Shown one piece after another: positions 1 to 64,000 of a stretch of 64,000 nt of DNA. The stretch's first letter is position 1, and the number at the start of each line of letters is the position of its first letter. This DNA is from Clostridia bacterium (lineage in GTDB: Bacteria > Bacillota > Clostridia > Christensenellales > Aristaeellaceae). Made by a program: the position numbers and the translations under genes. The stretch lies in contig JAFWQA010000061.1 of NCBI GenBank assembly GCA_017509255.1, positions 1-64,000 on the forward strand. The letters run 5' to 3'. The notes under the pieces were generated by a model. The model was not told the origin of the DNA, made no database searches, and saw nothing but the letters and a program-made list of their open reading frames with translations.

Positions 1-378
1 GCTGCTTCCGGTTCCTTTACGGCAGACTCTTCTTCTGTTTCTTCAGTCTCCGGTTCGTCGGTGTCTGTCTCTTCTTCAGTTTCTGCTGCTTCCGGTTCGT
101 CAGCATCAGCCTCTTCTTCAGTTTCTGCTGCTTCCAGTTCGTCAGCGTCAGCCTCTTCTTCAGTTTCTGCTGCTTCCGGTTCGTCGGTGTCTGTCTCTTC
201 TTCAGCTTCTGCTGCTTCCGGTTCCTTCACGACAGACTCTTCTTCTGTTTCTTCAGTCTCCGGTTCGTCAGCCTCAGCCTCTTCTTCAGCTTCTGCTGCT
301 TCCGGTTCGTCGGTGTCTGTCTCTTCTTCAGCTTCTGCTGCTTCCGGTTCCTTCACGGCAGACTCTTCTTCAGTTTCT
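1..378. repeat. 42-bp in-frame tandem repeat, nine units, with a 126-bp higher-order period
   Basis: Units begin at 1, 43, 85, 127, 169, 211, 253, 295 and 337, exactly 42 bp apart. Each encodes 14 residues in the minus-strand gene. Three unit types recur: ESAVKEPEA, ETDTDEPEA and EADADEPEA-like. Units 253-378 and 127-252 repeat the same three-type order. Units 169-210 and 295-336 are identical at every base. The array continues to the window edge. Confidence 0.9.
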
Positions 379-1580
379 TCAGCCTCCAGTCCCTCTGCTT
401 CAGGCTTATCTTCAGGCTCTGCTGTCTCCCCAACCTCGGGGACAGCCTCTTCCGGCGTCTCTTCTGCGTCCGCTTCCCCTGCTTCCGGCTCTTCTTCCTC
501 AGTTTCCTCAGAAGCAGGTTCTTCCTCAGTCTCTTCTGTTTCCGGTTCCTCATCAGCATGCTTTTCTCCGGCTTCCGCTGCTTCCGGTTCATCTGTGGAA
601 GATTCTTCTGCCGGCTCTTCCGCTTCCTTGTTGGCAGGTTCCTCCGCAGTTTCTTCTTCTGTTTCCTCCACGGTCGGTTCTTCTGCGGTTTCTTCAGACT
701 CCTGCTCCTCGGCGGCAGTCTCTTCCTCAGTCTTTAATATCTCCGCTTCTTCCGTTATTTCTTCGGCGGACTCTTCTGCAGTCTCTGCTGTTTCCGTCTC
801 TTCTGTTTCTTCCGCGACAGGTTCCCCTGTAGTCTCGGTCTCTTCCGTTTCCTCCGCTGTATTTCCTTCTGCCGTCTCTTCCGCTTCTGCATGCTCCGAA
901 GCGGTCTCCTCCGCCGTCACTGTTGCTTCTTCACCGGTCAACGCGGCCGCATCGGCTGTTTCTTCGGCAGCGTCCGGGTTTTCCGTACCGTTTCCTGTTT
1001 CTGCGGCGGGGGCGTCTTCTTCTGTTTTCTTTTGCCGGGGCTCCGCATAGTCTGTCATATCAAATACGGTTGCGGATCCCCTGCGGTGTACTTTGTCCTT
1101 TAATTTTTTCTCCGTTTTCGCCGCATTCTCTTCACTCAGGAAGTTCAGATCTCCCTTTTCCACATAGCCGTTCAGAAAGCCGTCCCCGATCCAGGTCAGG
1201 ATCTCCCATCGGTTTTCATCCGTTTCCCACGCGTAAACGAGCGCGCCGGAAAGAAGGCTCAGCTTTGCGCTTCCGCCCGCCGCGCTGCTGTATATTTTTG
1301 TTTTGCGTACGACCTTTGCAATACCCTTCCGGTATTCAGCCGCCTGTCCCTCCTCATCGGATGAAGCATCCGGAGCTTCCTTCTCCGCATCTTTCTCGTC
1401 CGATGCCTGCTGCAATTCGTCCCCTGCGCCGACTTCCTGCGTTTCTCCGGCCTGGACTGCAGCTTCAGCCGGATTTCCGCTTTCCTCCTCGGCACGGATC
1501 CCGCTGGACGGTAAAACATCTGCGAAAAGCATTGCAAAGGCGCATATTATAGCCAGCGTTCTTCTGATTGCGTTTTTCAT
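1..1580 (-). CDS. Secreted acidic repeat protein with SH3-like domain (3' end cut by window edge)
   Basis: The gene starts at ATG 1580 behind a GGAGG site and is still open at the left edge, giving 526 visible residues. Residues 1-30 look like a signal peptide (basic start, hydrophobic core, Ala-Glu end). Residues 31-80 are acidic. Residues 85-148 resemble a bacterial SH3-like fold (KVVRKTKIYSSA, then YAWETDENRWEIL and GDGFLNGYVEKGDL). From about residue 185 onward the chain is almost only Glu, Ala, Thr, Pro and Asp. The last 126 residues or so are 14-residue repeats of the type ETDTDEPEAAEAEE. Such a tail is probably unfolded and extended, perhaps reaching from the wall. It lies 103 bases downstream of the solute-binding protein gene, on the same strand. 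I do not recognise a specific family. Existence of the gene is well supported; function is open. Confidence 0.8.
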   Translation of the reverse strand, partial: MKNAIRRTLAIICAFAMLFADVLPSSGIRAEEESGNPAEAAVQAGETQEVGAGDELQQASDEKDAEKEAPDASSDEEGQAAEYRKGIAKVVRKTKIYSSAAGGSAKLSLLSGALVYAWETDENRWEILTWIGDGFLNGYVEKGDLNFLSEENAAKTEKKLKDKVHRRGSATVFDMTDYAEPRQKKTEEDAPAAETGNGTENPDAAEETADAAALTGEEATVTAEETASEHAEAEETAEGNTAEETEETETTGEPVAEETEETETAETAEESAEEITEEAEILKTEEETAAEEQESEETAEEPTVEETEEETAEEPANKEAEEPAEESSTDEPEAAEAGEKHADEEPETEETEEEPASEETEEEEPEAGEADAEETPEEAVPEVGETAEPEDKPEAEGLEAEETEEESAVKEPEAAEAEEETDTDEPEAAEAEEEAEADEPETEETEEESVVKEPEAAEAEEETDTDEPEAAETEEEADADELEAAETEEEADADEPEAAETEEETDTDEPETEETEEESAVKEPEA

Positions 1581-1683
1581 TTGGGAACCTCCTTGGCAGC
1601 CTTAGGATAACCGCTGTGAATCGTTCATCAGGAAAAGCGTACGGTTTTCTTTTCCTGAAAGGAAACAGTGATATGAGCTCTGA

Positions 1684-4044
1684 TTATTTCTTCCTCTGCA
1701 GATTCTGGATCTCCGCGACCCATCCCCATACCGGCGTGATATCCGGCGTCACACTGGACACGTCGATCCTCTCAGCGCTGAACAGGGTATAGGTCTGCCG
1801 CTGATAGACAGGGATTTCCACTGCCCATTTCAGCACTTCTTCCATTGTGACGCGGTATAATTCTTTTCGGGTTGAACTGTCGCTTTCTGTATGGATGGCA
1901 TCGATCAGTCGGTCCAGCGTACCGGACTGGATCCGGAAATAATTGCTTTCCTTGCCGCCCGCTCCGATCGCGTTTTCGCTTCTGTAATTCAGCTCCGGAT
2001 CAGGCTTTACCGTGCTTCCCCAGGCCGCGCACCACAGCTCCTGAGTGCCCGCCGCCATCTCTTCATACAGGTCCTGCACATCCTCCGGATCATCAATGAC
2101 AAGGCTGATCCCGATCCCTGCCAGCGCTTTCGCGGCGTTTTCGGCGATCTCATAACACGCGTGATCCTTTTTCCCGTCACCCGGCACGGTGATCCGGTAG
2201 CTCATGGAAGCCCCCTGCGGCGCTGCCGTAAACAGTCCCTGATCTTCATCCCAGCTGTAGCCGGCTTCCTTCAGATATTCAACCGCCGCTTCCGTTGCCC
2301 TGCTCTCTTTCTCTTCAAAGGTCATCCCGTCCGTGTAAAGCGTGCTTCCTTCGCTGTCTGCGGAAAACGCCTCCCGGTATCCGTTTTCACCCTTCTCCGG
2401 TGCTGTACCGTAAACCAGGGATATCGGATAATCGATCACCTCAGCCGTCTCTCCGTAATAATTCATTACGGCGCTCTCCCGGTATAGGGACAGAATTGTT
2501 GCCAGCGCCCTGCGCAGGCTTACTGAGGCTCTGCTTCCCGGTTCCCCGTCCACGTTGACCGTGCCGGCATTGATGCCGATATATCCGTAGCCTAGCCGGA
2601 GGGATGCGATCGCTTTGATCCTGTCGCCGCTGACCTGTCCGTTTCCATTCAGGCTTTTCAGCGCGTTCAGGCTCTCCAGGTCTCCTCCGATTTCCCCGGC
2701 GTCCGCCTCGCCCGCTTCGATCGCCGGGATCATATCGGCTTCCTTCATTTCCTTCAGCAGCAGCTCATTGATTTTTGGCTTCCCGAGATAATAAAACGGG
2801 TTTCCGCTGAAAGCAGCCGTTCCTTTGCTTTTCTGCACCATTCGATACGGGCCCGCGCCCATGGGGATTTCCTGCTTTTCAATTTTGCTCAGGTCGCCAA
2901 ACGGGTGCCCGAACAGATTCTTATCATAGTCATACTGCCTTGTGTCTCCGTAGTAATGCAGCGGCGCGATCATCATTCCGAGAACCGTGTAAACAGCATC
3001 CGGATCGTTCCCCTTCATCCGGACTTCCACCGTTTTGTCGTCCTTCTTTGTGATCCCGGCAATATTCGGAACGCCGCCATCCTCATCCCTGGAGATCCTG
3101 GCAGCCAGTTTTGCGGCTATGTCGTCCGTATTCATTTCTGTTTCGCAGCTCAGATAAAACTCAATGTCCCCGTCATACGCCTCAAAGGACGCGTCAAACA
3201 GCTCCGTCCAGCCCGGCCTCTTTCCGTTCTTCAGGTCATAGCTGTTCCCGTTTTTCAGCGTCAGGATCCCGTTTTCCGCCTTTCCGTATCCCAGAACGGC
3301 CAATGCCAGTGCAGCCTTCAGCCCTTCATCCTCCCCGATTTCCTCCCGGCTGCAGCCCAGTCTCTCCTCAAACAGCTCTGTATAGTTCTCATAGGCAAAC
3401 TCTGCTGATTTCCGGCTTTCCGTCATCCACAGCTCTTTTGCGTTTTCGTAATAGCTGTCATACTGCTCCTGTGTAAAGAGATCTTCTTCCCCGACCCGGT
3501 ATCCGAAGCCGGCAGCCCGTATGGCCCGCACAACGCTGAGGACCCTTTCACGGTTTTCTTCGGTCAGCTGCGTCCGGTATTCCTCTGCGCCGATAATCGG
3601 ATAAGTGTTCATCAGATTCGGTCCCTTATAGGACGGATCCAGATATACATAGTAATTGAAAATGATATCATCCGCCGTCACCGTTTTTCCGTCCGCAAAA
3701 TGCAAATCATTCCGCAGCCTGAAGGTATAAGTGGTGATATCCTCAGCCGGTTCATACTCCTCCTGCAGATCCCCTGTCCCGTAATAGGTATACTTCCTGC
3801 CCTTGTACGAAACGGTTTCCCCGCTGATCCCCTTATGAATAACACGGCCTTCCCGGTCGGTTGTCATCATGCCGGCCTGTGTCAGATTCACCGCCTTCAG
3901 ATCACCCGCGGTCCGTGCGTAGAAAGGATTGTAATTCCCGCTCAGCTCGGTAACGGCAATCACCGTTTCCCTGTTTTGTCCCGCTGTGGCTGTGCTTCCC
4001 GCCAGAAAGAGCAGTGCCAGTGCCAACGCCATGATCTTTTTCAC
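1684..4044 (-). CDS. Family 5 extracellular solute-binding protein (oligopeptide/nickel type), secreted
   Basis: The 786-residue product has a signal peptide (residues 1-22, MKKIMALALALLFLAGSTATA). It then shows the family 5 binding-protein signature at about residues 108-130 (LRNDLHFADGKTVTADD). These proteins capture peptides or other small ligands for an ABC importer. Two things are unusual. It is about 200 residues longer than typical OppA or DppA proteins, and it has no lipobox cysteine, so it is not obviously anchored. No permease or ATPase of the Opp type is nearby. The start is GTG at 4044, chosen because AGGGGGA lies 8 bases upstream and the signal peptide begins there. A strong promoter at 4272-4300 lies about 220 bases upstream. 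Confidence 0.85.
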   Translation of the reverse strand: MKKIMALALALLFLAGSTATAGQNRETVIAVTELSGNYNPFYARTAGDLKAVNLTQAGMMTTDREGRVIHKGISGETVSYKGRKYTYYGTGDLQEEYEPAEDITTYTFRLRNDLHFADGKTVTADDIIFNYYVYLDPSYKGPNLMNTYPIIGAEEYRTQLTEENRERVLSVVRAIRAAGFGYRVGEEDLFTQEQYDSYYENAKELWMTESRKSAEFAYENYTELFEERLGCSREEIGEDEGLKAALALAVLGYGKAENGILTLKNGNSYDLKNGKRPGWTELFDASFEAYDGDIEFYLSCETEMNTDDIAAKLAARISRDEDGGVPNIAGITKKDDKTVEVRMKGNDPDAVYTVLGMMIAPLHYYGDTRQYDYDKNLFGHPFGDLSKIEKQEIPMGAGPYRMVQKSKGTAAFSGNPFYYLGKPKINELLLKEMKEADMIPAIEAGEADAGEIGGDLESLNALKSLNGNGQVSGDRIKAIASLRLGYGYIGINAGTVNVDGEPGSRASVSLRRALATILSLYRESAVMNYYGETAEVIDYPISLVYGTAPEKGENGYREAFSADSEGSTLYTDGMTFEEKESRATEAAVEYLKEAGYSWDEDQGLFTAAPQGASMSYRITVPGDGKKDHACYEIAENAAKALAGIGISLVIDDPEDVQDLYEEMAAGTQELWCAAWGSTVKPDPELNYRSENAIGAGGKESNYFRIQSGTLDRLIDAIHTESDSSTRKELYRVTMEEVLKWAVEIPVYQRQTYTLFSAERIDVSSVTPDITPVWGWVAEIQNLQRKK

Positions 4045-4096
4045 AGATGAATCCCCCTTGTCTGTATACCGGTTGCAGAAGCAGTATTGTATCCGC

Positions 4097-5941
4097 TCAG
4101 AGCTTTGCGGCGTTTACCTGCTGCTCCTTTTCAAAATCCTTCTCCGCGCGGTTCGTCAGTTCCTGAGCCTTGCTCTCACGGCCTGTCCAAATGAATCTTT
4201 CACCCGATGATCTTGCTGAATGGATTGAAACAATTCTGCAAACAAGCATTGTTTTCATACATTTAAATATGATTATATATGCGTTTGTATATTTTTGCAA
4301 TATTTTTTGTAATAATATGTAATGATATTTACAATACGATGCAGTTTCTCTTCTTTCGCCGGCGGCTTTTTCCCCGGAGCATAAAAAAACAGCCTCCGTC
4401 CTGTCCGGCGGAGACTGTTCAGGCTGTTGTTTTTCTTTTTGCGGATCGATTTCTACGGGAAAAGGCTCACGGTTTTCTTCGGGGATGCTGTATTCGCCGC
4501 CTTCATAACTCACACTGAGCAGGCAGACCCGGATGCTTGCCGTTTCGGGAGGTATTTCCTCCGGATCCAGGAACATACTTCCTTCGGTCAGCCGCGTGGC
4601 GCGGAATTCACCCCGGATTTCCTTTTCCGACGTATGCAGCAGCTCTGCATTTTTATCCAGCACGTCGATCCTGACCCGAACGGCTCTGATTTTTGTCTGC
4701 CTCATCCGGCTTTTAAACAGGATCCGGCATTCCGTTCCTTCGCCCTGTCGTGCCGTTTCCACCTGCCGGATGCTGAGCGGCACCGTCGGCTCCACGACGA
4801 TCAGTGTGCCTGCCCTCCTCTTTCCCGTATCCAGGGCGGTAACGGTAACGGAGCTCTGCCCGACCTGATTGCATTCTATCCGGGCTGTGTCCTGCGTTGA
4901 CTCCTTCAGATAGGCGACATACGGGTTTGCGCTTTTCCATTCGGTTCTGGCGCTGGACATATCGGTGTCCCCGGGCAGGATCTGTGCCATCAGTTCGATC
5001 TCCTGACCGCGAAACGCGATATACCTTTCCGGCTTCAGAATCAGCTGCTCAATATTCCGAAACACCTCCACGGAAAAGCTTACAGCCAGTTTTCTCCCGT
5101 CGGAGGTCCTGTCCGTCCACGCGGTCACTGTCGCCGCTCCCGGAGCAATGCCGGTCAGCCTGCCCTCCGGCGTCACCGTCACCACGGACAGGTCGTTGCT
5201 TTCCCATGTCAGCAAGTCCGCTGTCAGCCAGTCCGGCTCGGTTTTTACTTTGGGCGCCGCCCTCGTTCTGCCGGCCTCGATGCGGATCATTTCCGTCATA
5301 TCCTCCGCGCTCAGGCTTTCCACGGGAGGGATGACTGTGACACGGACCTGGACGGAAGGGCTTCTCCTTCCGGCCAGCTTTTCATCGCTGACGGCGGTCA
5401 GTACGGCGGTTCCCCTCTTCAGTCCGATGACTTTGCCGTCCTGAACGGCAGCGATCTCCGCCCCGTCCGGGAGCCAGGTGTATGTCTGTATATCTGCGTC
5501 TTCGGGAAAGAAAACAATTTCAGGCAGAGGAGCCTCCCCTCCGCTCAGCACTGTCAGCGTCGAAGGCTCGGCGAGCATTTTCTCTGCGGGAATGATCACG
5601 CGGACCTCGCATATCCCTTCATATTTTTTTCCGTCCGACGTCGATACATGCCGGATCAGCTGCGCCTTTCCCCTGCCGACGGCGGTATATCTGTCGTCGG
5701 TATCGATTTTGACGACGGATGTATCTGTGCTCTCCCAGTAAACAGCAGTTACCAGTGTGCCGGCAGGCCTGTTCATCAGTCTGGAACTCAGCCATCCGTA
5801 ATTGCCCGGTGCCAGCTCCAGATCCGTCAGATTGATCCAGACGTATGGCTCCGTGTCCTGCGGTTCCTCCGCCGGCGCGGAGGCAAGAGGCAGAATTATC
5901 AGAATAAGAAGCAGGCTGATCAGCCTCTTGACTGTAATCAT
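4097..5941 (-). CDS. Secreted Big2 (bacterial Ig-like) repeat protein with an aberrant C-terminal extension
   Basis: The start is taken at ATG 5941, where the signal peptide begins (MITVKRLISLLLILIILPLA, then an Ala-rich cleavage region). The frame stays open upstream to 5995, but that lies in or near the promoter. Four Big2-like modules follow to about residue 390 (for example WESTDTSVVKID and WESNDLSVVTVTPEGRLTG). A C-terminal beta-rich domain runs to about residue 505. The last 95-105 codons do not look like protein: they read through a terminator (4383-4418), an AT-rich stretch and the promoter of the next gene. A single-base shift in the A-rich run near 4425-4440 would expose a TGA at 4419-4421, right at the foot of the hairpin. 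The real protein probably ends there. Big2 proteins are usually cell-surface structural or adhesion proteins. Confidence 0.75.
   Translation of the reverse strand: MITVKRLISLLLILIILPLASAPAEEPQDTEPYVWINLTDLELAPGNYGWLSSRLMNRPAGTLVTAVYWESTDTSVVKIDTDDRYTAVGRGKAQLIRHVSTSDGKKYEGICEVRVIIPAEKMLAEPSTLTVLSGGEAPLPEIVFFPEDADIQTYTWLPDGAEIAAVQDGKVIGLKRGTAVLTAVSDEKLAGRRSPSVQVRVTVIPPVESLSAEDMTEMIRIEAGRTRAAPKVKTEPDWLTADLLTWESNDLSVVTVTPEGRLTGIAPGAATVTAWTDRTSDGRKLAVSFSVEVFRNIEQLILKPERYIAFRGQEIELMAQILPGDTDMSSARTEWKSANPYVAYLKESTQDTARIECNQVGQSSVTVTALDTGKRRAGTLIVVEPTVPLSIRQVETARQGEGTECRILFKSRMRQTKIRAVRVRIDVLDKNAELLHTSEKEIRGEFRATRLTEGSMFLDPEEIPPETASIRVCLLSVSYEGGEYSIPEENREPFPVEIDPQKEKQQPEQSPPDRTEAVFLCSGEKAAGERRETASYCKYHYILLQKILQKYTNAYIIIFKCMKTMLVCRIVSIHSARSSGERFIWTGRESKAQELTNRAEKDFEKEQQVNAAKL
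4272..4300 (-). promoter_or_regulatory. Sigma-A type promoter for the solute-binding protein gene
   Basis: On the minus strand, TTGCAA (4295-4300), a 17-base spacer and TATAAT (4272-4277). It sits in an AT-rich island and fires toward the gene starting at 4044. The transcript would have a leader of about 220 bases. It lies inside the nominal 3' end of the upstream Big2 reading frame. Confidence 0.75.
4383..4418 (-). terminator. Intrinsic terminator after the Big2 gene
   Basis: A 10-bp stem (4389-4398 with 4409-4418, one G-T wobble) with a 10-base loop is followed on the minus strand by seven T residues. It lies inside the nominal Big2 reading frame, which is why the annotated 3' end of that gene is doubtful. 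Confidence 0.8.
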
Positions 5942-5980
5942 GGATTCGTTTCCGTTCCTTCCCGATCGGTTTGCCGTCTT

Positions 5981-6009
5981 ATTGTAATCAAACATCGGCC
6001 AAGTTGCAA
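5981..6009 (-). promoter_or_regulatory. Promoter for the Big2 gene, sharing its -35 box with a divergent promoter
   Basis: Minus strand: TTGCAA (6004-6009), a 17-base spacer, TACAAT (5981-5986). The hexamer TTGCAA is its own reverse complement and also serves as the -35 of the rightward promoter at 6004-6031. Confidence 0.65.
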
Positions 6010-6031
6010 GCTGTGAAAAAGAGAGTATAAT
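6004..6031 (+). promoter_or_regulatory. Promoter for the NlpC/P60 gene
   Basis: Plus strand: TTGCAA (6004-6009), a 16-base spacer, TATAAT (6026-6031). The gene's GGGGGGAG ribosome site and ATG follow about 25 bases downstream. The -35 hexamer is shared with the leftward promoter. Confidence 0.7.
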
Positions 6032-6060
6032 ATCATTATCTGTTCTCTTGGGGGGAGCTT

Positions 6061-6990
6061 ATGCGGCGTCTGCTGATAACGTTTTTCTGCTTTATGATCC
6101 TTTTGCTGCCCGTCGGGGCCCCTGCCCTTTCCGGGGCGACGCTTCAGCCCGATCCCCTTCTGGAGGACGCGCTTTCTATGCTGGAAAGCGGGAATCCGTT
6201 TATCTCACACTACAATCAGGTGACAGGCAATTCGGTCAAAGAGCGTTTTCCTTTGGGATGTCCTTATCTCTGGGGCGGCAAAGGAGAAAGGAACCTGATC
6301 AGGATCATCCAGGCATGGCAGTCCTCTCCCGGATACTATAAACAAGGCGAATATTATCTTTACGGCTTTGACTGCAGCGGATATATCCAGTGGCTTCTGT
6401 CCGTGAACAGCCGCGCTCCGTTTTATTCCATCAGCGGGACGCTGGCCTTGCCGGAGCATCCGGAGCTGGATATCGCCGGTGCTTCCGAAGCGCAGGGAGC
6501 TGAATTAAGCGCGCTGCTGATCCCGGGAGACATCGTGGCGATCAGCCATTCAAGGGGTTCCTATCATGTCGCCATGTATATCGGCACGCTGCGCCAATAC
6601 GGATATACGGCAGATCAGCTTCCGGAGGAACTGAAAAGCTTCGCCGATTATCCGCTGATCATCCACTGCACCGTCAGCAGTGATTACTATATCCGGTACG
6701 AGGATTATATCGAAGAAGCATATGAAATGTACGTTGCGCCGCCGGACGGAGGAGTGATCGTTTCCCTGCTGGTCTCCCGGGACGCCGCGCCGTATCGGGA
6801 GATCAATCCCGATAACGGGGAAACCGCCTACTTCCTGTTGGACGGATACCGTCTCCAGGCTTACGATCTCGCTGCTGACCGTCGGTTCCGTTGGGTCCGC
6901 TGGCCGGAAAAGGGCAGCCCCCTGATCCCCCTCCGGACGGAAAAGCCGGAGCCCGCGGAAACGTCCCAGCCGGAACCGTCCGATCCCTGA
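6061..6990 (+). CDS. Secreted NlpC/P60-family cell wall hydrolase
   Basis: The 309-residue protein starts with a signal peptide (residues 1-25). It carries an NlpC/P60-like catalytic core: Cys105 in GFDCSGYIQWLL and His169 in GSYHVAMYIG, with LIPGDIVA between them. Enzymes of this family usually cut the D-Glu to meso-diaminopimelate bond in peptidoglycan stems, acting outside the cell. No SH3 or other targeting domain is evident before the catalytic part. The C-terminal 40 residues end in a Pro/Glu-rich tail. The gene is alone on the plus strand, divergent from the Big2 gene, and ends in a strong terminator. Confidence 0.85.
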   Translation: MRRLLITFFCFMILLLPVGAPALSGATLQPDPLLEDALSMLESGNPFISHYNQVTGNSVKERFPLGCPYLWGGKGERNLIRIIQAWQSSPGYYKQGEYYLYGFDCSGYIQWLLSVNSRAPFYSISGTLALPEHPELDIAGASEAQGAELSALLIPGDIVAISHSRGSYHVAMYIGTLRQYGYTADQLPEELKSFADYPLIIHCTVSSDYYIRYEDYIEEAYEMYVAPPDGGVIVSLLVSRDAAPYREINPDNGETAYFLLDGYRLQAYDLAADRRFRWVRWPEKGSPLIPLRTEKPEPAETSQPEPSDP

Positions 6991-7001
6991 ATGCAAAGCT
7001 C

Positions 7002-7028
7002 GGCCTGCGGAAAACCGCAGGCCTTTTT
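7002..7028 (+). terminator. Intrinsic terminator after the NlpC/P60 gene
   Basis: A perfect 9-bp stem (7002-7010 with 7015-7023), an AAAA loop, then a run of T from 7024. Confidence 0.9.
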
Positions 7029-7032
7029 CTTT

Positions 7033-7617
7033 TTACCTTCCGGCAGGTTCAGGATCCCCCCCGTTGCGTTCCGCCTTCCGGTAGATGCTTCTTTCCCTTG
7101 TCATGATCCCCTCCGAGATCATATCCCGCCGGATCGTGCAGAAGTCGTCATGATAATCCGCGATGATGATGTTGACCTCCCGCTCTGTGTATTCCCTTCC
7201 CGCCTGAAAGGCTTTTGCGATCTCCTCCAGCACGATCCTTTCCTTTTTTCGCTGCGTGGGGATGGATTTCAGCCTCCCGTATTCGAAAAAGGATGCGATC
7301 ACCTTTTCCCTGTAAGCTTTTTCCCTCTCCTTCTGCGCTTCGCTTTCGGAGGTCTTTTCTCCCAGGATATCAATGATCCGGACCCCGAACAAAGGTTTGT
7401 TGATGGAGTACATGGTATAGTACTGATCCTTCCGGGAGGTGACCGCGCCTGCTTCCTCCAGCTTTTTCAGATGAAAGGAAACTGTTGCCGAGGTGATCCC
7501 GAGTCTCTCAGCCAGCCGCTCCACATACATATCCTCTTCCATCAGCGACTTAAGAATGGCCAGGCGCGATTTGTCCGCCAGGCATTTGAAAAATCCGATG
7601 GTCTCCTGCTCTGTCAT
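7033..7617 (-). CDS. ArsR-type transcriptional regulator with C-terminal DUF2087 domain
   Basis: Residues 1-75 form a winged helix of the ArsR/SmtB type (LADKSRLAILKSLM, then LGITSATVSFHLKKLEEAGAV). Residues 135-185 match the DUF2087 pattern (YTEREVNIIIADYHDDF, then IRRDMISEGIMTRE). No metal-binding Cys cluster of the ArsR type is seen, so the signal is probably not a metal. It is the last gene of a three-gene leftward operon. It probably controls that operon through the palindrome at 9014-9029 next to the promoter. Role as a regulator is firm; the autoregulation is inferred. Confidence 0.88.
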   Translation of the reverse strand: MTEQETIGFFKCLADKSRLAILKSLMEEDMYVERLAERLGITSATVSFHLKKLEEAGAVTSRKDQYYTMYSINKPLFGVRIIDILGEKTSESEAQKEREKAYREKVIASFFEYGRLKSIPTQRKKERIVLEEIAKAFQAGREYTEREVNIIIADYHDDFCTIRRDMISEGIMTRERSIYRKAERNGGDPEPAGR

Positions 7618-7629
7618 ATGCTTCTCCTT

Positions 7630-7986
7630 TCAGAACAATGAATCGAATTTCCGGACGATCTCCTCCACGGTCTCGAGCTTTGACTCCTCGATCATGACCT
7701 TCTCAGCGTCCCCGTGTTTCTCAGCCGCTTCCAGATTTCTTTTCCAGTTTCCGGTCACGTTATCCTTCAGGATATGAAACTCGCGGCTGAAGCCTTCCTC
7801 CCCTTCGCCCGTTTTCTTCAGTGCCGCGCCGAACAGCGCCGTCATCACTTCGTACATATTCAGGCCCGCGCGGACGGCTCTCGCCTCATCCGCACGGCCG
7901 TCCCGGACCATCTCGGCGATTTTCTGCTTCTTTTCCTCTGCGGAAGACCGCATATAGTTTTCAAATTCTTCGATCCTGTTTTTCAT
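7630..7986 (-). CDS. Hypothetical 118-residue helical protein
   Basis: A small charged protein (MKNRIEEFENYMRSSAEEKK...) predicted by eye to be almost all helix, without signal peptide or membrane segment. It lies 12 bases upstream of the ArsR-DUF2087 gene and 14 bases downstream of the M29-type peptidase gene, so the three are almost surely co-transcribed. I do not recognise the family. Its place beside a regulator suggests a partner or effector of that regulator, but nothing in the sequence proves it. Confidence 0.7.
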   Translation of the reverse strand: MKNRIEEFENYMRSSAEEKKQKIAEMVRDGRADEARAVRAGLNMYEVMTALFGAALKKTGEGEEGFSREFHILKDNVTGNWKRNLEAAEKHGDAEKVMIEESKLETVEEIVRKFDSLF

Positions 7987-8000
7987 TTTCTCCTTCTCCT

Positions 8001-8978
8001 TCAGATGATTTCACCCTGTGTCACAAAGTCCTTATGAAACCGGCAGCAGTTTTTCCCTCCGAAAAGATTGTTCATTCCCAGTGCGATGTGAAAGGTGCCG
8101 AGCGATATCTCATCGACCTGGGAATCGCCCAGGACTTCTTCCACATTCGGGTTCATTCCGATGCCCAATTCTCCCACAATGTCCGCTCCTTCTTCCTGTC
8201 CCGCCAGGAAGCGCATCAGCTCCGCGCAGTCGGATTCGGTCACCCGGCCGTCCCGTACAGTCACCGTCACGTTCCGGAAAATCTTTTCCCCGTCCAGATC
8301 CAGTGTTTCAAAAAAGATCCTCCCGTTCGTTTTTTCTTCTTCCGGGGCAATGTAGATTTCCCCGCATGGGAAGGATCCTTCACCGGCATCGATCTGCCAT
8401 TCCCTCCCGGCCGTGTACATCTCCAGCACACAATCCTTTCCCGTGCGGATCACCCTCCTGTCCCCCGGGTATTCTCTGATCCTGCTCCTGCAGGCCTTCT
8501 CCAGTGCCTGATAATCGATATCCAATGCTTTAAGCATTCTGGCCCGGTATTTCTCATACGGCTGCCCCGCCAGCATCGCGTTCGTCCGGGTGGGCACTGT
8601 GATCTGGATCAGTTTCTTATGCCGGCTTACAAACTGAAAAAGAGAGCGGAGTACCTGTCCGAATGCCGGATAGCTGTCCCGGGGCAGTCCTTCCGGTGGA
8701 AGCCCCGCCGGCTTCTCCATCAGGTCAATCACCGCCGTCGTGTCGCTGAAGGGTGCAAACCATTCCTCCTTTAGTCCGTCCGGATGATCCCGGACCAGTT
8801 CTGTCAGATATCCGTCCGTAAACGTGACAGGATAAACAAAAGCCCCGGTTTCCTTCAGGCAGTTTTCAAACAGCTTCATTCCCGTGTCAGTCTCTTCACA
8901 CCAGCCGTTCAGCAGCACTTTATCTCCTTTTCGGAGGTGCATGGCTTCGATCATTTTTTTGATGATTCTTTCCTGCAT
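8001..8978 (-). CDS. M29-family (AmpS/PepS-type) aminopeptidase homologue, short form
   Basis: The C-terminal half carries M29 hallmarks: a CGEIYIAPEE segment, GELGIGMNP, then LGTFHIALGMN and FHKDF near the end. M29 enzymes are metal-dependent cytoplasmic aminopeptidases of about 410 residues. This one has about 325 and a shorter N-terminal half, so activity is not assured. The start is set at ATG 8978, which has GGAG ten bases upstream. ATG 8999 is in frame but its AGAGG touches the start codon. It is the first gene of the operon with the hypothetical gene and the ArsR-DUF2087 regulator. Confidence 0.78.
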   Translation of the reverse strand: MQERIIKKMIEAMHLRKGDKVLLNGWCEETDTGMKLFENCLKETGAFVYPVTFTDGYLTELVRDHPDGLKEEWFAPFSDTTAVIDLMEKPAGLPPEGLPRDSYPAFGQVLRSLFQFVSRHKKLIQITVPTRTNAMLAGQPYEKYRARMLKALDIDYQALEKACRSRIREYPGDRRVIRTGKDCVLEMYTAGREWQIDAGEGSFPCGEIYIAPEEEKTNGRIFFETLDLDGEKIFRNVTVTVRDGRVTESDCAELMRFLAGQEEGADIVGELGIGMNPNVEEVLGDSQVDEISLGTFHIALGMNNLFGGKNCCRFHKDFVTQGEII

Positions 8979-9013
8979 TCTCTTTGCGCTCCGTTCCATC
9001 CTCTTTCATCTGT

Positions 9014-9029
9014 TTAGATTTATATCTAA
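9014..9029. promoter_or_regulatory. Candidate operator palindrome for the ArsR-DUF2087 regulator
   Basis: TTAGAT-ttat-ATCTAA, a perfect 6-bp inverted repeat with a 4-base centre. It starts a few bases downstream of the expected transcription start of the operon, an ideal place for a repressor roadblock. Confidence 0.55.
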
Positions 9030-9041
9030 TCAGTTTATTGC

Positions 9042-9070
9042 ATACTACTATGATACTCATCAATTGTCAA
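9042..9070 (-). promoter_or_regulatory. Promoter of the peptidase/ArsR operon
   Basis: Minus strand: TTGACA (9065-9070), 17-base spacer, TAGTAT (9042-9047). Confidence 0.75.
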
Positions 9071-9194
9071 CTCCCTTTTGATAAAAAAGTCCGGTTCCGG
9101 CCCCAACCCGGTTTTCCTGACTCCCATCCCGTTTATCTGCGCGGTATATCCCAAACAGAACGGTCATTTATATGGCTGTTGACCGGCATAATAT

Positions 9195-9226
9195 AAAAAT
9201 GCCGCTGCGCGGTTGCAGCGGCATTT
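9195..9226 (-). terminator. Intrinsic terminator after the NTF2-like gene
   Basis: A 10-bp perfect stem (9199-9208 with 9215-9224), extended by A-T pairs, followed by T-rich sequence on the minus strand. It lies 65 bases past the stop at 9290. Confidence 0.75.
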
Positions 9227-9289
9227 CGCCTTTTTCCGGATCCCCGGGGAAGAAGCTTGCCGGAAAAAGAGATCCGGCAGACCTGCGGC

Positions 9290-9658
9290 TCAGCGGACCG
9301 GCTTTCCGATCCGCATTTTTCTTCGCCATTCCGGTGCTTCCCCGTCATCCGCCCAGTATTCATCCATTTCCGCGATCCTGCCCTCCTTCAGCCGCAGGAA
9401 GCTGACCGTGTGAAAGGAAGCTGAACGGTTCTTCGGGAAAACCCTCACAGCGGTGACCACCAGATCCCCGTTCTGCTCCGTTCTTTCGATCTCCCCGTCC
9501 CACTCGCCGGGATATTCGCAGTTTGCCCGGATGTACTCCTCAACTGTAAACTGCTCATTGGAGCAGTGCCAGCGGATGACCGCGTCGGGAGTGAAATATT
9601 CCCTCAGCGCGGCCCGGTCCTGCCTCAGCACATCCTTCCAGAAACATTTTATATCCAT
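9290..9658 (-). CDS. NTF2/SnoaL-like small protein
   Basis: 122 residues with the layout of SnoaL-like cone folds: an N-terminal helix (FWKDVLRQDRAALREYFTPDAVIRWHCSNE), then strands ending in SFHTVSFLRLKEGRIAEMDEYWADDG. Proteins of this fold include small isomerases, hydrolases and ligand binders, and the exact role cannot be read from sequence. The start at 9658 is supported by GGAGGAAGACAA before the ATG. It lies 21 bases downstream of the GNAT gene and is probably co-transcribed with it. Confidence 0.8.
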   Translation of the reverse strand: MDIKCFWKDVLRQDRAALREYFTPDAVIRWHCSNEQFTVEEYIRANCEYPGEWDGEIERTEQNGDLVVTAVRVFPKNRSASFHTVSFLRLKEGRIAEMDEYWADDGEAPEWRRKMRIGKPVR

Positions 9659-9679
9659 TTGTCTTCCTCCGGCGCTGTC

Positions 9680-10198
9680 TCAGCTGTTCTCCCTGTATTC
9701 TTCCCGCAGCATTCCGTAGTGGTATTCATCGGCCCAGTGCCCGTGCACCCGGTTCTGCTTTCGCAGTACTGCCTCCCGTACAAAGCCGAGCCTGTCCATC
9801 AGATGAATGCAGGCATCGTTGCCCTCCACGGTCTCCGCGACGCTCTTGTGAAGCTTCATCTCCGCAAAGGCGTAACGGATCACTTCACTCAGGGCTTCGT
9901 ATCCGATACCCTGCTGCCGGTACGGTTTTCCGATGATGCAGCCGACCTCGTAAATCTCTTCGTCATCATAGGGATGGAAGATCACATGCCCGATCACCCT
10001 GCCGCTCTCCTTGTGTTCCAGCGCGTACACCAGTTTTCTTTCCATCCCGTACCTGCGGATGAAGCCTTCCGTATCCTCCCGGGTAAAGGGATCCTGGATA
10101 AAATACATGGTTTCCGGATCGCTCAGATAATAAAAGGCGTCATCGGCATCCCGCTCGGTGAACGGGCGTATCAGGCATCGTTCCGTTTCAAGCTTCAT
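9680..10198 (-). CDS. GNAT acetyltransferase of the RimJ/RimL type
   Basis: 172 residues from ATG 10198 (MKLETERCLIRPFTERDADD), which has GGGAG eight bases upstream. The frame continues farther upstream into the hairpin at 10230-10292, so a longer start is unlikely. The acetyl-CoA loop is at IIGKPYRQQGIGYEAL, and the family's C-terminal pattern is HLMDRLGFVREAVLRKQ. RimJ/RimL relatives acetylate protein N-termini or small amines; the substrate here is unknown. It is followed by the NTF2-like gene. Confidence 0.85.
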   Translation of the reverse strand: MKLETERCLIRPFTERDADDAFYYLSDPETMYFIQDPFTREDTEGFIRRYGMERKLVYALEHKESGRVIGHVIFHPYDDEEIYEVGCIIGKPYRQQGIGYEALSEVIRYAFAEMKLHKSVAETVEGNDACIHLMDRLGFVREAVLRKQNRVHGHWADEYHYGMLREEYRENS

Positions 10199-10225
10199 TT
10201 TTGTTCTCCCATGATCGTTTCCTGT

Positions 10226-10292
10226 AAAAAACAGACAGGCGCGCTTTCCTGTCCCGGCCGGTTTCACGGCTGCAAAAGCGCACCTGTCTGTT
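10226..10292 (-). terminator. Long-stem terminator after lysS
   Basis: An 18-bp stem with a single mismatch (10230-10247 with 10275-10292) and a 27-base loop. On the minus strand it is followed by six T residues (10226-10231). It ends the greA-lysS transcript about 65 bases past the lysS stop. Confidence 0.8.
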
Positions 10293-10356
10293 TCTCAATT
10301 CTGCATATTTTCCCCCGCCTGCTCCGGCGTTTCAGGGCCGGCAGGCCCGTTTCCCG

Positions 10357-11841
10357 TCAGTTCAGGCTCTTCATGGTCGGGAACAGCAGCACGTCGCGGA
10401 TGGCTGCTGAATCCGTCAGCAGCATGCACATCCGGTCGATTCCGTAGCCGATACCGCCGGTCGGGGGCATACCGATCTCCAGCGCGTTCAGGAAGTCCTC
10501 ATCGGTGTGGTTGGCTTCCTCATCGCCCTGGGCGAACTGTTCTTCCTGCGCAGCAAAGCGGGCGCGCTGATCGATGGGATCGTTCAGTTCGGAATAGGCG
10601 TTGGCCATTTCCCAGCCGTTCATGAAGAACTCGAAGCGCTCCACATAGGCCGGATCCTCGGGCTTCCGCTTGGTCAGCGGAGAGATCTCCACGGGGTGGT
10701 CCATCACGAAGGTCGGCTGGATCAGATGCTCCTCGACATAGGTCTCGAAGAAAAGATTCAGGATATCGCCCTTCTTGTGCCGTTCCTCAAATTCGATATG
10801 GTGTGCCTTGGCAGCTGCCCTGGCCTCCTCCGTGGAGTGGATCTCGTCAAAGTCCACGCCGGAGTACTGCTTCACCGCATCCTTCATGGTGATGCGCGCG
10901 AAAGGCTTGCCCAGATCCATTTCGACCCCGTTGTAGGTGATCTTCGTGGTGCCGAGCACCTCCTGCGCCACATAGCGGTACATGTTCTCGGTCAGGTCCA
11001 TCATGCCGTGATAGTCAGTATAGGCCTGATACAGTTCCATCAGGGTGAATTCCGGGTTATGTCGGGTATCCAGCCCCTCGTTGCGGAACACGCGGCCGAT
11101 CTCGTACACTCTTTCCAGTCCGCCGACGATCAGACGCTTCAGATACAGCTCCAGGGAGATACGCAGCTTGAAGTCCTCGTCCAGCGCGTTGAAATGTGTT
11201 TCAAAGGGGCGCGCCGCGGCGCCGCCGGCATTGGCCACCAGCATGGGGGTCTCGACCTCCATGAAGCCCTGGGCGTCCAGGAAACGGCGGATCGTGCTGA
11301 TGATCTTCGAACGCTTGATAAAGGTGTCCTTGCTTTCCGGATTCATGATAAGGTCCGTGTAGCGCTGACGGTAGCGCGTATCAACGTTCGTCAGGCCGTG
11401 GAACTTCTCCGGCAGGGGCTGCAGGCTCTTGGACAGCAGCGTGAAGGACTCCGCGTGCACGGACACCTCGCCCGTCTTCGTTTTGAACACGGTGCCGCTC
11501 ACACCGACGATATCGCCGATATCGTTCTTTTTGAAATCCGCGTAGGACTCCTCGCCGATGTTGTCCCGTGCCACGTACGCCTGGATCTCACCCTTCAGAT
11601 CCTGAATATGGCAGAAGGAGGCCTTGCCCATGATCCGTTTGGACATCAGACGTCCGGCAATGCTGACTTCCTTGCCTTCCAGCGCGTCAAAGCCGTCCCT
11701 GATCTCATCGGAATGATGGGTCACCTTATATTTGGTGATCCGGTACGGGTCTTTGCCGGCTTCCTGCAGCGCGGCAAGCTTCTCACGGCGGATGACCGCC
11801 TGTTCGCTCAGATCCGGGGTGATTGCGGGATTCTCTGCCAT
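10357..11841 (-). CDS. lysS: Lysyl-tRNA synthetase, class II
   Basis: 494 residues, the normal length. An N-terminal OB-fold anticodon-binding domain (about residues 55-165, [18 protein letters not shown]) precedes the class II catalytic domain. Motif 2 is [18 protein letters not shown] and motif 3 is [16 protein letters not shown]. It charges tRNA-Lys in the cytoplasm. It is downstream of greA on the same strand, separated by 115 bases that can form a branched RNA structure, and is probably co-transcribed with greA. A long terminator follows. Confidence 0.97.
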
Positions 11842-11872
11842 ATCATTTCATCCTTTTTTATATTTTCGGTCC

Positions 11873-11946
11873 TGTCCGCCTGTTGCACGCAGGCAACCGG
11901 CCCGAAGCCTTCCCTTCCGCTCAAAGCGCCGGTCTGGCGGCGGACA
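11873..11946 (-). other. Structured intergenic RNA segment between greA and lysS
   Basis: The outer arms 11873-11880 and 11939-11946 form a perfect 8-bp stem. Inside are smaller complementary pairs (ACCGG/CCGGT and GCCTG/CAGGC). No T run follows on the minus strand, so it is not a simple terminator. It may be a processing or stability element. No T-box specifier or T-box sequence was found. Confidence 0.4.
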
Positions 11947-11956
11947 CAGGGGAAAA

Positions 11957-12439
11957 TTACAGCTTCTTGATGGACAGCACCTTGTAGCGGATCATGCCCG
12001 CGGGCACGGTGATGCTCACGGTCTGGTTGCGCTTCGCGCCCAGCAGGCCCGCTCCGATGGGACTCTCGTTGGAGATCTTGTCCTCATAGGGATCGGCTTC
12101 GTTCGCTCCGACGATGGCATACTCGTAGGTCTCACCATCGTCCAAATCCTTTACCTTCACAACGGTGCCGATGGAAACGCGGTCAGTGGTGATCTCGTCA
12201 TCCGCCACGACGGTCGCTGTGCGGATGGTCGCCTGAATGCGGGTGATCTCAGCTTCCACCTTGGCCTGCTCCTTCTTGGCCTCATCATACTCGGCGTTTT
12301 CACTCAGGTCACCGAAGCCGCGGGCCACGGCGATCTGTTCGCTGATCTCGTTCCGACGGACGGAAATCAGGTAGTCCAGCTGCTCTTCCAGCTTTTTCAG
12401 GCCACTTTCTGTCAGAATCGTTCCTTTTTCGTCAGCCAT
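11957..12439 (-). CDS. greA: Transcription elongation factor GreA
   Basis: 160 residues from ATG 12439, with AAAGGAG upstream. The first 75 residues form the paired-helix coiled coil that enters the RNA polymerase secondary channel (LTESGLKKLEEQLDYL, then GDLSENAEYDEAKKEQ with the acidic tip). The C-terminal globular domain ends in SITVPAGMIRYKVLSIKKL. It rescues backtracked polymerase by stimulating transcript cleavage. It has its own consensus promoter directly after metI and is followed by lysS. Confidence 0.96.
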   Translation of the reverse strand: MADEKGTILTESGLKKLEEQLDYLISVRRNEISEQIAVARGFGDLSENAEYDEAKKEQAKVEAEITRIQATIRTATVVADDEITTDRVSIGTVVKVKDLDDGETYEYAIVGANEADPYEDKISNESPIGAGLLGAKRNQTVSITVPAGMIRYKVLSIKKL

Positions 12440-12466
12440 GGGATTCAGGCTCCTTTCATAATCAAG

Positions 12467-12501
12467 GCGCACCCCGCCGCTTTTCGCTGCGCAGGGTGCG
12501 C
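12467..12501 (-). other. Hairpin in the greA 5' leader
   Basis: GCGCACCC (12467-12474) is complementary to GGGTGCGC (12494-12501), with further partial pairing inside. It lies between the promoter and the ribosome site of greA. No T run follows. Confidence 0.5.
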
Positions 12502-12527
12502 GCCCGTTGTTTCCAATGTTCTTTGGA

Positions 12528-12556
12528 ATTATACCCGGTTTATGTCCGGTTGTCAA
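12528..12556 (-). promoter_or_regulatory. Full-consensus promoter of greA-lysS
   Basis: Minus strand: TTGACA (12551-12556), 17-base spacer, TATAAT (12528-12533), a perfect match to the housekeeping consensus. It begins four bases beyond the metI stop codon. Confidence 0.9.
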
Positions 12557-12560
12557 CGAG

Positions 12561-13277
12561 CTATTTGTTTTTCAGGCGTTTATCGGCTTTCCTGGCCAGC
12601 CAGGTGCCGAAGGTCTGCAGCACCTGCACCAGGATCACCAGGATCACCAGCGCGGAGAGCAGTACCGCGTGGTTGGAACGCTGCTGCCCTTGCGCGATGG
12701 CCAGGTTTCCCAGCCCGCCGCCGCCGACCGCACCGGACATGGCCGTATAGCCCAGGATCGTGGTGATCGCGGTGGTAAAGGCCGTGATCAGGCTCGGCAC
12801 GCATTCCGGCAGCATCACGTGGAAAACAGTCTGCCAGGTATTCGCGCCGGAAGACTGCGCCATCTCGATGATGTTGGGATTCAGCTCCCTCAACGATCCT
12901 TCCACCAGTCTCGCCACAAAGGGAAACGCCGCAATCACCAGCGGCACGATCACGCCGGCGTCGCCGACTGCGGAGCCCAGCAGCATGCGCGTAAAGGGCA
13001 TCAGCAGCACGATCAGGATAATGAAAGGCGCGGAGCGCAGCAGGTTGATGATCCAGTTGAGAACGCTCATCAGCCAGCGGGGCAGCGGCCGGATCCCCTT
13101 GGCGTCACCCGTCACGAGAAGGATCCCCAGCGGAAGGCCGATCAGGATGGCCAGCAGAGTGGAAACCAGAGTGATATACAGTGTGGAAAGCGTGGCGTTG
13201 ACGAAATCGTCCTGTATGATCACCCAGGCGTCCGCCATTTTCTTTTCGTTAAAGTACCTGGCAAGATACTCGCTCAC
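12561..13277 (-). CDS. metI: Methionine-type ABC transporter permease
   Basis: 238 residues with five or more membrane spans. It has the MetI-family EAA loop (VEGSLRELNPNIIEMAQSSGANTWQTV) and the terminal pattern GYTAMSGAVGGGGLGNLA. It forms the membrane channel for D/L-methionine uptake together with MetN and MetQ. It overlaps metN by four bases (ATGA), so the two are translationally coupled. There is no terminator between it and the greA promoter. Confidence 0.93.
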   Translation of the reverse strand: MSEYLARYFNEKKMADAWVIIQDDFVNATLSTLYITLVSTLLAILIGLPLGILLVTGDAKGIRPLPRWLMSVLNWIINLLRSAPFIILIVLLMPFTRMLLGSAVGDAGVIVPLVIAAFPFVARLVEGSLRELNPNIIEMAQSSGANTWQTVFHVMLPECVPSLITAFTTAITTILGYTAMSGAVGGGGLGNLAIAQGQQRSNHAVLLSALVILVILVQVLQTFGTWLARKADKRLKNK

Positions 13278-14347
13278 CGCTCATCCGCCTCCTTTCCCTC
13301 CGCGGCATTGCCGCCGGCTTTCTCCGCCTGCTGCATCGGGTACTCCATTTCCACCTGGATGCTGACGTCTGGCGTCTGACTCAGGTACTGCACCGCGCGG
13401 GCCAGATCATCCGGCCCGCCCGGAATGTTCAGCAGCATCGTTCCGTACACCTTTCCGTTCAGCGTACGGGTCGTGGCGGACAGGATATTCGCCGCGATAT
13501 TGCAGTCGATCGCCATGGAGGCAAGCAGCGGCCTTGTGGCAGCACCGGCGCCCTGGAATACAAGGCGCACCATCTGGTGGTGGGCCGCGCCGAGGGAATC
13601 GATCCCCTCCGCCATGTCCGGATAGACCAGCCGCTTGGTCGCGGCAGCCTTCGGGTTGGAGAAGACGTCGCTCACGTCGCCTTCCTCCACCACCGTCCCG
13701 TTTTCCAGAATGGCTACGCGGTTGCAGATCTCCTGCACCACGCTCATCTGATGGGTGATGATGATCACTGTGATCCCCAGCTCCTCGTTGATGGAGCGGA
13801 TCAGGGACAGAATGTCATGGGTCGTTTTGGGATCCAGCGCGGAGGTCGCTTCGTCGCACAGCAGCACCTTGGGGTCGGTCGCCAGCGCCCGAGCGATGGC
13901 GATGCGCTGCTGCTGTCCGCCGGAAAGCTGCGCCGGATAGGCTTTTGCCTTGTCGGACATCCCGACGGTCTCCAGCAGCTCGGATGCCCGTTTCACCGCC
14001 TGGTCCTTTGGCATGTGGATCAGCCTCAGCGGCAGCATGATGTTCTGCAGGCAGTTGCGCTGCATCAGCAGATTGAAGCTCTGGAAGATCATCGTGATAT
14101 GATGCCGCATTTCCTGCATTTTCTTTTTGTCCAGCATACCCAGGTCCGCGCCGTCCAGCAGCACGGTCCCCTCCGTCGGCCGTTCCAGCATGTTGATGCA
14201 GCGCACCAGCGTGCTCTTTCCGGCGCCGCTCATGCCGATGATGCCGTAGATATCCCCGTCGCGGATGGTCAGGTTCACGTTCCTCAGCGCGTCCACCGTA
14301 CCCCCGGCGGTCACAAAGCTCTTGCTCAGGTTACAGATTTCGATCAT
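13274..14347 (-). CDS. metN: Methionine-type ABC transporter ATPase with NIL domain
   Basis: 357 residues from ATG 14347, preceded by GGAGG eight bases away. Walker A is [10 protein letters not shown], the signature is [15 protein letters not shown] and Walker B is [12 protein letters not shown]. The C-terminal 90 residues form a NIL (ACT-like) domain, which in MetN proteins binds methionine and inhibits transport when the cell is replete. It is coupled to metI and separated from metQ by a terminator-like hairpin. Confidence 0.95.
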
Positions 14348-14400
14348 GCGGAAACCTCCGGTCATAAATCGGGAGAATGTATGATGTCCGTAAAAACGCC

Positions 14401-14431
14401 AAAAGGCACCGGCCGCAAAACACGGCCGGTG
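14401..14431 (-). terminator. Intrinsic terminator between metQ and metN
   Basis: A perfect 9-bp GC-rich stem (14407-14415 with 14423-14431), a 7-base loop, then CCTTTT on the minus strand. I see no separate promoter before metN, so this probably lowers rather than stops transcription into metN-metI. Confidence 0.7.
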
Positions 14432-14452
14432 TCGAATGCATGCATTCGTCGC

Positions 14453-15307
14453 TTATTCAGCAGCAGGCAGCAGAACGTTCAGATCAGAGGACTGTCCGCC
14501 GTAGATCGCCATGGGCTCCACATGGACGGGGGCAACGATAGCGATGTGCGTGCCGTTCTCTGCATTGAAGTTTTCCTGATACGGAATGTGTGCGAAGTAG
14601 TTGGCATAGATGTCGCCGGCTTCAACGAAATCGTTGGGCGTCACATAGTCGGTCACGACCTTGATGTCCAGGGTGATCCCTTTCTCAGCCAGGGTTTCCG
14701 CGGCGATCTTCGCGATCAGCTCATGGGGAACGGGCGTCACGGCGATGCTGACGGTGGTGCCCTTCAGGGCTTCGTAGTCCACGGTAGCGTCAAAGCCGTC
14801 GGTGGGAGCTTCCACGGTGGCGACAACGGAGCCGTCCGGATACTCGGAAGCGATGAAGTCTACGATCTTCTGGGAAGTGAAGGCAGCGATCAGCGCCTTG
14901 GTCAGGTCGGTATCCTTGTTGTCTTCCTTTACGCACAGCACGTTGCTGTAGGGAGAATCCGCGCTCTCGATGGCCAGACCGTCCTTGGCGGGATTCAGGC
15001 CGTTGTCCAGCGCGTAGTTGTTGTTGATGATCGCGAAGTTGACGTCCGGCAGAACGTTCGGTACGTTCTCGGCTGCGACTTCATAGAACTCGATGTCAGC
15101 GACGGCGGAAACGATATTCTTCGTTGTCGCGGTGATGCCCGCGTCCTCGCTCAGGGTCAGCGCGCCGATGGACTGCAGCAGCAGCAGGGCACGGCCCTCA
15201 TTGGTGGGATCGTTCGGGATCGCGATGGTCAGGGTATCTGCCAGAGCGGCCGCCGACAGGGAAAGAACCAGCACAAGGGCCAGCAGAATCGCGAAAAGCT
15301 TCTTCAT
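14453..15307 (-). CDS. metQ: NlpA/MetQ-family methionine-binding protein, apparently circularly permuted
   Basis: 284 residues from ATG 15307 (GGAGG upstream). The signal peptide is residues 1-23 (ending SLSAAALA) and has no lipobox cysteine. The mature chain opens with TIAIPNDPTNEGRALLLLQ, which in normal MetQ lies in the middle. It continues through INNNYALDNGLNPAKDG and SPYSNVLCVKEDNKD, normally the C-terminal half. Only after about residue 160 comes the usual N-terminal half: SIAVTPVPHELIAKIAAE, DYVTPNDFVEAGDIYANYF, HIPYQENFNAENGTH and VHVEPMAIYG, ending the protein. The order of the two halves is therefore swapped relative to E. coli MetQ. It is the first gene of the metQ-metN-metI cluster, which supports a role in methionine uptake. 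Confidence 0.9.
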   Translation of the reverse strand: MKKLFAILLALVLVLSLSAAALADTLTIAIPNDPTNEGRALLLLQSIGALTLSEDAGITATTKNIVSAVADIEFYEVAAENVPNVLPDVNFAIINNNYALDNGLNPAKDGLAIESADSPYSNVLCVKEDNKDTDLTKALIAAFTSQKIVDFIASEYPDGSVVATVEAPTDGFDATVDYEALKGTTVSIAVTPVPHELIAKIAAETLAEKGITLDIKVVTDYVTPNDFVEAGDIYANYFAHIPYQENFNAENGTHIAIVAPVHVEPMAIYGGQSSDLNVLLPAAE

Positions 15308-15350
15308 CAATATTTCCTCCTTTTTTTGCGTCCTTTGAAAAGGATGACAC

Positions 15351-15380
15351 ATTATAACCACGAATACACCGAAAAATCAA
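15351..15380 (-). promoter_or_regulatory. Promoter of the metQNI cluster
   Basis: Minus strand: TTGATT (15375-15380), 18-base spacer, TATAAT (15351-15356). The leader to the ATG is only about 40 bases, too short for an S-box or T-box. Confidence 0.75.
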
Positions 15381-15459
15381 GCCTTTCCGGCAACTGAATA
15401 ATCAATGGCCGGTCATAGGTAAAATCTATTGCTTCTTGTGTTTTGAGTTCGTAAAATGA

Positions 15460-15624
15460 TCACTCTCCGCCCTTGAGCAGCTTCAGTGCGGTATTCAGCA
15501 GATCCCCGACAGTATCCGCCTTGCGCACAGCCATCTTCACGGCTTCCTTTTCCAGAAAATTCATCCTGTGGTCCTTGTTCTGCTCAAACCAGTCCATCAG
15601 CAGCTTCAGATCCTCCTGATCCAT
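15460..15624 (-). CDS. Small 54-residue protein, unknown
   Basis: A short complete frame from ATG 15624 to TGA at 15460, with AGGTG upstream and a 10-base gap to the metallophosphoesterase gene. It reads MDQEDLKLLMDWFEQNKDHR, then a helical stretch ending TALKLLKGGE. It is soluble, amphipathic and has no Cys. The gene position, ribosome site and codon use fit a real gene at the end of the rnz-uvrB operon. I do not recognise the family. Confidence 0.6.
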   Translation of the reverse strand: MDQEDLKLLMDWFEQNKDHRMNFLEKEAVKMAVRKADTVGDLLNTALKLLKGGE

Positions 15625-15634
15625 TTGGTTCACC

Positions 15635-16360
15635 TCACCGTTCCGTTTTATATACTTCCTGCTTTTTGCCCGGCTCCAGCCGGAGTATGATCAGCTCCAG
15701 CGGGTCGTTGATCCTCGGGACCCTTGACCCGTTCGTCATCCCCCGGGAAAGCAGCATTTTTCCGTCATCATACAGCCCGTGGGTCATCTTCGGAAAAAAG
15801 CCCTGTCCCGGCGCGAAAAGGCCCTGCCCGAAAAGCTGTACCTGCCCGCCGTGCGCGTGGCCGCACACCGTGAAGTCCACGTTCCTTCCGGATACATAGT
15901 CCCTGTACATTTCGGGATGATGGCACATCAGCAGCCGGAAGCCGTTCTCCCTCTCAAACCGGTCCAGAAACTCCGTATCCGCTTTGCCTTCCCATGCGCT
16001 GGAAAGGCCTCCCAGCTGGATCCCTTCAAACTCCGTGCTCTCATTGTCCAGAAGGGTTACGCGGCTTTCCTTTACCAGCCTCATCCATTCTTCCCGGAAC
16101 GCGAACCTCCGTTCATGGTTGCCCAGGGAGTAGAACACCGGAGCCGCCTCCGGCGCTTCCTTCAGGAAGCAGGCTGCCCGGTCGTACTTTTTCCGGTGCC
16201 GGTCCACCAGGTCCCCCGGCACCAGGATCGCGTCGCACTTCGCAAGATCCTCTGTCACGTCACTGTACGGCGCGTTGTGCAGGTCCGCGGCAACAGCCAG
16301 CTTCAGCGGTTTCCGGATCTTTTCCGATGTCACGGTATAATATACGCGTTTTCTCCTCAT
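15635..16360 (-). CDS. Calcineurin-like metallophosphoesterase (YkuE/YaeI type)
   Basis: 241 residues from ATG 16360, which overlaps the upstream stop as ATGA. The metal ligands of the family are visible: AVAADLHN (D-x-H), VPGDLVDR (GD), SLGNHER (GNH), LLMCHHPE and VCGHAHGGQ (GHxHGGQ). The GHxHGGQ ending is typical of the YkuE/YaeI branch, whose members act at or near the membrane on phosphodiester lipids or related compounds. It is co-transcribed with the membrane protein genes upstream. Confidence 0.88.
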   Translation of the reverse strand: MRRKRVYYTVTSEKIRKPLKLAVAADLHNAPYSDVTEDLAKCDAILVPGDLVDRHRKKYDRAACFLKEAPEAAPVFYSLGNHERRFAFREEWMRLVKESRVTLLDNESTEFEGIQLGGLSSAWEGKADTEFLDRFERENGFRLLMCHHPEMYRDYVSGRNVDFTVCGHAHGGQVQLFGQGLFAPGQGFFPKMTHGLYDDGKMLLSRGMTNGSRVPRINDPLELIILRLEPGKKQEVYKTER

Positions 16361-17235
16361 CCGCGTCCCGTCCTTTTCCGGCACAGCGCCCCCAATGTCC
16401 ACGCCCCGAACAGGACTACCAGCAGAAGGACTGTCTGCAGAAGCATTCGGCTTTCCAGCAGGCTAAACTGCAGGGCAAGTATCTCAGAGGATTCTTTCAG
16501 CATTCCGACGGGATCCAGGATCTTCCACAGTACGGAGCACAGCAGGATCAGCAGACCGTCCGCGCCGAGCGCGAAGGAGATATAGCGGAAGCCCATGGAT
16601 ATTCTGCGGCTCATCAGCAGTACGATCAGTCCCGCCAGCAGCAGGCTCGCCAGTCCGGCAGCCTGCGGCAGCTGCTGCAGAACTGTCATCCAAACCGGCA
16701 GGTTGATCCTTTCGCCGACCTTTTTCATGGCCACGCGCAGAAGCTTCCCTCTCACGCTTACCGCGGCACGGGTCACGGTTTTTTCGGTTTCCCGTCTCAG
16801 CTTTTCCGCCCTTTCCGCCGCGGAGCCGTCCTCATCCGTTTGAGGCAGGCTTCTGCCGATCGCTTCCGCCAGCTCCTCCGACGTCCAGGATGGTTCCTCC
16901 GTCATAACGCCGGTCCGCGCAGCCGCGGTCCACCATCTGACAGCTTTCCGGTTCAGCTCCTCCAGCTCTTCCCGGGAGACGGCTCCTGTCGCCGTTCCTT
17001 CCGGAAACCCGTATTCCTCCGCGAGCATGGCGGTTTCCTTCTCGATTTTTTCCGTCTGTGCCTGTATGGAGGCCCGGTCCAGGGCCACGTTCTCATGCAG
17101 CGTTTCAGACGTCAGCAGCTGTATGGCAGCCTCGCTGAGCAGCGCCGAGAGCGTACACAGTGTCAGCAGGAAAGCCAGTATCGCCGAGATCCTTCGTGCC
17201 GTTCGGGACGGTCTGTTCCGATTCACTCTTCTCAT
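16357..17235 (-). CDS. Membrane protein of unknown function
   Basis: 292 residues from ATG 17235. There is one N-terminal membrane segment (about residues 14-36, ISAILAFLLTLCTLSALLSEAA), a charged extracytoplasmic region of about 140 residues, and then three hydrophobic spans (LASLLLAGLIVLLMS, FALGADGLLILLCSVLW, LLQTVLLLVVLFGAWTLGAL). No known motif was recognised. It overlaps both neighbours by four bases (ATGA), which is tight coupling with the 54-residue membrane peptide before it and the phosphoesterase after it. Confidence 0.75.
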   Translation of the reverse strand: MRRVNRNRPSRTARRISAILAFLLTLCTLSALLSEAAIQLLTSETLHENVALDRASIQAQTEKIEKETAMLAEEYGFPEGTATGAVSREELEELNRKAVRWWTAAARTGVMTEEPSWTSEELAEAIGRSLPQTDEDGSAAERAEKLRRETEKTVTRAAVSVRGKLLRVAMKKVGERINLPVWMTVLQQLPQAAGLASLLLAGLIVLLMSRRISMGFRYISFALGADGLLILLCSVLWKILDPVGMLKESSEILALQFSLLESRMLLQTVLLLVVLFGAWTLGALCRKRTGRG

Positions 17236-17396
17236 CCTGTCACCGCCATTTTGATGACCGTATGGATCAGGTCCTTCACCGTTCCGCCCAGGATCAGCGC
17301 CGCGGCGATAATGGCTGCCGCGATCGGCAGCGCAAGCCACAGGGAAAAGCGCGCCGCCCTTCCCAGCTGTTTGCGTTTATTCTCCGTCTTTGTCAT
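17232..17396 (-). CDS. Small 54-residue single-span membrane protein
   Basis: A complete frame from ATG 17396 to TGA 17232, with AAGGAG nine bases upstream of the start. The first 17 residues are basic (MTKTENKRKQLGRAARFSLW). One membrane span follows (about 18-39, LPIAAAIIAAALILGG), then a short tail. Its stop overlaps the start of the next membrane protein (ATGA), and it lies 43 bases after uvrB. The coupling suggests a subunit or chaperone of the downstream membrane protein. Family not recognised. Confidence 0.65.
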   Translation of the reverse strand: MTKTENKRKQLGRAARFSLWLALPIAAAIIAAALILGGTVKDLIHTVIKMAVTG

Positions 17397-17439
17397 CCTG
17401 CTCCTTGTTCCTTTCCGTATCCCGGTCCCTGTCCGGCTT

Positions 17440-19467
17440 TTATCTGCGCCGTGTTTCCGATTTCCGGCTTCTCTCTCTTCTGTGCCGGCGCTGCTGGGTA
17501 TCCTCCTTCACGGGGGCTTCCCCTCTCAGTTCCAGCAGACGGTCACGCAGCTTTGCGGCGCGCTCGAATTCCAGTTCCTTCGCCGCGGTGAGCATATCCT
17601 CCTCGATCTGCCTTTCCAGCGCCGCCCTTTCCTCCTCGGTCAGCTCCGCTCCCGCGGTCTCCTCCACCTGCTTCGTGATTTCCAGCACGGAGCGGATCGC
17701 GTTCCTCACGCTCTCCGGCGTGATGCCGTGCTGCCGGTTGTACTCTTCCTGGATCGCTCTCCGGCGGTTCGTTTCGCTCATGGCCTTCATCATGCTGTCG
17801 GTCATGGTATCCCCGTACAGGATCACGCGCCCGTCAACATTCCGCGCGGCGCGGCCGATCGTCTGCACCAGGGATGTCTCGCTGCGCAGGAAGCCTTCCT
17901 TGTCCGCGTCCAGGATGGCCACCAGAGCCACCTCCGGCAGATCCAGTCCCTCGCGCAGCAGGTTAATGCCCACCAGTACGTCGAACTCGCCCAGCCGCAG
18001 ATCGCGCAGCAGCTTCATCCGCTCGATCGTGAGGATATCGCTGTGCAGATACCGCACCCTGATCTCCAGCTCGCGCAGATATTCCGTCAGGCTTTCCGCC
18101 ATCCGTTTGGTCAGCGTTGTCACCAGCACACGTTCGTTCTTCGCCGTCACGGCACGGATCTCGCCGACCAGGTCGTCGATCTGCCCGGTCGCCCTGCGCA
18201 GGATCACCTTCGGATCCAGCAGCCCGGTCGGACGGATGATCTGTTCCACCACCTGCTGCGCCCTTTCCCTCTCGTACGGGCCGGGCGTCGCGGAAACATA
18301 GATGGTCTGGCCGATCCTCGCCTCGAATTCCGGGAAAAGCAGCGGCCGGTTGTCATAGGCGGAGGGCAGGCGGAAGCCGTAGTCCACCAGCGTGTCCTTC
18401 CGGGCCCGGTCGCCGTTGTACATGGCGCGGATCTGCGGCACGGTCACATGACTCTCGTCGATCATGACCAGGAAATCTCCGGTAAAATAATCCAGCAGCG
18501 TGTAGGGCGCGTCCCCGGGCTTCCTGCCGTCAAAATACCGGGAATAGTTTTCGATTCCCTGGCAGTAGCCGATCTCGCGCATCATCTCAATGTCATACCG
18601 GGTGCGCTGGGCGATCCGCTGAGCTTCCAGCAGCCGGCCCTGGCTCTCAAATTCCGCGATCCGTTCCTTCAGATCCTTCTCGATGTCCCCGATATGCTCC
18701 TCCATTCGGGCCGGATCCGTTGCGTAATGGGTCGCCGGGAAAAGCGCGGCATGCTCCAGGATGCTGAGCACATGCCCGCTCACCGCTTCGATCTCGCAGA
18801 TCCGTTCGATCTCGTCACCGAAGAACTCAATACGCAGGGCCTTCTCGTGTTCACCGGCCGGAATGACCTCCACGGTATCCCCGCGCACACGGAAGGTACC
18901 CCGGGCGAATTCCACGTCATTCCTGTCATACTGGATATCGGTCAGTGCGCGCAGCAGGCTGCCCCGTTCCATCTGCATCCCCGGCCGCAGGCTGATCATC
19001 TGTCCCTCGTATTCACTCGGGTCGCCCATGGAATAAATGCAGCTGACGGAAGCGACGATGATCACATCCTTCCGCTCGCGCAGCGCGGCGGTGGCGGAGT
19101 GCCGCATCCGGTCGATCTCATCATTGACGGACGCGTCCTTTTCAATATAGGTATCGGAGGACGCGATATACGCCTCCGGCTGATAATAATCATAGTAGGA
19201 AACAAAGTACTCCACCCGGCTGTCCGGAAAGAAAGCCCTCAGCTCGCTGCACAGCTGCGCAGCCAGCGTCTTGTTGTGCGCGATCACCAGCGTGGGCTTC
19301 TGCACCTTCTCGATCACGGATGCCATGGTGAAGGTCTTGCCGGAGCCTGTCACGCCCAGCAGGATCTGGTCCTTCAGGCCTTCCTTCACGCCTCTGGCCA
19401 GCGCCTCAATGGCCTCCGGCTGGTCGCCGGATGCCTGATAGGGTGCCTTCAGGATAAACTTGTCCAT
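17440..19467 (-). CDS. uvrB: Excinuclease ABC subunit B
   Basis: 675 residues. Walker A is [12 protein letters not shown] and the beta-hairpin region is [14 protein letters not shown]. Helicase motifs follow ([32 protein letters not shown]), and a C-terminal UVR domain binds UvrC ([18 protein letters not shown]). It verifies DNA damage and loads UvrC in nucleotide excision repair. It overlaps rnz by 19 bases and starts behind AGGAGG. No uvrA or uvrC is in the window. Confidence 0.97.
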
Positions 19468-20390
19468 GCCGCCTCCTGATCCTTCGGATAGCGCAGGGTG
19501 ACCTCCAGGCCGTCCCTGCCTGCGTAGGTTGCCGGAAAGATTTCCCGGGCCGCGGGGATGAATGTCTCAGGATCATCCATGCTGGTGCTGAAATGGGTCA
19601 GCAGCAGTGCGCCCGCGCCGGCGCTTCGGGCGACGGATGCCGCCTCTGAAAAGAGCATATGGTGATTTTTCAGGGCCTGCGGGCGCTTTTCCTCCTCACC
19701 GTACATACCCTCCAGCACCAGCAGGTCCGCGCCGGCGCAGTTCTTTTGCAGGGTCTCGCACGGGCGCGTGTCGGTGGAATAGACGAAGGTGATTCCCTTT
19801 CTTTCCCGCCCCGTCACGTTCTCAGGCCGGATCTTCTTCAGGCCCAGCCTCACGGTCTCGCCGGCCTGCAGCCTTTTCCATTCCTCCACCGGCACTCCCA
19901 GCGCCTTTGCCTTCTCCGGGTCAAAAGCTGCTCCGCGCTCCAGGGTAAAGCGAAAGCCGTAGCACGGGATCCCGCCGTGATTGACGGGAAAAGCCCGTAT
20001 TTTCAGGCCGATCATTTCAAATTCGCTTCCGGCCGCCGGGATCTCATGCAACATGACCGGGTAGCTCAGCGGAGGGACCACCACGCACAGTCCTTCCACA
20101 ATACGCTTGATCCCGACGGGGCCGTAAATGTGGAAGGGCTCATCCCGTCCGGCCTTCTCCAGGCTCAGCAGTAACCCGGTCAGCCCCGTGCAGTGATCTC
20201 CGTGATAATGGGTGAGCACCGCGCCGTCCAGGCAGCGGAAGCCCCAGCCGAGGCGCCGGATCCCGACCTGCGTCCCTTCGCCGCAGTCCACCAGCATGCC
20301 CCGCCCGTTGACACGGATATACAGGGAAGCCAGCGCTCTTTCCGGCAGCGGCAGCGTACCGCCCGTGCCCAGCGTGCACAGCTCCAGCAT
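19449..20390 (-). CDS. rnz: Ribonuclease Z
   Basis: 313 residues of the metallo-beta-lactamase fold. The zinc motif is [12 protein letters not shown]. Further ligands lie in [15 protein letters not shown] and [12 protein letters not shown]. It removes the 3' trailer from tRNA precursors. The start is supported by GGAGGGAAGCCG before ATG 20390. It is the first gene of the operon leading into uvrB, driven by the promoter at 20421-20449. Confidence 0.93.
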
Positions 20391-20420
20391 CGGCTTCCCT
20401 CCTTTCGGTCCGTTCTTTTT

Positions 20421-20449
20421 ATTGTATGGATTTTCCCGTATAAAGTCAA
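20421..20449 (-). promoter_or_regulatory. Promoter of the rnz-uvrB operon
   Basis: Minus strand: TTGACT (20444-20449), 17-base spacer, TACAAT (20421-20426). Confidence 0.8.
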
Positions 20450-20490
20450 TTCTCTCCCTTCATCCGGGTCTGTTTTTCACTTCTGTATTT

Positions 20491-20526
20491 TATGCATACT
20501 TTTATGCATATTTTGAATATTATGCA
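20491..20526 (+). promoter_or_regulatory. Candidate arginine repressor sites upstream of argG
   Basis: Two TATGCATA palindromes (20491-20498 and 20503-20510, centres 12 bases apart) are followed by TGAATATTATGCA (20514-20526). They lie 40-75 bases upstream of the argG -35 box. The AT-rich TGNAT...ATNCA character recalls ArgR/AhrC boxes, but the spacing does not match the classic consensus exactly. Confidence 0.4.
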
Positions 20527-20564
20527 GTCGTTTGTTTTTTGTTAATTATTTTTGTTTTTTCTAC

Positions 20565-20593
20565 TTGACAAACTGTTTTTGAGGGTGTATATT
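20565..20593 (+). promoter_or_regulatory. Promoter of the arginine operon
   Basis: TTGACA (20565-20570), 17-base spacer, TATATT (20588-20593). The GAAGGAGGA ribosome site of argG follows at 20611-20619. Confidence 0.85.
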
Positions 20594-20626
20594 CCGTGCA
20601 TATTAATTCACGAAGGAGGATTTCCC

Positions 20627-21847
20627 ATGAATAAAGCTGACATTAAGAAGGTCGTTCTCGCCTACTCCGGCGGACTCGATACATCCATTATTATTCCGTG
20701 GCTGAAGGAAAACTACAACGATCCCGAGATCATCGCCGTCTCCGGCAACGTCGGTCAGGCCGACGAGCTGGAAGGTCTGGAGGAAAAAGCGAAGAAGACC
20801 GGCGCATCCAAGCTCTACGTCCTGGATCTGACGGATGAATATGTAGATAATTACATCATCCCCACCATGAAGGCCGGCGCCGTTTATGAGGATTACCTTC
20901 TGGGCACCAGCCATGCCCGGCCCTGCATCGCCAAGGGGCTGGTCGACATAGCCCTGAAGGAAGGCGCCGATGCCATCTGCCACGGCTGCACCGGCAAGGG
21001 CAATGATCAGGTTCGGTTTGAACTCGCGATCAAGCACTTCGCCCCGAACATGCCCATCATCGCCCCCTGGCGTGAGTGGAGCATCAAGAGCCGGGACGAG
21101 GAGATCGACTACGCCGAGGCGCATAACATCCCGCTGAAGATTACCCGGGAAACCAACTACTCCAAGGACAAGAACCTCTGGCATCTGAGCCATGAGGGCC
21201 TGGATCTGGAGGATACCGGCAATGAGCCGCAGTATGAGAAGCCCGGCTTCCTGGAAATGGGCGTTTCCCCCATTGACGCTCCTGACGTTCCCACCTACGT
21301 CACCCTCGAGTTCGAAAAGGGCGTCCCGGTCGCCATTGACGGCGAAAAGATGTCCGCCAAGAATATCATTTACAAGCTGAACGAGCTGGGCGGCAAGAAC
21401 GGCATCGGCATCATCGACATTGTTGAAAACCGGCTGGTCGGCATGAAGTGCCGCGGCGTCTATGAGACTCCCGGCGGAACCATCCTCTACAAGGCGCATC
21501 AGACCCTCGAGTCCGTCTGCCTGGACAAGCTGACCATGCATGAGAAGCAAAAGCTGTCCATCACCTTTGCCGAACTGGTCTACAACGGCCTGTGGTTCTC
21601 CCCCCTGCGGGAGGCGCTGTCCGCCTTCGTCGACAAGACCCAGGAAAAGGTCACCGGCAAGGTCAGGCTGAAGCTGTATAAAGGCAACATCATCAAAGCC
21701 GGTGTCTGGAGCGACTATTCCCTCTATTCCGAAGACATCGCCACCTTCGGAGCCAGCGATTACAACCAGAAGGATTCCGCCGGCTTCATCACCCTCTTCG
21801 GTCTGCCCACCGCCGTTCAGGCCATGGTTGACGCGAAGAACAAGTAA
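20627..21847 (+). CDS. argG: Argininosuccinate synthase
   Basis: 406 residues from ATG 20627 (GAAGGAGGA upstream); the frame upstream of this contains the promoter. The ATP-binding P-loop [10 protein letters not shown] lies at residues 12-21. It joins citrulline and aspartate with ATP hydrolysis to AMP, the penultimate step of arginine synthesis. It is the first gene of the operon. The 70-base gap to argC holds a weak hairpin (21866-21895) with four T residues. Confidence 0.97.
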
Positions 21848-21918
21848 TACCGTCTTCTTTCAAAGGCGCTTCCGCACTTTATCCGTACGGAACGCTTTTG
21901 ATTTATAGGAGGAAACTC

Positions 21919-22842
21919 ATGTACAAAGTCTTTATTGACGGCAGCGCCGGCACCACCGGCCTTCGCATCCGGGAACGTCTTTCCGCCCGCACCGATCTCG
22001 AGCTGATCGTTCTGCCCGAAGAGACCCGCAAGGATGTCTCCGCCCGGCGTGACGCGCTGAATTCCGCGGACGTTTCCTTTCTCTGCCTGCCGGATGCCGC
22101 GGCAGTGGAAGCAGTTTCCCTGATCACCTCCCCCGACACGGTCGTGATCGATACCTCCACCGCCCATCGGGTCAGCCCCGGCTGGACCTACGGCTTCCCG
22201 GAGCTGAAGGGGCAGAAAGAAAAGATCGCCGCCTCGAAGCGGATCGCGAACCCCGGGTGCCATGCCACAGGCTTTATCTCCCTGGTAGCGCCGCTGACGG
22301 CCGCCGGCATCCTGAAAAAGGACGCCCGCCTTTCCTGCTTCTCCCTCACCGGTTATTCCGGAGGCGGCAAGAAAATGATCGCCGAGTATGAAGATGAAGG
22401 GCGCGACCCCCTGCTGGACGCGCCCCGTCAGTACGGCCTGACTCAGTCCCACAAACACCTGCCGGAAATGGCGGCGGTGTGCGGTCTGGATCACGCTCCC
22501 GTCTTTTGCCCCATTGTCGCGCCCTATTACGCCGGCATGGAGGTCACCGTCCCGCTGACGGACGCCGACACCCCGCTGGAGCCTCAGGAACTGCTGGAGG
22601 TTTTCAGCGCCTATTACCCGTCCGGAGCGGTCCGCGTCTCCTGCGGCAGCGGCGAAAACGGCTTCCTCTCCGCCTCCGCCATGGAAAGCCGGGACGACCT
22701 GGAGATCCTGGTTCTCGGCAACCGGGAAAGGAAGCTGCTGGTCTCCCGCTTTGACAATCTCGGTAAAGGAGCCTCAGGCGCCGCGATTCAGAATATGAAT
22801 CTGGTGCTGGGCGCCGGCGAATTCGCCGGTCTGGTGATTTGA
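21919..22842 (+). CDS. argC: N-acetyl-gamma-glutamyl-phosphate reductase, short (type 2) form
   Basis: 307 residues from ATG 21919, preceded by TAGGAGGAAACTC. The N-terminal Rossmann loop is DGSAGTTGLRI. The catalytic cysteine lies in ANPGCHATG. The length and the SHKHLPEM segment fit the shorter ArgC type. It reduces N-acetylglutamyl phosphate to the semialdehyde with NADPH, the third step of the pathway. It ends four bases before the GNAT gene. Confidence 0.94.
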   Translation: MYKVFIDGSAGTTGLRIRERLSARTDLELIVLPEETRKDVSARRDALNSADVSFLCLPDAAAVEAVSLITSPDTVVIDTSTAHRVSPGWTYGFPELKGQKEKIAASKRIANPGCHATGFISLVAPLTAAGILKKDARLSCFSLTGYSGGGKKMIAEYEDEGRDPLLDAPRQYGLTQSHKHLPEMAAVCGLDHAPVFCPIVAPYYAGMEVTVPLTDADTPLEPQELLEVFSAYYPSGAVRVSCGSGENGFLSASAMESRDDLEILVLGNRERKLLVSRFDNLGKGASGAAIQNMNLVLGAGEFAGLVI

Positions 22843-22846
22843 CGGA

Positions 22847-23317
22847 ATGAATAAGGTTACGATCCTGCCGATGACCATTGACGATTATGATGATGTCCGG
22901 AACCTGTGGATGACGATCCGCGGCTTCGGTATCCGCGCGCTGGACGATTCCCGGGAGGACATTCAGCGATTCATTGAGCGGAACCCCACCACCAGCGTGG
23001 TAGCCCGCTGTGACGGAAAGATCGTCGGCTCCATCCTCTGCGGCTCGGACGGCCGTCAGGGCGCGCTCTATCACGTCTGTGTCGCTCGCGAATACCGCCG
23101 TCGCGGCATCGGCACCCACATGGTCGGCTACTGCATGCACCAGCTCCGGCTGATGGGCATCAACAAGGTCGCGCTGATCGCCTTCGCAGACAACAGCGTG
23201 GGAAACGCGTTCTGGAAGCAGATCGGCTGGAAGCAGTCAGACGTCAACTACTATGAATTCGTGCTGAACGAAAAAAATATCACAAGGTTTATAGGAGAAG
23301 AAAGCGATGATCAGTAA
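22847..23317 (+). CDS. GNAT acetyltransferase inside the arginine operon
   Basis: 156 residues with the acetyl-CoA loop VAREYRRRGIGTHMV and the following helix MHQLRLMGINKVALIAF. It lies four bases after argC and overlaps argJ by 11 bases, so it is an integral part of the operon. Its place suggests a role in arginine synthesis, for example as a small N-acetylglutamate synthase that tops up the ArgJ cycle. That is inference; the GNAT fold alone does not show the substrate. Confidence 0.85.
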   Translation: MNKVTILPMTIDDYDDVRNLWMTIRGFGIRALDDSREDIQRFIERNPTTSVVARCDGKIVGSILCGSDGRQGALYHVCVAREYRRRGIGTHMVGYCMHQLRLMGINKVALIAFADNSVGNAFWKQIGWKQSDVNYYEFVLNEKNITRFIGEESDDQ

Positions 23318-24548
23318 GATTTCGGGCGGCGTCACTGCCGCGAAGGGCTTCAGCGCGGCCTGCTGTGCCGCCGGCATCAAGTATCAGGGCCGTACGGACA
23401 TGGCCATGATTCTGAGCGCCGTTCCCTGCAATGTGGCCGGAACCTTCACCACCAACCGGGTCAAGGCCGCTCCCGTGCTTTGGGACAGCCGTATCGTTTA
23501 TGACGTCCGTCAGGCGCAGGCAGTAGTCGTCAACGCCGGTATCGCCAACGCGGCCACCGGTGATGAGGGAATGGCCCTGTGCGCGCAGACCGCGGACTTC
23601 ACCGGCAAGCTCTTCGGCATTCCCGCCGATTCCGTGCTTCTGGGCTCCACCGGCGTCATCGGCCCGAACATCCCGATCGATAAGATCACCGCGGGCGTCT
23701 CCGCCATGAAGGAAACGCTTTCCGATACCGAAGAGGCCGGAACGGCCGCCAGCAAGGCGATCATGACCACGGATACCGTCAACAAGGAGTTTGCCGTGGA
23801 ATTCGATCTGCCCGCTGCCGCCGGCGGCAGCGTGACCGTCCGTCTGGGCGGCATGAGCAAGGGCTCCGGCATGATCCATCCGAACATGTGCACCATGCTT
23901 GGTTACGTCACCACCGACTGCTGCATCTCCCAGCCGCTTCTGCAGAAGGCGCTGAGCGCCGTTGTTCCTGACACCTTCAACATGATCTCCGTGGACGGTG
24001 ATACCAGCACCAATGACACGCTCCTCGTGCTCTCCAACGGTCAGGCCGGCAACATCCCGATCCTGGAGGAAAATGAAAGCTACGCCGTCTTCTGTGAAGC
24101 GCTTTTCTCCGTCTGCCGGGATCTGGCCGTCAAAATGGCCGGGGACGGCGAAGGCGCCACCCATCTGGTGGAAATGTATGTGAAGGGCGCTGATACCAGG
24201 GAGCATGCCCGCACGCTGGCTCGCTCGGTCGTTTCCTCCAGTCTCGTCAAAGCCATGATTTACGGCAAAGACGCGAACTGCGGCCGTATCCTGTGCGCGC
24301 TGGGCTACGCCGGCGTGGACTTTGACCCGAAGGATATCGAGCTCTGGCTGAACGGCGCCGACGGGGACGTATGCTTCTATCAGAACGGACGCACGCAGGA
24401 TTTTGATGAGGACAGGGCGCTGGCCATTCTCTCGGAGACGGCTGTGCGCTTCACCTGCGATATGCATATGGGCACGGAGGAAGCGACAGCCTGGGGCTGT
24501 GACCTCACCTACGATTACGTCAAAATCAACGGTGACTACCGCAGCTGA
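23307..24548 (+). CDS. argJ: Glutamate N-acetyltransferase / ornithine acetyltransferase
   Basis: 413 residues. The self-cleavage site is in GMIHPNMCTMLGYVTTD. The usual motif is Ala-Thr-Met-Leu, and here the residue before the nucleophilic Thr is Cys. The enzyme transfers acetyl from N-acetylornithine to glutamate, recycling the acetyl group, and is an autoprocessed alpha/beta heterotetramer. Whether it also uses acetyl-CoA (bifunctional) cannot be told from sequence. It is followed by argB after 49 bases with a good AAAGGAG site. Confidence 0.95.
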   Translation: MISKISGGVTAAKGFSAACCAAGIKYQGRTDMAMILSAVPCNVAGTFTTNRVKAAPVLWDSRIVYDVRQAQAVVVNAGIANAATGDEGMALCAQTADFTGKLFGIPADSVLLGSTGVIGPNIPIDKITAGVSAMKETLSDTEEAGTAASKAIMTTDTVNKEFAVEFDLPAAAGGSVTVRLGGMSKGSGMIHPNMCTMLGYVTTDCCISQPLLQKALSAVVPDTFNMISVDGDTSTNDTLLVLSNGQAGNIPILEENESYAVFCEALFSVCRDLAVKMAGDGEGATHLVEMYVKGADTREHARTLARSVVSSSLVKAMIYGKDANCGRILCALGYAGVDFDPKDIELWLNGADGDVCFYQNGRTQDFDEDRALAILSETAVRFTCDMHMGTEEATAWGCDLTYDYVKINGDYRS

Positions 24549-24597
24549 TTTCGGAAAAGCCTTCCTGTAAAAAAACTTCCGAAAGGAGAATCCTCCG

Positions 24598-25473
24598 ATG
24601 AAAGACGAACTCACCAACCAGGAGCGCGCGGAGGTCCTGACCGCGGCCCTTCCCTATATCAGGCGCTATACCGGCAAGGTCGTCGTGATCAAGTACGGCG
24701 GCAACGCCATGATCAATGAGCAGCTCAAGCAGCAGGTCATGGAGGACATCGTCCTGCTGTGGCTGATCGGCGTCAAGGTCGTTCTCGTCCACGGCGGCGG
24801 GCCTGAGATCAACGACATGATGGACAAGCTGGGAAAGAAGCCCGTTTTCGTGGACGGCCTGCGCGTCACCGATCAGGAAACGATGGATATCGTCCAGATG
24901 GTGCTGGCCGGCAAGGTCAACAAAACGCTGGTCAACCTGCTGGAGATGAAGGGCGGCCGCGCGGTCGGCCTCTCCGGTATGGATGGACGCCTGTTGGAAT
25001 GCACGGTCAGGGACGAGCGGCTTGGCTTTGTCGGAAAGATCTCCCGCGTGCATATCCGTCCCGTAACGGATCTGCTGGAAAAGGGTTACATTCCCGTGGT
25101 CTCTACGGTCGGCTGTGACCGCAGCGGCAATGCCTACAACATCAACGGCGATACCGCCGCCGCCTATATCGCCGGCGCTCTGGGCGCCGAGCGCATGATC
25201 CTGATGACGGATATCGCCGGCGTTCTGCGGGACAAGGACGATCCCTCCACCCTGATCCCGCAGATCACGCTCTCCGAGCTGCCGGAGCTGTACGAAAAGG
25301 GCATCGTATCCGGCGGCATGATCCCGAAGATCAAGTGCTGCGAGGAAGCGCTGTCCCACGGCGTGCGGAATGTGATCATCATGGACGGCCGTATCCCCCA
25401 CTCCATCCTCATGGAACTGCTGACGGACGAAGGCGCCGGTACGATGATCTCAGACGGGAGTGAAAAGAAATGA
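24598..25473 (+). CDS. argB: Acetylglutamate kinase
   Basis: 291 residues of the amino acid kinase fold. The N-terminal pattern is VIKYGGNAM and the substrate loop is LVHGGGPEIN. The C-terminal part has GGMIPKIKCCEEAL. It phosphorylates N-acetylglutamate. Residues 1-30 form the mobile N-terminal helix found in arginine-sensitive kinases, so feedback inhibition by arginine is plausible. It overlaps argD by four bases (ATGA). Confidence 0.96.
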   Translation: MKDELTNQERAEVLTAALPYIRRYTGKVVVIKYGGNAMINEQLKQQVMEDIVLLWLIGVKVVLVHGGGPEINDMMDKLGKKPVFVDGLRVTDQETMDIVQMVLAGKVNKTLVNLLEMKGGRAVGLSGMDGRLLECTVRDERLGFVGKISRVHIRPVTDLLEKGYIPVVSTVGCDRSGNAYNINGDTAAAYIAGALGAERMILMTDIAGVLRDKDDPSTLIPQITLSELPELYEKGIVSGGMIPKIKCCEEALSHGVRNVIIMDGRIPHSILMELLTDEGAGTMISDGSEKK

Positions 25474-26630
25474 ATATTTTTGAAACAGACAAGACTTATG
25501 TTGCCGGTACCTATAACCGGTTCCCCGTGGAGATCGTCTCCGGCAGAGGTTCCCTGGTGCGGGATGTGAACGGCAAGGAATATATCGATCTGGGCTCCGG
25601 CATCGCCGTCACCTCCTTCGGCGTCGCGGACAAAGTATGGATCGCGGCTGTGGAAAAGCAGATCCGCCAGGTGCAGCATATGTCCAACCTGTACTACACC
25701 GAGCCCTGCGCCCTGCTGGCTAAAGCCCTGTGCGAAAAGACCGGCATGAGCAAGGTCTTCTTCGGCAACTCCGGCGCGGAAGCCAATGAGTGCGCCATCA
25801 AGGTCGCCCGCAAATGGGCCGCGGAAAACAAAGGCCCTGCCTGCTCCACTGTCGTCACACTGAAAAACAGCTTCCACGGCCGTACACTGACCACGCTGTC
25901 CGCCACCGGCCAGGAGCACTACCATGAGCTGTTTCAGCCCCTTACACCCGGCTTCGCCCACTTTGAAGCCGGAAATATGGAAGAGCTGAAGGCCCTGTGC
26001 GCGGACGGCACGGTTGCCGCCGTCCTCATTGAATGTGTGCAGGGCGAAGGCGGGGTTATCGCCATGGATCCGGCTTTCCTGAAGGAGCTGAGCGCTTATC
26101 TGAAAGAGAACGACATCCTCCTGATGGTGGATGAGGTACAGACCGGCAACGGCCGGACCGGTCAGATGTATGCTTACATGAATTACGGCCTGCAGCCCGA
26201 CGTCGTCACCACCGCCAAGGGCCTGGCCGGCGGCCTTCCGCTGAGTGCCGCGCTGCTGGGCGATAAGGTGAAGAACGTGCTGGGCTACGGTGATCACGGC
26301 TCCACCTTCGGCGGCAATCCGGTCGCCTGTGCGGCTGCGCTCTCCGTGGTGAACAGGCTCACGGACAGCTTCCTTGCGGAGGTCCGGCAGAAGAGCGAAT
26401 ACCTGGTCTCCCGCTTCACCGGCGCTCCGGGCATTGAATCCGTTTCCGGCCTTGGCCTGATGCTCGGCCTGCAGACGGTCAAACCCGCTTCCGAGGTCAT
26501 CAAAGCCTGCATGGAAAACGGCGTGTTGGTGCTCAGCGCCAAGAGCAGGGTCCGCCTGCTCCCCGCGCTGAACATTCCCATGGAGCTGCTGGAAAAGGCA
26601 GCGGACATTATCCTTGCCGCCGCGAAATAA
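25470..26630 (+). CDS. argD: Acetylornithine aminotransferase
   Basis: 386 residues of the class III aminotransferase fold. Recognisable parts are YIDLGSGIAVTSFG near the start, FFGNSGAEANE, LMVDEVQTGNGRTG and the PLP-lysine segment VTTAKGLAGGLPLS. It makes N-acetylornithine from the semialdehyde and glutamate. It is the last gene of the operon and is followed by a strong terminator. The carbamoyl-phosphate and argF/argH steps are not in the window. Confidence 0.95.
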   Translation: MNIFETDKTYVAGTYNRFPVEIVSGRGSLVRDVNGKEYIDLGSGIAVTSFGVADKVWIAAVEKQIRQVQHMSNLYYTEPCALLAKALCEKTGMSKVFFGNSGAEANECAIKVARKWAAENKGPACSTVVTLKNSFHGRTLTTLSATGQEHYHELFQPLTPGFAHFEAGNMEELKALCADGTVAAVLIECVQGEGGVIAMDPAFLKELSAYLKENDILLMVDEVQTGNGRTGQMYAYMNYGLQPDVVTTAKGLAGGLPLSAALLGDKVKNVLGYGDHGSTFGGNPVACAAALSVVNRLTDSFLAEVRQKSEYLVSRFTGAPGIESVSGLGLMLGLQTVKPASEVIKACMENGVLVLSAKSRVRLLPALNIPMELLEKAADIILAAAK

Positions 26631-26646
26631 AGTCCGATAAAGCAAT

Positions 26647-26677
26647 GACCGGAGGTGTTTTCCTCCGGTCGTTTTTT
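26647..26677 (+). terminator. Intrinsic terminator of the arginine operon
   Basis: A perfect 9-bp stem (26647-26655 with 26662-26670), a 6-base loop, then G and six T residues. Confidence 0.92.
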
Positions 26678-27605
26678 ATTCCTTGTCTCCGCCGATCTTT
26701 TCCCTGTCGTAGGGCGTGGTCTGGTAGACCATATAGTTCAGCCAGTTGGCATACAGCAGGTTCGCGTGGCTCCGCCAGGTCACTACCGGGGGCCGGGTGT
26801 CGTCATCGTTCGGATAGTAATTCTTCGGCACCTCGATCGGCAGCCCGGCCTGCTTGTCCCGCAGATATTCCCTCTCCAGTGTCAGCGGGTCATACTCGCT
26901 GTGCCCGGTAATAAAGATCTGTCTTCCTCCGTCCGTGGCGCAGATGTAGATGCCCGCCTCCGGGGAGGAGGCCAGGATCTTCAGCTGCGGGCAGGCCTCG
27001 ATGTCCTCCCGGTACACCGTGGTGTGGCGGCTGTGGGGCACCATGAAGGTATCGTCAAACCCGCGCAGCAGAATGTAATTCTTTCTTTCCGCGTGATGTG
27101 GGAATACCCCGAAAATCTTTTTGTCAAGGGGATGCTTCTGAATGCCGTAATGATAGTACAGCCCTGCCTGCGCGCCCCAGCAGATATGCAGCGTGGAGTG
27201 TACGTGCTTCCTGCTCCATTTCATGATCTCGCAAAGCTCGTCCCAGTACTCTACCTCTTCAAAGGGCAGCTGTTCCACCGGCGCCCCGGTGATGATCATG
27301 CCGTCATAATTCAGGTGCCGGACCTCGTCAAAGGTCTTGTAGAAGGTCATCAGATGCTCCCGTGAGGTGTTCCGGGATTCATGGGATTCCATGCGGATCA
27401 GGTCAGTTTCCACCTGCAGGCTTGTATTTCCCAACAGGCGGAGCAGCTGTGTTTCGGTATCGATCTTGGTCGGCATCAGGTTGACGATGGCGATCTGGAG
27501 GGGACGGATGTCCTGGGTAATGGCCCGCGTCTCCGTCATGACGAAGATATTTTCCTCCGTCAGCGTTCTGGTTGCCGGCAATTGATTCGGTATTTTGATC
27601 GGCAT
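26676..27605 (-). CDS. metA: Homoserine O-acetyltransferase (MetA type)
   Basis: 309 residues aligning without gaps to the MetA numbering: catalytic Cys142 (HICWGAQAG), His235 and Glu237 (GHSEYD). Residue 111 is Glu ([13 protein letters not shown]). In characterised MetA proteins Glu111 goes with acetyl-CoA and Gly111 with succinyl-CoA, so this enzyme probably makes O-acetylhomoserine. It catalyses the first committed step of methionine synthesis. It is a single gene, convergent with argD. No S-box is visible in its short leader. Confidence 0.93.
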
Positions 27606-27652
27606 GCGCGTTCCTCCTTCCTTTGCCTCCGTCTTTAGCGGATATTGCGTTT

Positions 27653-27681
27653 AGTCTATCACATCTCCCCTGTGAAAACAA
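27653..27681 (-). promoter_or_regulatory. Possible promoter of metA
   Basis: Minus strand: TTGTTT (27676-27681), 17-base spacer, TAGACT (27653-27658). A weak match, placed about 45 bases before the start codon. Confidence 0.45.
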
Positions 27682-27684
27682 GAA

Positions 27685-27712
27685 GACCGACGGTGAAAAT
27701 ACACCGTCGGTC
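27685..27712 (-). terminator. Intrinsic terminator of groSL
   Basis: A perfect 11-bp stem (27685-27695 with 27702-27712), a 6-base loop, then T-rich sequence (CTTCTTGTTTT) on the minus strand. About 95 bases past the groL stop. Confidence 0.75.
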
Positions 27713-27806
27713 CGGTAAACCCGAAGACTTATTCTTTTTCCCCCGTCCGTTTATTTCGTAGGTCTGAAGGGGGGGCGGAGGGCGATCGGAAACCCCTCCG
27801 GTCACA

Positions 27807-29438
<1,632 letters not shown>

Positions 29439-29469
29439 TCAACAACTCCTTCTTCTCTCTTCTTTACTC

Positions 29470-29818
<349 letters not shown>

Positions 29819-29829
29819 CAGCAGTACAT

Positions 29830-29858
29830 AATATAATGCTTTTCGTTCTATAAAGCAA
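29830..29858 (-). promoter_or_regulatory. Promoter of groSL
   Basis: Minus strand: TTGCTT (29853-29858), 17-base spacer, TATATT (29830-29835), just upstream of CIRCE. Confidence 0.8.
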
Positions 29859-30011
29859 GTACCGGAAAGGCATGATTTTGTATATTTTCTGTTCTTTGCT
29901 TCTTTTTTCTTCGTTTTTCTCCTGATTTCTCCGTTTTTCCCCGTTTCTACGTTTTTCGGATTATGGTAAGATATCCCCGGACTTTGATTCTGAAATGATC
30001 GGAGGGACCTT

Positions 30012-31052
30012 ATGAACCTTCTGTCCGACGACCTGCTCGCATGGTACGACCGGAACGCCCGTACCATGCCCTGGCGCGGCATTCATGACCCGTACCGCAC
30101 ATGGGTCAGTGAAGCCATGCTTCAGCAGACCCGGGTGGAAACGGTCCTTTCCTATTATGACCGTTTTCTTTCCCGCTTCCCGACTCTTGCCTCCCTCGCG
30201 GAAGCGCCGGAGGAGGATGTTCTCAAGCAATGGGAAGGCCTCGGCTATTATTCCCGGGCCCGGAATCTGTGGCTTGGGGCAAAGCAGGTCATGGCTGAAT
30301 TCGGCGGCGTGATCCCCTCCGATCCCGCTGTCCTGCGAACGGTGCGCGGCATCGGTCCCTATACGGCCGGAGCTGTCGCCTCCATTGCTTTTGATATCCC
30401 CGTCCCGGCAGTGGACGGAAATGTGATCCGCGTTTATTCCCGCGTTTTCGGCATCCGCACCGATCCCACCGTGCCGGCCAACCGCCGCGCGCTGGAGGAA
30501 CTGGCCGCGGCCCAGGTGCCGGTCAGGCGCGCGGGGGACTACAATCAGGCGGTCATGGATCTGGGTGCCACGGTCTGCACGCCCGGTACGCCGGATTGCA
30601 GCCGCTGCCCGCTTTCCGCCCGCTGTGAGGCCCTTGCCCGCGGCGATGCGGCCGATCTGCCGAACCTTCCCCTCGCGAAGCCCCCGAAGGAGATCCCCTA
30701 CGGGCTTCTGATCCTCTTCTCCGGCCGCCGGGTACTGATGCGCAAACGCACAGAAAAGCTTCTTCAGGGGCTCTGGTGTTTCCCGATGGCCGAGGGGGCC
30801 GTCACTCCGGAGGAGGCCTCTTCCTTTGCGGAAAACAGGCTTCATCTGAAGCCATCCTCCCTGCGGAGTGCCGGACATGCCCGTCATGTGTTCACCCACC
30901 GTGTGTGGGAGATGGAGCTTTTCACTGCTTCCGTTTCCCCGGAAGCCTCTGCCCCGCCCGGCTACGTCTTTGTACCGTCGGATGAATTCCCCTCCCTGGC
31001 TCTGCCGACAGCCGTCCGCGCCGCGGCGGACATCGTTTCCAGCGGCATATGA
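30012..31052 (+). CDS. mutY: A/G-specific adenine glycosylase
   Basis: 346 residues. The helix-hairpin-helix and catalytic segments are visible: WVSEAMLQQTRV with the catalytic Glu, and GIGPYTAGAVAS followed by VDGNVIRVYSR with the catalytic Asp. The 4Fe-4S ligands are C-x6-C-x2-C-x5-C in CTPGTPDCSRCPLSARC. The C-terminal 110 residues form the Nudix-like domain that recognises 8-oxoguanine. It removes A mispaired with 8-oxoG. The start at 30012 has CGGAGGGA upstream. It is a single gene, divergent from groSL. Confidence 0.96.
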   Translation: MNLLSDDLLAWYDRNARTMPWRGIHDPYRTWVSEAMLQQTRVETVLSYYDRFLSRFPTLASLAEAPEEDVLKQWEGLGYYSRARNLWLGAKQVMAEFGGVIPSDPAVLRTVRGIGPYTAGAVASIAFDIPVPAVDGNVIRVYSRVFGIRTDPTVPANRRALEELAAAQVPVRRAGDYNQAVMDLGATVCTPGTPDCSRCPLSARCEALARGDAADLPNLPLAKPPKEIPYGLLILFSGRRVLMRKRTEKLLQGLWCFPMAEGAVTPEEASSFAENRLHLKPSSLRSAGHARHVFTHRVWEMELFTASVSPEASAPPGYVFVPSDEFPSLALPTAVRAAADIVSSGI

Positions 31053-31080
31053 AAAACCCTCTGCTTTCGCAGAGGGTTTT
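31053..31080 (+). terminator. Bidirectional terminator between mutY and the SPFH gene
   Basis: A 12-bp stem (31053-31064 with 31069-31080) with A and T runs on either side, serving both converging genes. Confidence 0.88.
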
Positions 31081-31092
31081 GCTTATCTGTGT

Positions 31093-32166
31093 TTACTGTT
31101 TGGTTCCGCACTCGGGGCAGAATTTGGAGCCGGGAGCGATCTCGGTGCCGCATTCCTTGCAGTATACGGTCACAGCCTGTTTCGCGCCGCATTCGGGGCA
31201 GAACTTTGCGCTGGCGGGAATGGATGCGCCGCAGGCGCTGCAGGTCGCGCCGGCCGCGGGTGCCGCGGGGGCAGCGGGAGCTGCCGCGGGAGCAGCGGGG
31301 GCGGCGGGATTGGAGAAGCTCTGGGCAAACATCTGTCCCATGGCCGCGCCGGCGCCCATGCCGACGCCCATGCCGGCCATACCGCTGCCATCGTTGTTGG
31401 CGGCTTCACGCATCGCTTCAGCAGCCTGATACTTGGCGTACTGATCCAGGTTGCCGACCACGCCCATGGAGGTACGCTTGTCCATGGCCTTTTCGACTTC
31501 CTCGGGCAGGGAGATGTTCTCCACGACGAGGCTGCACAGGGTCAGGCCCAGGGCGGCCAGCTTCGGGTTCACGGCATTCATCGTGTAGGCGGCCAGCTCA
31601 TCGTAGTTGGCAGCCAGATCCAGCGCGGGGATCTTGCTCTCGGCAATGGCGTCGCTCAGGCCGCTGACCAGCGTCCGCTTGATCTGTCCGTCCACACCGT
31701 CCACGGTGAACAGGGCGGAAGTGCCGAATACTTCCTTCAGGAAGGCTTCTGGATCATTGACCTTGAAGCTGTAGATGCCGAAGGCGCGCAGGCGGATCAT
31801 GCCGAATTCCGCGTCACGCATCATCACAGGATTGCTGGTGCCCCACTTCATGTTCAGGAACTGCTTGGTATTCACGAAGTAGACATCGGACTTGAAGGGG
31901 CTCTTGAAGCCGTACTTCCAGCTCTTCAGAGCTGTCAGGATCGGCATATTGCTGGTGGACAGCTCATAGCGTCCGGGGCCGAAGACGTCAGCCAGCTGGC
32001 CTTCGTTGACGAATACGGCAGCCTGGCTCTCCCGCACTGTCAGCTGGGCGCCCATCATGATTTCCTTGCCGTTCATGTCATACTTGTGCACCATGGTCTT
32101 GTTGGAACTGTCGGACCATTCGATAACATCAATCAGTTGGCCCTTGATCGCGTCGAGAATTCCCAT
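31093..32166 (-). CDS. SPFH/virion-core-like protein (YdjI type) with two C-terminal zinc ribbons
   Basis: 357 residues from ATG 32166, chosen because GGAGG lies eight bases upstream; ATG 32172 is only two bases from it. Residues 1-225 match the YdjI-type SPFH/band-7-like domain (TVRESQAAVFVNEGQLADVFGPGRYELST region). A Gly/Met/Ala/Pro-rich linker follows (about 255-300). Two four-Cys zinc ribbons end the protein (CSACGASIPASAKFCPECG, then CKECGTEIAPGSKFCPECG). In B. subtilis YdjI is recruited to stressed membranes by YdjG-YdjH. The partner genes are absent here. It follows a degenerate receiver-like gene. Confidence 0.86.
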   Translation of the reverse strand: MGILDAIKGQLIDVIEWSDSSNKTMVHKYDMNGKEIMMGAQLTVRESQAAVFVNEGQLADVFGPGRYELSTSNMPILTALKSWKYGFKSPFKSDVYFVNTKQFLNMKWGTSNPVMMRDAEFGMIRLRAFGIYSFKVNDPEAFLKEVFGTSALFTVDGVDGQIKRTLVSGLSDAIAESKIPALDLAANYDELAAYTMNAVNPKLAALGLTLCSLVVENISLPEEVEKAMDKRTSMGVVGNLDQYAKYQAAEAMREAANNDGSGMAGMGVGMGAGAAMGQMFAQSFSNPAAPAAPAAAPAAPAAPAAGATCSACGASIPASAKFCPECGAKQAVTVYCKECGTEIAPGSKFCPECGTKQ

Positions 32167-32205
32167 TTTCATGTCCTCCTTCGTAGTGTATATAATTGAA
32201 ATTAT

Positions 32206-33015
32206 TTATTCCTGTTCGGAGCAGAGCGCGTTCAGGGAGGGCAGGACCCGTACGCTCACAATGGAAAGATCCAGTCCCTGGTATTCTTTCATGTGTTCAA
32301 TGCCGTCCTGCGCGCACTCATTCAGCATGGCCGTCATGCTGCTGCTGTCCGTGCTGCTCTCTTCGCCGTGAAGCGGCGCCGCCAGCAGGTGGATCTTCCC
32401 TCCGTCCGTAACCAGCGGAAGGATGTGGAAGCCCTCCGTATCCCGGCTGAAGGAATTGATCAGCGCCCTTTCCAGTCTCTGATCTCCCTCATACCAGCGG
32501 CCCTCCAGCTTGTCCTCTTCCGGCTTGGGCTGCTCAAGTTCCATCAGCACGCAGGGCCTGTCCGCGTCCATCCGGCTGCGCAGCAGGCGCATGGAACGGT
32601 ACATATCATATTTGTTGCCGATCTTTCCGCTCACGACCTTGCGGAAGAAGTCGTGCCGGCATTCTGCCATCAGCTCCTGCTCATTGAAGCCGTCGCTGGA
32701 GAAATCGGCGTGGATCCTGTTCAGCAGGACCTTCAGCTCGCTCAGGTATCGAAGCACTTCGGCGGTATCCTTTCCCGCCTCGAAGATGGAAACCATCGGA
32801 TAGTATTCCTGAAGGTAGGCAATGATCTTTTCCTCTTCCTCGGGAGCCACGGCGATCGCGATGCCGTCGGCATGATGCTTATGCAGGCTTTCTTTCGCGC
32901 CTTCGAAATCGTGACGGATATGGGGCTGTTTAAATCCCAGCATTTCCCAGTTCCTCACCTGGTCAAAGGCGCTCAATACCTCTTCACGGTCTGATACAAG
33001 CAGCAGTTTATACAT
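32206..33015 (-). CDS. Degenerate receiver-like domain protein, no DNA-binding domain
   Basis: 269 residues from ATG 33015 (GGAGG upstream). Residues 1-105 resemble the receiver domain of YesN-type regulators (YKLLLVSDREEVLSAFDQV). The acidic pair is reduced to SDRE, and the phospho-acceptor strand reads DGIAIAVAPEEEE without a clear Asp. Residues 115-269 form an unrecognised alpha/beta domain, and no HTH is present. It lies 40 bases upstream of the SPFH gene, in the same orientation and probably the same transcript. It may be a phosphorylation-independent sensor or scaffold; that is inference. Confidence 0.65.
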   Translation of the reverse strand: MYKLLLVSDREEVLSAFDQVRNWEMLGFKQPHIRHDFEGAKESLHKHHADGIAIAVAPEEEEKIIAYLQEYYPMVSIFEAGKDTAEVLRYLSELKVLLNRIHADFSSDGFNEQELMAECRHDFFRKVVSGKIGNKYDMYRSMRLLRSRMDADRPCVLMELEQPKPEEDKLEGRWYEGDQRLERALINSFSRDTEGFHILPLVTDGGKIHLLAAPLHGEESSTDSSSMTAMLNECAQDGIEHMKEYQGLDLSIVSVRVLPSLNALCSEQE

Positions 33016-33053
33016 CCGTGTACCTCCGAGCCAATAGTTGAATACCACGGAGA

Positions 33054-33082
33054 ATTATAGCCGAATTCTGCTGAATATGCAA
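33054..33082 (-). promoter_or_regulatory. Promoter of the receiver-like/SPFH gene pair
   Basis: Minus strand: TTGCAT (33077-33082), 17-base spacer, TATAAT (33054-33059). Confidence 0.75.
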
Positions 33083-33170
33083 ACCCTTTCGGCATATTTC
33101 TCCTCCGTTTGTCAGGTTTTGTCCTGATTTTTTGCGGCGCCGGCCTCAGCAAAACGCCGGTCTCCGGAAC

Positions 33171-33199
33171 AAAAGACGCCAGGAAAGCCTCCTGCCGTC
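33171..33199 (-). terminator. Terminator after the VanW-domain gene
   Basis: A 10-bp stem with one mismatch (33175-33184 with 33190-33199), then TTTTGTT on the minus strand, 11 bases past the stop codon. Confidence 0.7.
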
Positions 33200-33209
33200 T
33201 TCGGAAATG

Positions 33210-34469
33210 TCAGTCCGCCCTGTAGATCACCATCAGCAGGGCGCCGTCTCCGCTGGACCAGCCTTCCACCTTTACGGGGAAGTCGTAATCGTTGCGGAAA
33301 ATGAAGTTCAGATTGTCGTTTCCCACCGCCGCGTCGCAGTGGATGGGCAGATAGGTCGCTCCGCCCGGCCCGTGAGGCCGGCGTTTCAGAATGGTCAGTC
33401 CCGGAAGCTGCATCACGGCATTGTACAGGGTGGAAGACACCTGGCAGGTTCCGCCGCCCTTCATCAGATACGCCTTCCCGTTGGACAGGCCGATCGCGGC
33501 CTTGTAACTCCTGTAGGGGCCGATGTTCTTCCTGTTGGCATCAAATATGTCACCGGGCTGCATCAGGCTCGTTTCCCGGATCCGTTCCGCGCCGTGGCCG
33601 ATGTTCCAGATTCTGGAAAGATTGTCTTTCTTTTTCTGGGCATCCTCGTTGGGCAGAAGATGGTTCATCTTGTAATAGCTGGTATACGCCGCGATGGGAC
33701 TTTCCTTCGAGATCGGCTGATCCGTCGGGGATACGGGGATCAGGTCGGTCAGATCGTTCGGGTCGATATACCCGTAGGACCGCATGTAGTTCACGACTGC
33801 CCATCCGTCGATAAACTGCCATATGGACAGCTTTGTCCCGCGGTTCAGCTTCACCCAGTAGGTTTTGTATTCCTTTTCGTTCAGCGGTTCCTTGCTCATG
33901 CTCTTGCGCACGTAGCATTCCTCCGCTCCCACCGTGGCGATGTAATTGTGCTTCTGCACGTTGAAGGGCGGTGTGTTCACCGGATCAAGCGCGGTCATGT
34001 CATCCGACAGGTATTCCCGCTTTACGTAGCCCAGCTTGTTCTGATAGCGGACGATCACCCATACCAGGCCGACGTACAGGATCTCCACCTGCTTGTCTCT
34101 CAGTCCGCTGAAAACCTTTTTGGATTTGACGTCCTTTTCGGAATAGATGCTGTAGCTCTTCTGGATGTGTGTGATCTTTCCGATATAGATCGCGGGGGAA
34201 TTCAGGTCAAAATCCTCCTTGGTTTTTTCTTCATATACCTTGCCTGTGGAAACGGAGTCTTCCGTGTTCTCTCCCTCCAGGGTATCTATTTCCTCCTTGG
34301 ACAGGTTCAGGGCTTCTTCTTCGCCGCCCTCATCTTCTTCTGCCAGCTGATGACTGTCGTAGTCGTCATCCTCTGCATATACGGCCGCCGGAGCGGCTGT
34401 CAGGACAATGCACAGGGAAAGCAGCGCGGCGATCCAGCCGCGGAATAATTTGCTGCCTTTCATGTTCAT
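33210..34469 (-). CDS. Secreted VanW-family protein with SH3-like regions
   Basis: 419 residues from ATG 34469 (GGAGG five bases upstream; an in-frame GTG overlaps that site). A signal peptide (about residues 1-32) is followed by an acidic segment and two SH3-like stretches. The C-terminal VanW domain has the family core GGGTCQVSSTLYNAVMQLPG. VanW-like proteins are found near peptidoglycan and glycopeptide-resistance genes, but their activity is not established. Here the neighbours are a lipoprotein protease of the CtpA family and a PucR-type regulator, with a separate promoter just upstream. Confidence 0.88.
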   Translation of the reverse strand: MNMKGSKLFRGWIAALLSLCIVLTAAPAAVYAEDDDYDSHQLAEEDEGGEEEALNLSKEEIDTLEGENTEDSVSTGKVYEEKTKEDFDLNSPAIYIGKITHIQKSYSIYSEKDVKSKKVFSGLRDKQVEILYVGLVWVIVRYQNKLGYVKREYLSDDMTALDPVNTPPFNVQKHNYIATVGAEECYVRKSMSKEPLNEKEYKTYWVKLNRGTKLSIWQFIDGWAVVNYMRSYGYIDPNDLTDLIPVSPTDQPISKESPIAAYTSYYKMNHLLPNEDAQKKKDNLSRIWNIGHGAERIRETSLMQPGDIFDANRKNIGPYRSYKAAIGLSNGKAYLMKGGGTCQVSSTLYNAVMQLPGLTILKRRPHGPGGATYLPIHCDAAVGNDNLNFIFRNDYDFPVKVEGWSSGDGALLMVIYRAD

Positions 34470-34502
34470 TCTCACCTCCGGAACTGATCTCGTTGATCTT
34501 TG

Positions 34503-34531
34503 ATTATACAGGAAATCTTTTCCCCTGTACA
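34503..34531 (-). promoter_or_regulatory. Promoter of the VanW-domain gene
   Basis: Minus strand: TGTACA (34526-34531), 17-base spacer, TATAAT (34503-34508). It lies directly after the stop codon of the protease gene. Confidence 0.6.
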
Positions 34532-34532
34532 G

Positions 34533-35798
34533 TTACGGCGTTTCGCCGTTCAGCTTCTTCCGCATGGTCTCCACCGCAGTGCCCAGCTGATAGTCGTTCG
34601 TGGGGTCTGCGAAATCGTACATGCCCTTGTCCCCTTCCTTCAGGGGGACCTCCACGTCGGGCGCGATCCCCTTCTCGTGAACAGCATAGCCGGACGGTGT
34701 AAAGTACTCGGCGATGGTGATCTGGAAGCCCGCGCCTTTATCGCCCACCGGCAGCACTGCCTGCACGATGCCCTTGCCGAAGGTGTTTACACCGACGACC
34801 GTCGCGCCGGCGCGGTCCTTCAGCGCGCCGGTCAGGATTTCGGAAGAGCTGGCGCTGTTTTCATTGACCAGCATGACCAGCTTCACGTCTGCCCTGCCTT
34901 TTTTGGACCTGTAGGTATGTTCCTCGTAGCCTCCCCTGTATTTCAGATAGTATACCTCTCCCGCGTCCAGGAAAAGGTCCGCGATGTGCTGGGCAGCGTC
35001 CGTCCAGCCGCCGGGATTGTCGCGCAGATCAATGATAATGCCCTTCGCTCCCTTCGCGGTCAGGTCATTCAGCGCGGCTTCGAACTCCTTGTCGCATTCA
35101 CCGGCAAACTGATACAGCGCGATGTAGCCGATTCCGTCCTCCAGCAGCGTGCTTTCCACCTGATTCACGTGGACTATTGCCCGGGGAAGGGTAAGCCTGA
35201 TCTCATCCGTACCGCGGATAAAGGTCACGTCCACCTCCGTTCCCGGTATGCCGCGCATAATATCCACGGCTTCCTGCAGATTCTCCGCGGTCACGGTCAG
35301 GTCATCCCCCACCTTGTAGAGGATATCCCCGCGCATAACGCCGGCCGCTTCGGAAGGACTTCCTTTGAATACCCGGGTGATCGTACAGAGGCCTGTCCGG
35401 TAGTCACCGGAGATCATGACCCCGATGCCGGCATAATTGCCTTCGTCGTCCTCCTGCATCTGCTGATAGGCTTCGGGATCGTAATAGAAGGTATAGGGAT
35501 CGCCCAGCCCTGCCAGCAGGCCTGCTGCGGCTCCGTAAAGCATCTCCTGATGGTCGGGATCCTTTACATAATAAGCGTCCGCCGCGTCCATCAGTTCCAG
35601 CAGCTCATCAAACTGCTGATACTGCTCATAAAGCTCCCGGCTGATCGTCACGGTATCCCCGTTTCCCTTCGTGGCAGCACTGTCCTCCGTTGTGTCACGG
35701 AACATGGTCTCCAGTCTGGAAGGCGGGAACATGGCGCAGCCGCTCAGCAGGCAGGCGCAGAGCACAAGGCTCAGAAGCAGCAGAATTTTTTTGTTCAT
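34533..35798 (-). CDS. S41-family C-terminal processing protease, lipoprotein
   Basis: 421 residues. The lipobox is LLSGC with Cys21 as the lipidation site. A PDZ domain covers about residues 120-205 (GIGVMISG, SPSEAAGVMRGDILYKVG). The catalytic triad fits CtpB spacing: Ser317 (NENSASSSE), Lys342 and Gln346 (TFGKGIVQ). Enzymes of this type cut exported proteins near their C-termini, in some Firmicutes as part of signalling cascades. It lies 28 bases after the PucR-type regulator gene. Confidence 0.94.
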   Translation of the reverse strand: MNKKILLLLSLVLCACLLSGCAMFPPSRLETMFRDTTEDSAATKGNGDTVTISRELYEQYQQFDELLELMDAADAYYVKDPDHQEMLYGAAAGLLAGLGDPYTFYYDPEAYQQMQEDDEGNYAGIGVMISGDYRTGLCTITRVFKGSPSEAAGVMRGDILYKVGDDLTVTAENLQEAVDIMRGIPGTEVDVTFIRGTDEIRLTLPRAIVHVNQVESTLLEDGIGYIALYQFAGECDKEFEAALNDLTAKGAKGIIIDLRDNPGGWTDAAQHIADLFLDAGEVYYLKYRGGYEEHTYRSKKGRADVKLVMLVNENSASSSEILTGALKDRAGATVVGVNTFGKGIVQAVLPVGDKGAGFQITIAEYFTPSGYAVHEKGIAPDVEVPLKEGDKGMYDFADPTNDYQLGTAVETMRKKLNGETP

Positions 35799-35826
35799 GG
35801 CATTTCATCCTCTTTCCCGGGCGTCT

Positions 35827-36756
35827 TTAGTCTGGCAGTAAGATCAAAATCTTGAAAGCGACGGCATCGTTGAATTTTCTCAGGTCCAGTCCGGTTTCCT
35901 TTCTGATCTTCTCCAGACGGTAAAGCAGCGTATTCCTGTGAATGAAAAGCTGCCTCGCCGTGTCGGACAGATTCAGGTCGGATTTGAAGAAAGCTTCAGC
36001 CGTGTTCAGCGTTTCTTCATTAAGTGTCATTCGGACGTTCCCGCGTATAAGGCTCTTCCGGAAGCGCGTCCTTGTTTCTTCCGGGATCTCGCTCAGCAGG
36101 CGTTCCAGCACCTGCTCCCGGTAGAGGTAAACAGGCGCGGGCAGGCGGAAGATGCTTCCGATGCGCAGAGCAGACAGTGCCTCCCTGAAAGCTTCCGGCA
36201 GTCTCCCGGGATCTTTGCAGCAATTGCTGATCCCTGCCTTCAGCCGGATCCCGGTTTCATCCTCAACGGTACCGGTCAGCGCCAGGGCGAATTCCGCTGC
36301 CTCAGCCTCGTCTTCGCTGCGTTTGATCAGTACCGTACGCCCGTCGCGAAGGGTGAGCAGCCTGTCTTCCTTCTCCATCGGGATCAGCTCGCGCAGCGCC
36401 GGATACGGCTTTCTTCGCTCACCTGCCCCGGTTTCCAGCGCGATGACGCAGACCGGTGTGTTTTTATCAAAGCCGAAACGTTTTGCTTCCTCGGCAGTCA
36501 GCGGCATTTCGCCCGAAAGGAGCGTCAGCAGCTCCTTGTCTTCGGTATTCTGTCCGTTCTTTCCTTCCGCGATCGCGCTGAGAAGCTCATATCCTTCCGG
36601 CGTATCCGCGCATCGGAAGGCTTTTCCGCCCCGCACCAGCGTCAGCATGCCGTCTTCGGCGGCAATACCCTGTGTGTTCTGTGCAGCCAGGCGAATGACT
36701 GTTTCGGGCAGCTCGCCGGCATTCAGCAGTGTCAGCCCGATCCCGTCACATTTCAT
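35827..36756 (-). CDS. PucR/CdaR-type transcriptional regulator
   Basis: 309 residues ending in the HTH_30 domain (about residues 250-306). It has DLNLSDTARQLFIHRNTLLYRLEKI followed by TGLDLRKFNDAVAFKILI. The middle third looks like the GGDEF-derived sensory domain usual in this family. Such regulators often control sugar-acid or purine use. Here the next gene is a lipoprotein protease, so the target is unclear. It has its own promoter at 36788-36815 and an AAAGGAGGG ribosome site. Confidence 0.88.
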   Translation of the reverse strand: MKCDGIGLTLLNAGELPETVIRLAAQNTQGIAAEDGMLTLVRGGKAFRCADTPEGYELLSAIAEGKNGQNTEDKELLTLLSGEMPLTAEEAKRFGFDKNTPVCVIALETGAGERRKPYPALRELIPMEKEDRLLTLRDGRTVLIKRSEDEAEAAEFALALTGTVEDETGIRLKAGISNCCKDPGRLPEAFREALSALRIGSIFRLPAPVYLYREQVLERLLSEIPEETRTRFRKSLIRGNVRMTLNEETLNTAEAFFKSDLNLSDTARQLFIHRNTLLYRLEKIRKETGLDLRKFNDAVAFKILILLPD

Positions 36757-36787
36757 GCGGAGCCCTCCTTTGCAGTCAATTCAAAAT

Positions 36788-36815
36788 ATTATATCACATA
36801 TTTGCCGTGATTCAA
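36788..36815 (-). promoter_or_regulatory. Promoter of the PucR-type regulator gene
   Basis: Minus strand: TTGAAT (36810-36815), 16-base spacer, TATAAT (36788-36793). Confidence 0.75.
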
Positions 36816-36830
36816 AATGAAAACGCAATA

Positions 36831-36869
36831 AAACGCGCCCGGCGGAAAAGAAGGAATCCGGCCGGGCGC
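36831..36869 (-). terminator. Terminator of the sugar-ABC ATPase gene
   Basis: A perfect 9-bp stem (36835-36843 with 36861-36869), followed on the minus strand by GTTTTATT. A second hairpin (36889-36898 with 36904-36913) lies nearer the stop codon and may add to termination. Confidence 0.75.
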
Positions 36870-36921
36870 CCCGTACTTGAAAGGAATGCGCCCGGAGCGT
36901 TTTGCTCCGGGCGTTTTGAAA

Positions 36922-38043
36922 TTACTTGTTGAGGATGGTCTTCTCGGTTTCTTTGTCGAAGAAATGCAGGTGGGCGGTATCAAACGCGATCTTGATCTTG
37001 TTGCCGGCACGGCTGCTTGTGCGGGGATCAACGCGGGCGATGATATTGCCTTCCTTGCCGGTCGTGCTCAGATACAGGTAGGTTTCAGAACCCATCAGTT
37101 CTGTCACTTCCACGTCCACGTCAATGGTGGCTCCGGCAAACTCAGCCAGCTTGGCTTCGCTGTCATGAATGTTCTCGGGACGGATGCCCATTACGACGTC
37201 CTTGCCGATGTAGCTCTCGTCGATGAACTTGGCGACCTTGGAATTCGGAACAATGATCTTGTTGTCGCCGAAGGTGGCCACGACGTCCTGGCCTTCTCTG
37301 TCAAGCTTGACATCGAAGAAGTTCATCTGGGGGCTGCCGATGAATCCGGCAACGAATTCGTTGGTGGGATAGTCGTACAGGTTCTGGGGGGTATCCACCT
37401 GCTGGATAACGCCGTCCTTCATAACCACGATACGGCTGGCCATCGTCATAGCTTCGGTCTGGTCGTGGGTAACGTAGATGAAGGTGGTCTGCAGACGCTG
37501 ATGCAGCTTGGTGATTTCGGTACGCATCGCGACACGCAGCTTGGCGTCCAGGTTGGACAGAGGTTCGTCGAACAGGAAGACCTTGGGCTCACGGACGATA
37601 GCGCGTCCCAGAGCAACACGCTGGCGCTGGCCGCCGGACAGAGCCTTCGGCTTCCGGTTCAGCAGGTGAGCGATGTCCAGGATCTTGGCGGCTTCTTCCA
37701 CGCGGCGCTTGATCTCATCCTTGGGGGTTTTGCGCAGCTTCAGGCCGAAAGCCATGTTGTCATACACGGTCATATGGGGATACAGAGCGTAGTTCTGGAA
37801 AACCATGGCGATATCGCGATCCTTGGGAGCGACGTCGTTTACCAGTTTGTCACCGATGTACAGCTCGCCGTCGGAAATTTCTTCCAGGCCGGCAACCATG
37901 CGCAGGGTCGTGGATTTACCGCAGCCGGAAGGTCCGACCAGAACGATAAACTCTTTGTCTTCAATGTCCAGGGTAAAGTCGCTGACAGCGGTCACGTTGC
38001 CGGTGTATACCTTATAGATGTGCTGAAGGGATACGCTTGCCAT
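36922..38043 (-). CDS. Carbohydrate ABC transporter ATPase, MsmK/UgpC family
   Basis: 373 residues from ATG 38043 (CAGGAGGAATCAACTT upstream). Walker A is GPSGCGKSTTLRM, the signature is LSGGQRQRVALGRAI and Walker B is VFLFDEPLSNLDAKLR. The C-terminal OB-like regulatory domain is of the MalK type. These ATPases energise sugar importers. No permease or binding protein is nearby, which fits a shared ATPase serving several importers, as MsmK does in streptococci. It has its own promoter and terminator. Confidence 0.94.
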   Translation of the reverse strand: MASVSLQHIYKVYTGNVTAVSDFTLDIEDKEFIVLVGPSGCGKSTTLRMVAGLEEISDGELYIGDKLVNDVAPKDRDIAMVFQNYALYPHMTVYDNMAFGLKLRKTPKDEIKRRVEEAAKILDIAHLLNRKPKALSGGQRQRVALGRAIVREPKVFLFDEPLSNLDAKLRVAMRTEITKLHQRLQTTFIYVTHDQTEAMTMASRIVVMKDGVIQQVDTPQNLYDYPTNEFVAGFIGSPQMNFFDVKLDREGQDVVATFGDNKIIVPNSKVAKFIDESYIGKDVVMGIRPENIHDSEAKLAEFAGATIDVDVEVTELMGSETYLYLSTTGKEGNIIARVDPRTSSRAGNKIKIAFDTAHLHFFDKETEKTILNK

Positions 38044-38097
38044 AAGTTGATTCCTCCTGATTTTATGTTGGGGAAGCTTTCTTCCCGTTCTGCCAGT

Positions 38098-38126
38098 ATT
38101 ATATCTGACAGCCTCCGTTTTGTGAA
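38098..38126 (-). promoter_or_regulatory. Promoter of the sugar-ABC ATPase gene
   Basis: Minus strand: TTCACA (38121-38126), 17-base spacer, TATAAT (38098-38103). Confidence 0.75.
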
Positions 38127-38173
38127 TTGACAGAACCGACAAACCTTTGCGTTTTCTTTTGTGCATATTCACC

Positions 38174-38209
38174 AAAAAACACAGGCTGCGTTGTGCAGCC
38201 TGCGTTTTT
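38174..38209 (-). terminator. Terminator downstream of the L,D-transpeptidase gene
   Basis: An 8-bp stem (38182-38189 with 38195-38202) with six A residues before and five T residues after, so it can act in both directions. It lies about 150 bases past the stop at 38354. Confidence 0.7.
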
Positions 38210-38353
38210 ATGGAGGATAGGGAGGTCCGGCTTTTCCTTTCGGATCGGCCGGGGAAAAGGGGTCGCTCGGGAGAAGGCGGTGGTCTCCTTCCCCTTTGCG
38301 GCTTTATTTTCCCTCTCCTTTGTGTTCTTCCTGTGAAGGGTAAATGAAACCTT
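38210..38353. other. Gene-free stretch
   Basis: Between the terminator at 38174-38209 and the L,D-transpeptidase stop codon. I see no promoter, convincing small gene or repeat here. A 45-codon plus-strand frame starting near 38210 has no ribosome site and looks like chance. Confidence 0.5.
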
Positions 38354-40165
38354 TTACTTCTTTTTGGGGGCAGGTGTCGGGGCCGGGGTCGCAGTCGGCG
38401 CCGCCTCGCCGTACATCAGATCGATCAGCTTCTGATCCGCCTCACCGCTGGGATAAAGCCCGTTTGCCCGCTGGAAAGCCTTGATGGCACTGACCGTTCC
38501 GTCCAGGATCTTTCCGGAGCACTTGCCGGTATAGAAACCTAGCTCCGTAAGCTTCCGCTGGACCAGATAGACAGCCTCCCCTTCGCTGTTCTTGCGCAGG
38601 CGCTTTACCTGGAGCACCGGCTTTTCGGTACTGATGTAAACCGGCTCCGCGGTCGGCATGGGGGTGACCTCCGGCAGGTTCGTCTTGTAGTTGAAGGGCG
38701 GCAGCTTCAGTGCGTCCCTCAGCTCCGGGTCCTTCTTCATGTTCTCCACGATGGACACCACCGTTCCCTCGCCGATGTTGTCATAGATCCATTTCGCGTC
38801 CGCCACCGTCAGGCGGATACAGCCGTGGCTTGCCCGCTTGCCGAGCTTCTTGTAGCTGGAAACATCCACCGCGGAATTGCTTACTGCAGTATAGATCACG
38901 GAATGGAAAGCTATGGAGCTGTTGATCCTTGTCCAGTAGCGGGCATAGCTGTTCCCCCATTTGGGAAATACGCACCAGTTGGCGTGCCTGCCGTTCAGGA
39001 CCCAGTCGCCAACGTCGCTGGGGTTCGCCCTTGTGCCTGTGGAGCAGAGCATCTGGCGGATCACCTGTGTGTACTCGCCGTTCTCGTCACGGCCGTAAAC
39101 CGTTGTCACCTGGTTCTCCACGTCCACGGTGATGGCAAAGGGGACCGGTGTGGGTGCCGGCGTCGGCTTCGGCGTATTGTCGGGCAGGACGACCTTAGGG
39201 TTATTGAAGATCGTATTCCAGGTCTCTTCATCTGTCACGCCCGTCACCTTCAGCGCGTTCTGGCTCTGGATCTGTTTGACGGCGCGAACGGTCTTCACCG
39301 CGTAGTTTCCGCTGATGGGCCCGGTATAGTATCCCAGCTCCGTGATCCGTGTCTGAAGCTGCTTGACCAGCTTCCCGGAGGATCCGTTTTTCAGTGTCTT
39401 GGTATATTCGATATGCTCATCCGGCATCACAATGCCGTTTTCGACGACCGTATCGTTATCGTCCACCACAAAAGCGCTCAGGTCCGGCACGGGTGTCGGT
39501 GTCGCGTCGGGCACGTCGCTCCGGAAAACCGCGTTCTGGGAAAACACAACAGTCTGGGTTTCCGGGTCGGCCACTCCCGTGACCGTCAGCCCGTTCTTTT
39601 CCTGAAAGGTCCGGATCCCTGCCTGCGTCCCCTCCAGATAGTTGCCGCTGATCTTTCCTTTATAATACCCGAGAACCGTCAGACGCAGCTGAAGTTCCTT
39701 CACGTCGTCCCCCTCGGATCCGTAGCGCAGGGGACGGTACAGGGTCGCGTACAGCACGGACTGGGTCAGGACATCCGCCTCACCCGTCTCCTCCAGACCG
39801 AAATCCTTCTGGAATTCCTTCACGGCGGCGCGGGTCCCCTCGCGGAAACGCCCGGACAGGTTGCCGGAATAATAGTACAGATCCTGCAGCCTTGTCTGCA
39901 GGTCCAGCACATCGTCTCCGTCGTCTCCGTAGCGAAGGGCCCTGGCTTCCCAGGTTTCTTCTTCCTGATCCTCATCCGGGATTTCCGCGGGCAGCGCAAG
40001 GGAATCGTCCCCCTCGTCGGGAAGCTCGTCGGTTTCTTCTCCATCCTCTTCCGTCACGGTATCCGGCAATGCGACAGCTTCCGTTTCCGCGCTTCCCATC
40101 ATGCCCGCCGGGCAAACCGCGAGCGTCAGAACCAGCGCCAGCAGAAAACTCACGAACCGTTTCAC
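38354..40165 (-). CDS. L,D-transpeptidase (YkuD) with four peptidoglycan-binding domains
   Basis: 603 residues from a GTG at 40165, where the signal peptide begins (VKRFVSFLLALVLTLAV) and AGGTG lies upstream. After an acidic linker come three PG_binding_1 domains (each with the LQxRLxxLGYY pattern). The YkuD catalytic domain follows, with Cys449 in RASHGCIRL. A fourth PG_binding_1 domain follows near the end (LVQRKLTELGFYTGK), then a Thr/Pro/Lys tail. The enzyme makes 3-3 cross-links or attaches proteins to the wall. Binding domains on both sides of the catalytic domain are unusual. Confidence 0.93.
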   Translation of the reverse strand: MKRFVSFLLALVLTLAVCPAGMMGSAETEAVALPDTVTEEDGEETDELPDEGDDSLALPAEIPDEDQEEETWEARALRYGDDGDDVLDLQTRLQDLYYYSGNLSGRFREGTRAAVKEFQKDFGLEETGEADVLTQSVLYATLYRPLRYGSEGDDVKELQLRLTVLGYYKGKISGNYLEGTQAGIRTFQEKNGLTVTGVADPETQTVVFSQNAVFRSDVPDATPTPVPDLSAFVVDDNDTVVENGIVMPDEHIEYTKTLKNGSSGKLVKQLQTRITELGYYTGPISGNYAVKTVRAVKQIQSQNALKVTGVTDEETWNTIFNNPKVVLPDNTPKPTPAPTPVPFAITVDVENQVTTVYGRDENGEYTQVIRQMLCSTGTRANPSDVGDWVLNGRHANWCVFPKWGNSYARYWTRINSSIAFHSVIYTAVSNSAVDVSSYKKLGKRASHGCIRLTVADAKWIYDNIGEGTVVSIVENMKKDPELRDALKLPPFNYKTNLPEVTPMPTAEPVYISTEKPVLQVKRLRKNSEGEAVYLVQRKLTELGFYTGKCSGKILDGTVSAIKAFQRANGLYPSGEADQKLIDLMYGEAAPTATPAPTPAPKKK

Positions 40166-40194
40166 TCCGATCACCTCATTCAAAAACTGTTTAG

Positions 40195-40223
40195 ATTGTA
40201 ACAACTTCTTAAGATATTTGCAA
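40195..40223 (-). promoter_or_regulatory. Promoter of the L,D-transpeptidase gene
   Basis: Minus strand: TTGCAA (40218-40223), 17-base spacer, TACAAT (40195-40200). Confidence 0.75.
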
Positions 40224-40265
40224 GTTTTTGTTTCGAGTTGTTACATTAATATAAAACGCGCATAC

Positions 40266-40296
40266 AAAAAGGCAGGCCGGCTTTTGCCGGTCTGCC
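40266..40296 (-). terminator. Terminator of the dnaB to SdrD-B-like gene cluster
   Basis: An 11-bp stem with one wobble (40271-40281 with 40286-40296), then five T residues on the minus strand, 15 bases past the stop at 40311. Confidence 0.88.
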
Positions 40297-40310
40297 GATG
40301 CTTCTTCGGG

Positions 40311-43300
40311 TTATTCCTCCCGGTACCTTTTGCTCCAGTCCTGTGTGGCTCCCTCATTCAGGCCTCCGGGCAGCACGCCCGGCTTCCTGCAGACAAAGCC
40401 CAGGTCATGGTTAAAATCTGTTTTATCGCTCTGCACTGTTATCTTTCCGGTATAGCAGACCTCCTCATCCGTTTCCTCCAGGGAGGAGACGATCAGCGGA
40501 ATGTCCGTTCTGTGCTTTGTCGGCTTGACCTGCTCGGGCGGTGTGACCCGCAGCGTATAAACCGCCGGATAAACCTCCCGGAAGAAATAGAGGCCGTATT
40601 CGTCCGATACTGTTTCCGCGTAGACGGCGCCGTTCCGGAGCAGCTCGATCTTTACATTCGGCAGCCCGTATTCCCCGCCGTCCTGGAATCCGTTCCCGTT
40701 GGTGTCCAGCCAGCAGTAATCCCCGATCGTTCCGGGCAGAACGCTTCCCAGGTGGAGAGCGGTCTGGTCTTCTCCCATGCGGACCCGGATCAGGCCGGTC
40801 CTTCCGTTTCTCCCGTCCGTCTCCTCGATCACGGAAGTCAGGCCGCCCTGCAGCCTTTCGTCGTCCGGCTCGGCGGCCACGCATCCCTCAGGCAGCTTCA
40901 CCTCGATCCGGTATGTTCCGGGCAGCAGTCCTGCAAACGCGTACCTCCCGGTTTCCCCGGTGATCTGGGTGCTCAGTCTGTTTCCGTCGGCATCCGTCAG
41001 TGTGACCGCGGCGTCAGCGAGATTCTCATCCCCGTTCCCGCGGTCGATCCAAGTCCTGCCCTCCAGGGTGGTATAGCGGATCACGCCCAGCATAAGGCCG
41101 TTCACGAAGCTGCCTTCCTTTACGGAAATGCCGGCCATTTCCATACGGCCCTCCGCCGCGCGGAACGTGCTGTCGCCTTCCGGCGCGGCATCCGTATTGT
41201 CCGGCATTTCATACGCCAGCGTAAAGGTGCCGGGGATCATGCCGTCAGAGGCAAAAACACCCTTCGTATCCGTCGTCAGGATATCCGTCACGGTTCCGTC
41301 GCCTTCATCGATGACGACGATCCTGCAGCCCTCCGGGGTCTGCTCATCCTCATCGCAGAGGCCGTTATTGTTTTCATCCAGCCAGAATTTGCCGCGCAGG
41401 CTTCCGGGCACCGTGCAGCCGATCATCTGATCCACCCACACGCCGCCCATCGGTACGTCGAGTGCGACCGTCTGCTGCGTCCTGCCCGTGGCAAGCGGCA
41501 GGGTCAGCAGGCCGGTTCTTGCCGTCACCCGGTTTTCCGGCAGTCCGAGTGTCAGCTTGTAGCTGTCGGGATGCAGGTCTGTCAGCGCGAAGGTGCCGTC
41601 CGTTTCGGTAATGACCGTTACGGGTTCCAGATCGGGCCGTGTGGGCTGCAGGGTGATCTCCACTCCCGGAAGGGTGCTCTCTTCCCCGTCCATCGTGCCC
41701 GACCCGTCTCCGTCACGGAACGCGGTGCCTGTGATCCTCCCCAGCGTCAGCGCGCCGCACAGCGGGGCGGACCTGTAGTCACCCGTTCCGATGCTGAATT
41801 CCTCGCTCTCTCCGGCGCCGTTCTCACCGGTGACCGTATTTCCGCCGGCCGCGGTTTTCGCGAAAACGGCGTTTTCCGGCAGCTCATACCGCAGCCGGTA
41901 TCTCCCGGGCATCACGGCGTCAAAAAGGAAGCTCCCGCTTTCCGTGATCACCGCGCTGAAGGCTTCGCCCTCCTCGCCCATCAACCTGACCACAGTGCCC
42001 GAAAGGCCGTTTTCGCCCGCGTCACGTACACCGTTGTCGTTTTTGTCTGCGAAAACAAAGCCCTCCACCGTACCGGGCCTGATCATTCCCGCGTCCATTC
42101 CTTCAACTGCCTGTCCCAGCGGGACGCGGAAGGGTTCGGAATAGCCCTCGCCCCTGTTCCGGTTCAGGATCACGTTGTTCTCTCCGGCCTTCGTAAAGGC
42201 ATACCCCTCCTTCGCCATCATGCGAAGGCTGTATTGGCCGGGGGTCAGTCCGGTAAAGCTGTATGCGCCTTTGGCGTTCGTCCTTTTCGTCTCCACAGGG
42301 CTGCCCTTCTCATCCAGCAGCGTTACTTCGATCCCCTGGGCCGGCTTCTCGCTGCCGTTCATCGTGGCAGAAAAATCCTCATCCGTATACACGGTGCCGC
42401 TCACGGAGCCGTAGTAGATCACGCCGACGTTGACCTCCCGGATCTCCCCGTCCGTCAGGGCGAAGTCCTTCCAGAAGTTTTCCCTGCGGTTATCCCTGGC
42501 TTCAAACCGGTTCCCGAGGGGGTCGCTGACGGTTCTGGTAAAGTTGCATCCGTCGTTCGGAAGCAGGGCGCGGATCTTATAGATCCTTCCCCGCAGTCCC
42601 TTCAGCGTATACCGTCCGTCCTCACCCGATACCGCGACGGCGATCTCATCGTCCGCGACCTGCTTGATTGCCGTCACCTTGACCCCGGCCATGGGTTTTT
42701 CCCCTTCGTCGTACAGGCCGTTGTAGTTTTCATCCAGGAATACGATCCCCGTCACCTTGGCGGAAACCATGAAGCCGATATTCTGCTCATCCTCGGATTC
42801 ATTGTCGTTCAGGTCCAGCGTCTTGGTGTAATAGGTCCTGCCCTCCGCCGTGAAAATGGAGCGGTTGTTCCTTCCTTCCCTGGAATACCGGGTAAACATA
42901 AAGCCGTCCGGCACATATCCGGTCAGATCGTAGAATGCGGGGCGGACGCGGGTGATGATCCAGTCTCCGTTCTCATCCGAACGTGTTTCATACTCCAGCC
43001 CGTTTTTCTGACCCTTCATCGTAACGCGGACCGCGGGCATTTTCGGCTCATCGCCGGTCATGATGCCGTCCCCGTTCACATCCAGCCAGCATGTGCCGGT
43101 TACCTGAAGTCCCTTCATCACGCCGATGCCGCGTTCGACCGTCATGCCCTCGGCCACGCGGATGGGTTCGCTTTCCTGCACACCTCCGGTGCTCTGGTCC
43201 GTGCAGGACCAGTGCAGTCCGATATCCGCGCTCTTTTTGTTGAAGATGTAGCCGTCCGGCAGGGACACCAGCAGCCGGTACGTCCCGGGCGTCAGTCCCG

Positions 43301-44027
43301 TCAGCCGGGCAAGGCCTTCGCTGTCCGTTACGGCTCCGGCCACGGGAGTCCCGCTTTCGTCCGTCGCGAAAACGGAAATCCCGGCAGCGCTTTTCTCAAA
43401 GGTTCCGAGCTCGCCGTTGTTGTTGTTGTCCAGAAAGGCCAGCACAAGGATCGTGCCTGTCCCGCCTTCATTCGGACGGATCTCCGGCATTTCCGTCGGA
43501 GCCGGTGTGATGACCGGCGTCGGCATGATATCCTGAATACTGGCGGTCACGATCCCCGCGGTCTGAGCGTTCTGCCCGGCCGGGATGCCTTCATCTTCAT
43601 CCTCAGTCCCGTCTTCGTCCCGGTCCGCCGGCATTCCGGCGTCCGCTGCCTGATTTTCGCCGTTGCTCCGTTTCACCGTGACCGGTATGGTGATGCTTCC
43701 CCCGCTGACGATTTCCACGGTCGCCGCGGCATGGGAAAGATCCCATCCCTCGGGCGCTGTTTCCGGGCAAACTCTGACCGTCACGCGCCCGGGCCCGTTC
43801 ACCGTCAGGGTTTCCTCGCCTGCTCTGATTCGGCCGATCTCCTCTCCGTTGACCGTCACGGTAAAATCACCGGTGAGCTTTTCTGTGCGCAGCGTCCCAT
43901 CCTGCAGTTCTTCCGTTCCGCAGAACCAGATCCCGACGGTCATCACGTCCGCGCGCGCGGGGCAGCAGGCCAGCATCATTACGGCCAGTACGGCAGCAAT
44001 CAAACAACAACGAGTTATCTTTCTCAT
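40311..44027 (-). CDS. Giant secreted protein with nine SdrD-B-like domains
   Basis: 1238 residues from ATG 44027, where the signal peptide begins (MRKITRCCLIAAVLAVMML, cleavage near ARA). An N-terminal beta domain and an acidic linker are followed by nine tandem SdrD B-like domains. Each opens with a calcium-loop-like motif such as FLDNNNNGELGTFE, WLDVNGDGIMTGDE, FADKNDNGVRDAGE or WLDTNGNGFQDGGE, and each carries a GxYxLxGLxPGTYxL-type strand. Such rods are usually surface stalks or adhesins stiffened by calcium. No LPXTG or other anchor is seen at the C-terminus. It follows a lipoprotein gene by 89 bases. Confidence 0.88.
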   Translation of the reverse strand: MRKITRCCLIAAVLAVMMLACCPARADVMTVGIWFCGTEELQDGTLRTEKLTGDFTVTVNGEEIGRIRAGEETLTVNGPGRVTVRVCPETAPEGWDLSHAAATVEIVSGGSITIPVTVKRSNGENQAADAGMPADRDEDGTEDEDEGIPAGQNAQTAGIVTASIQDIMPTPVITPAPTEMPEIRPNEGGTGTILVLAFLDNNNNGELGTFEKSAAGISVFATDESGTPVAGAVTDSEGLARLTGLTPGTYRLLVSLPDGYIFNKKSADIGLHWSCTDQSTGGVQESEPIRVAEGMTVERGIGVMKGLQVTGTCWLDVNGDGIMTGDEPKMPAVRVTMKGQKNGLEYETRSDENGDWIITRVRPAFYDLTGYVPDGFMFTRYSREGRNNRSIFTAEGRTYYTKTLDLNDNESEDEQNIGFMVSAKVTGIVFLDENYNGLYDEGEKPMAGVKVTAIKQVADDEIAVAVSGEDGRYTLKGLRGRIYKIRALLPNDGCNFTRTVSDPLGNRFEARDNRRENFWKDFALTDGEIREVNVGVIYYGSVSGTVYTDEDFSATMNGSEKPAQGIEVTLLDEKGSPVETKRTNAKGAYSFTGLTPGQYSLRMMAKEGYAFTKAGENNVILNRNRGEGYSEPFRVPLGQAVEGMDAGMIRPGTVEGFVFADKNDNGVRDAGENGLSGTVVRLMGEEGEAFSAVITESGSFLFDAVMPGRYRLRYELPENAVFAKTAAGGNTVTGENGAGESEEFSIGTGDYRSAPLCGALTLGRITGTAFRDGDGSGTMDGEESTLPGVEITLQPTRPDLEPVTVITETDGTFALTDLHPDSYKLTLGLPENRVTARTGLLTLPLATGRTQQTVALDVPMGGVWVDQMIGCTVPGSLRGKFWLDENNNGLCDEDEQTPEGCRIVVIDEGDGTVTDILTTDTKGVFASDGMIPGTFTLAYEMPDNTDAAPEGDSTFRAAEGRMEMAGISVKEGSFVNGLMLGVIRYTTLEGRTWIDRGNGDENLADAAVTLTDADGNRLSTQITGETGRYAFAGLLPGTYRIEVKLPEGCVAAEPDDERLQGGLTSVIEETDGRNGRTGLIRVRMGEDQTALHLGSVLPGTIGDYCWLDTNGNGFQDGGEYGLPNVKIELLRNGAVYAETVSDEYGLYFFREVYPAVYTLRVTPPEQVKPTKHRTDIPLIVSSLEETDEEVCYTGKITVQSDKTDFNHDLGFVCRKPGVLPGGLNEGATQDWSKRYREE

Positions 44028-44116
44028 GATCAGGGCAGCCTCCGGTAAAGAACAGCAGTGCATTCCCCGCGATACAGGAGAATGCACCGCCTGATTCAAT
44101 CCTTTCTGATTGTGGG

Positions 44117-44926
44117 TCAATACAGCTTCACGGAATGGCGGAATTTGTCATACACTTTGTCGACGTAAGTTTCGGTATATCCGCGCGGATAGCTCACATG
44201 AAGTGTATACAGCGTTTTGTTGACGCAGGTGGCGATGATGCGTCCCGCGATCTTTGTTCCGTCCTTCAGCACGGCCTTGTAATTCGCGTAGATCCCGGTT
44301 TCATTCAGGAAGATCCTCTCCGCTGTGTTGGAGGGAGAATAATCGCTGAAATCCGCGTTGTTGCCGATCGTATCCAGCATTCCCTTGATTTCCTTGGTCA
44401 GCTCGCTCTTGTTGTACTGCTTGTTGACCGGCACGGTCCGTACGGTCAGGAAAGCCTGATAGTCCATGCCGCCGTCCACCGTATTGGTAATGGTATAGCT
44501 GTCCGGAACGGAATCATCGACCGTCCAGCCCGTCGGGCCGTCAAAGCTCAGCCTCAGGCTGTTGGCTTCGTATTTCTGATACGTAAAGGTCAGCGGCGGC
44601 AGCGGGGACGGAGCCGGCTTGTCAATGGGATCAATGATCACAGGCGTTGCGCCCGCGTTCTGGCTTTGCATGACCGGGGCAGCCGTCACGGCGGAAGGCA
44701 TGACCAGCTCTTCCATGTCGCCGCCCTCCTCAGAGGCGGGATTGTAGCTTCCGTCATCATAGTCGATGTTGTTGGCGAAAGGATCCTGTTCGGTCGCTTC
44801 CTCAGGATTCTCCTGCCGGTTTGCGTTTGTCAGCGGTTCATACCTCTGCTGTTCTCCCTGCTGGCAGGCAGTCAGCAGAACGGCACAAAGCGCCAGCACT
44901 ACACAAAGCATCCTTTTCTTCCACAT
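44117..44926 (-). CDS. Lipoprotein of unknown function
   Basis: 269 residues from ATG 44926 (GGAGGG upstream). The lipobox is LLTAC with the Cys near residue 21. An acidic, Pro-rich linker covers about residues 25-110. A C-terminal domain of about 150 residues follows (LRLSFDGPTGWTVDDSVPDSYTITN, ending DKVYDKFRHSVKLY). The last domain resembles PsbP-like or DUF-type stress lipoprotein domains, but the match is weak. It lies between the YhaM-type gene and the SdrD-B-like gene, and all appear to be co-transcribed. Confidence 0.78.
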   Translation of the reverse strand: MWKKRMLCVVLALCAVLLTACQQGEQQRYEPLTNANRQENPEEATEQDPFANNIDYDDGSYNPASEEGGDMEELVMPSAVTAAPVMQSQNAGATPVIIDPIDKPAPSPLPPLTFTYQKYEANSLRLSFDGPTGWTVDDSVPDSYTITNTVDGGMDYQAFLTVRTVPVNKQYNKSELTKEIKGMLDTIGNNADFSDYSPSNTAERIFLNETGIYANYKAVLKDGTKIAGRIIATCVNKTLYTLHVSYPRGYTETYVDKVYDKFRHSVKLY

Positions 44927-44985
44927 GTTTTTTCCCTCCATCCGTTTCCGGTTTGTTTTTGGGTCCGCGGTTCCGCGTCCCGGTC

Positions 44986-45948
44986 TTATTCGGCGTCATC
45001 CCGGTACATCGGGTGATAGACCCTTCTGTCCAGGGAGAAAATCTTTTCGCTGAAGGACCCCTCCGGGGTTTTTTCCGCGACGGTCTTCATCGTATTCATA
45101 CGGGCGTCCAGCATGTCGATCCAGTGCAGTGCCTCCGCTTCGGGGAACATCGGCGGCTTCGGGCTTCCGTACTCCGCCTCTCCGTGATGGCTGAGCAGCA
45201 TATGCTCCAGCAGCACCAGCGGTTCTCCCTTCACGCCCGTCCTCTCCGCTGCGAGATTCAGGTTCGTTATGCCGCGCACCAGGTGTCCCAGCAGCTGCCC
45301 GTCCCGCGTGTAGTCGGTCACGTTGCCGGTCTCGTCGCTCTTGAGCTCATCGATCTTTCCCAGATCGTGGATGATCACGCCGGCCAGCAGAAGATCCCGG
45401 TTCAGCCAGGGGTAGTTTTCGATCACGCTTTCCGCCAGGTGAAGCATGTCCGTCGTATGATGCAGAAGGCCGCTGCGCTCGGCGTGATGCATCCGCTGCG
45501 CCGCGGGAAACCATTCCAGCTTCTCTCCGGCAATGTTCAGCATCTCGTCCGTCAGCTTCCGCAGGGCTTCGCTCCGGAAGGAGGCGACCGCCTCCCGGAT
45601 ATCGCCCATCATGTCGCCCGCGGCTCTGGGTGCGCTCGGCACCAGGGCGTTCATGTCCACCTCATCCTCCGGGGCGGCTTTCCGCCATCTCTCGATCCTC
45701 AGCTGCAGCCGTCCGTTGTATTCCTGCACCAGCCCGCGGACCTTGATCACGCTGCCGCTCTGCGGCATTTCCTGCGTGTCCTCCCAGTTCCAGATCTTTC
45801 CGTTGATCTCGCCGGACTGGTCAGCCAGGCTCATGTCGATATATACTCTGCCGTTCTTGTCCGTCTTTCTGTCCGCCCCGCGCACCAGCAGGAAGCTTCC
45901 TTCCATGCGGTCATTCGCTGCCAGGCGGCAGACTGCCTTTTGTTCCAT
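44986..45948 (-). CDS. yhaM: YhaM-family 3'-5' exoribonuclease (OB fold plus HD domain)
   Basis: 320 residues. The N-terminal OB-fold runs to about residue 95 (MSLADQSGEINGKIWNWED). The HD domain carries HHAERSGLLHHTTDML and AGVIIHDLGKIDEL, with later His residues in LLSHHGEAEYGSP. YhaM degrades RNA and single-stranded DNA from the 3' end with divalent metal. It lies 19 bases after dnaB. Confidence 0.92.
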   Translation of the reverse strand: MEQKAVCRLAANDRMEGSFLLVRGADRKTDKNGRVYIDMSLADQSGEINGKIWNWEDTQEMPQSGSVIKVRGLVQEYNGRLQLRIERWRKAAPEDEVDMNALVPSAPRAAGDMMGDIREAVASFRSEALRKLTDEMLNIAGEKLEWFPAAQRMHHAERSGLLHHTTDMLHLAESVIENYPWLNRDLLLAGVIIHDLGKIDELKSDETGNVTDYTRDGQLLGHLVRGITNLNLAAERTGVKGEPLVLLEHMLLSHHGEAEYGSPKPPMFPEAEALHWIDMLDARMNTMKTVAEKTPEGSFSEKIFSLDRRVYHPMYRDDAE

Positions 45949-45967
45949 TCACTGTCCTCCGGGATTC

Positions 45968-47338
45968 TCAGAAGGGGGCGTCCCCTCCGCGCTGTTCTTC
46001 CTTCAGATTTGCAAAGGTCGTATATTCACTCAGCCAGGCAAGCTTCACCATTCCGAGCGGTCCGCTTCTCTGCTTGGCGATGTTGACTTCCGCGATGTTT
46101 TTGTCCTCTGTGTCCTTGTTGTAATACTCTTCCCTGTGCAGGAACATGACCACGTCCGCGTCCTGTTCAATGGAACCGGAATCGCGCAGGTCGCTCAGCA
46201 TCGGCCGCTTGTCGATACGGTCCTTGTTCGCGCGGCTCAGCTGCGCGCAGGCGATCAGGGGGATCTTCAGCTCCAGGGCAATGGCCTTCAGCTGACGGCT
46301 GATCTCCGACACCTCCAGGTTCCGGCTTTCCGTACGGTTGTCGCTGTGCATGAGCCCCAGGTAGTCGATCAGGATCAGGTCCAGCCCACGGTCCATCATC
46401 AGCCGGCGGCATCTGGATCTCAGCATGCTGGGCGTCAGTCCTGATGTATCGTCCAGATAAAGCGGCGCGTTGGAAACATTCACCAGGGATTCCGTCAGCT
46501 TGATCCAGTCCTGGTCTGAAAGCGTTCCCTTGCGGACCCGCTGCATATCCACCTTGGCGTCGGAGCACAGCACGCGCATGGCGATCTGCTCCCGCGGCAT
46601 TTCCAGGCTGAAAACGGCGACTGACTTGTTCTTGATAATGCTCGCGTAGCCTGCCACATTCATCGCGAAAGAGGTTTTCCCCATGCCGGGCCTTGCCCCG
46701 ACCACGATGAATTCACCGCTGTGCAGGCCCGTCAGGTAACTGTCCAGATCGATGAAGCCCGTCGGCACACCGGAGATCTCCCCGTGAAGCTTTGACAGCT
46801 CCTCGATCTGTCCGAAGGTAGCCGGCAGCACGTCTTTGATTGCTATAAGCGTATCCCCGCCCGTCCGGTTCATGGAGATGTCAAAGATCGCTTTTTCGGC
46901 GGATGCCAGCGTTTCCTGCAGCGGATTCTGTTGGGTATAGCAGTCCTTTTCGATATCCTGGCAGGCCCGGATCAGTTTCCTCAGGGTGCTTTTCTCGGCA
47001 ACGATGTCGATGTACGCCCTGACATTGGCAGTGGTCGGAACGGATGTGATCAGCTTCATCAGGTACGGATCCCCGCCGATGCCGTCGAGCGTTCCCCGGC
47101 GGCTCAGCTCCGCGTCCACTGTGGTCAGGTCCACCGGCTTCCGTTCGGAGTGAAGCGCCCTCATGGCGGAATAGATTTCCTTGTGCTCTGCCAGATAGAA
47201 ATCGTCTTCCCGGAGCTGCTCGGTGGCGCGCAGCACGGCGGTGCTGTCCTGCAGCATTGCGCCCAGGACGCTGATCTCCGCTTCCGTGCTGTTGGGCATC
47301 GTCATGCTCCGCAGCTCTTTCTCTCCGATCTCCGCCAT
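45968..47338 (-). CDS. dnaB: Replicative DNA helicase DnaB
   Basis: 456 residues. The N-terminal DnaB domain (PNSTEAEISVLGAMLQD) is followed by a RecA-like ATPase with Walker A GARPGMGKTSFAMN, Walker B LDLILIDYLGLM, and the conserved SRQLKAIALELKIPLIACAQLSR. It unwinds DNA at the fork. It follows rplI by 19 bases, the usual Firmicute order. No intein is present. Confidence 0.97.
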   Translation of the reverse strand: MAEIGEKELRSMTMPNSTEAEISVLGAMLQDSTAVLRATEQLREDDFYLAEHKEIYSAMRALHSERKPVDLTTVDAELSRRGTLDGIGGDPYLMKLITSVPTTANVRAYIDIVAEKSTLRKLIRACQDIEKDCYTQQNPLQETLASAEKAIFDISMNRTGGDTLIAIKDVLPATFGQIEELSKLHGEISGVPTGFIDLDSYLTGLHSGEFIVVGARPGMGKTSFAMNVAGYASIIKNKSVAVFSLEMPREQIAMRVLCSDAKVDMQRVRKGTLSDQDWIKLTESLVNVSNAPLYLDDTSGLTPSMLRSRCRRLMMDRGLDLILIDYLGLMHSDNRTESRNLEVSEISRQLKAIALELKIPLIACAQLSRANKDRIDKRPMLSDLRDSGSIEQDADVVMFLHREEYYNKDTEDKNIAEVNIAKQRSGPLGMVKLAWLSEYTTFANLKEEQRGGDAPF

Positions 47339-47357
47339 TTTTCTCCCGATCCCTCTC

Positions 47358-47810
47358 TTATTTGTTCAGCGGCTCCACCCGCAGGATCATCGGTGTGGTT
47401 ACGCCGCTGTGCAGCCAGACGGTGATTTCCCGGTCGCCGATCTCCCGGATCGGGTCTCCCAGATCGATCTTGCGCTTGTCCACCGTCACTCCGTGCTGCT
47501 TTTCCAGCGCTTCCGCGACCTCAGCCGCGGTTACGCTGCCGTACAGGCGGCCCTTCTCGCCGCACTTGATCTTCATCTCAATGACCTTGCGCTTCAGGCT
47601 GTCCGCCTTCTGCTTCGCTTCAGCCAGCTCCTCTGCTTCCCGGGCGTCCCGCGCCGCGCGCTTGCGTTCGATCTCCTTCAGCGTGCCGGGGGTCGCTTCC
47701 GCCGCCAGCTTCTGCGGAAAAAGGAAGTTCCGGGCATATCCGTCGCTCACGTTGAGCACGTCGTCCCTTTTCCCGATATTCTTCACGTCCTTGAGCAAAA
47801 TGACCTTCAT
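47358..47810 (-). CDS. rplI: Ribosomal protein bL9
   Basis: 150 residues, normal length. The N-terminal rRNA-binding domain is [33 protein letters not shown] long connecting helix with [21 protein letters not shown] leads to the C-terminal domain ([17 protein letters not shown]). It lies two bases after yybS and before dnaB. Confidence 0.97.
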
Positions 47811-47812
47811 TC

Positions 47813-48835
47813 TTATTCAGCCTCCTCTTTGGGCCGCAGATGTCTTGCGTCCCTTCTCTGATCGATCACACCCATAATGATCGGGATGATCGGCGCCAGC
47901 ACCGACAGGGCGACCGCCCATAAGCTTCTGGCAGCGCTCTTCACTCCGAATTTCTTCTGCATCCAAAGCATCAGTGATACTCCCTGCAGAAGATAGCTCA
48001 CGCGGAATACCGCCAGGCTCAGGTTTCCGAGATACGCCGCTGCTCCGCCTCCCAGATTGGCCGGCAGCCAGCCGAGGCACAGGGTCGCGGCAGCCAGGCC
48101 GATCCCCCGCGGCATAAACCACTGCTCCGGTCTGGGCAGTTCCCCTTCCTCCCCGTTCCGGCGTCTCCTCCAGTCGGGGATGATCGTGCACAGCAGCGCC
48201 GTCAGCGCCGTATGATAAATAATAGTCCTGCAGATCGCTGCGGGAAGGATCTCCTCCAGCGTAACGCGCAGGCTCCACAGCAGCTGCATTTTCGTATCCT
48301 CAGGAATGAACACGGTTCCCATTACGCGCAGTGCGGGCATCAGGGCTTCCGCTCCGGTCAGCCGGGCCCACCCCATGCTGTAAGCGTTCAGCAGGATCGA
48401 TTCGGCATCCGGCGAGGCATTGACCCATTCCGTCGCAGCGTTGGCCAGGCCGGCTGTGATCTGTCCGTCATACTCCCCCTGCAGCAGTGCGGTTCCGGCG
48501 ATCCATGCCGCAAAACACAGCAGTACCCACATCAGCGGACGGAAGCCCTTTCTCCGAAGGGGGATCAGCGGGATCGCCAGGCACAGCGCGCACCAGGGCA
48601 GCAGTACGGGCAGCATGCCGGTGGGCAGAGTCCCTACGGTCACGGCTCCGGCCGTCAGGCATACGGCAGCGGATCCGACCCAGCCGGCGGTCACGCTCAA
48701 TGCGGCGGAGAAAACGGGAAGCAGCACTAAGGAGGCTGCAGCCCACAGCACGCTTCTCAGGGAAGCCGTCGCGATCAGCAGGCTGATCACAGCCGGTGCC
48801 ACGAACCAAAGTTTGCGCTCATTCTTTTGCTGCAT
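47813..48835 (-). CDS. YybS-family (DUF2232) membrane protein
   Basis: 340 residues with about eight hydrophobic spans and a basic C-terminal tail. The spans, length and gene position (before rplI and dnaB) fit the YybS family of Firmicutes, whose role is unknown. In many relatives a c-di-AMP phosphodiesterase gene (yybT/gdpP) lies between yybS and rplI; here it is missing. The start at 48835 has GGGGAGGTGACGGC upstream. Confidence 0.82.
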
Positions 48836-48871
48836 GCCGTCACCTCCCCATATTGCATATATAATCAGTTT

Positions 48872-48900
48872 ATTTTATCCCAACTCCCGCAAAAATGCAA
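48872..48900 (-). promoter_or_regulatory. Promoter of the yybS-rplI-dnaB cluster
   Basis: Minus strand: TTGCAT (48895-48900), 17-base spacer, TAAAAT (48872-48877). Confidence 0.75.
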
Positions 48901-48939
48901 TATATCCGTAACAAGTTGCCCGCATCCTCTCCGTACGGC

Positions 48940-48968
48940 TTGCTGCCCGGTTCGCCCGGTGCTATACT
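48940..48968 (+). promoter_or_regulatory. Promoter of the Nudix gene
   Basis: TTGCTG (48940-48945), 17-base spacer, TATACT (48963-48968). Confidence 0.7.
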
Positions 48969-49009
48969 TTTATACGGCGGCAGCGTCCGCCCGGAAAGGA
49001 GAAAGCTTT

Positions 49010-49630
49010 ATGGATCACCCGGTCGTTCCTCTTCTGGAAAATCGTTTTCTGAAGGTTTTTGATCTGCAGTACGCGCCGGGCCGCCATTATTACGTAGCCA
49101 CCCGCCGCGCCGCGGCAAACATGGTTGCCGCGCAGGATGAGGCCTCGTGGGCGGACCTTCTGCCGGACGCCGTTTCCGTCTGCCTGATCCTGCATGAACA
49201 GAACCGGCCGGACCGTATGGTGCTGAACCGGGAATACCGTTATCCGCTGGGGCACACCGTCATCAGCGTTCCCGCGGGCCTGATCGATGCCGGGGACCGG
49301 TGCGGCTCCCGGGAGCAGGCTCTGCTCACCGCCGCCTCGCGGGAAATATATGAAGAAACCGGTCTGACCCTTACCGAGTCGGACCGGATCCGCGTACTCA
49401 ATCCCTGTCTCTTTTCCTCTCCCGGCATGACGGATGAATCCAACGCGATGGTGCGCGTGGATCTCTTCGGTCACGCGGAGGAGGAACTGACCCAGGCCCA
49501 TGCGGAAAGCACAGAGCGCTTTGAGGGTTTCTCTCTCGTTACGCGGGAGGAGGCGCGGGATCTGCTTTTCCGTGGCAATATCAGCGTTTATACCTGGATC
49601 GGGCTGTCCGCCTTCATACACGATCTTTAA
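49010..49630 (+). CDS. Nudix hydrolase, ADP-ribose pyrophosphatase-like
   Basis: 206 residues from ATG 49010 (GGAAAGGAGAAAGCTTT upstream); the longer frame upstream includes the promoter. The Nudix helix is TAASREIYEETGL. The preceding loop is longer than the strict Nudix consensus spacing, with Gln where the first Glu is expected. NREYRYPLGHTVISVPAGLID resembles ADP-ribose or sugar-nucleotide pyrophosphatases. A hairpin with a T run follows the stop. Confidence 0.87.
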   Translation: MDHPVVPLLENRFLKVFDLQYAPGRHYYVATRRAAANMVAAQDEASWADLLPDAVSVCLILHEQNRPDRMVLNREYRYPLGHTVISVPAGLIDAGDRCGSREQALLTAASREIYEETGLTLTESDRIRVLNPCLFSSPGMTDESNAMVRVDLFGHAEEELTQAHAESTERFEGFSLVTREEARDLLFRGNISVYTWIGLSAFIHDL

Positions 49631-49650
49631 TGTCTTCCGGTTTATGTCGC

Positions 49651-49682
49651 GGGGAGGGCCGTTCAGGCTCCCCCCTGTTTTT
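49651..49682 (+). terminator. Terminator after the Nudix gene
   Basis: A stem GGGGAG (49651-49656) with CTCCCC (49669-49674), followed by CCTGTTTTT. It overlaps the end of the convergent MerR gene. Confidence 0.6.
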
Positions 49683-50061
49683 CTTCCTCGCGGGCTTCCC
49701 ATTCCTTCTGTTTCCCGGAAAAGAAGTTCAGCTTCCAGGTGACCTTGTCCAGATACTTCTGTGTTTCCTCCATATGGGCGATAATATGCTCCCGATGCTC
49801 CCGCAGGATCTCACAGCGTTCCTTCAGGGTGTGCTCGCCCTCCCTGGTCAGCCGGATGAACCGGGCGATCTCCGCCAGGGGCATGCCTGTGTTCTTCAGG
49901 CAGCAGATCAGGCCCAGGGATTCCATATCGTCATCCGAATAGGACCGGATCCCGCCGGAGGTCCGGCTGATATCGGTCAGAAGGCCTTCCTTTTCATAAA
50001 ACCGCAGCGTATGCGCGCTCAGTCCCGTCCTCTCGCATACCTCTTTGATCGTGTAAGGCAT
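49663..50061 (-). CDS. MerR-family transcriptional regulator
   Basis: 132 residues. The winged helix is YTIKEVCERTGLSAHTLRFYEKEGLL. The dimerisation helix runs through LREHREHIIAHMEETQKYLDKVTWKLNF. It has no Cys pattern for metal sensing and belongs to the general AdhR/TipAN-like branch. The start has GGAGGAGGGTACGAG upstream. It follows the putative glycosidase gene on the same strand after 117 bases. Confidence 0.9.
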   Translation of the reverse strand: MPYTIKEVCERTGLSAHTLRFYEKEGLLTDISRTSGGIRSYSDDDMESLGLICCLKNTGMPLAEIARFIRLTREGEHTLKERCEILREHREHIIAHMEETQKYLDKVTWKLNFFSGKQKEWEAREEEKQGGA

Positions 50062-50178
50062 CTCGTACCCTCCTCCGGCAGCAGCGCCGATCGTTTTTAT
50101 TTCAATTTTCCGTACATTTCTCCGTCAGCCGTGATCGCGGTATATGAGCGGATCGGCGGAGAGGAATTCTTACGTATC

Positions 50179-51933
50179 TTATTTTTCTCTCAGGATTTTG
50201 TAAAGTTTATACTCGCCCGGGACCGCCGGGAGTTCAAACACTGCTTCCCCGTCCTTTACATACAGCGGCTCAGCCTCCCGTCCGTCAGGACGCCCGCCGC
50301 CCTTCACGGTCAGCTTCCTTCCGCCCTTCACGTGCAGCCGCACCTTCGTTTGCTGCACGCCGTCCATCACGTAGGGATAGAGGATCACGCTGTCGTTGTC
50401 GTACACGAAAAGGCTCACACGGGATGGTCCCTCCAGCCAGATGCCGTTCACCGGCACAGCCTTGCGGATCCGGCTGATCACCGGCGCGGGCATCCGGTAA
50501 AAGTCCGGATACGCGTCCGGCACGGTAACGGTCCACAGGGTGCTGTAAGCGTAATCGTCCCTCAGCAGCAGGGCATAACTCTCCTCGCCGTGCGCGGCCT
50601 TCACCACTGCCCAGGTACTGTTGTTCCGGAATTCCGCCACGGGGATGCTCACGCTCTTCTCCGCGGCGGGATATTCCCGCGTCCTCCCGTCCTCCACGCG
50701 GTAACTCTCCGCCGTCGCGTGCCTTCCCCGCAGACGGATGGATGTGAAGTTCTCATATCCCTTGTCCTTCACCGCGTCCCAGAACCCGGTAGTCACGACC
50801 GCCGTGTTCCCGTCCTTCCGCAGGAAGGCGTCCAGCTTCTCCAGGATCTCCGGGTCATATGCCGACGATCCTGTCAGCAGGATCTGCTTCGCTTTTTCCG
50901 GAAAATACGGAGTGCACACGATGGGCAGTCCGCACATGCCCAGGAAGTCCTGCACGTTGTCCTCTCCCTGACAGTTGTCCGGCAGGTAGCAGGCGATTCC
51001 CTCCGGCTTCCCGGCGCCGTCCAGCACGGCGTCCAGTCTGTCCAGCTGATATCCGAGCGCCGCGGTGTACATATTGTCGCACAGGCTCTGGAAGCAGAAG
51101 AGCATCATTTCCTGCGGCCTGGAGAAAGCCGTCAGGTACGTCTGCTCCAGATAATGTTCCGTGATATGCATGTCAAAATTGTCGAACCACCCGCCGCCGT
51201 TGTGCCCGGGCCACATATTCTCGAAATAGGTCATCAGGCTGAAGCTCAGGTATCGGGGCAGATGCTGGTCAGTGGAGACGGGGTCGCGCGTTTCCGTGCC
51301 GGTATAGATCATGTCAAACAGCTTTCGCTGTTCCGCGGGGTTGTAGCCCGTCTCCTGATAGCTTTCCGCCCAGTTGGGATACTTGATGGTGATCCTGCAC
51401 TTCGGGTTCGCCTTCTTCGCCGGGCTTATGATGTCCTCCTCGCTCACCCGTCTGAGCAGGTCCAGCCGGTAATCCTGCCAGCCGGCCCTGATACCGTTGG
51501 CTTTGTTGTATTCATCCCTGCCCTTCAGGCACTCCGGACACATGCAGTTGGTAAAGAAGAAGTCGTCGATGATGAATTCGTCAAAATGCTCCCCGATGAA
51601 GGCGGAAACCTCCTTCAGCTTCTGCCGCATCTTCGGATCGTTGTAGCAGATGGTGTCAAACAGCCGCTGCTTCGGCTTTTCCCCCTCGGGCGTACGCATC
51701 ACGGTAGTCAGTCCGCCGGCAACCTGCACGCCATGGGTATGGAAAACCTCCCGGATCATTTCGATCTGCTCATGGGAGGCAAGCTCTCCGCGCCAGGGCT
51801 CCAGATAGATCTTGTCCAGCCGCACATGCCTTTCCATAAAGGCCAGCTGCTTTTCCAGTTCTACTCTTGTCACCCTTGCCGCCGCGTGGGCAACGAAATA
51901 GGCTGTTAATGTAAAATTCCGATAGTTTCCCAT
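50179..51933 (-). CDS. Putative glycoside hydrolase-like TIM-barrel protein, family not recognised
   Basis: 584 residues from ATG 51933, with GGAGGAGAG upstream. There is no signal peptide, so it is cytoplasmic. Residues 1-350 have the rhythm of a (beta/alpha)8 barrel (DKIYLEPW, GVQVAGGLTTVMR, FDEFIIDDFFFTNC). A Cys cluster C130-x-C132-xx-C135 sits at what looks like the barrel strand-4 end. Residues 350-460 suggest an amidotransferase-like Rossmann domain of the beta-galactosidase trimerisation type. The end is beta-rich. A glycosidase is likely but not proven. Its promoter carries direct repeats and a palindrome upstream. Confidence 0.6.
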   Translation of the reverse strand: MGNYRNFTLTAYFVAHAAARVTRVELEKQLAFMERHVRLDKIYLEPWRGELASHEQIEMIREVFHTHGVQVAGGLTTVMRTPEGEKPKQRLFDTICYNDPKMRQKLKEVSAFIGEHFDEFIIDDFFFTNCMCPECLKGRDEYNKANGIRAGWQDYRLDLLRRVSEEDIISPAKKANPKCRITIKYPNWAESYQETGYNPAEQRKLFDMIYTGTETRDPVSTDQHLPRYLSFSLMTYFENMWPGHNGGGWFDNFDMHITEHYLEQTYLTAFSRPQEMMLFCFQSLCDNMYTAALGYQLDRLDAVLDGAGKPEGIACYLPDNCQGEDNVQDFLGMCGLPIVCTPYFPEKAKQILLTGSSAYDPEILEKLDAFLRKDGNTAVVTTGFWDAVKDKGYENFTSIRLRGRHATAESYRVEDGRTREYPAAEKSVSIPVAEFRNNSTWAVVKAAHGEESYALLLRDDYAYSTLWTVTVPDAYPDFYRMPAPVISRIRKAVPVNGIWLEGPSRVSLFVYDNDSVILYPYVMDGVQQTKVRLHVKGGRKLTVKGGGRPDGREAEPLYVKDGEAVFELPAVPGEYKLYKILREK

Positions 51934-52033
51934 TATTTGTCTCTCCTCCGCGTCAGCGTCTCTTCCGCCCGCCTCACGTGTATTCTTCCTTTTGTTTTCT
52001 TCCGTTTTCCGGTTTTTCCCGGGTGCTGTCCCT

Positions 52034-52062
52034 ATGCTATCACGTTTCGCATCCATTGTCCA
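52034..52062 (-). promoter_or_regulatory. Promoter of the putative glycosidase gene
   Basis: Minus strand: TGGACA (52057-52062), 17-base spacer, TAGCAT (52034-52039). Confidence 0.6.
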
Positions 52063-52067
52063 CGAAT

Positions 52068-52096
52068 CTGTCAAAAGATATCTTTCCCTGTCAAAA
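52068..52096. promoter_or_regulatory. Candidate activator site: direct repeats around a palindrome
   Basis: CTGTCAAAA occurs at 52068-52076 and again at 52088-52096, 20 bases apart. The perfect palindrome AAAGATATCTTT (52074-52085) lies between. It is immediately upstream of the glycosidase -35 box, the usual place for AraC-type activators. Confidence 0.5.
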
Positions 52097-52187
52097 ACGA
52101 TGGTTTCTGTTTACAGATATGGGCTGCCTTCCGCGGTGCATTTCCCCGGCAGCTCCCTCCCCTGGCTCTTGCCTCCCTTTTCCCCTG
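52097..52187. other. Gene-free stretch between divergent promoters
   Basis: Between the glycosidase operator and the ABC-F promoter. I see no gene, repeat or further promoter in it. Confidence 0.5.
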
Positions 52188-52217
52188 TTGACATTCTTTC
52201 CCGGCCGATGCTATAAT
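52188..52217 (+). promoter_or_regulatory. Full-consensus promoter of the ABC-F gene
   Basis: TTGACA (52188-52193), 18-base spacer, TATAAT (52212-52217), with the TGC of an extended -10 in front. The leader is about 200 bases long. Confidence 0.85.
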
Positions 52218-52239
52218 CAGTTTATCTCAGGAAAGGCGG

Positions 52240-52272
52240 TTGACTAAAGAACTGATGAGAATTTGCAACTGA
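52240..52272 (+). CDS. Candidate 10-residue leader peptide of the ABC-F gene
   Basis: TTG at 52240 opens a frame reading MTKELMRICN and stopping at 52270-52272. An AGGA lies seven bases upstream. An internal ATG at 52255 would give MRICN. Its place between a strong promoter and an intrinsic terminator is what one expects for a ribosome-sensing leader. The segment GCAACT at its end is complementary to AGTTGC (52335-52340), next to the terminator's left arm. Confidence 0.4.
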   Translation: MTKELMRICN

Positions 52273-52326
52273 TTTCGGCACAGGGCATATGACCCGGCGC
52301 GTTTGCATCGGGAATGTTTTTGTCGC

Positions 52327-52365
52327 CGTCTGGAAGTTGCGCTCAGCAGAGTCAGACGCTTTTTT
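52327..52365 (+). terminator. Leader terminator (attenuator) upstream of the ABC-F gene
   Basis: A 7-bp stem CGTCTGG (52327-52333) with TCAGACG (52352-52358, one wobble), then C and six T residues. It ends about 58 bases before the ABC-F start codon and would stop transcription inside the leader. Confidence 0.6.
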
Positions 52366-52423
52366 GTTTGCCTTTATATGCTTTTTCATGCGCTCCTTCC
52401 CGCGGCGGAAAGGGGGCTTTTTT

Positions 52424-54109
52424 ATGGCTAAGATCCTGCTGGAGGCACTCCGGCTGAAAAAAATGTTTGGCGGTCAGCCGATCCTGGATGTGGACCGGCT
52501 GGTCATCGCTGACGGGGACCGCATCGGTCTCGTCGGTGAAAACGGCGCGGGCAAGACCACTCTGCTCCGGATCCTCAGCGGGGAGACGGAGCCGGATGAG
52601 GGCACTGTCCGCTGCCTTGCTCCGCTCGCGGTCATCCGTCAGGAGGGCCATGCGGAGGATGCTTCCGACCGGGCGACAGGCTCCGTTTTCCGGGCGCCGG
52701 AGAAGCATCCGGGCCTTTCCGGGGGCGAAATGACACGCCGCCGTATCGCCGCGGCTCTCGCCTCCCGCCCGCAGCTGCTGCTGGCGGACGAGCCGACCAC
52801 GGATCTGGATTCGGAAGGCATTTCCGTTCTCCGCTCGGCGCTCTGCTCGTATCAGGGCGCGGTGCTGCTCGTATCCCACGACAGGGCGCTGCTGCAGGCC
52901 GTGTGCAGCCGGATCTGGCAGCTGGAGGGTGGAAAGATCACGGATTTCCCCGGCACCTATGAGGACTGGCAGCAGGAGCGCCGTCTGCGCAGGGAACACG
53001 CGGAATTCGAATACGAACAATACCGGGCGGAAAAGAAACGCCTGAAGGAGACCGCCCAACGCATGGCGGAATGGACCGCCTCGATCAAAAAGGCGCCCAC
53101 GCGCATGGGCAACAGCGAGGCGCGGCTTCACACGCACCAGTGGACGAACTCCCTTCTGCATATCAGCGCGATGAAAAAGACCGTGCAGGACCGCATTGAC
53201 CGGCTGGAGGTCAAAGAACGGCCGGAGGCCCTGCCGGATATCCGCATGCGGCTGGGCACCGCCCACCCGATTCCCGGGCGCACCGCGCTGACCGTCCGCT
53301 GCGGCAGCCTCACCGCCGGCAAAAAAACGCTGCTGACGAAAACGGAACTGCTGCTCCCCTCCGGCAGCCGCACGGCGCTGGTCGGCCCGAACGGCTGCGG
53401 CAAAACCACGCTGTTTTCCGTCATTACCGGTCAGCTGCCCGCGGGCGTTGGCTTTCAGGGAGACGTCCGTTTCCATCCTGAAGCGCGCGTCGGCTGGTTC
53501 GACCAGCATCACGACCGTACGCTGGACCCGGACAAAACCGTGCTGGAAAACGCGTTGAAGGAAGCCGTCCTGTCGGAAACGCTGGTGCGCACCGTGCTCA
53601 TCGGCCTCGGCCTGAGCCGGGAAGACCTGTTCAAGCCGGTCTCCAGGCTCTCCGGCGGCGAAAAGGCCAAAACGGCGCTGGCCCGCCTCCTGGTCGGGGA
53701 TTACAATCTGCTGATCCTGGACGAGCCTGGCAACCATCTGGACCTGTACACGCTGGAAGCGCTGGAGGAGCTGCTTTCTTCCTACGGCGGCACGCTGCTC
53801 TTCGTCAGTCATGACGAGCGTCTGCTCGGCAAAATCGCCACCCGCACCGTGCGCGTGGAAAACGCGCGCCTTGTCTCCTTTGAGGGCCCGCCGGAGGAAA
53901 TGGAAAAGGCCCGCCGCAGGGATTCCTCCGCGCAGGACCTTCAGCTGGCCATCACCTCGCTGGAGATGCGGCTGGCGGATCTCTCCGCCCGTATGTCTGC
54001 TCCCCGCAGGGGCGACGATCCCCGCGCGCTCAACGACCTCTGGCAGCAGACCGCCGCGGAGCTCAGGGAAATGAAAAAAGCCGTTCCTTCCGGAACAGCC
54101 CGTAAATGA
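52424..54109 (+). CDS. ABC-F ATPase of the antibiotic-resistance (Vga/Lsa/VmlR-like) kind
   Basis: 561 residues from ATG 52424 (AAAGGGGG upstream); the frame is open upstream to 52289 but crosses the attenuator. There are two ATPase domains and no membrane span. Domain 1 is compact: GENGAGKTTLL, LSGGEMTRRRIA, LLLADEPTTDLD. The interdomain linker has KKAPTRMGNSEARLH, typical of ribosome-protecting ABC-F proteins. Domain 2 has GPNGCGKTTLF, LSGGEKAKTALAR and LLILDEPGNHLD. A C-terminal helical extension follows. Relatives displace peptidyl-transferase antibiotics such as lincosamides and pleuromutilins. The leader supports an inducible role. Substrate cannot be told from sequence. Confidence 0.9.
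   Translation: MAKILLEALRLKKMFGGQPILDVDRLVIADGDRIGLVGENGAGKTTLLRILSGETEPDEGTVRCLAPLAVIRQEGHAEDASDRATGSVFRAPEKHPGLSGGEMTRRRIAAALASRPQLLLADEPTTDLDSEGISVLRSALCSYQGAVLLVSHDRALLQAVCSRIWQLEGGKITDFPGTYEDWQQERRLRREHAEFEYEQYRAEKKRLKETAQRMAEWTASIKKAPTRMGNSEARLHTHQWTNSLLHISAMKKTVQDRIDRLEVKERPEALPDIRMRLGTAHPIPGRTALTVRCGSLTAGKKTLLTKTELLLPSGSRTALVGPNGCGKTTLFSVITGQLPAGVGFQGDVRFHPEARVGWFDQHHDRTLDPDKTVLENALKEAVLSETLVRTVLIGLGLSREDLFKPVSRLSGGEKAKTALARLLVGDYNLLILDEPGNHLDLYTLEALEELLSSYGGTLLFVSHDERLLGKIATRTVRVENARLVSFEGPPEEMEKARRRDSSAQDLQLAITSLEMRLADLSARMSAPRRGDDPRALNDLWQQTAAELREMKKAVPSGTARK
54074..54099 (-). terminator. Terminator of the ABC-2/HAD operon, inside the ABC-F 3' end
   Basis: An 8-bp stem with one wobble (54080-54087 with 54092-54099), TTCC loop, followed on the minus strand by six T residues. 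It lies within the last codons of the converging ABC-F gene. Confidence 0.7.
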
Positions 54110-54766
54110 TCATTCCTCCAGCAGCCAGCGGCGCGCCTCGTGCAGATCCTTCAGCACAGCCTCGCTCAGCTGCCTCATCTCCTCCGTCGGCGGCATCAGG
54201 TCCGGCACCATGATGGTCCGGAGTCCCCCTGCCGCGGCTGAGCGGATCCCGTTGTAGGAATCCTCTATGGCGTAGGCCCTGTCCGGGCTTACGCCTGTTT
54301 CTTCACACGCCCGGAGAAAAATGTCCGGCGCGGGCTTGCTCCGCGTCACCATATCCCCGCAGATCACCCGGTCGAAGAAGGACAGCAGCCGCGCGTCTCC
54401 CAGCATCTGCTCCACGCTCTTTCTCCGCGTGGAGGAGGCCAGCGCCAGCTTTTTCCCGCTTGCCTTCAGCCCGGTCAGCAGCTCGCGCGCGCCTGGCTTG
54501 ACCGGCAGCCTTCCGCCGTCGTACCGGCTGTGAAAGAGCGCGGATGCCTCCTTCGCGTATTCGTCATAGGGGAAAGTCTCCCCGTAAAACGCCTTCATGA
54601 TCCCGCGGCTCGTGTCCCGCGTCACGCCCAGGCATTGGTTCAGCGGCTCCCGGATGTTCTTCAGCCCGTCTCTTTCGGCCAGCTCCTCCCAGCATTCGAT
54701 CACCTTGATTTCACTGTCGAAGATGACCCCGTCCATGTCGAATATGACCGCGTCAAAGTCCTTCAT
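54110..54766 (-). CDS. HAD-family hydrolase, beta-phosphoglucomutase-like
   Basis: 218 residues with the HAD motifs VIFDMDGVIFDSE (nucleophile Asp and acid Asp), ASSTRRKSV, and KPAPDIFL with AIEDSYNGIRSAAAG. Cap helices lie between motifs 1 and 2. Members act on sugar phosphates; this one could be a phosphatase or a mutase. It is 24 bases after an ABC-2 permease gene and shares that transcript. Its stop codon directly abuts the stop codon of the converging ABC-F gene. Confidence 0.9.
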   Translation of the reverse strand: MKDFDAVIFDMDGVIFDSEIKVIECWEELAERDGLKNIREPLNQCLGVTRDTSRGIMKAFYGETFPYDEYAKEASALFHSRYDGGRLPVKPGARELLTGLKASGKKLALASSTRRKSVEQMLGDARLLSFFDRVICGDMVTRSKPAPDIFLRACEETGVSPDRAYAIEDSYNGIRSAAAGGLRTIMVPDLMPPTEEMRQLSEAVLKDLHEARRWLLEE

Positions 54767-54790
54767 TCATTACCTCCGTCCGCCCCGGCG

Positions 54791-55591
54791 TCAGCTGCCC
54801 GTAGAGCGGTAGTGCCGCATCGCCAGCCGGAACACCCGGTACATTACGGCGAACACGGCAAGTCCGGCCAGCGGCGTCACAAACACCGTCCACACCGGCC
54901 AGCCGTAAAGCGGTTTGTCCAGAATATACGCCGCCGGCACGTGCATTGTCAACGCAAAGGGTGCCACCGCGGAAAACAGGATACGCAGCGGCCGGGGATA
55001 AATGTCCACCGGATACTCGCAGGCGCTCCGTCCGCCGTAGGTCAGTGCGTTCACCAGTTCCACCGATTTCACGCTGAAAATGCAGAACACCGCCTCGATC
55101 ATGAAGAGGCCCAGAAGCAGTATCATGCTCATGCATATGCTTTCGGTCAGCGCCAGCGCCTTCAGAAAACTCCAGTGTACCGGCGACTGCAGGCTGCCCA
55201 TCACCAGCGCTGCCACGCCTACGGCGATGCAGGTGATCCGTCTCGGGTCCGTGGCGCTGCACAGCACCTGCGTCAGCACGCCCCGCGGGCGCAGCAATAT
55301 CGTATCCAGCTGGCCGGACCGCACCAGATACGGGAAGTTGCCGGTGATCCCCCGGCCGAAGATCTCCGTCAGGTAAAAGCTCACGGCCATCAGTCCGAAG
55401 AAGAAGTACAGGTTCCCCGGCGTCCACTGGTTCAGGTGGTCAAACCGGTCCACGATCAGCAGCAGGGCCATGAACTCCCCGCCCTCCATCACCAGCTGGG
55501 CCGCGGTCTGCATGAAAAAGGAAACGGGATACTGGAAATGGCTTTTGAGCAGCATGCCCATGGAGTGAAGATAAAGCTTGACTGTATCCAT
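54791..55591 (-). CDS. ABC-2 type exporter permease
   Basis: 266 residues with about six membrane spans. It belongs to the ABC2_membrane_6/DUF990-like branch (VRSGQLDTILLRPRGVLTQVL is typical). It probably pairs with the permease upstream to form a heterodimeric pore. The start at 55591 has GGGAGG eight bases upstream. Confidence 0.85.
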   Translation of the reverse strand: MDTVKLYLHSMGMLLKSHFQYPVSFFMQTAAQLVMEGGEFMALLLIVDRFDHLNQWTPGNLYFFFGLMAVSFYLTEIFGRGITGNFPYLVRSGQLDTILLRPRGVLTQVLCSATDPRRITCIAVGVAALVMGSLQSPVHWSFLKALALTESICMSMILLLGLFMIEAVFCIFSVKSVELVNALTYGGRSACEYPVDIYPRPLRILFSAVAPFALTMHVPAAYILDKPLYGWPVWTVFVTPLAGLAVFAVMYRVFRLAMRHYRSTGS

Positions 55592-55595
55592 TTCA

Positions 55596-56393
55596 TCAAC
55601 CTCCCTGCACGGTCAGCCGCTTCCGGTTCCGCGACCAAAGCAGCAGTCCCAGTCCCAGCAGCGCTGCTGCCCAGAAGATCTGCAGACCGATGATCTGCAG
55701 CAGCTCGCTCAGGCTCCTCTGCCCGGTGTACAGGCGGATCGGCGCGTCCAGCATCTGCGTGTGCGGCATCAGGGCGATCACTCTCTGCCACGCGTCCGGG
55801 AAAAGCGTCAGCGGCAGGATGCTGCCGCTCAGGATCATCATCAGCAGGTTCAGCATGGCCTGGATCCCGCGGGGGTCCAGCGTGCGCATGGTAAAGCCCA
55901 CTGTCAGATTCTCGATAGCGCTGGAAACGACCAGTCCCAGCATCAGCGCGGCAATGCCCGCGATCAGAGCCGGCAGGCTCGCCGGGGCGGATATGCCCCA
56001 GCCCTTCGGCAGCAGCGCGGCAAACACCAGCATCGGCGCCGCCCGCATCAGGCTGCCCGTCAGCTTCTGCGCCATTACGCGGGAATAATAGTAGCCGTAC
56101 AGGTTCAGCGGTCGCGCCAGGTCATAGGCGATATCGCCGGTGCGGATCCTGTCCGCCAGATCGTTGTCCGTTGCGCCCAGCATGCGGAAGAACGCCTGCT
56201 GCAGCCACACATAGCTCACCGTCGCCTCCAGGGGCACGGTCTGCGGATGCCCGGCATACAGCGCGCGGTACAGCGCCACCAGGATCAGCCCGAAAAACGC
56301 CTGGCAGCAGATGCCGCCGATCATGGCGCCCCGGTACTGCAGCTCCTGCTTCAGCCGCATCCGGAAAATGGAAAGATAGGCTTTTATTCTCAT
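55596..56393 (-). CDS. ABC-2 type exporter permease
   Basis: 265 residues with about six spans and the segment RIRTGDIAYDLARPLNLYGYYYSR, again typical of the DUF990-like permeases. It overlaps the ATPase gene by four bases (ATGA) and is five bases from the second permease gene. The substrate of these exporters is not known. Confidence 0.85.
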   Translation of the reverse strand: MRIKAYLSIFRMRLKQELQYRGAMIGGICCQAFFGLILVALYRALYAGHPQTVPLEATVSYVWLQQAFFRMLGATDNDLADRIRTGDIAYDLARPLNLYGYYYSRVMAQKLTGSLMRAAPMLVFAALLPKGWGISAPASLPALIAGIAALMLGLVVSSAIENLTVGFTMRTLDPRGIQAMLNLLMMILSGSILPLTLFPDAWQRVIALMPHTQMLDAPIRLYTGQRSLSELLQIIGLQIFWAAALLGLGLLLWSRNRKRLTVQGG

Positions 56394-57355
56394 AGGTCCA
56401 TCTCCCGGTACATCGCGGCGATCATGTGGTCGATATTCTGCGGCTGTGCCGTCAGCTCGCGGATGCTGCCCACGCTCTGCAGGCGGCTGAGCAGCTCCGG
56501 GGTCGGCACTTTCGCCGGCTCGTACACAATGCGCCAGTCCTCGCCGTCCCGGCTCATACTGCAGCTCTCCGGCAGGCTTTCGAGACTCACCTCTCCGTCA
56601 TACCGTGCGGTCACCGTCCGCTTCGTGTCGTATCGGGCCAGCAGTTCGTTCAGCGTCCCGTCATACAGCTTGCTCCCGTGGCCGATCACGGTCACGCGTC
56701 TGCACAGCGCTGCCACGTCCTCCATGTCGTGGGTGGTCAGCAGCACAGTGGTGCCGTTTTTCCGGTTCTCCTCCTTCAGGAAGTCGCGCAGGGCCAGCTT
56801 GCTCACGGCGTCCAGCCCGATGGTCGGCTCGTCCAGAAAGAGCAGCTCCGGCCGGTGCAGCAGGCTTCCGCACAGCTCGGCACGCATCCTCTGGCCCAGG
56901 CTCAGCTGCCTCAGCGGCGTCCGCAGCAGGCTTCCCAGATCCAGCTTTTCCGTCAGCTCATCCAGTCTCGTCTTCCAGTCTGCGTCTGTCAGCCGGTAGA
57001 TGTCCTTCAGCAGGCAGTAGCTGTCCAGGATCGGAACGTCCCACCACAGTTGGCTCCGCTGGCCGAACACCACGCCGATGTGCCGCACGTGTTTCTTTCT
57101 TTCCAGCCACGGCACGCGCCCGTCCACGCTCACCCTCCCGCCGTCCGGCGTCAGGATCCCGGACAGGATCTTGACGGTCGTGGATTTTCCGGCGCCGTTC
57201 GGCCCGATATAGCCGATCAGGTCGCCCTTTTCGATCTGCAGAGAGATGCCTTTGAGCGCCTGCACCGTCGTTTTTTCGCGCAGCAGATGACCTTTTTCTC
57301 TCTTCTTTCTGACCGTGAAGCTCTTGGTCAGATTCTCCACTTCTATGTAGCTCAT
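56390..57355 (-). CDS. ABC-2 type exporter ATPase
   Basis: 321 residues from ATG 57355 (GGGAG upstream). Walker A is GPNGAGKSTTVKIL, the family marker is FGQRSQLWWDVP, the signature region is LSLGQRMRAELC and Walker B is LLFLDEPTIGLD. It energises the two permeases that follow. It is the first gene of a four-gene operon ending with the HAD gene. Confidence 0.92.
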   Translation of the reverse strand: MSYIEVENLTKSFTVRKKREKGHLLREKTTVQALKGISLQIEKGDLIGYIGPNGAGKSTTVKILSGILTPDGGRVSVDGRVPWLERKKHVRHIGVVFGQRSQLWWDVPILDSYCLLKDIYRLTDADWKTRLDELTEKLDLGSLLRTPLRQLSLGQRMRAELCGSLLHRPELLFLDEPTIGLDAVSKLALRDFLKEENRKNGTTVLLTTHDMEDVAALCRRVTVIGHGSKLYDGTLNELLARYDTKRTVTARYDGEVSLESLPESCSMSRDGEDWRIVYEPAKVPTPELLSRLQSVGSIRELTAQPQNIDHMIAAMYREMDL

Positions 57356-57409
57356 ATTCTTTTCTCCCTGCCGGTCGGTCCTGATAAGTGCCATAAACGC
57401 AAGGGATAA

Positions 57410-57438
57410 ATTATAACATATTTTTTCTTGTTTTTCAA
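57410..57438 (-). promoter_or_regulatory. Promoter of the ABC-2/HAD operon
   Basis: Minus strand: TTGAAA (57433-57438), 17-base spacer, TATAAT (57410-57415). Confidence 0.8.
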
Positions 57439-57476
57439 TCCTTTTTCACTTTTTCCGGTCTCTTTTTTCTTCCCGG

Positions 57477-57505
57477 TTGTATTTCCCCTTCCGTTCTGCT
57501 ATTCT
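57477..57505 (+). promoter_or_regulatory. Promoter of the YfcE gene
   Basis: TTGTAT (57477-57482), 17-base spacer, TATTCT (57500-57505) with a TGC in front. The leader to the start codon is about 150 bases and holds a small hairpin (CCGTTCA...TGAACGG near 57573-57593). Nothing else was seen there. Confidence 0.5.
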
Positions 57506-57662
57506 CATCCGGGAAAGCTGTAACTCTCCGGCATCAGGCATGTGGCTTTGGAGCTGTTCAGAGTTTTCTCCCGTTCATGCAGTTTGAACGGATCAGAGCC
57601 AAAGGCCTTCGCCCGGCCCTCTCCCCCGCGCGAATAATTTCCCCATACAGGAGCACACCGCT

Positions 57663-58211
57663 ATGAAATGGTTCATTGCATCGGATATCCACGGATCCGC
57701 CCTTTACTGCCGCAGGATGCTCGCCGCCTATGACCGCGAGCAGGCTGACCGCATGCTTCTTCTCGGTGACCTTCTCTACCACGGCCCGCGCAACGACCTG
57801 CCGGACGGATATGCCCCGAAGGAGGTTATCTCCCTCCTGAACGCGCGCAGCAATGAGATTTACTGCGTCCGCGGCAACTGCGAGGCCGAGGTCGACCAGA
57901 TGGTCCTCTCCTTCCCGGTCATGGCGGATTACTTCCTCCTGCCGGTGGGCAGGAAGTGCATCTTCGCCACCCACGGCCATATCTTCAACGAGCAGAACCT
58001 GCCGCCGCTCAAGCCCGGCGATATCCTGCTCCATGGGCACACCCATGTTTCCGTCTGCCGGAAGCACGATACCTACACCTGCTGCAATCCCGGCTCCGTC
58101 TCCATCCCGAAGGAGAATACCCCGCGCGGTTACATGATCCTGGAAAACGGCGTCTTCACCTGGAAAACCCCGGACGGAACGGAATACATGAAACTGGATA
58201 TAGAGGAGTAA
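57663..58211 (+). CDS. YfcE-type phosphodiesterase
   Basis: 182 residues of the calcineurin fold: ASDIHGS, LLLGDLLYHG, VRGNCEAEVD, FATHGH and LHGHTHV are the metal ligands in order. The E. coli homologue YfcE splits simple phosphodiesters with manganese; the natural substrate is unknown. The start at 57663 has CAGGAG nine bases upstream. It is a single gene, followed by a terminator shared with the convergent HAD gene. Confidence 0.92.
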   Translation: MKWFIASDIHGSALYCRRMLAAYDREQADRMLLLGDLLYHGPRNDLPDGYAPKEVISLLNARSNEIYCVRGNCEAEVDQMVLSFPVMADYFLLPVGRKCIFATHGHIFNEQNLPPLKPGDILLHGHTHVSVCRKHDTYTCCNPGSVSIPKENTPRGYMILENGVFTWKTPDGTEYMKLDIEE

Positions 58212-58296
58212 GCGGATAAGATTTCAAAGTATTCGTCGTTCAAACGGTAAATGTTTCACCGGAGCGAAGGTTGAATTCCCCATGATCCGTCACATG

Positions 58297-58323
58297 AAAA
58301 AGGGACCGCGTTGCGGTCCCTTT
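58297..58323 (-). terminator. Terminator of the esterase/HAD genes
   Basis: An 11-bp perfect stem (58299-58309 with 58313-58323) with a GTT loop. T-rich on both sides, so probably bidirectional. Confidence 0.85.
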
Positions 58324-58344
58324 CCCTGTTTTCCTGTTCAGTAT

Positions 58345-58974
58345 TCACTCTTTCCCCACGATTTCGGTCAGTTCATGCACGACAAGGTCCTCCAGCCCGG
58401 TAGGTTCCACGCAGGAGCCTTCCTCCAGAAAAAGGATGCTCTTCACGCCGGCGTTCTTCGCGCAGAGCACGTCCAGCTTCCGGTCACCGACATAATACGT
58501 GGTTTCCGGATCCAGGTGGTACTTCTGCGTCAGATAGAGCACGCCGTCCGGCGCGGGCTTGGGTGCGAAGCCGTCCCCGTGGGTCACGATATCCTCGAAA
58601 CAGTCCTCGATACCCAGCCGCTGCAGGATCCCGTGAGTCGAGCTGCCCCGGTGGGTGTAGACAAAATGCCTCGCTCCGGCTTTCTTCAGGCCTTCCAGCG
58701 TCTCCGCCGCGCCCTCCGTCAGGGTGATGCTTTGGTTCCGCCCGGCGCATTTCTGCCGGTACAGGGCCATGAGCGCCTCGGGGCTTTCCCCGGTCTTCTC
58801 CGCCGATTCGCGAATACAGGCCGTGACCGATTCCTTCTTCACCTTCTGCAGGATCTGCTCCGGGTCGGGCTTCAGGCCCTTCTCCGCCAGGGCAGCCGCC
58901 AGGCTTTCCGTGATCACGCCGTAGGAATGCAGCAGAGTGCCGTCCAGGTCCCAGATATAAGCGTTCATGTCCAA
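58345..58974 (-). CDS. HAD-family phosphatase, phosphoglycolate phosphatase-like
   Basis: 209 residues with motif 1 YIWDLDGTLLHS, motif 2 VYTHRGSS, and motifs 3 and 4 KPAPDGVLYL and YYVGDRKLDVLCAKNAG. The start is either TTG 58974, which has GAGGAG eight bases upstream, or ATG 58968, six bases further in. It lies 12 bases after the esterase gene and is probably co-transcribed with it. Confidence 0.88.
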   Translation of the reverse strand: MDMNAYIWDLDGTLLHSYGVITESLAAALAEKGLKPDPEQILQKVKKESVTACIRESAEKTGESPEALMALYRQKCAGRNQSITLTEGAAETLEGLKKAGARHFVYTHRGSSTHGILQRLGIEDCFEDIVTHGDGFAPKPAPDGVLYLTQKYHLDPETTYYVGDRKLDVLCAKNAGVKSILFLEEGSCVEPTGLEDLVVHELTEIVGKE

Positions 58975-58986
58975 ATGATCTTCTCC

Positions 58987-60063
58987 TCAGTCCTGAAAGA
59001 GCATCGGCAGGAAGTCGTGGATGCAGCGGCGCCACACGCTCCAGTCGTGACCGCCCGGGAAAGTCCTCCGGATCATGGTCACGTCCTTGCCCTTCAGCAT
59101 TTCATCGTCCTTGATGAAGCTGTCGAAATACTGGTCCTCCGTGCCCATGGCGCGATAGAACACCTTATAGCTTTCGGCAAACTTCTTTCCGTCGTCCAGA
59201 ATGCCCAGATGCGTTTCCGGCACGCCGCCCCGCGTGAACTGCAGGAAGCCGCTGAACACGCCCACATGGCTGAACATTTCCGGATGGGTCATGGTGACCA
59301 CGCTGGTCTGATAGCTGCCCATGCTGAGCCCGGCCATCGCGCGGTGCCATTTGTCCGTCAGCACATTATACTTCCCTTCGATGAAGGGGATCAAGTCCTT
59401 CAGCAGCACCTCCGGGAACAGACCGAACACCTGCTTCTGTTCACTCTGGGTCATGCCGTTGCCCATCACGATGATCATGTCCTTCATTTTGCCCGCGGCG
59501 TACAGCTGATCCGCGATACGGCCCAGATGTCCCTGATAGACCCAGCCCGTCTCGTTCTCGCCGTAGCCGTGCTGCAGATAGAGCACCGGATACTTCTTCG
59601 CGGGGTCATACGCCGGCGGGGTGTATACCAGGCAGATCTCGGTCTTGCCGGTCACGGAGGAAGGATAGTAATGCCGGGTCACCGCGCCGTGCGGGATGCC
59701 CTCCAGACCGTCCCACTCCTCGCCGGGCACCGGCACGTCAAAGAAGTTCATCGGGCGGCACGCTCCGTAGCCGATGGGCAGGTACGGGCTGATCACGTCC
59801 GCGCCGTCCACCCGCAGGAAGAAGTACAGGAAGCCGCGGCCCAGGTCTGCAGTCACCTCCCACATGTCCTCGCCTACCTTTTCCAGAGGAGTCAGCTTGC
59901 CCCACTGGTCGATGGCGACCTCGTTCACGCCGGGTGCCGTCTTCAGGCGTACGTGTACGCGCCCGTCCTCCAGATATTCGTAGCCCTGATCGCCGTCCCG
60001 GCTCGGCTCACCGAAATAGGGATCGAAGGAAACCGTTGTGTCCAAAGGCCATTGCTTTTTCAT
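58987..60063 (-). CDS. CE1-type esterase with N-terminal CBM48-like domain
   Basis: 358 residues from ATG 60063. The in-frame ATG 60072 touches the AGGAGG site, so 60063 is preferred. Residues 1-110 resemble a CBM48/E-set domain (VHVRLKTAPGVNEVAID). The rest is an alpha/beta hydrolase of the esterase D/feruloyl esterase type: YLQHGYGENETGW, the nucleophile Ser in AGLSMGSYQT, and the His in GGHDWSVW. There is no signal peptide. Such enzymes remove feruloyl or acetyl groups from plant polysaccharide fragments, which fits a gut or rumen lifestyle. Confidence 0.88.
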   Translation of the reverse strand: MKKQWPLDTTVSFDPYFGEPSRDGDQGYEYLEDGRVHVRLKTAPGVNEVAIDQWGKLTPLEKVGEDMWEVTADLGRGFLYFFLRVDGADVISPYLPIGYGACRPMNFFDVPVPGEEWDGLEGIPHGAVTRHYYPSSVTGKTEICLVYTPPAYDPAKKYPVLYLQHGYGENETGWVYQGHLGRIADQLYAAGKMKDMIIVMGNGMTQSEQKQVFGLFPEVLLKDLIPFIEGKYNVLTDKWHRAMAGLSMGSYQTSVVTMTHPEMFSHVGVFSGFLQFTRGGVPETHLGILDDGKKFAESYKVFYRAMGTEDQYFDSFIKDDEMLKGKDVTMIRRTFPGGHDWSVWRRCIHDFLPMLFQD

Positions 60064-60108
60064 CTGCTTCATCCTCCTGTGCGGTTTTTTCGATTGTTGT
60101 CTGTACAA

Positions 60109-60137
60109 ATTTTACAGTTTTTGGTGAAAAAGCACAA
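60109..60137 (-). promoter_or_regulatory. Promoter of the esterase gene
   Basis: Minus strand: TTGTGC (60132-60137), 17-base spacer, TAAAAT (60109-60114). Confidence 0.6.
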
Positions 60138-60213
60138 GGAAGCAAAGGGACAATCCTTGGCTGTTTTGTCTTATTTCTTGCTCACCCTGCTCTTTTTATA
60201 TTACGGATAAAGG

Positions 60214-60262
60214 AAAAAAACGGGGTCTCGCAGGCGCAGGAGCACCCGCTGTCCCCGTTTTT
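60214..60262 (-). terminator. Terminator of the suf operon
   Basis: A 10-bp stem (60216-60225 with 60253-60262) with a 27-base loop, followed on the minus strand by a run of T. It is six bases past the sufU stop. Confidence 0.75.
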
Positions 60263-60267
60263 CCGTC

Positions 60268-60690
60268 TCATTCCTCCGCAAGCATGCTTTCCAGCGTGTG
60301 CCATCCCAGCACAGCGCATTTGACCCGCGCCGGCATGTGGGACACGTCCGTCAGTGCCCCGGCCTCTTCCAGCTTATCGAATTCCTCGTCGGTGATCTTT
60401 CCCTTGATCATGCGCAGAAAAATGTCCTTCAGCTCCTCGGCCTCCGACACCGTCCTGCCGATCACCAGCTCCAGCATGATATCCGCGGAAGCCTGGGAGA
60501 TGGCGCAGCCGTCCCCGGTGTACGCCCCGTCCTCGATGATGCCGTCGTTCACCCGCAGGCGCAGGGTGATGTCGTCCCCACAGCTCGGGTTCATCCCGCG
60601 CATCTCCAGATTGGCGTCCGTCAGCTCATGCTTGTGGACCGGCCGCAGATTGTGGTCGTTGATGACCTCGCGGTAGAAATTATTCTGCAT
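60268..60690 (-). CDS. sufU: SufU, zinc-dependent sulfur acceptor for SufS
   Basis: 140 residues with the three conserved Cys segments NPSCGDD, DGCAISQAS and RVKCAVLGW. In Firmicutes SufU takes persulfide sulfur from SufS. It lacks the features of a NifU scaffold. It overlaps sufS by 11 bases and is the last gene of the operon. Confidence 0.96.
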   Translation of the reverse strand: MQNNFYREVINDHNLRPVHKHELTDANLEMRGMNPSCGDDITLRLRVNDGIIEDGAYTGDGCAISQASADIMLELVIGRTVSEAEELKDIFLRMIKGKITDEEFDKLEEAGALTDVSHMPARVKCAVLGWHTLESMLAEE

Positions 60691-61897
60691 AACCCATTCG
60701 CCTCCGTACGGTCCGCAGGCTGTCTCCCAGCCTGCGGATCTCCTCCTTCGTGTTGTAGAACATCAGGCTGGCGCGCGCCGTGGCCGGCATGCCCAGGTGC
60801 TTCATCAGCGGCTGGGCGCAGTGGTGCCCGGCCCGTACGCAGATGCCGTCCGCGTTCAGGATCTCGGCAATGTCGTGGGGATGCACGCCTTCCACTGTAA
60901 AGGTGAAGATGCCTTTCCTGCCCTCAGCAGTCTGCGGCCCGACGATATGCACATGCGGGATCGCCGCCAGCTCGCGGTACATGCTGTCCCCCAGCTCCGC
61001 TTCGATACGTTCGATCTCCTCCATCCCGATCCTCAGATAGAACCGGATGGCGGCGGCCAGCCCCGCGGCGCCGGCCGCGTTCACCGTGCCCGCCTCGAAC
61101 CTGTGGGGCAGCTCCGCCCAGGTAGCGCTGTCCCGCGCCACATATTCGATCATCTCGCCGCCGGTCAGGAAGGGTGGCATCTTCTCCAGCAGCTTTTTCT
61201 TTCCGTACAGGACGCCTATGCCCATGGGCGCGCCCATCTTGTGGCCGGAAAAGGCCAGGAAGTCCACGCCCAGCGCGCGCACGTCCACCTTCATGTGGGG
61301 CACGCTCTGGGATCCGTCGCACACGAACAGCGCGCCGGCCTCATGGGCCAGGGCGGCAAAGTGCCGTACGTCGTATTCCATGCCCACCACGTTGGATACC
61401 TGGGTCATGGCCACGATCCGCGTCCGGTCTGACAGGGCATTCGTGAAGGTCTCCTCGCTGATCAGGCCGTTTTTGTCACATTCGATGATGATCAGCTTCG
61501 CCCCTTTGCGCGCGGCCGCCTGCTGCCATGGCACCAGATTGCTGTGGTGTTCGGCCACGGTCACTGCGATCTCATCCCCGGGCATCAGCCCTTCGCCAAG
61601 GCTGTAGGCCACAAGGTTCAGGCTCTCCGTCGCGTTCCGCGTGAAGATGATCTCCTCCCCGCTCTCCGCGTTCAGGAAGGCTCGCACCGTCTCCCGGGCG
61701 TCCTCATAGATGTCGGTGGCGCGCCGGGAAAGGCTGTAGAGGCCGCGCATCGGGTTGGCGTTGTCCTCCAGATAGAACTGTCTCTCCGCCTCGATCACGC
61801 TGCGCGGGCGCTGGGCCGTCGCCGCGCTGTCGAGATACGCGATCTCCGGATGGGAAAAAATCAAAGGAAATTCTTTTCGGATCTCCTCCGGTGTCAT
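60680..61897 (-). CDS. sufS: Cysteine desulfurase SufS
   Basis: 405 residues. The PLP lysine is in FSGHKMGAPMG, and the catalytic Cys is in VRAGHHCAQPL. Start region PLIFSHPEIAYLDSAATAQRP is typical. It mobilises sulfur from cysteine as a persulfide, passed on to SufU. It overlaps sufD by four bases (ATGA). Confidence 0.97.
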   Translation of the reverse strand: MTPEEIRKEFPLIFSHPEIAYLDSAATAQRPRSVIEAERQFYLEDNANPMRGLYSLSRRATDIYEDARETVRAFLNAESGEEIIFTRNATESLNLVAYSLGEGLMPGDEIAVTVAEHHSNLVPWQQAAARKGAKLIIIECDKNGLISEETFTNALSDRTRIVAMTQVSNVVGMEYDVRHFAALAHEAGALFVCDGSQSVPHMKVDVRALGVDFLAFSGHKMGAPMGIGVLYGKKKLLEKMPPFLTGGEMIEYVARDSATWAELPHRFEAGTVNAAGAAGLAAAIRFYLRIGMEEIERIEAELGDSMYRELAAIPHVHIVGPQTAEGRKGIFTFTVEGVHPHDIAEILNADGICVRAGHHCAQPLMKHLGMPATARASLMFYNTKEEIRRLGDSLRTVRRRMGYAE

Positions 61898-62709
61898 GCT
61901 TCTTCGTCCTCCGCCTTCAGCAGGGCATCCCGTACGCTTTCCGCGGGGATCCTGCGGATGATTGCATCCATCTTGGCTCTCGCCAGCATTTTCTCGGTCT
62001 CTTCCCTCGGTACTCCGCGGGACTGCAGATAGTACACCGTATTGGCATCCGGCCGCCCGATGGTCGCGCCGTGGGCGCCGGCCACGTCCTCCTCCGTGCA
62101 GAGGATCACGGGCACGGTGCGGTTGCGCACGTCCTCGTCCATCAGCAGCACGTCCTCCATCTCGGCGCCCTCGGCCCCGACGCAGCCGTGCCGCAGATCG
62201 ATGGTCCCGCGCAGCAGCTTGTCAGCCTGTCCGGAAAGCACGCCGGAGGAATAGATGTCGCTGCGGGATTTCGGTCCGGTGTGGATGGCCTCGCAGTTGA
62301 TGTCCGCCTTCTCCGTTCCGCCCAGCCTGTAGCCGATGCTCGCGGCGAAAGAGCTCTCCTCGCCCTCCAGGGCCACGGAGCAGTTGTCATAGGTGGCAGC
62401 CCCGCCCAGGATCACGCGGTACCATTCGAACCGAGCGCCCTTCGCGCAGCGCACGCTCACGTCGTTGATCACCTGCTCCGGGTCCTCCTTCCGGCGGATC
62501 TGGATCAGGCGCAGCGTGCCGTTCTCGCCCACGCTGCCGACAAATTTTTCATTGGGGGTGGCGCATTCCGTCACTACGGTCTCCTCGCCGTTCTCCTCCA
62601 CGTCCACGCTGCGCTCCAGCACTGTGTCCGGCACGTTCACCTTCGTTCCGTTCACGTGCAGCCAGCGGAAGGTGGCGGCGATCGGCCTGTTCAGCAGCAT
62701 CTCGCCCAT
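61894..62709 (-). CDS. sufD: Fe-S assembly scaffold subunit SufD
   Basis: 271 residues of the SufBD beta-helix fold, with ATIGRPDANTVYYLQSRGVPREETEKML near the end. It is shorter than the E. coli protein (423) because the N-terminal helical region is reduced, as in other Clostridia. It pairs with SufB and SufC to build clusters. Its start overlaps the sufB stop by one base. Confidence 0.92.
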   Translation of the reverse strand: MGEMLLNRPIAATFRWLHVNGTKVNVPDTVLERSVDVEENGEETVVTECATPNEKFVGSVGENGTLRLIQIRRKEDPEQVINDVSVRCAKGARFEWYRVILGGAATYDNCSVALEGEESSFAASIGYRLGGTEKADINCEAIHTGPKSRSDIYSSGVLSGQADKLLRGTIDLRHGCVGAEGAEMEDVLLMDEDVRNRTVPVILCTEEDVAGAHGATIGRPDANTVYYLQSRGVPREETEKMLARAKMDAIIRRIPAESVRDALLKAEDEEA

Positions 62710-64000
62710 CAGCCGATCACTCCCTTCATTTCAATACGGATCAGATTGTTCATTTCCACGGCGTACTCCAGCGGCAGCTCCTTGCTCACGTTGTCGGCAA
62801 AGCCGCTCACGATCAATGCGCGGGCCTCCTCCTCAGTCACGCCGCGGCTCATCAGATAGAACACCGCGTCGTTGGAAATGCGGCCGATCCGGGCCTCATG
62901 CCCGATGTCCGCCCTGTTCGTCTTCACGTCCATCACCGGCACGGTGTCGGACCGGGATATCCGGTCCACCATCAGGCTCTGGCAGGATACGGCGCTCTTG
63001 CTGTTCTCTGCGTTCTTTTCCACCACCACCGCGCTGCGGAAGATGTTTTCCCCGCCGCTCTTGGAGATGGAACGCGTGTTCACGTAGCTGGTGGTGTCCG
63101 GCGCGGCGTGCACGATCTTGCACCCGGTGTCCAGGATCTGCCCGGCACCGGCGAAGGTCACGCCGGTGAACTCGCTGCGGGAGCCGCGGCCCGCCAGAAT
63201 GCTCATCGGATAAAGATAGGAAATGTGGGAGCCGAAGGAGCCGGTGACCCACTCGATCTTGCCGCCCTCCTCGACCTTGGCCCGCTTGGTGTTCAGGTTG
63301 TACATGTTCTTGGACCAGTTTTCGATGGTGCTGTACCGCAGTGTCGCGTTCCTGCCCACAAAGAGCTCCACGCAGCCGGCGTGCAGGTTGGCCACGTTGT
63401 ATTTCGGCGCGGAACAACCCTCGATGAAGTGCAGATACGCGCCCTCATCCACGATGATCAGCGTATGCTCAAACTGGCCCGCGCCCGGCGCGTTCAGCCG
63501 GAAATAGGACTGCAGCGGGATGTCCACGTGCACTCCCTTGGGCACGTACACGAAGGACCCGCCGGACCACACCGCGCCGTGCAGCGCGGCAAACTTATGG
63601 TCGGTCAGGGGCACCAACTTCATGAAGCGCTCCCGGATCAAGTCGGCGTAGGGGCCGTGCAGGGCGCTCTCGATGTCGGTGTAGATAACCCCGGCCCGGG
63701 CGACCTCCTCACGCACGTTGTGATACACCAGTTCGCTGTCGTACTGCGCGCCCACGCCGGCCAGGCTTGTCCTCTCCGCCTGCGGGATGCCCAGCCGGTC
63801 AAAGGTCTCCTTGATGTCGTCCGGCACGTCCTCCCAGCGTGTGTTCATGCGCTCCGTGTTCGGCCGCACGTAGGTCACGATGTTATCCATGTTCAGCCCC
63901 TCAACGGAGGGACCCCAGTCCGGCATCTTCATCCGGCTGTAGACCTCCAGTGCATGCTGACGGAACTCCCGCATCCAGGCCGGGTCTTTCTTCTCGTCCG
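62709..64000 (-). CDS. sufB: Fe-S assembly scaffold subunit SufB (5' end beyond the window)
   Basis: 429 residues are visible; the frame is still open at the right edge (DEKKDPAWMREFRQHALEVY). The Met at 63974 is therefore internal, and about 40 N-terminal residues are missing. The core pattern GCSAPKYNVANLHAGCVELFV and the ending SRGVTEEEARALIVSGFAD are diagnostic. SufB is the main scaffold on which the cluster forms with SufC and SufD. sufC is expected just beyond the edge. Confidence 0.96.
   Translation of the reverse strand, partial: DEKKDPAWMREFRQHALEVYSRMKMPDWGPSVEGLNMDNIVTYVRPNTERMNTRWEDVPDDIKETFDRLGIPQAERTSLAGVGAQYDSELVYHNVREEVARAGVIYTDIESALHGPYADLIRERFMKLVPLTDHKFAALHGAVWSGGSFVYVPKGVHVDIPLQSYFRLNAPGAGQFEHTLIIVDEGAYLHFIEGCSAPKYNVANLHAGCVELFVGRNATLRYSTIENWSKNMYNLNTKRAKVEEGGKIEWVTGSFGSHISYLYPMSILAGRGSRSEFTGVTFAGAGQILDTGCKIVHAAPDTTSYVNTRSISKSGGENIFRSAVVVEKNAENSKSAVSCQSLMVDRISRSDTVPVMDVKTNRADIGHEARIGRISNDAVFYLMSRGVTEEEARALIVSGFADNVSKELPLEYAVEMNNLIRIEMKGVIG

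Follow-up and report, generated by a model that had tools for sequence, protein, structure and literature searches.

The window analysed here, a 64,000-nucleotide stretch of DNA from a Clostridia bacterium, very probably carries a naturally circularly permuted MetQ, the predicted extracellular methionine-binding subunit of a MetQ-MetN-MetI ABC importer. Along the chain, the signal peptide is followed by IAIPNDPTNEGRALLLLQ onward, which is the second part in ordinary MetQ, and then by a linker; after the linker come VSIAVTPVPHELI, DYVTPND, NYFAHIPYQENF and VHVEPMAIYG, which form the first part in ordinary MetQ. The chain opens at the strand IAIPND and continues with what remains of the canonical C half, the conserved linker joins the old ends, and the canonical N half completes the chain. 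Such a permuted chain may be expected to fold as the usual two-lobed flytrap, which would close on methionine and pass it to MetNI.

The features of the locus are collected in Table 1. The start of metN was picked by eye within the open reading frame 13274-14365. The best NCBIfam models for metN and metI were TIGR02314 and NF008049, respectively, and both scores were under the cut-off of the model concerned. The promoter consensus scan of positions 12300-15800 gave four sites (1.4 expected). A methionine riboswitch reaching the gathering score was present neither in the window nor in any of 16 related loci.

Table 1. Features of the metQ-metN-metI locus in the window
Feature	Position	Strand	Basis or remark
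Permuted metQ, CP1 type	14453..15307	-	one open frame, 284 amino acids plus stop
Signal peptide, residues 1-23, ending A-L-A, without lipobox cysteine	15239..15307	-	read from the translation
B segment (canonical C half), residues 24-163	14819..15238	-	PF03180 profile 93-233
Ligand residues of the B segment: R39, N95, N122	within 14819..15238	-	invariant columns; roles from the accessible part of PMC6739813
Linker core, about residues 164-183, old C end to old N end	14759..14818	-	
A segment (canonical N half), residues 184-284	14456..14758	-	profile, PDB-sequence and E. coli MetQ matches
Ligand residues of the A segment: Y221, F238, H240, Y243	within 14456..14758	-	
metN, ABC ATPase with C-terminal NIL domain	13274..14347	-	PF00005 and PF09383 above cut-off
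metI, permease	12561..13277	-	PF00528 above cut-off
Promoter-like site TTGATT-18-TATAAT, upstream of metQ	15351..15380	-	consensus scan alone

Order of the halves in the window protein

The claim of the original prediction that the two halves are exchanged was borne out concordantly by Pfam, NCBIfam, 22 solved NlpA sequences and E. coli MetQ. PF03180 matched the protein in two stretches (E=8.3e-65, 218.7 bits against a cut-off of 27); the best of them aligned residues 21-162 with profile positions 93-233, so that the C half comes first, and in the genome search the stretch for profile positions 1-94 lay downstream of that for 93-233. In the phmmer search, 22 distinct NlpA sequences of known structure were hit, each in two separate stretches; in the three alignments that were printed, the halves were swapped. 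All significant PDB matches of the protein, as well as its Pfam match, were to NlpA. The NCBIfam MetQ/NlpA models also gave two-stretch matches, with the window protein, the only one scored in this way, staying under their cut-offs (149 bits against 374 and 141 bits against 229). This is a warning for annotation: the protein scores as MetQ yet sits under the NCBIfam cut-offs.

In the BLAST comparison with E. coli MetQ, residues 22-161 aligned with positions 127-268 (E=6e-31) and residues 186-284 with positions 33-132 (E=7e-11). After rotation to the canonical order, the protein matched E. coli MetQ collinearly (E=8e-45, 34% identity over 241 positions). Three canonical relatives used as controls each aligned to E. 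coli MetQ as one piece. The dot plot against E. coli MetQ, proposed earlier as a check, gave two off-centre sets of diagonals which exceeded the highest of 20 shuffles. With its half order reversed, the protein is therefore a permuted variant of the NlpA/MetQ family and not an ordinary member of it.

Two details of the original prediction had to be revised. The linker, claimed to have about 12 residues, measured 24-27 residues between the domain envelopes in 68 distinct proteins of the window's permuted type (CP1), and its positions G171, Y178 and G183 were invariant in 41 CP1 rows. The new ends had been placed at the lobe crossover, whereas the cut probably lies just past it, inside the second lobe. 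The segment EPMAIYGG, which we take to be the hinge strand, precedes the cut; both crossovers are therefore probably kept, and the new ends probably lie on the lobe holding the backbone of methionine.

Occurrence, predicted function and anchoring

Two iterated half-profiles were used, A for the canonical N half and B for the canonical C half, and each locus was classed by their order. The 236 loci classified in this way comprised 81 distinct permuted proteins and 132 distinct canonical ones. The same half order, which was to be sought in related genomes, was present in a single open frame in 42 of 100 relatives, the window's own genome included, when matches of at least 50% identity that covered the query wholly or for the most part were counted and the order was checked for the fetched loci. 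A second permuted protein (CP2), of about 30-35% identity, was found in 12 of the 100 relatives, again including the window's own genome, and one of these copies was cut by a contig end. The single permuted gene recognized originally thus stands, but it belongs to one of two permuted clades that apparently have separate origins. In the class sample of 391 genomes, CP1 was detected in 17 further genomes from nine other families and CP2 in one genome (G373). The phylum sample of 398 genomes added CP1 in one new genome of another class (G523; threshold 1e-30). The search of genome contigs gave at least 28 permuted loci (L005-L032) among the 80 loci listed, including loci labelled Lachnospiraceae and Limimonas and one from a Treponema metagenome-assembled genome, which may be misbinned. 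The relative, class, phylum and genome-contig sets partly overlap. Permuted MetQ occurs in many bacteria of the gut and the rumen.

That halves of two genes were wrongly joined during assembly might be suspected from the state of the window's genome, which is in 62 contigs and 74% complete. Dozens of other genomes have the same order in one frame, however, among them the single-contig genomes G023, G036 and G483, and the linker is conserved with invariant positions. A misassembly, named originally as a possible refutation, was rejected on account of this recurrence, partly on single-contig genomes, and has practically no probability left.

The window's own genome has its CP2 gene at L115:3610-4509 (G000:C2:10109-11008). 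The operon there includes a separate NIL-type metN, a metI and the gene for an M20-family peptidase. The peptidase hints at a ligand in N-acyl or peptide form.

As given in the accessible part of PMC6739813, methionine is contacted in Neisseria meningitidis MetQ (NmMetQ) by R156, N213 and N238 on one lobe and by Y81, F98, H100 and Y103 on the other. Through the alignment with E. coli MetQ these residues correspond to R39, N95 and N122 and to Y221, F238, H240 and Y243 of the window protein, respectively. The Neisseria numbering was converted to that of E. coli by motif, except for N238, whose equivalence to E. coli N229 is given in the same source (PMC6739813, accessible part). None of the seven residues varied among 41 CP1 rows selected from 68, nor did their equivalents among 12 CP2 rows. 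Pairwise comparison with eight relatives gave dN of 0.15-0.29, dS of 0.70-1.05 and dN/dS of 0.18-0.35. No second match at E 0.001 was obtained in 29 of the 42 CP1-carrying relatives. According to PF03180, the permuted gene was the sole NlpA-family gene in 27 of 30 selected genomes, mostly ones with a single earlier match; the exceptions were G018 and G032, with an extra canonical copy, and G226, with an extra weak match. Several relatives outside these 30 hold CP2 or canonical genes alongside CP1. The invariant ligand residues, the purifying selection, the conserved operon and the frequent sole copy make the prediction that the permuted protein still acts as a methionine-binding protein well supported, and the window protein most likely serves MetNI as its working binding subunit.

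Within the NlpA family there are proteins for other ligands, an example being a Gly-Met binder. The window protein could accordingly be a decayed or repurposed form without a role in methionine uptake, for instance a relative used in sensing or one that binds a different ligand, and its missing lipobox would fit this. The invariance of all seven ligand residues, the purifying selection, the adjoining metN with its NIL domain and the frequent status of sole family member speak against it, and we regard such a change of role as very unlikely compared with the predicted methionine-binding function.

No lipobox pattern was found in the window protein, and most CP1 proteins of its family likewise have none. 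CP1 loci of other families (L155-L171, L184; 18 in all) had the pattern without exception. Nearly all of the printed canonical MetQ proteins of the window's family are without it too (L142 has one), and the absence therefore looks like a trait of this family. Lgt-like and LspA genes were present in all 12 genomes checked, and Omp85 was found in none of 12 genomes of the lineage. Both NmMetQ and E. coli MetQ are reported, in the accessible part of PMC8416018, to need their lipid for association with MetNI; together with the missing lipobox and the absence of Omp85, this weighs against the predicted role of the window protein.

Seven genomes of the window's genus (G001, G002, G019, G023, G036, G038 and G044) each gave six to eight matches to PF01790 (Lgt) at E<=0.001, and four checked genomes of other families gave one or two each. 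CP1 MetQ in the genus is mostly without a lipobox. The permuted MetQ proteins of L107-L109, from the same genus, have a segment resembling a membrane span in place of the usual signal peptide.

Operon order and the origin of the permutation

The metN gene, encoding the ATPase with its NIL domain, and metI follow the window metQ on the same strand, and this arrangement is conserved. The original description of these neighbours as normal holds for the genes themselves but not for their order relative to metQ (Q-N-I), which is unusual. Loci 3800 bases or longer encoded 69 distinct permuted proteins; the order was Q-N-I for 58 of them and Q-N for 6. Three (L121, L124 and L125) had a further N-I pair upstream besides their own downstream one, and two had neither (L019, at a contig end, and L167). 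For the canonical genes the order was N-I-Q in 53 of 101 and I-Q in 11, 32 had neither gene within the stretch, and 5 had metN downstream; L024_AB, L133 and L134 have their own N-I downstream, and a permuted gene lies between L116_AB or L119_AB and the downstream metN. In the tree set, metN came after metQ in 24 of 24 CP1 and 7 of 7 CP2 loci. CP1 and CP2 alike show a rotated operon in addition to a rotated protein. With just two origins, this association of protein and operon rotation does not prove that they share a cause.

L199/L227 (genome G375), the canonical relative nearest to CP2, has the unusual order metN-metQ-metI.

As judged from the sequence trees, CP2 belongs to a second NlpA subfamily, in which a permutation of this kind apparently had an origin of its own. 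In the main tree of 84 chosen rows, with the halves put in canonical order, CP1 (24 rows, support 100/99) fell among canonical proteins of the TPxPH type and CP2 (7 rows, 100/100) among those of the GxNNxxW type, the two being separated by a branch supported at 100/97. The fast-evolving permuted proteins L153 and L154 were placed outside CP1 in a first quick tree. Both share the CP1 linker, and L154 lay inside CP1 in the 84-row tree, from which L153 is absent; their separate position was therefore put down to a long-branch effect.

The alternative is a single permutation in a common ancestor of CP1 and CP2, after which CP2 (or the A half of CP2) diverged or underwent recombination with a GxNNxxW-type canonical gene. 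The nearly identical cut sites speak for this. The new N end of both types is at the strand xIAxPND, in nearly the same loop, and the new C end follows an SxDxLK-like segment, CP1 being slightly shorter; the Q-N-I order is also common to both. When both halves were used jointly, however, forcing CP1 and CP2 into a single clade cost 75 log units (AU test, p-AU 0.0005). The A half alone rejected the clade as well (57 log units, p-AU 0.0048), and so did the separate gene metI (76 log units, p-AU 0.0002), in whose tree CP1 and CP2 belonged to different canonical groups, although L121_AB and L128, canonical proteins of the window's family assigned to the GxNNxxW type, switched sides.

The main point against two origins is the results for the B half. 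A single clade was not rejected by the B half alone (difference 0.79 log units, p-AU 0.49). In the B-only tree with every row included, the two subfamilies were intermingled (3 changes); after removal of six long-branch rows the two types separated (support 99*), with p-AU still at 0.49. The mean identity of the CP2 B half was 32.6% to its canonical kin versus 33.8% to CP1. The best canonical match of CP2 was nevertheless L199 in both halves (58% in A, 49% in B), above the identity of CP2 to CP1, which was at most 39% (A) and 40% (B). The linkers differ in length, with medians of 25 residues in CP1 and 43 in CP2 between the domain envelopes, and their sequences are unlike by eye. On balance a single permutation seems unlikely, and separate origins of CP1 and CP2 remain the preferred reading.

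The original prediction derived the gene from a tandem duplication followed by loss of the outer halves. Tandem canonical metQ genes do exist (Campylobacter loci, L210, L223 and L224) and provide the raw material for a B-A junction. Canonical and permuted copies also occur in tandem: L121, L124 and L125 have head-to-tail operons of the form N-I-Q(AB)-Q(BA)-N-I, with the open reading frames read for L125. Such an origin is plausible because tandem canonical genes were found at several loci and the AB-BA tandem in the same genus, but no half-way form, BAB or ABA, was present among the 236 classified loci, so that the duplication-and-loss step itself stays inferential.

Campylobacter loci with two or three canonical metQ-type genes in tandem include L033, L034, L035, L037, L038 and L042 and likewise L044, L048, L052, L053 and L074. 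Two long frames were considered as half-way forms and rejected. The frame of G459 is an ordinary gene; that of G184 is a canonical NlpA part behind a binding protein of another type. The latter (L238:1446-3185, minus strand; G184:C10) has 579 amino acids and joins what appears by eye to be a binding protein of the polar amino acid type to the canonical NlpA domain; it precedes a metN-like ATPase gene.

We tentatively raise a broader possibility, which we hold to be rather doubtful: the loop preceding the AVPND strand of NlpA proteins might be a recurrent site of natural permutation, used at least twice, and each time a single event would have opened the protein there and turned an N-I-Q operon into Q-N-I. 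An array of tandem operons would have been trimmed from the left inside metQ, with metN, metI and the first A half lost together, and the next unit would then start with B, followed by A and by N-I. Trimming at the left end within metQ would explain both rotations, that of the protein and that of the operon. If this were true, gene rotation and operon rotation would be two faces of one duplication-and-trimming process.

Comparison with known binding proteins

The window protein resembles MetQ/NlpA of E. coli and N. meningitidis (PF03180) in having both halves, the seven ligand residues and metN and metI as neighbours. Unlike these proteins, it has its halves in reversed order, its old ends joined by the conserved linker and its new ends at the loop before AVPND; its operon is Q-N-I instead of N-I-Q, and it is without a lipobox. 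The permuted family is good material for studying how a permutation happens and what it costs, with clear homology, many genomes and close canonical relatives at hand, and the probable second origin adds to this value. Since canonical and permuted relatives reach about 65-70% identity per half, direct comparison is feasible. Nearly the same cut was seemingly accepted twice in a subunit that must dock on a membrane partner. As this transporter subunit is often lipid-anchored, its permutation moves the anchor elsewhere on the protein.

The original prediction knew of no described permuted MetQ, and no description was found in the literature searched, most subscription papers being outside the scope of the search; none was among the literature matches listed or in the accessible parts of PMC12357092 and PMC12667903. 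For a permuted ABC binding protein in general there is a precedent of another fold class. Tp0684 (MglB-2) of Treponema pallidum is a circularly permuted glucose-binding protein, designated 'Type Ic / Cluster Bc', which was shown to bind its ligand and to change shape (PMC4990184, accessible part). The two proteins are alike as natural circular permutations of the binding subunit of an ABC importer. Tp0684 differs in belonging to another family with the Type I (sugar) fold class and in its cut site, which adds a fourth crossover. The permuted part of Tp0684 matches its canonical counterpart poorly (13%; PMC4990184, accessible part), whereas both halves of the window protein are clearly homologous to those of canonical MetQ.
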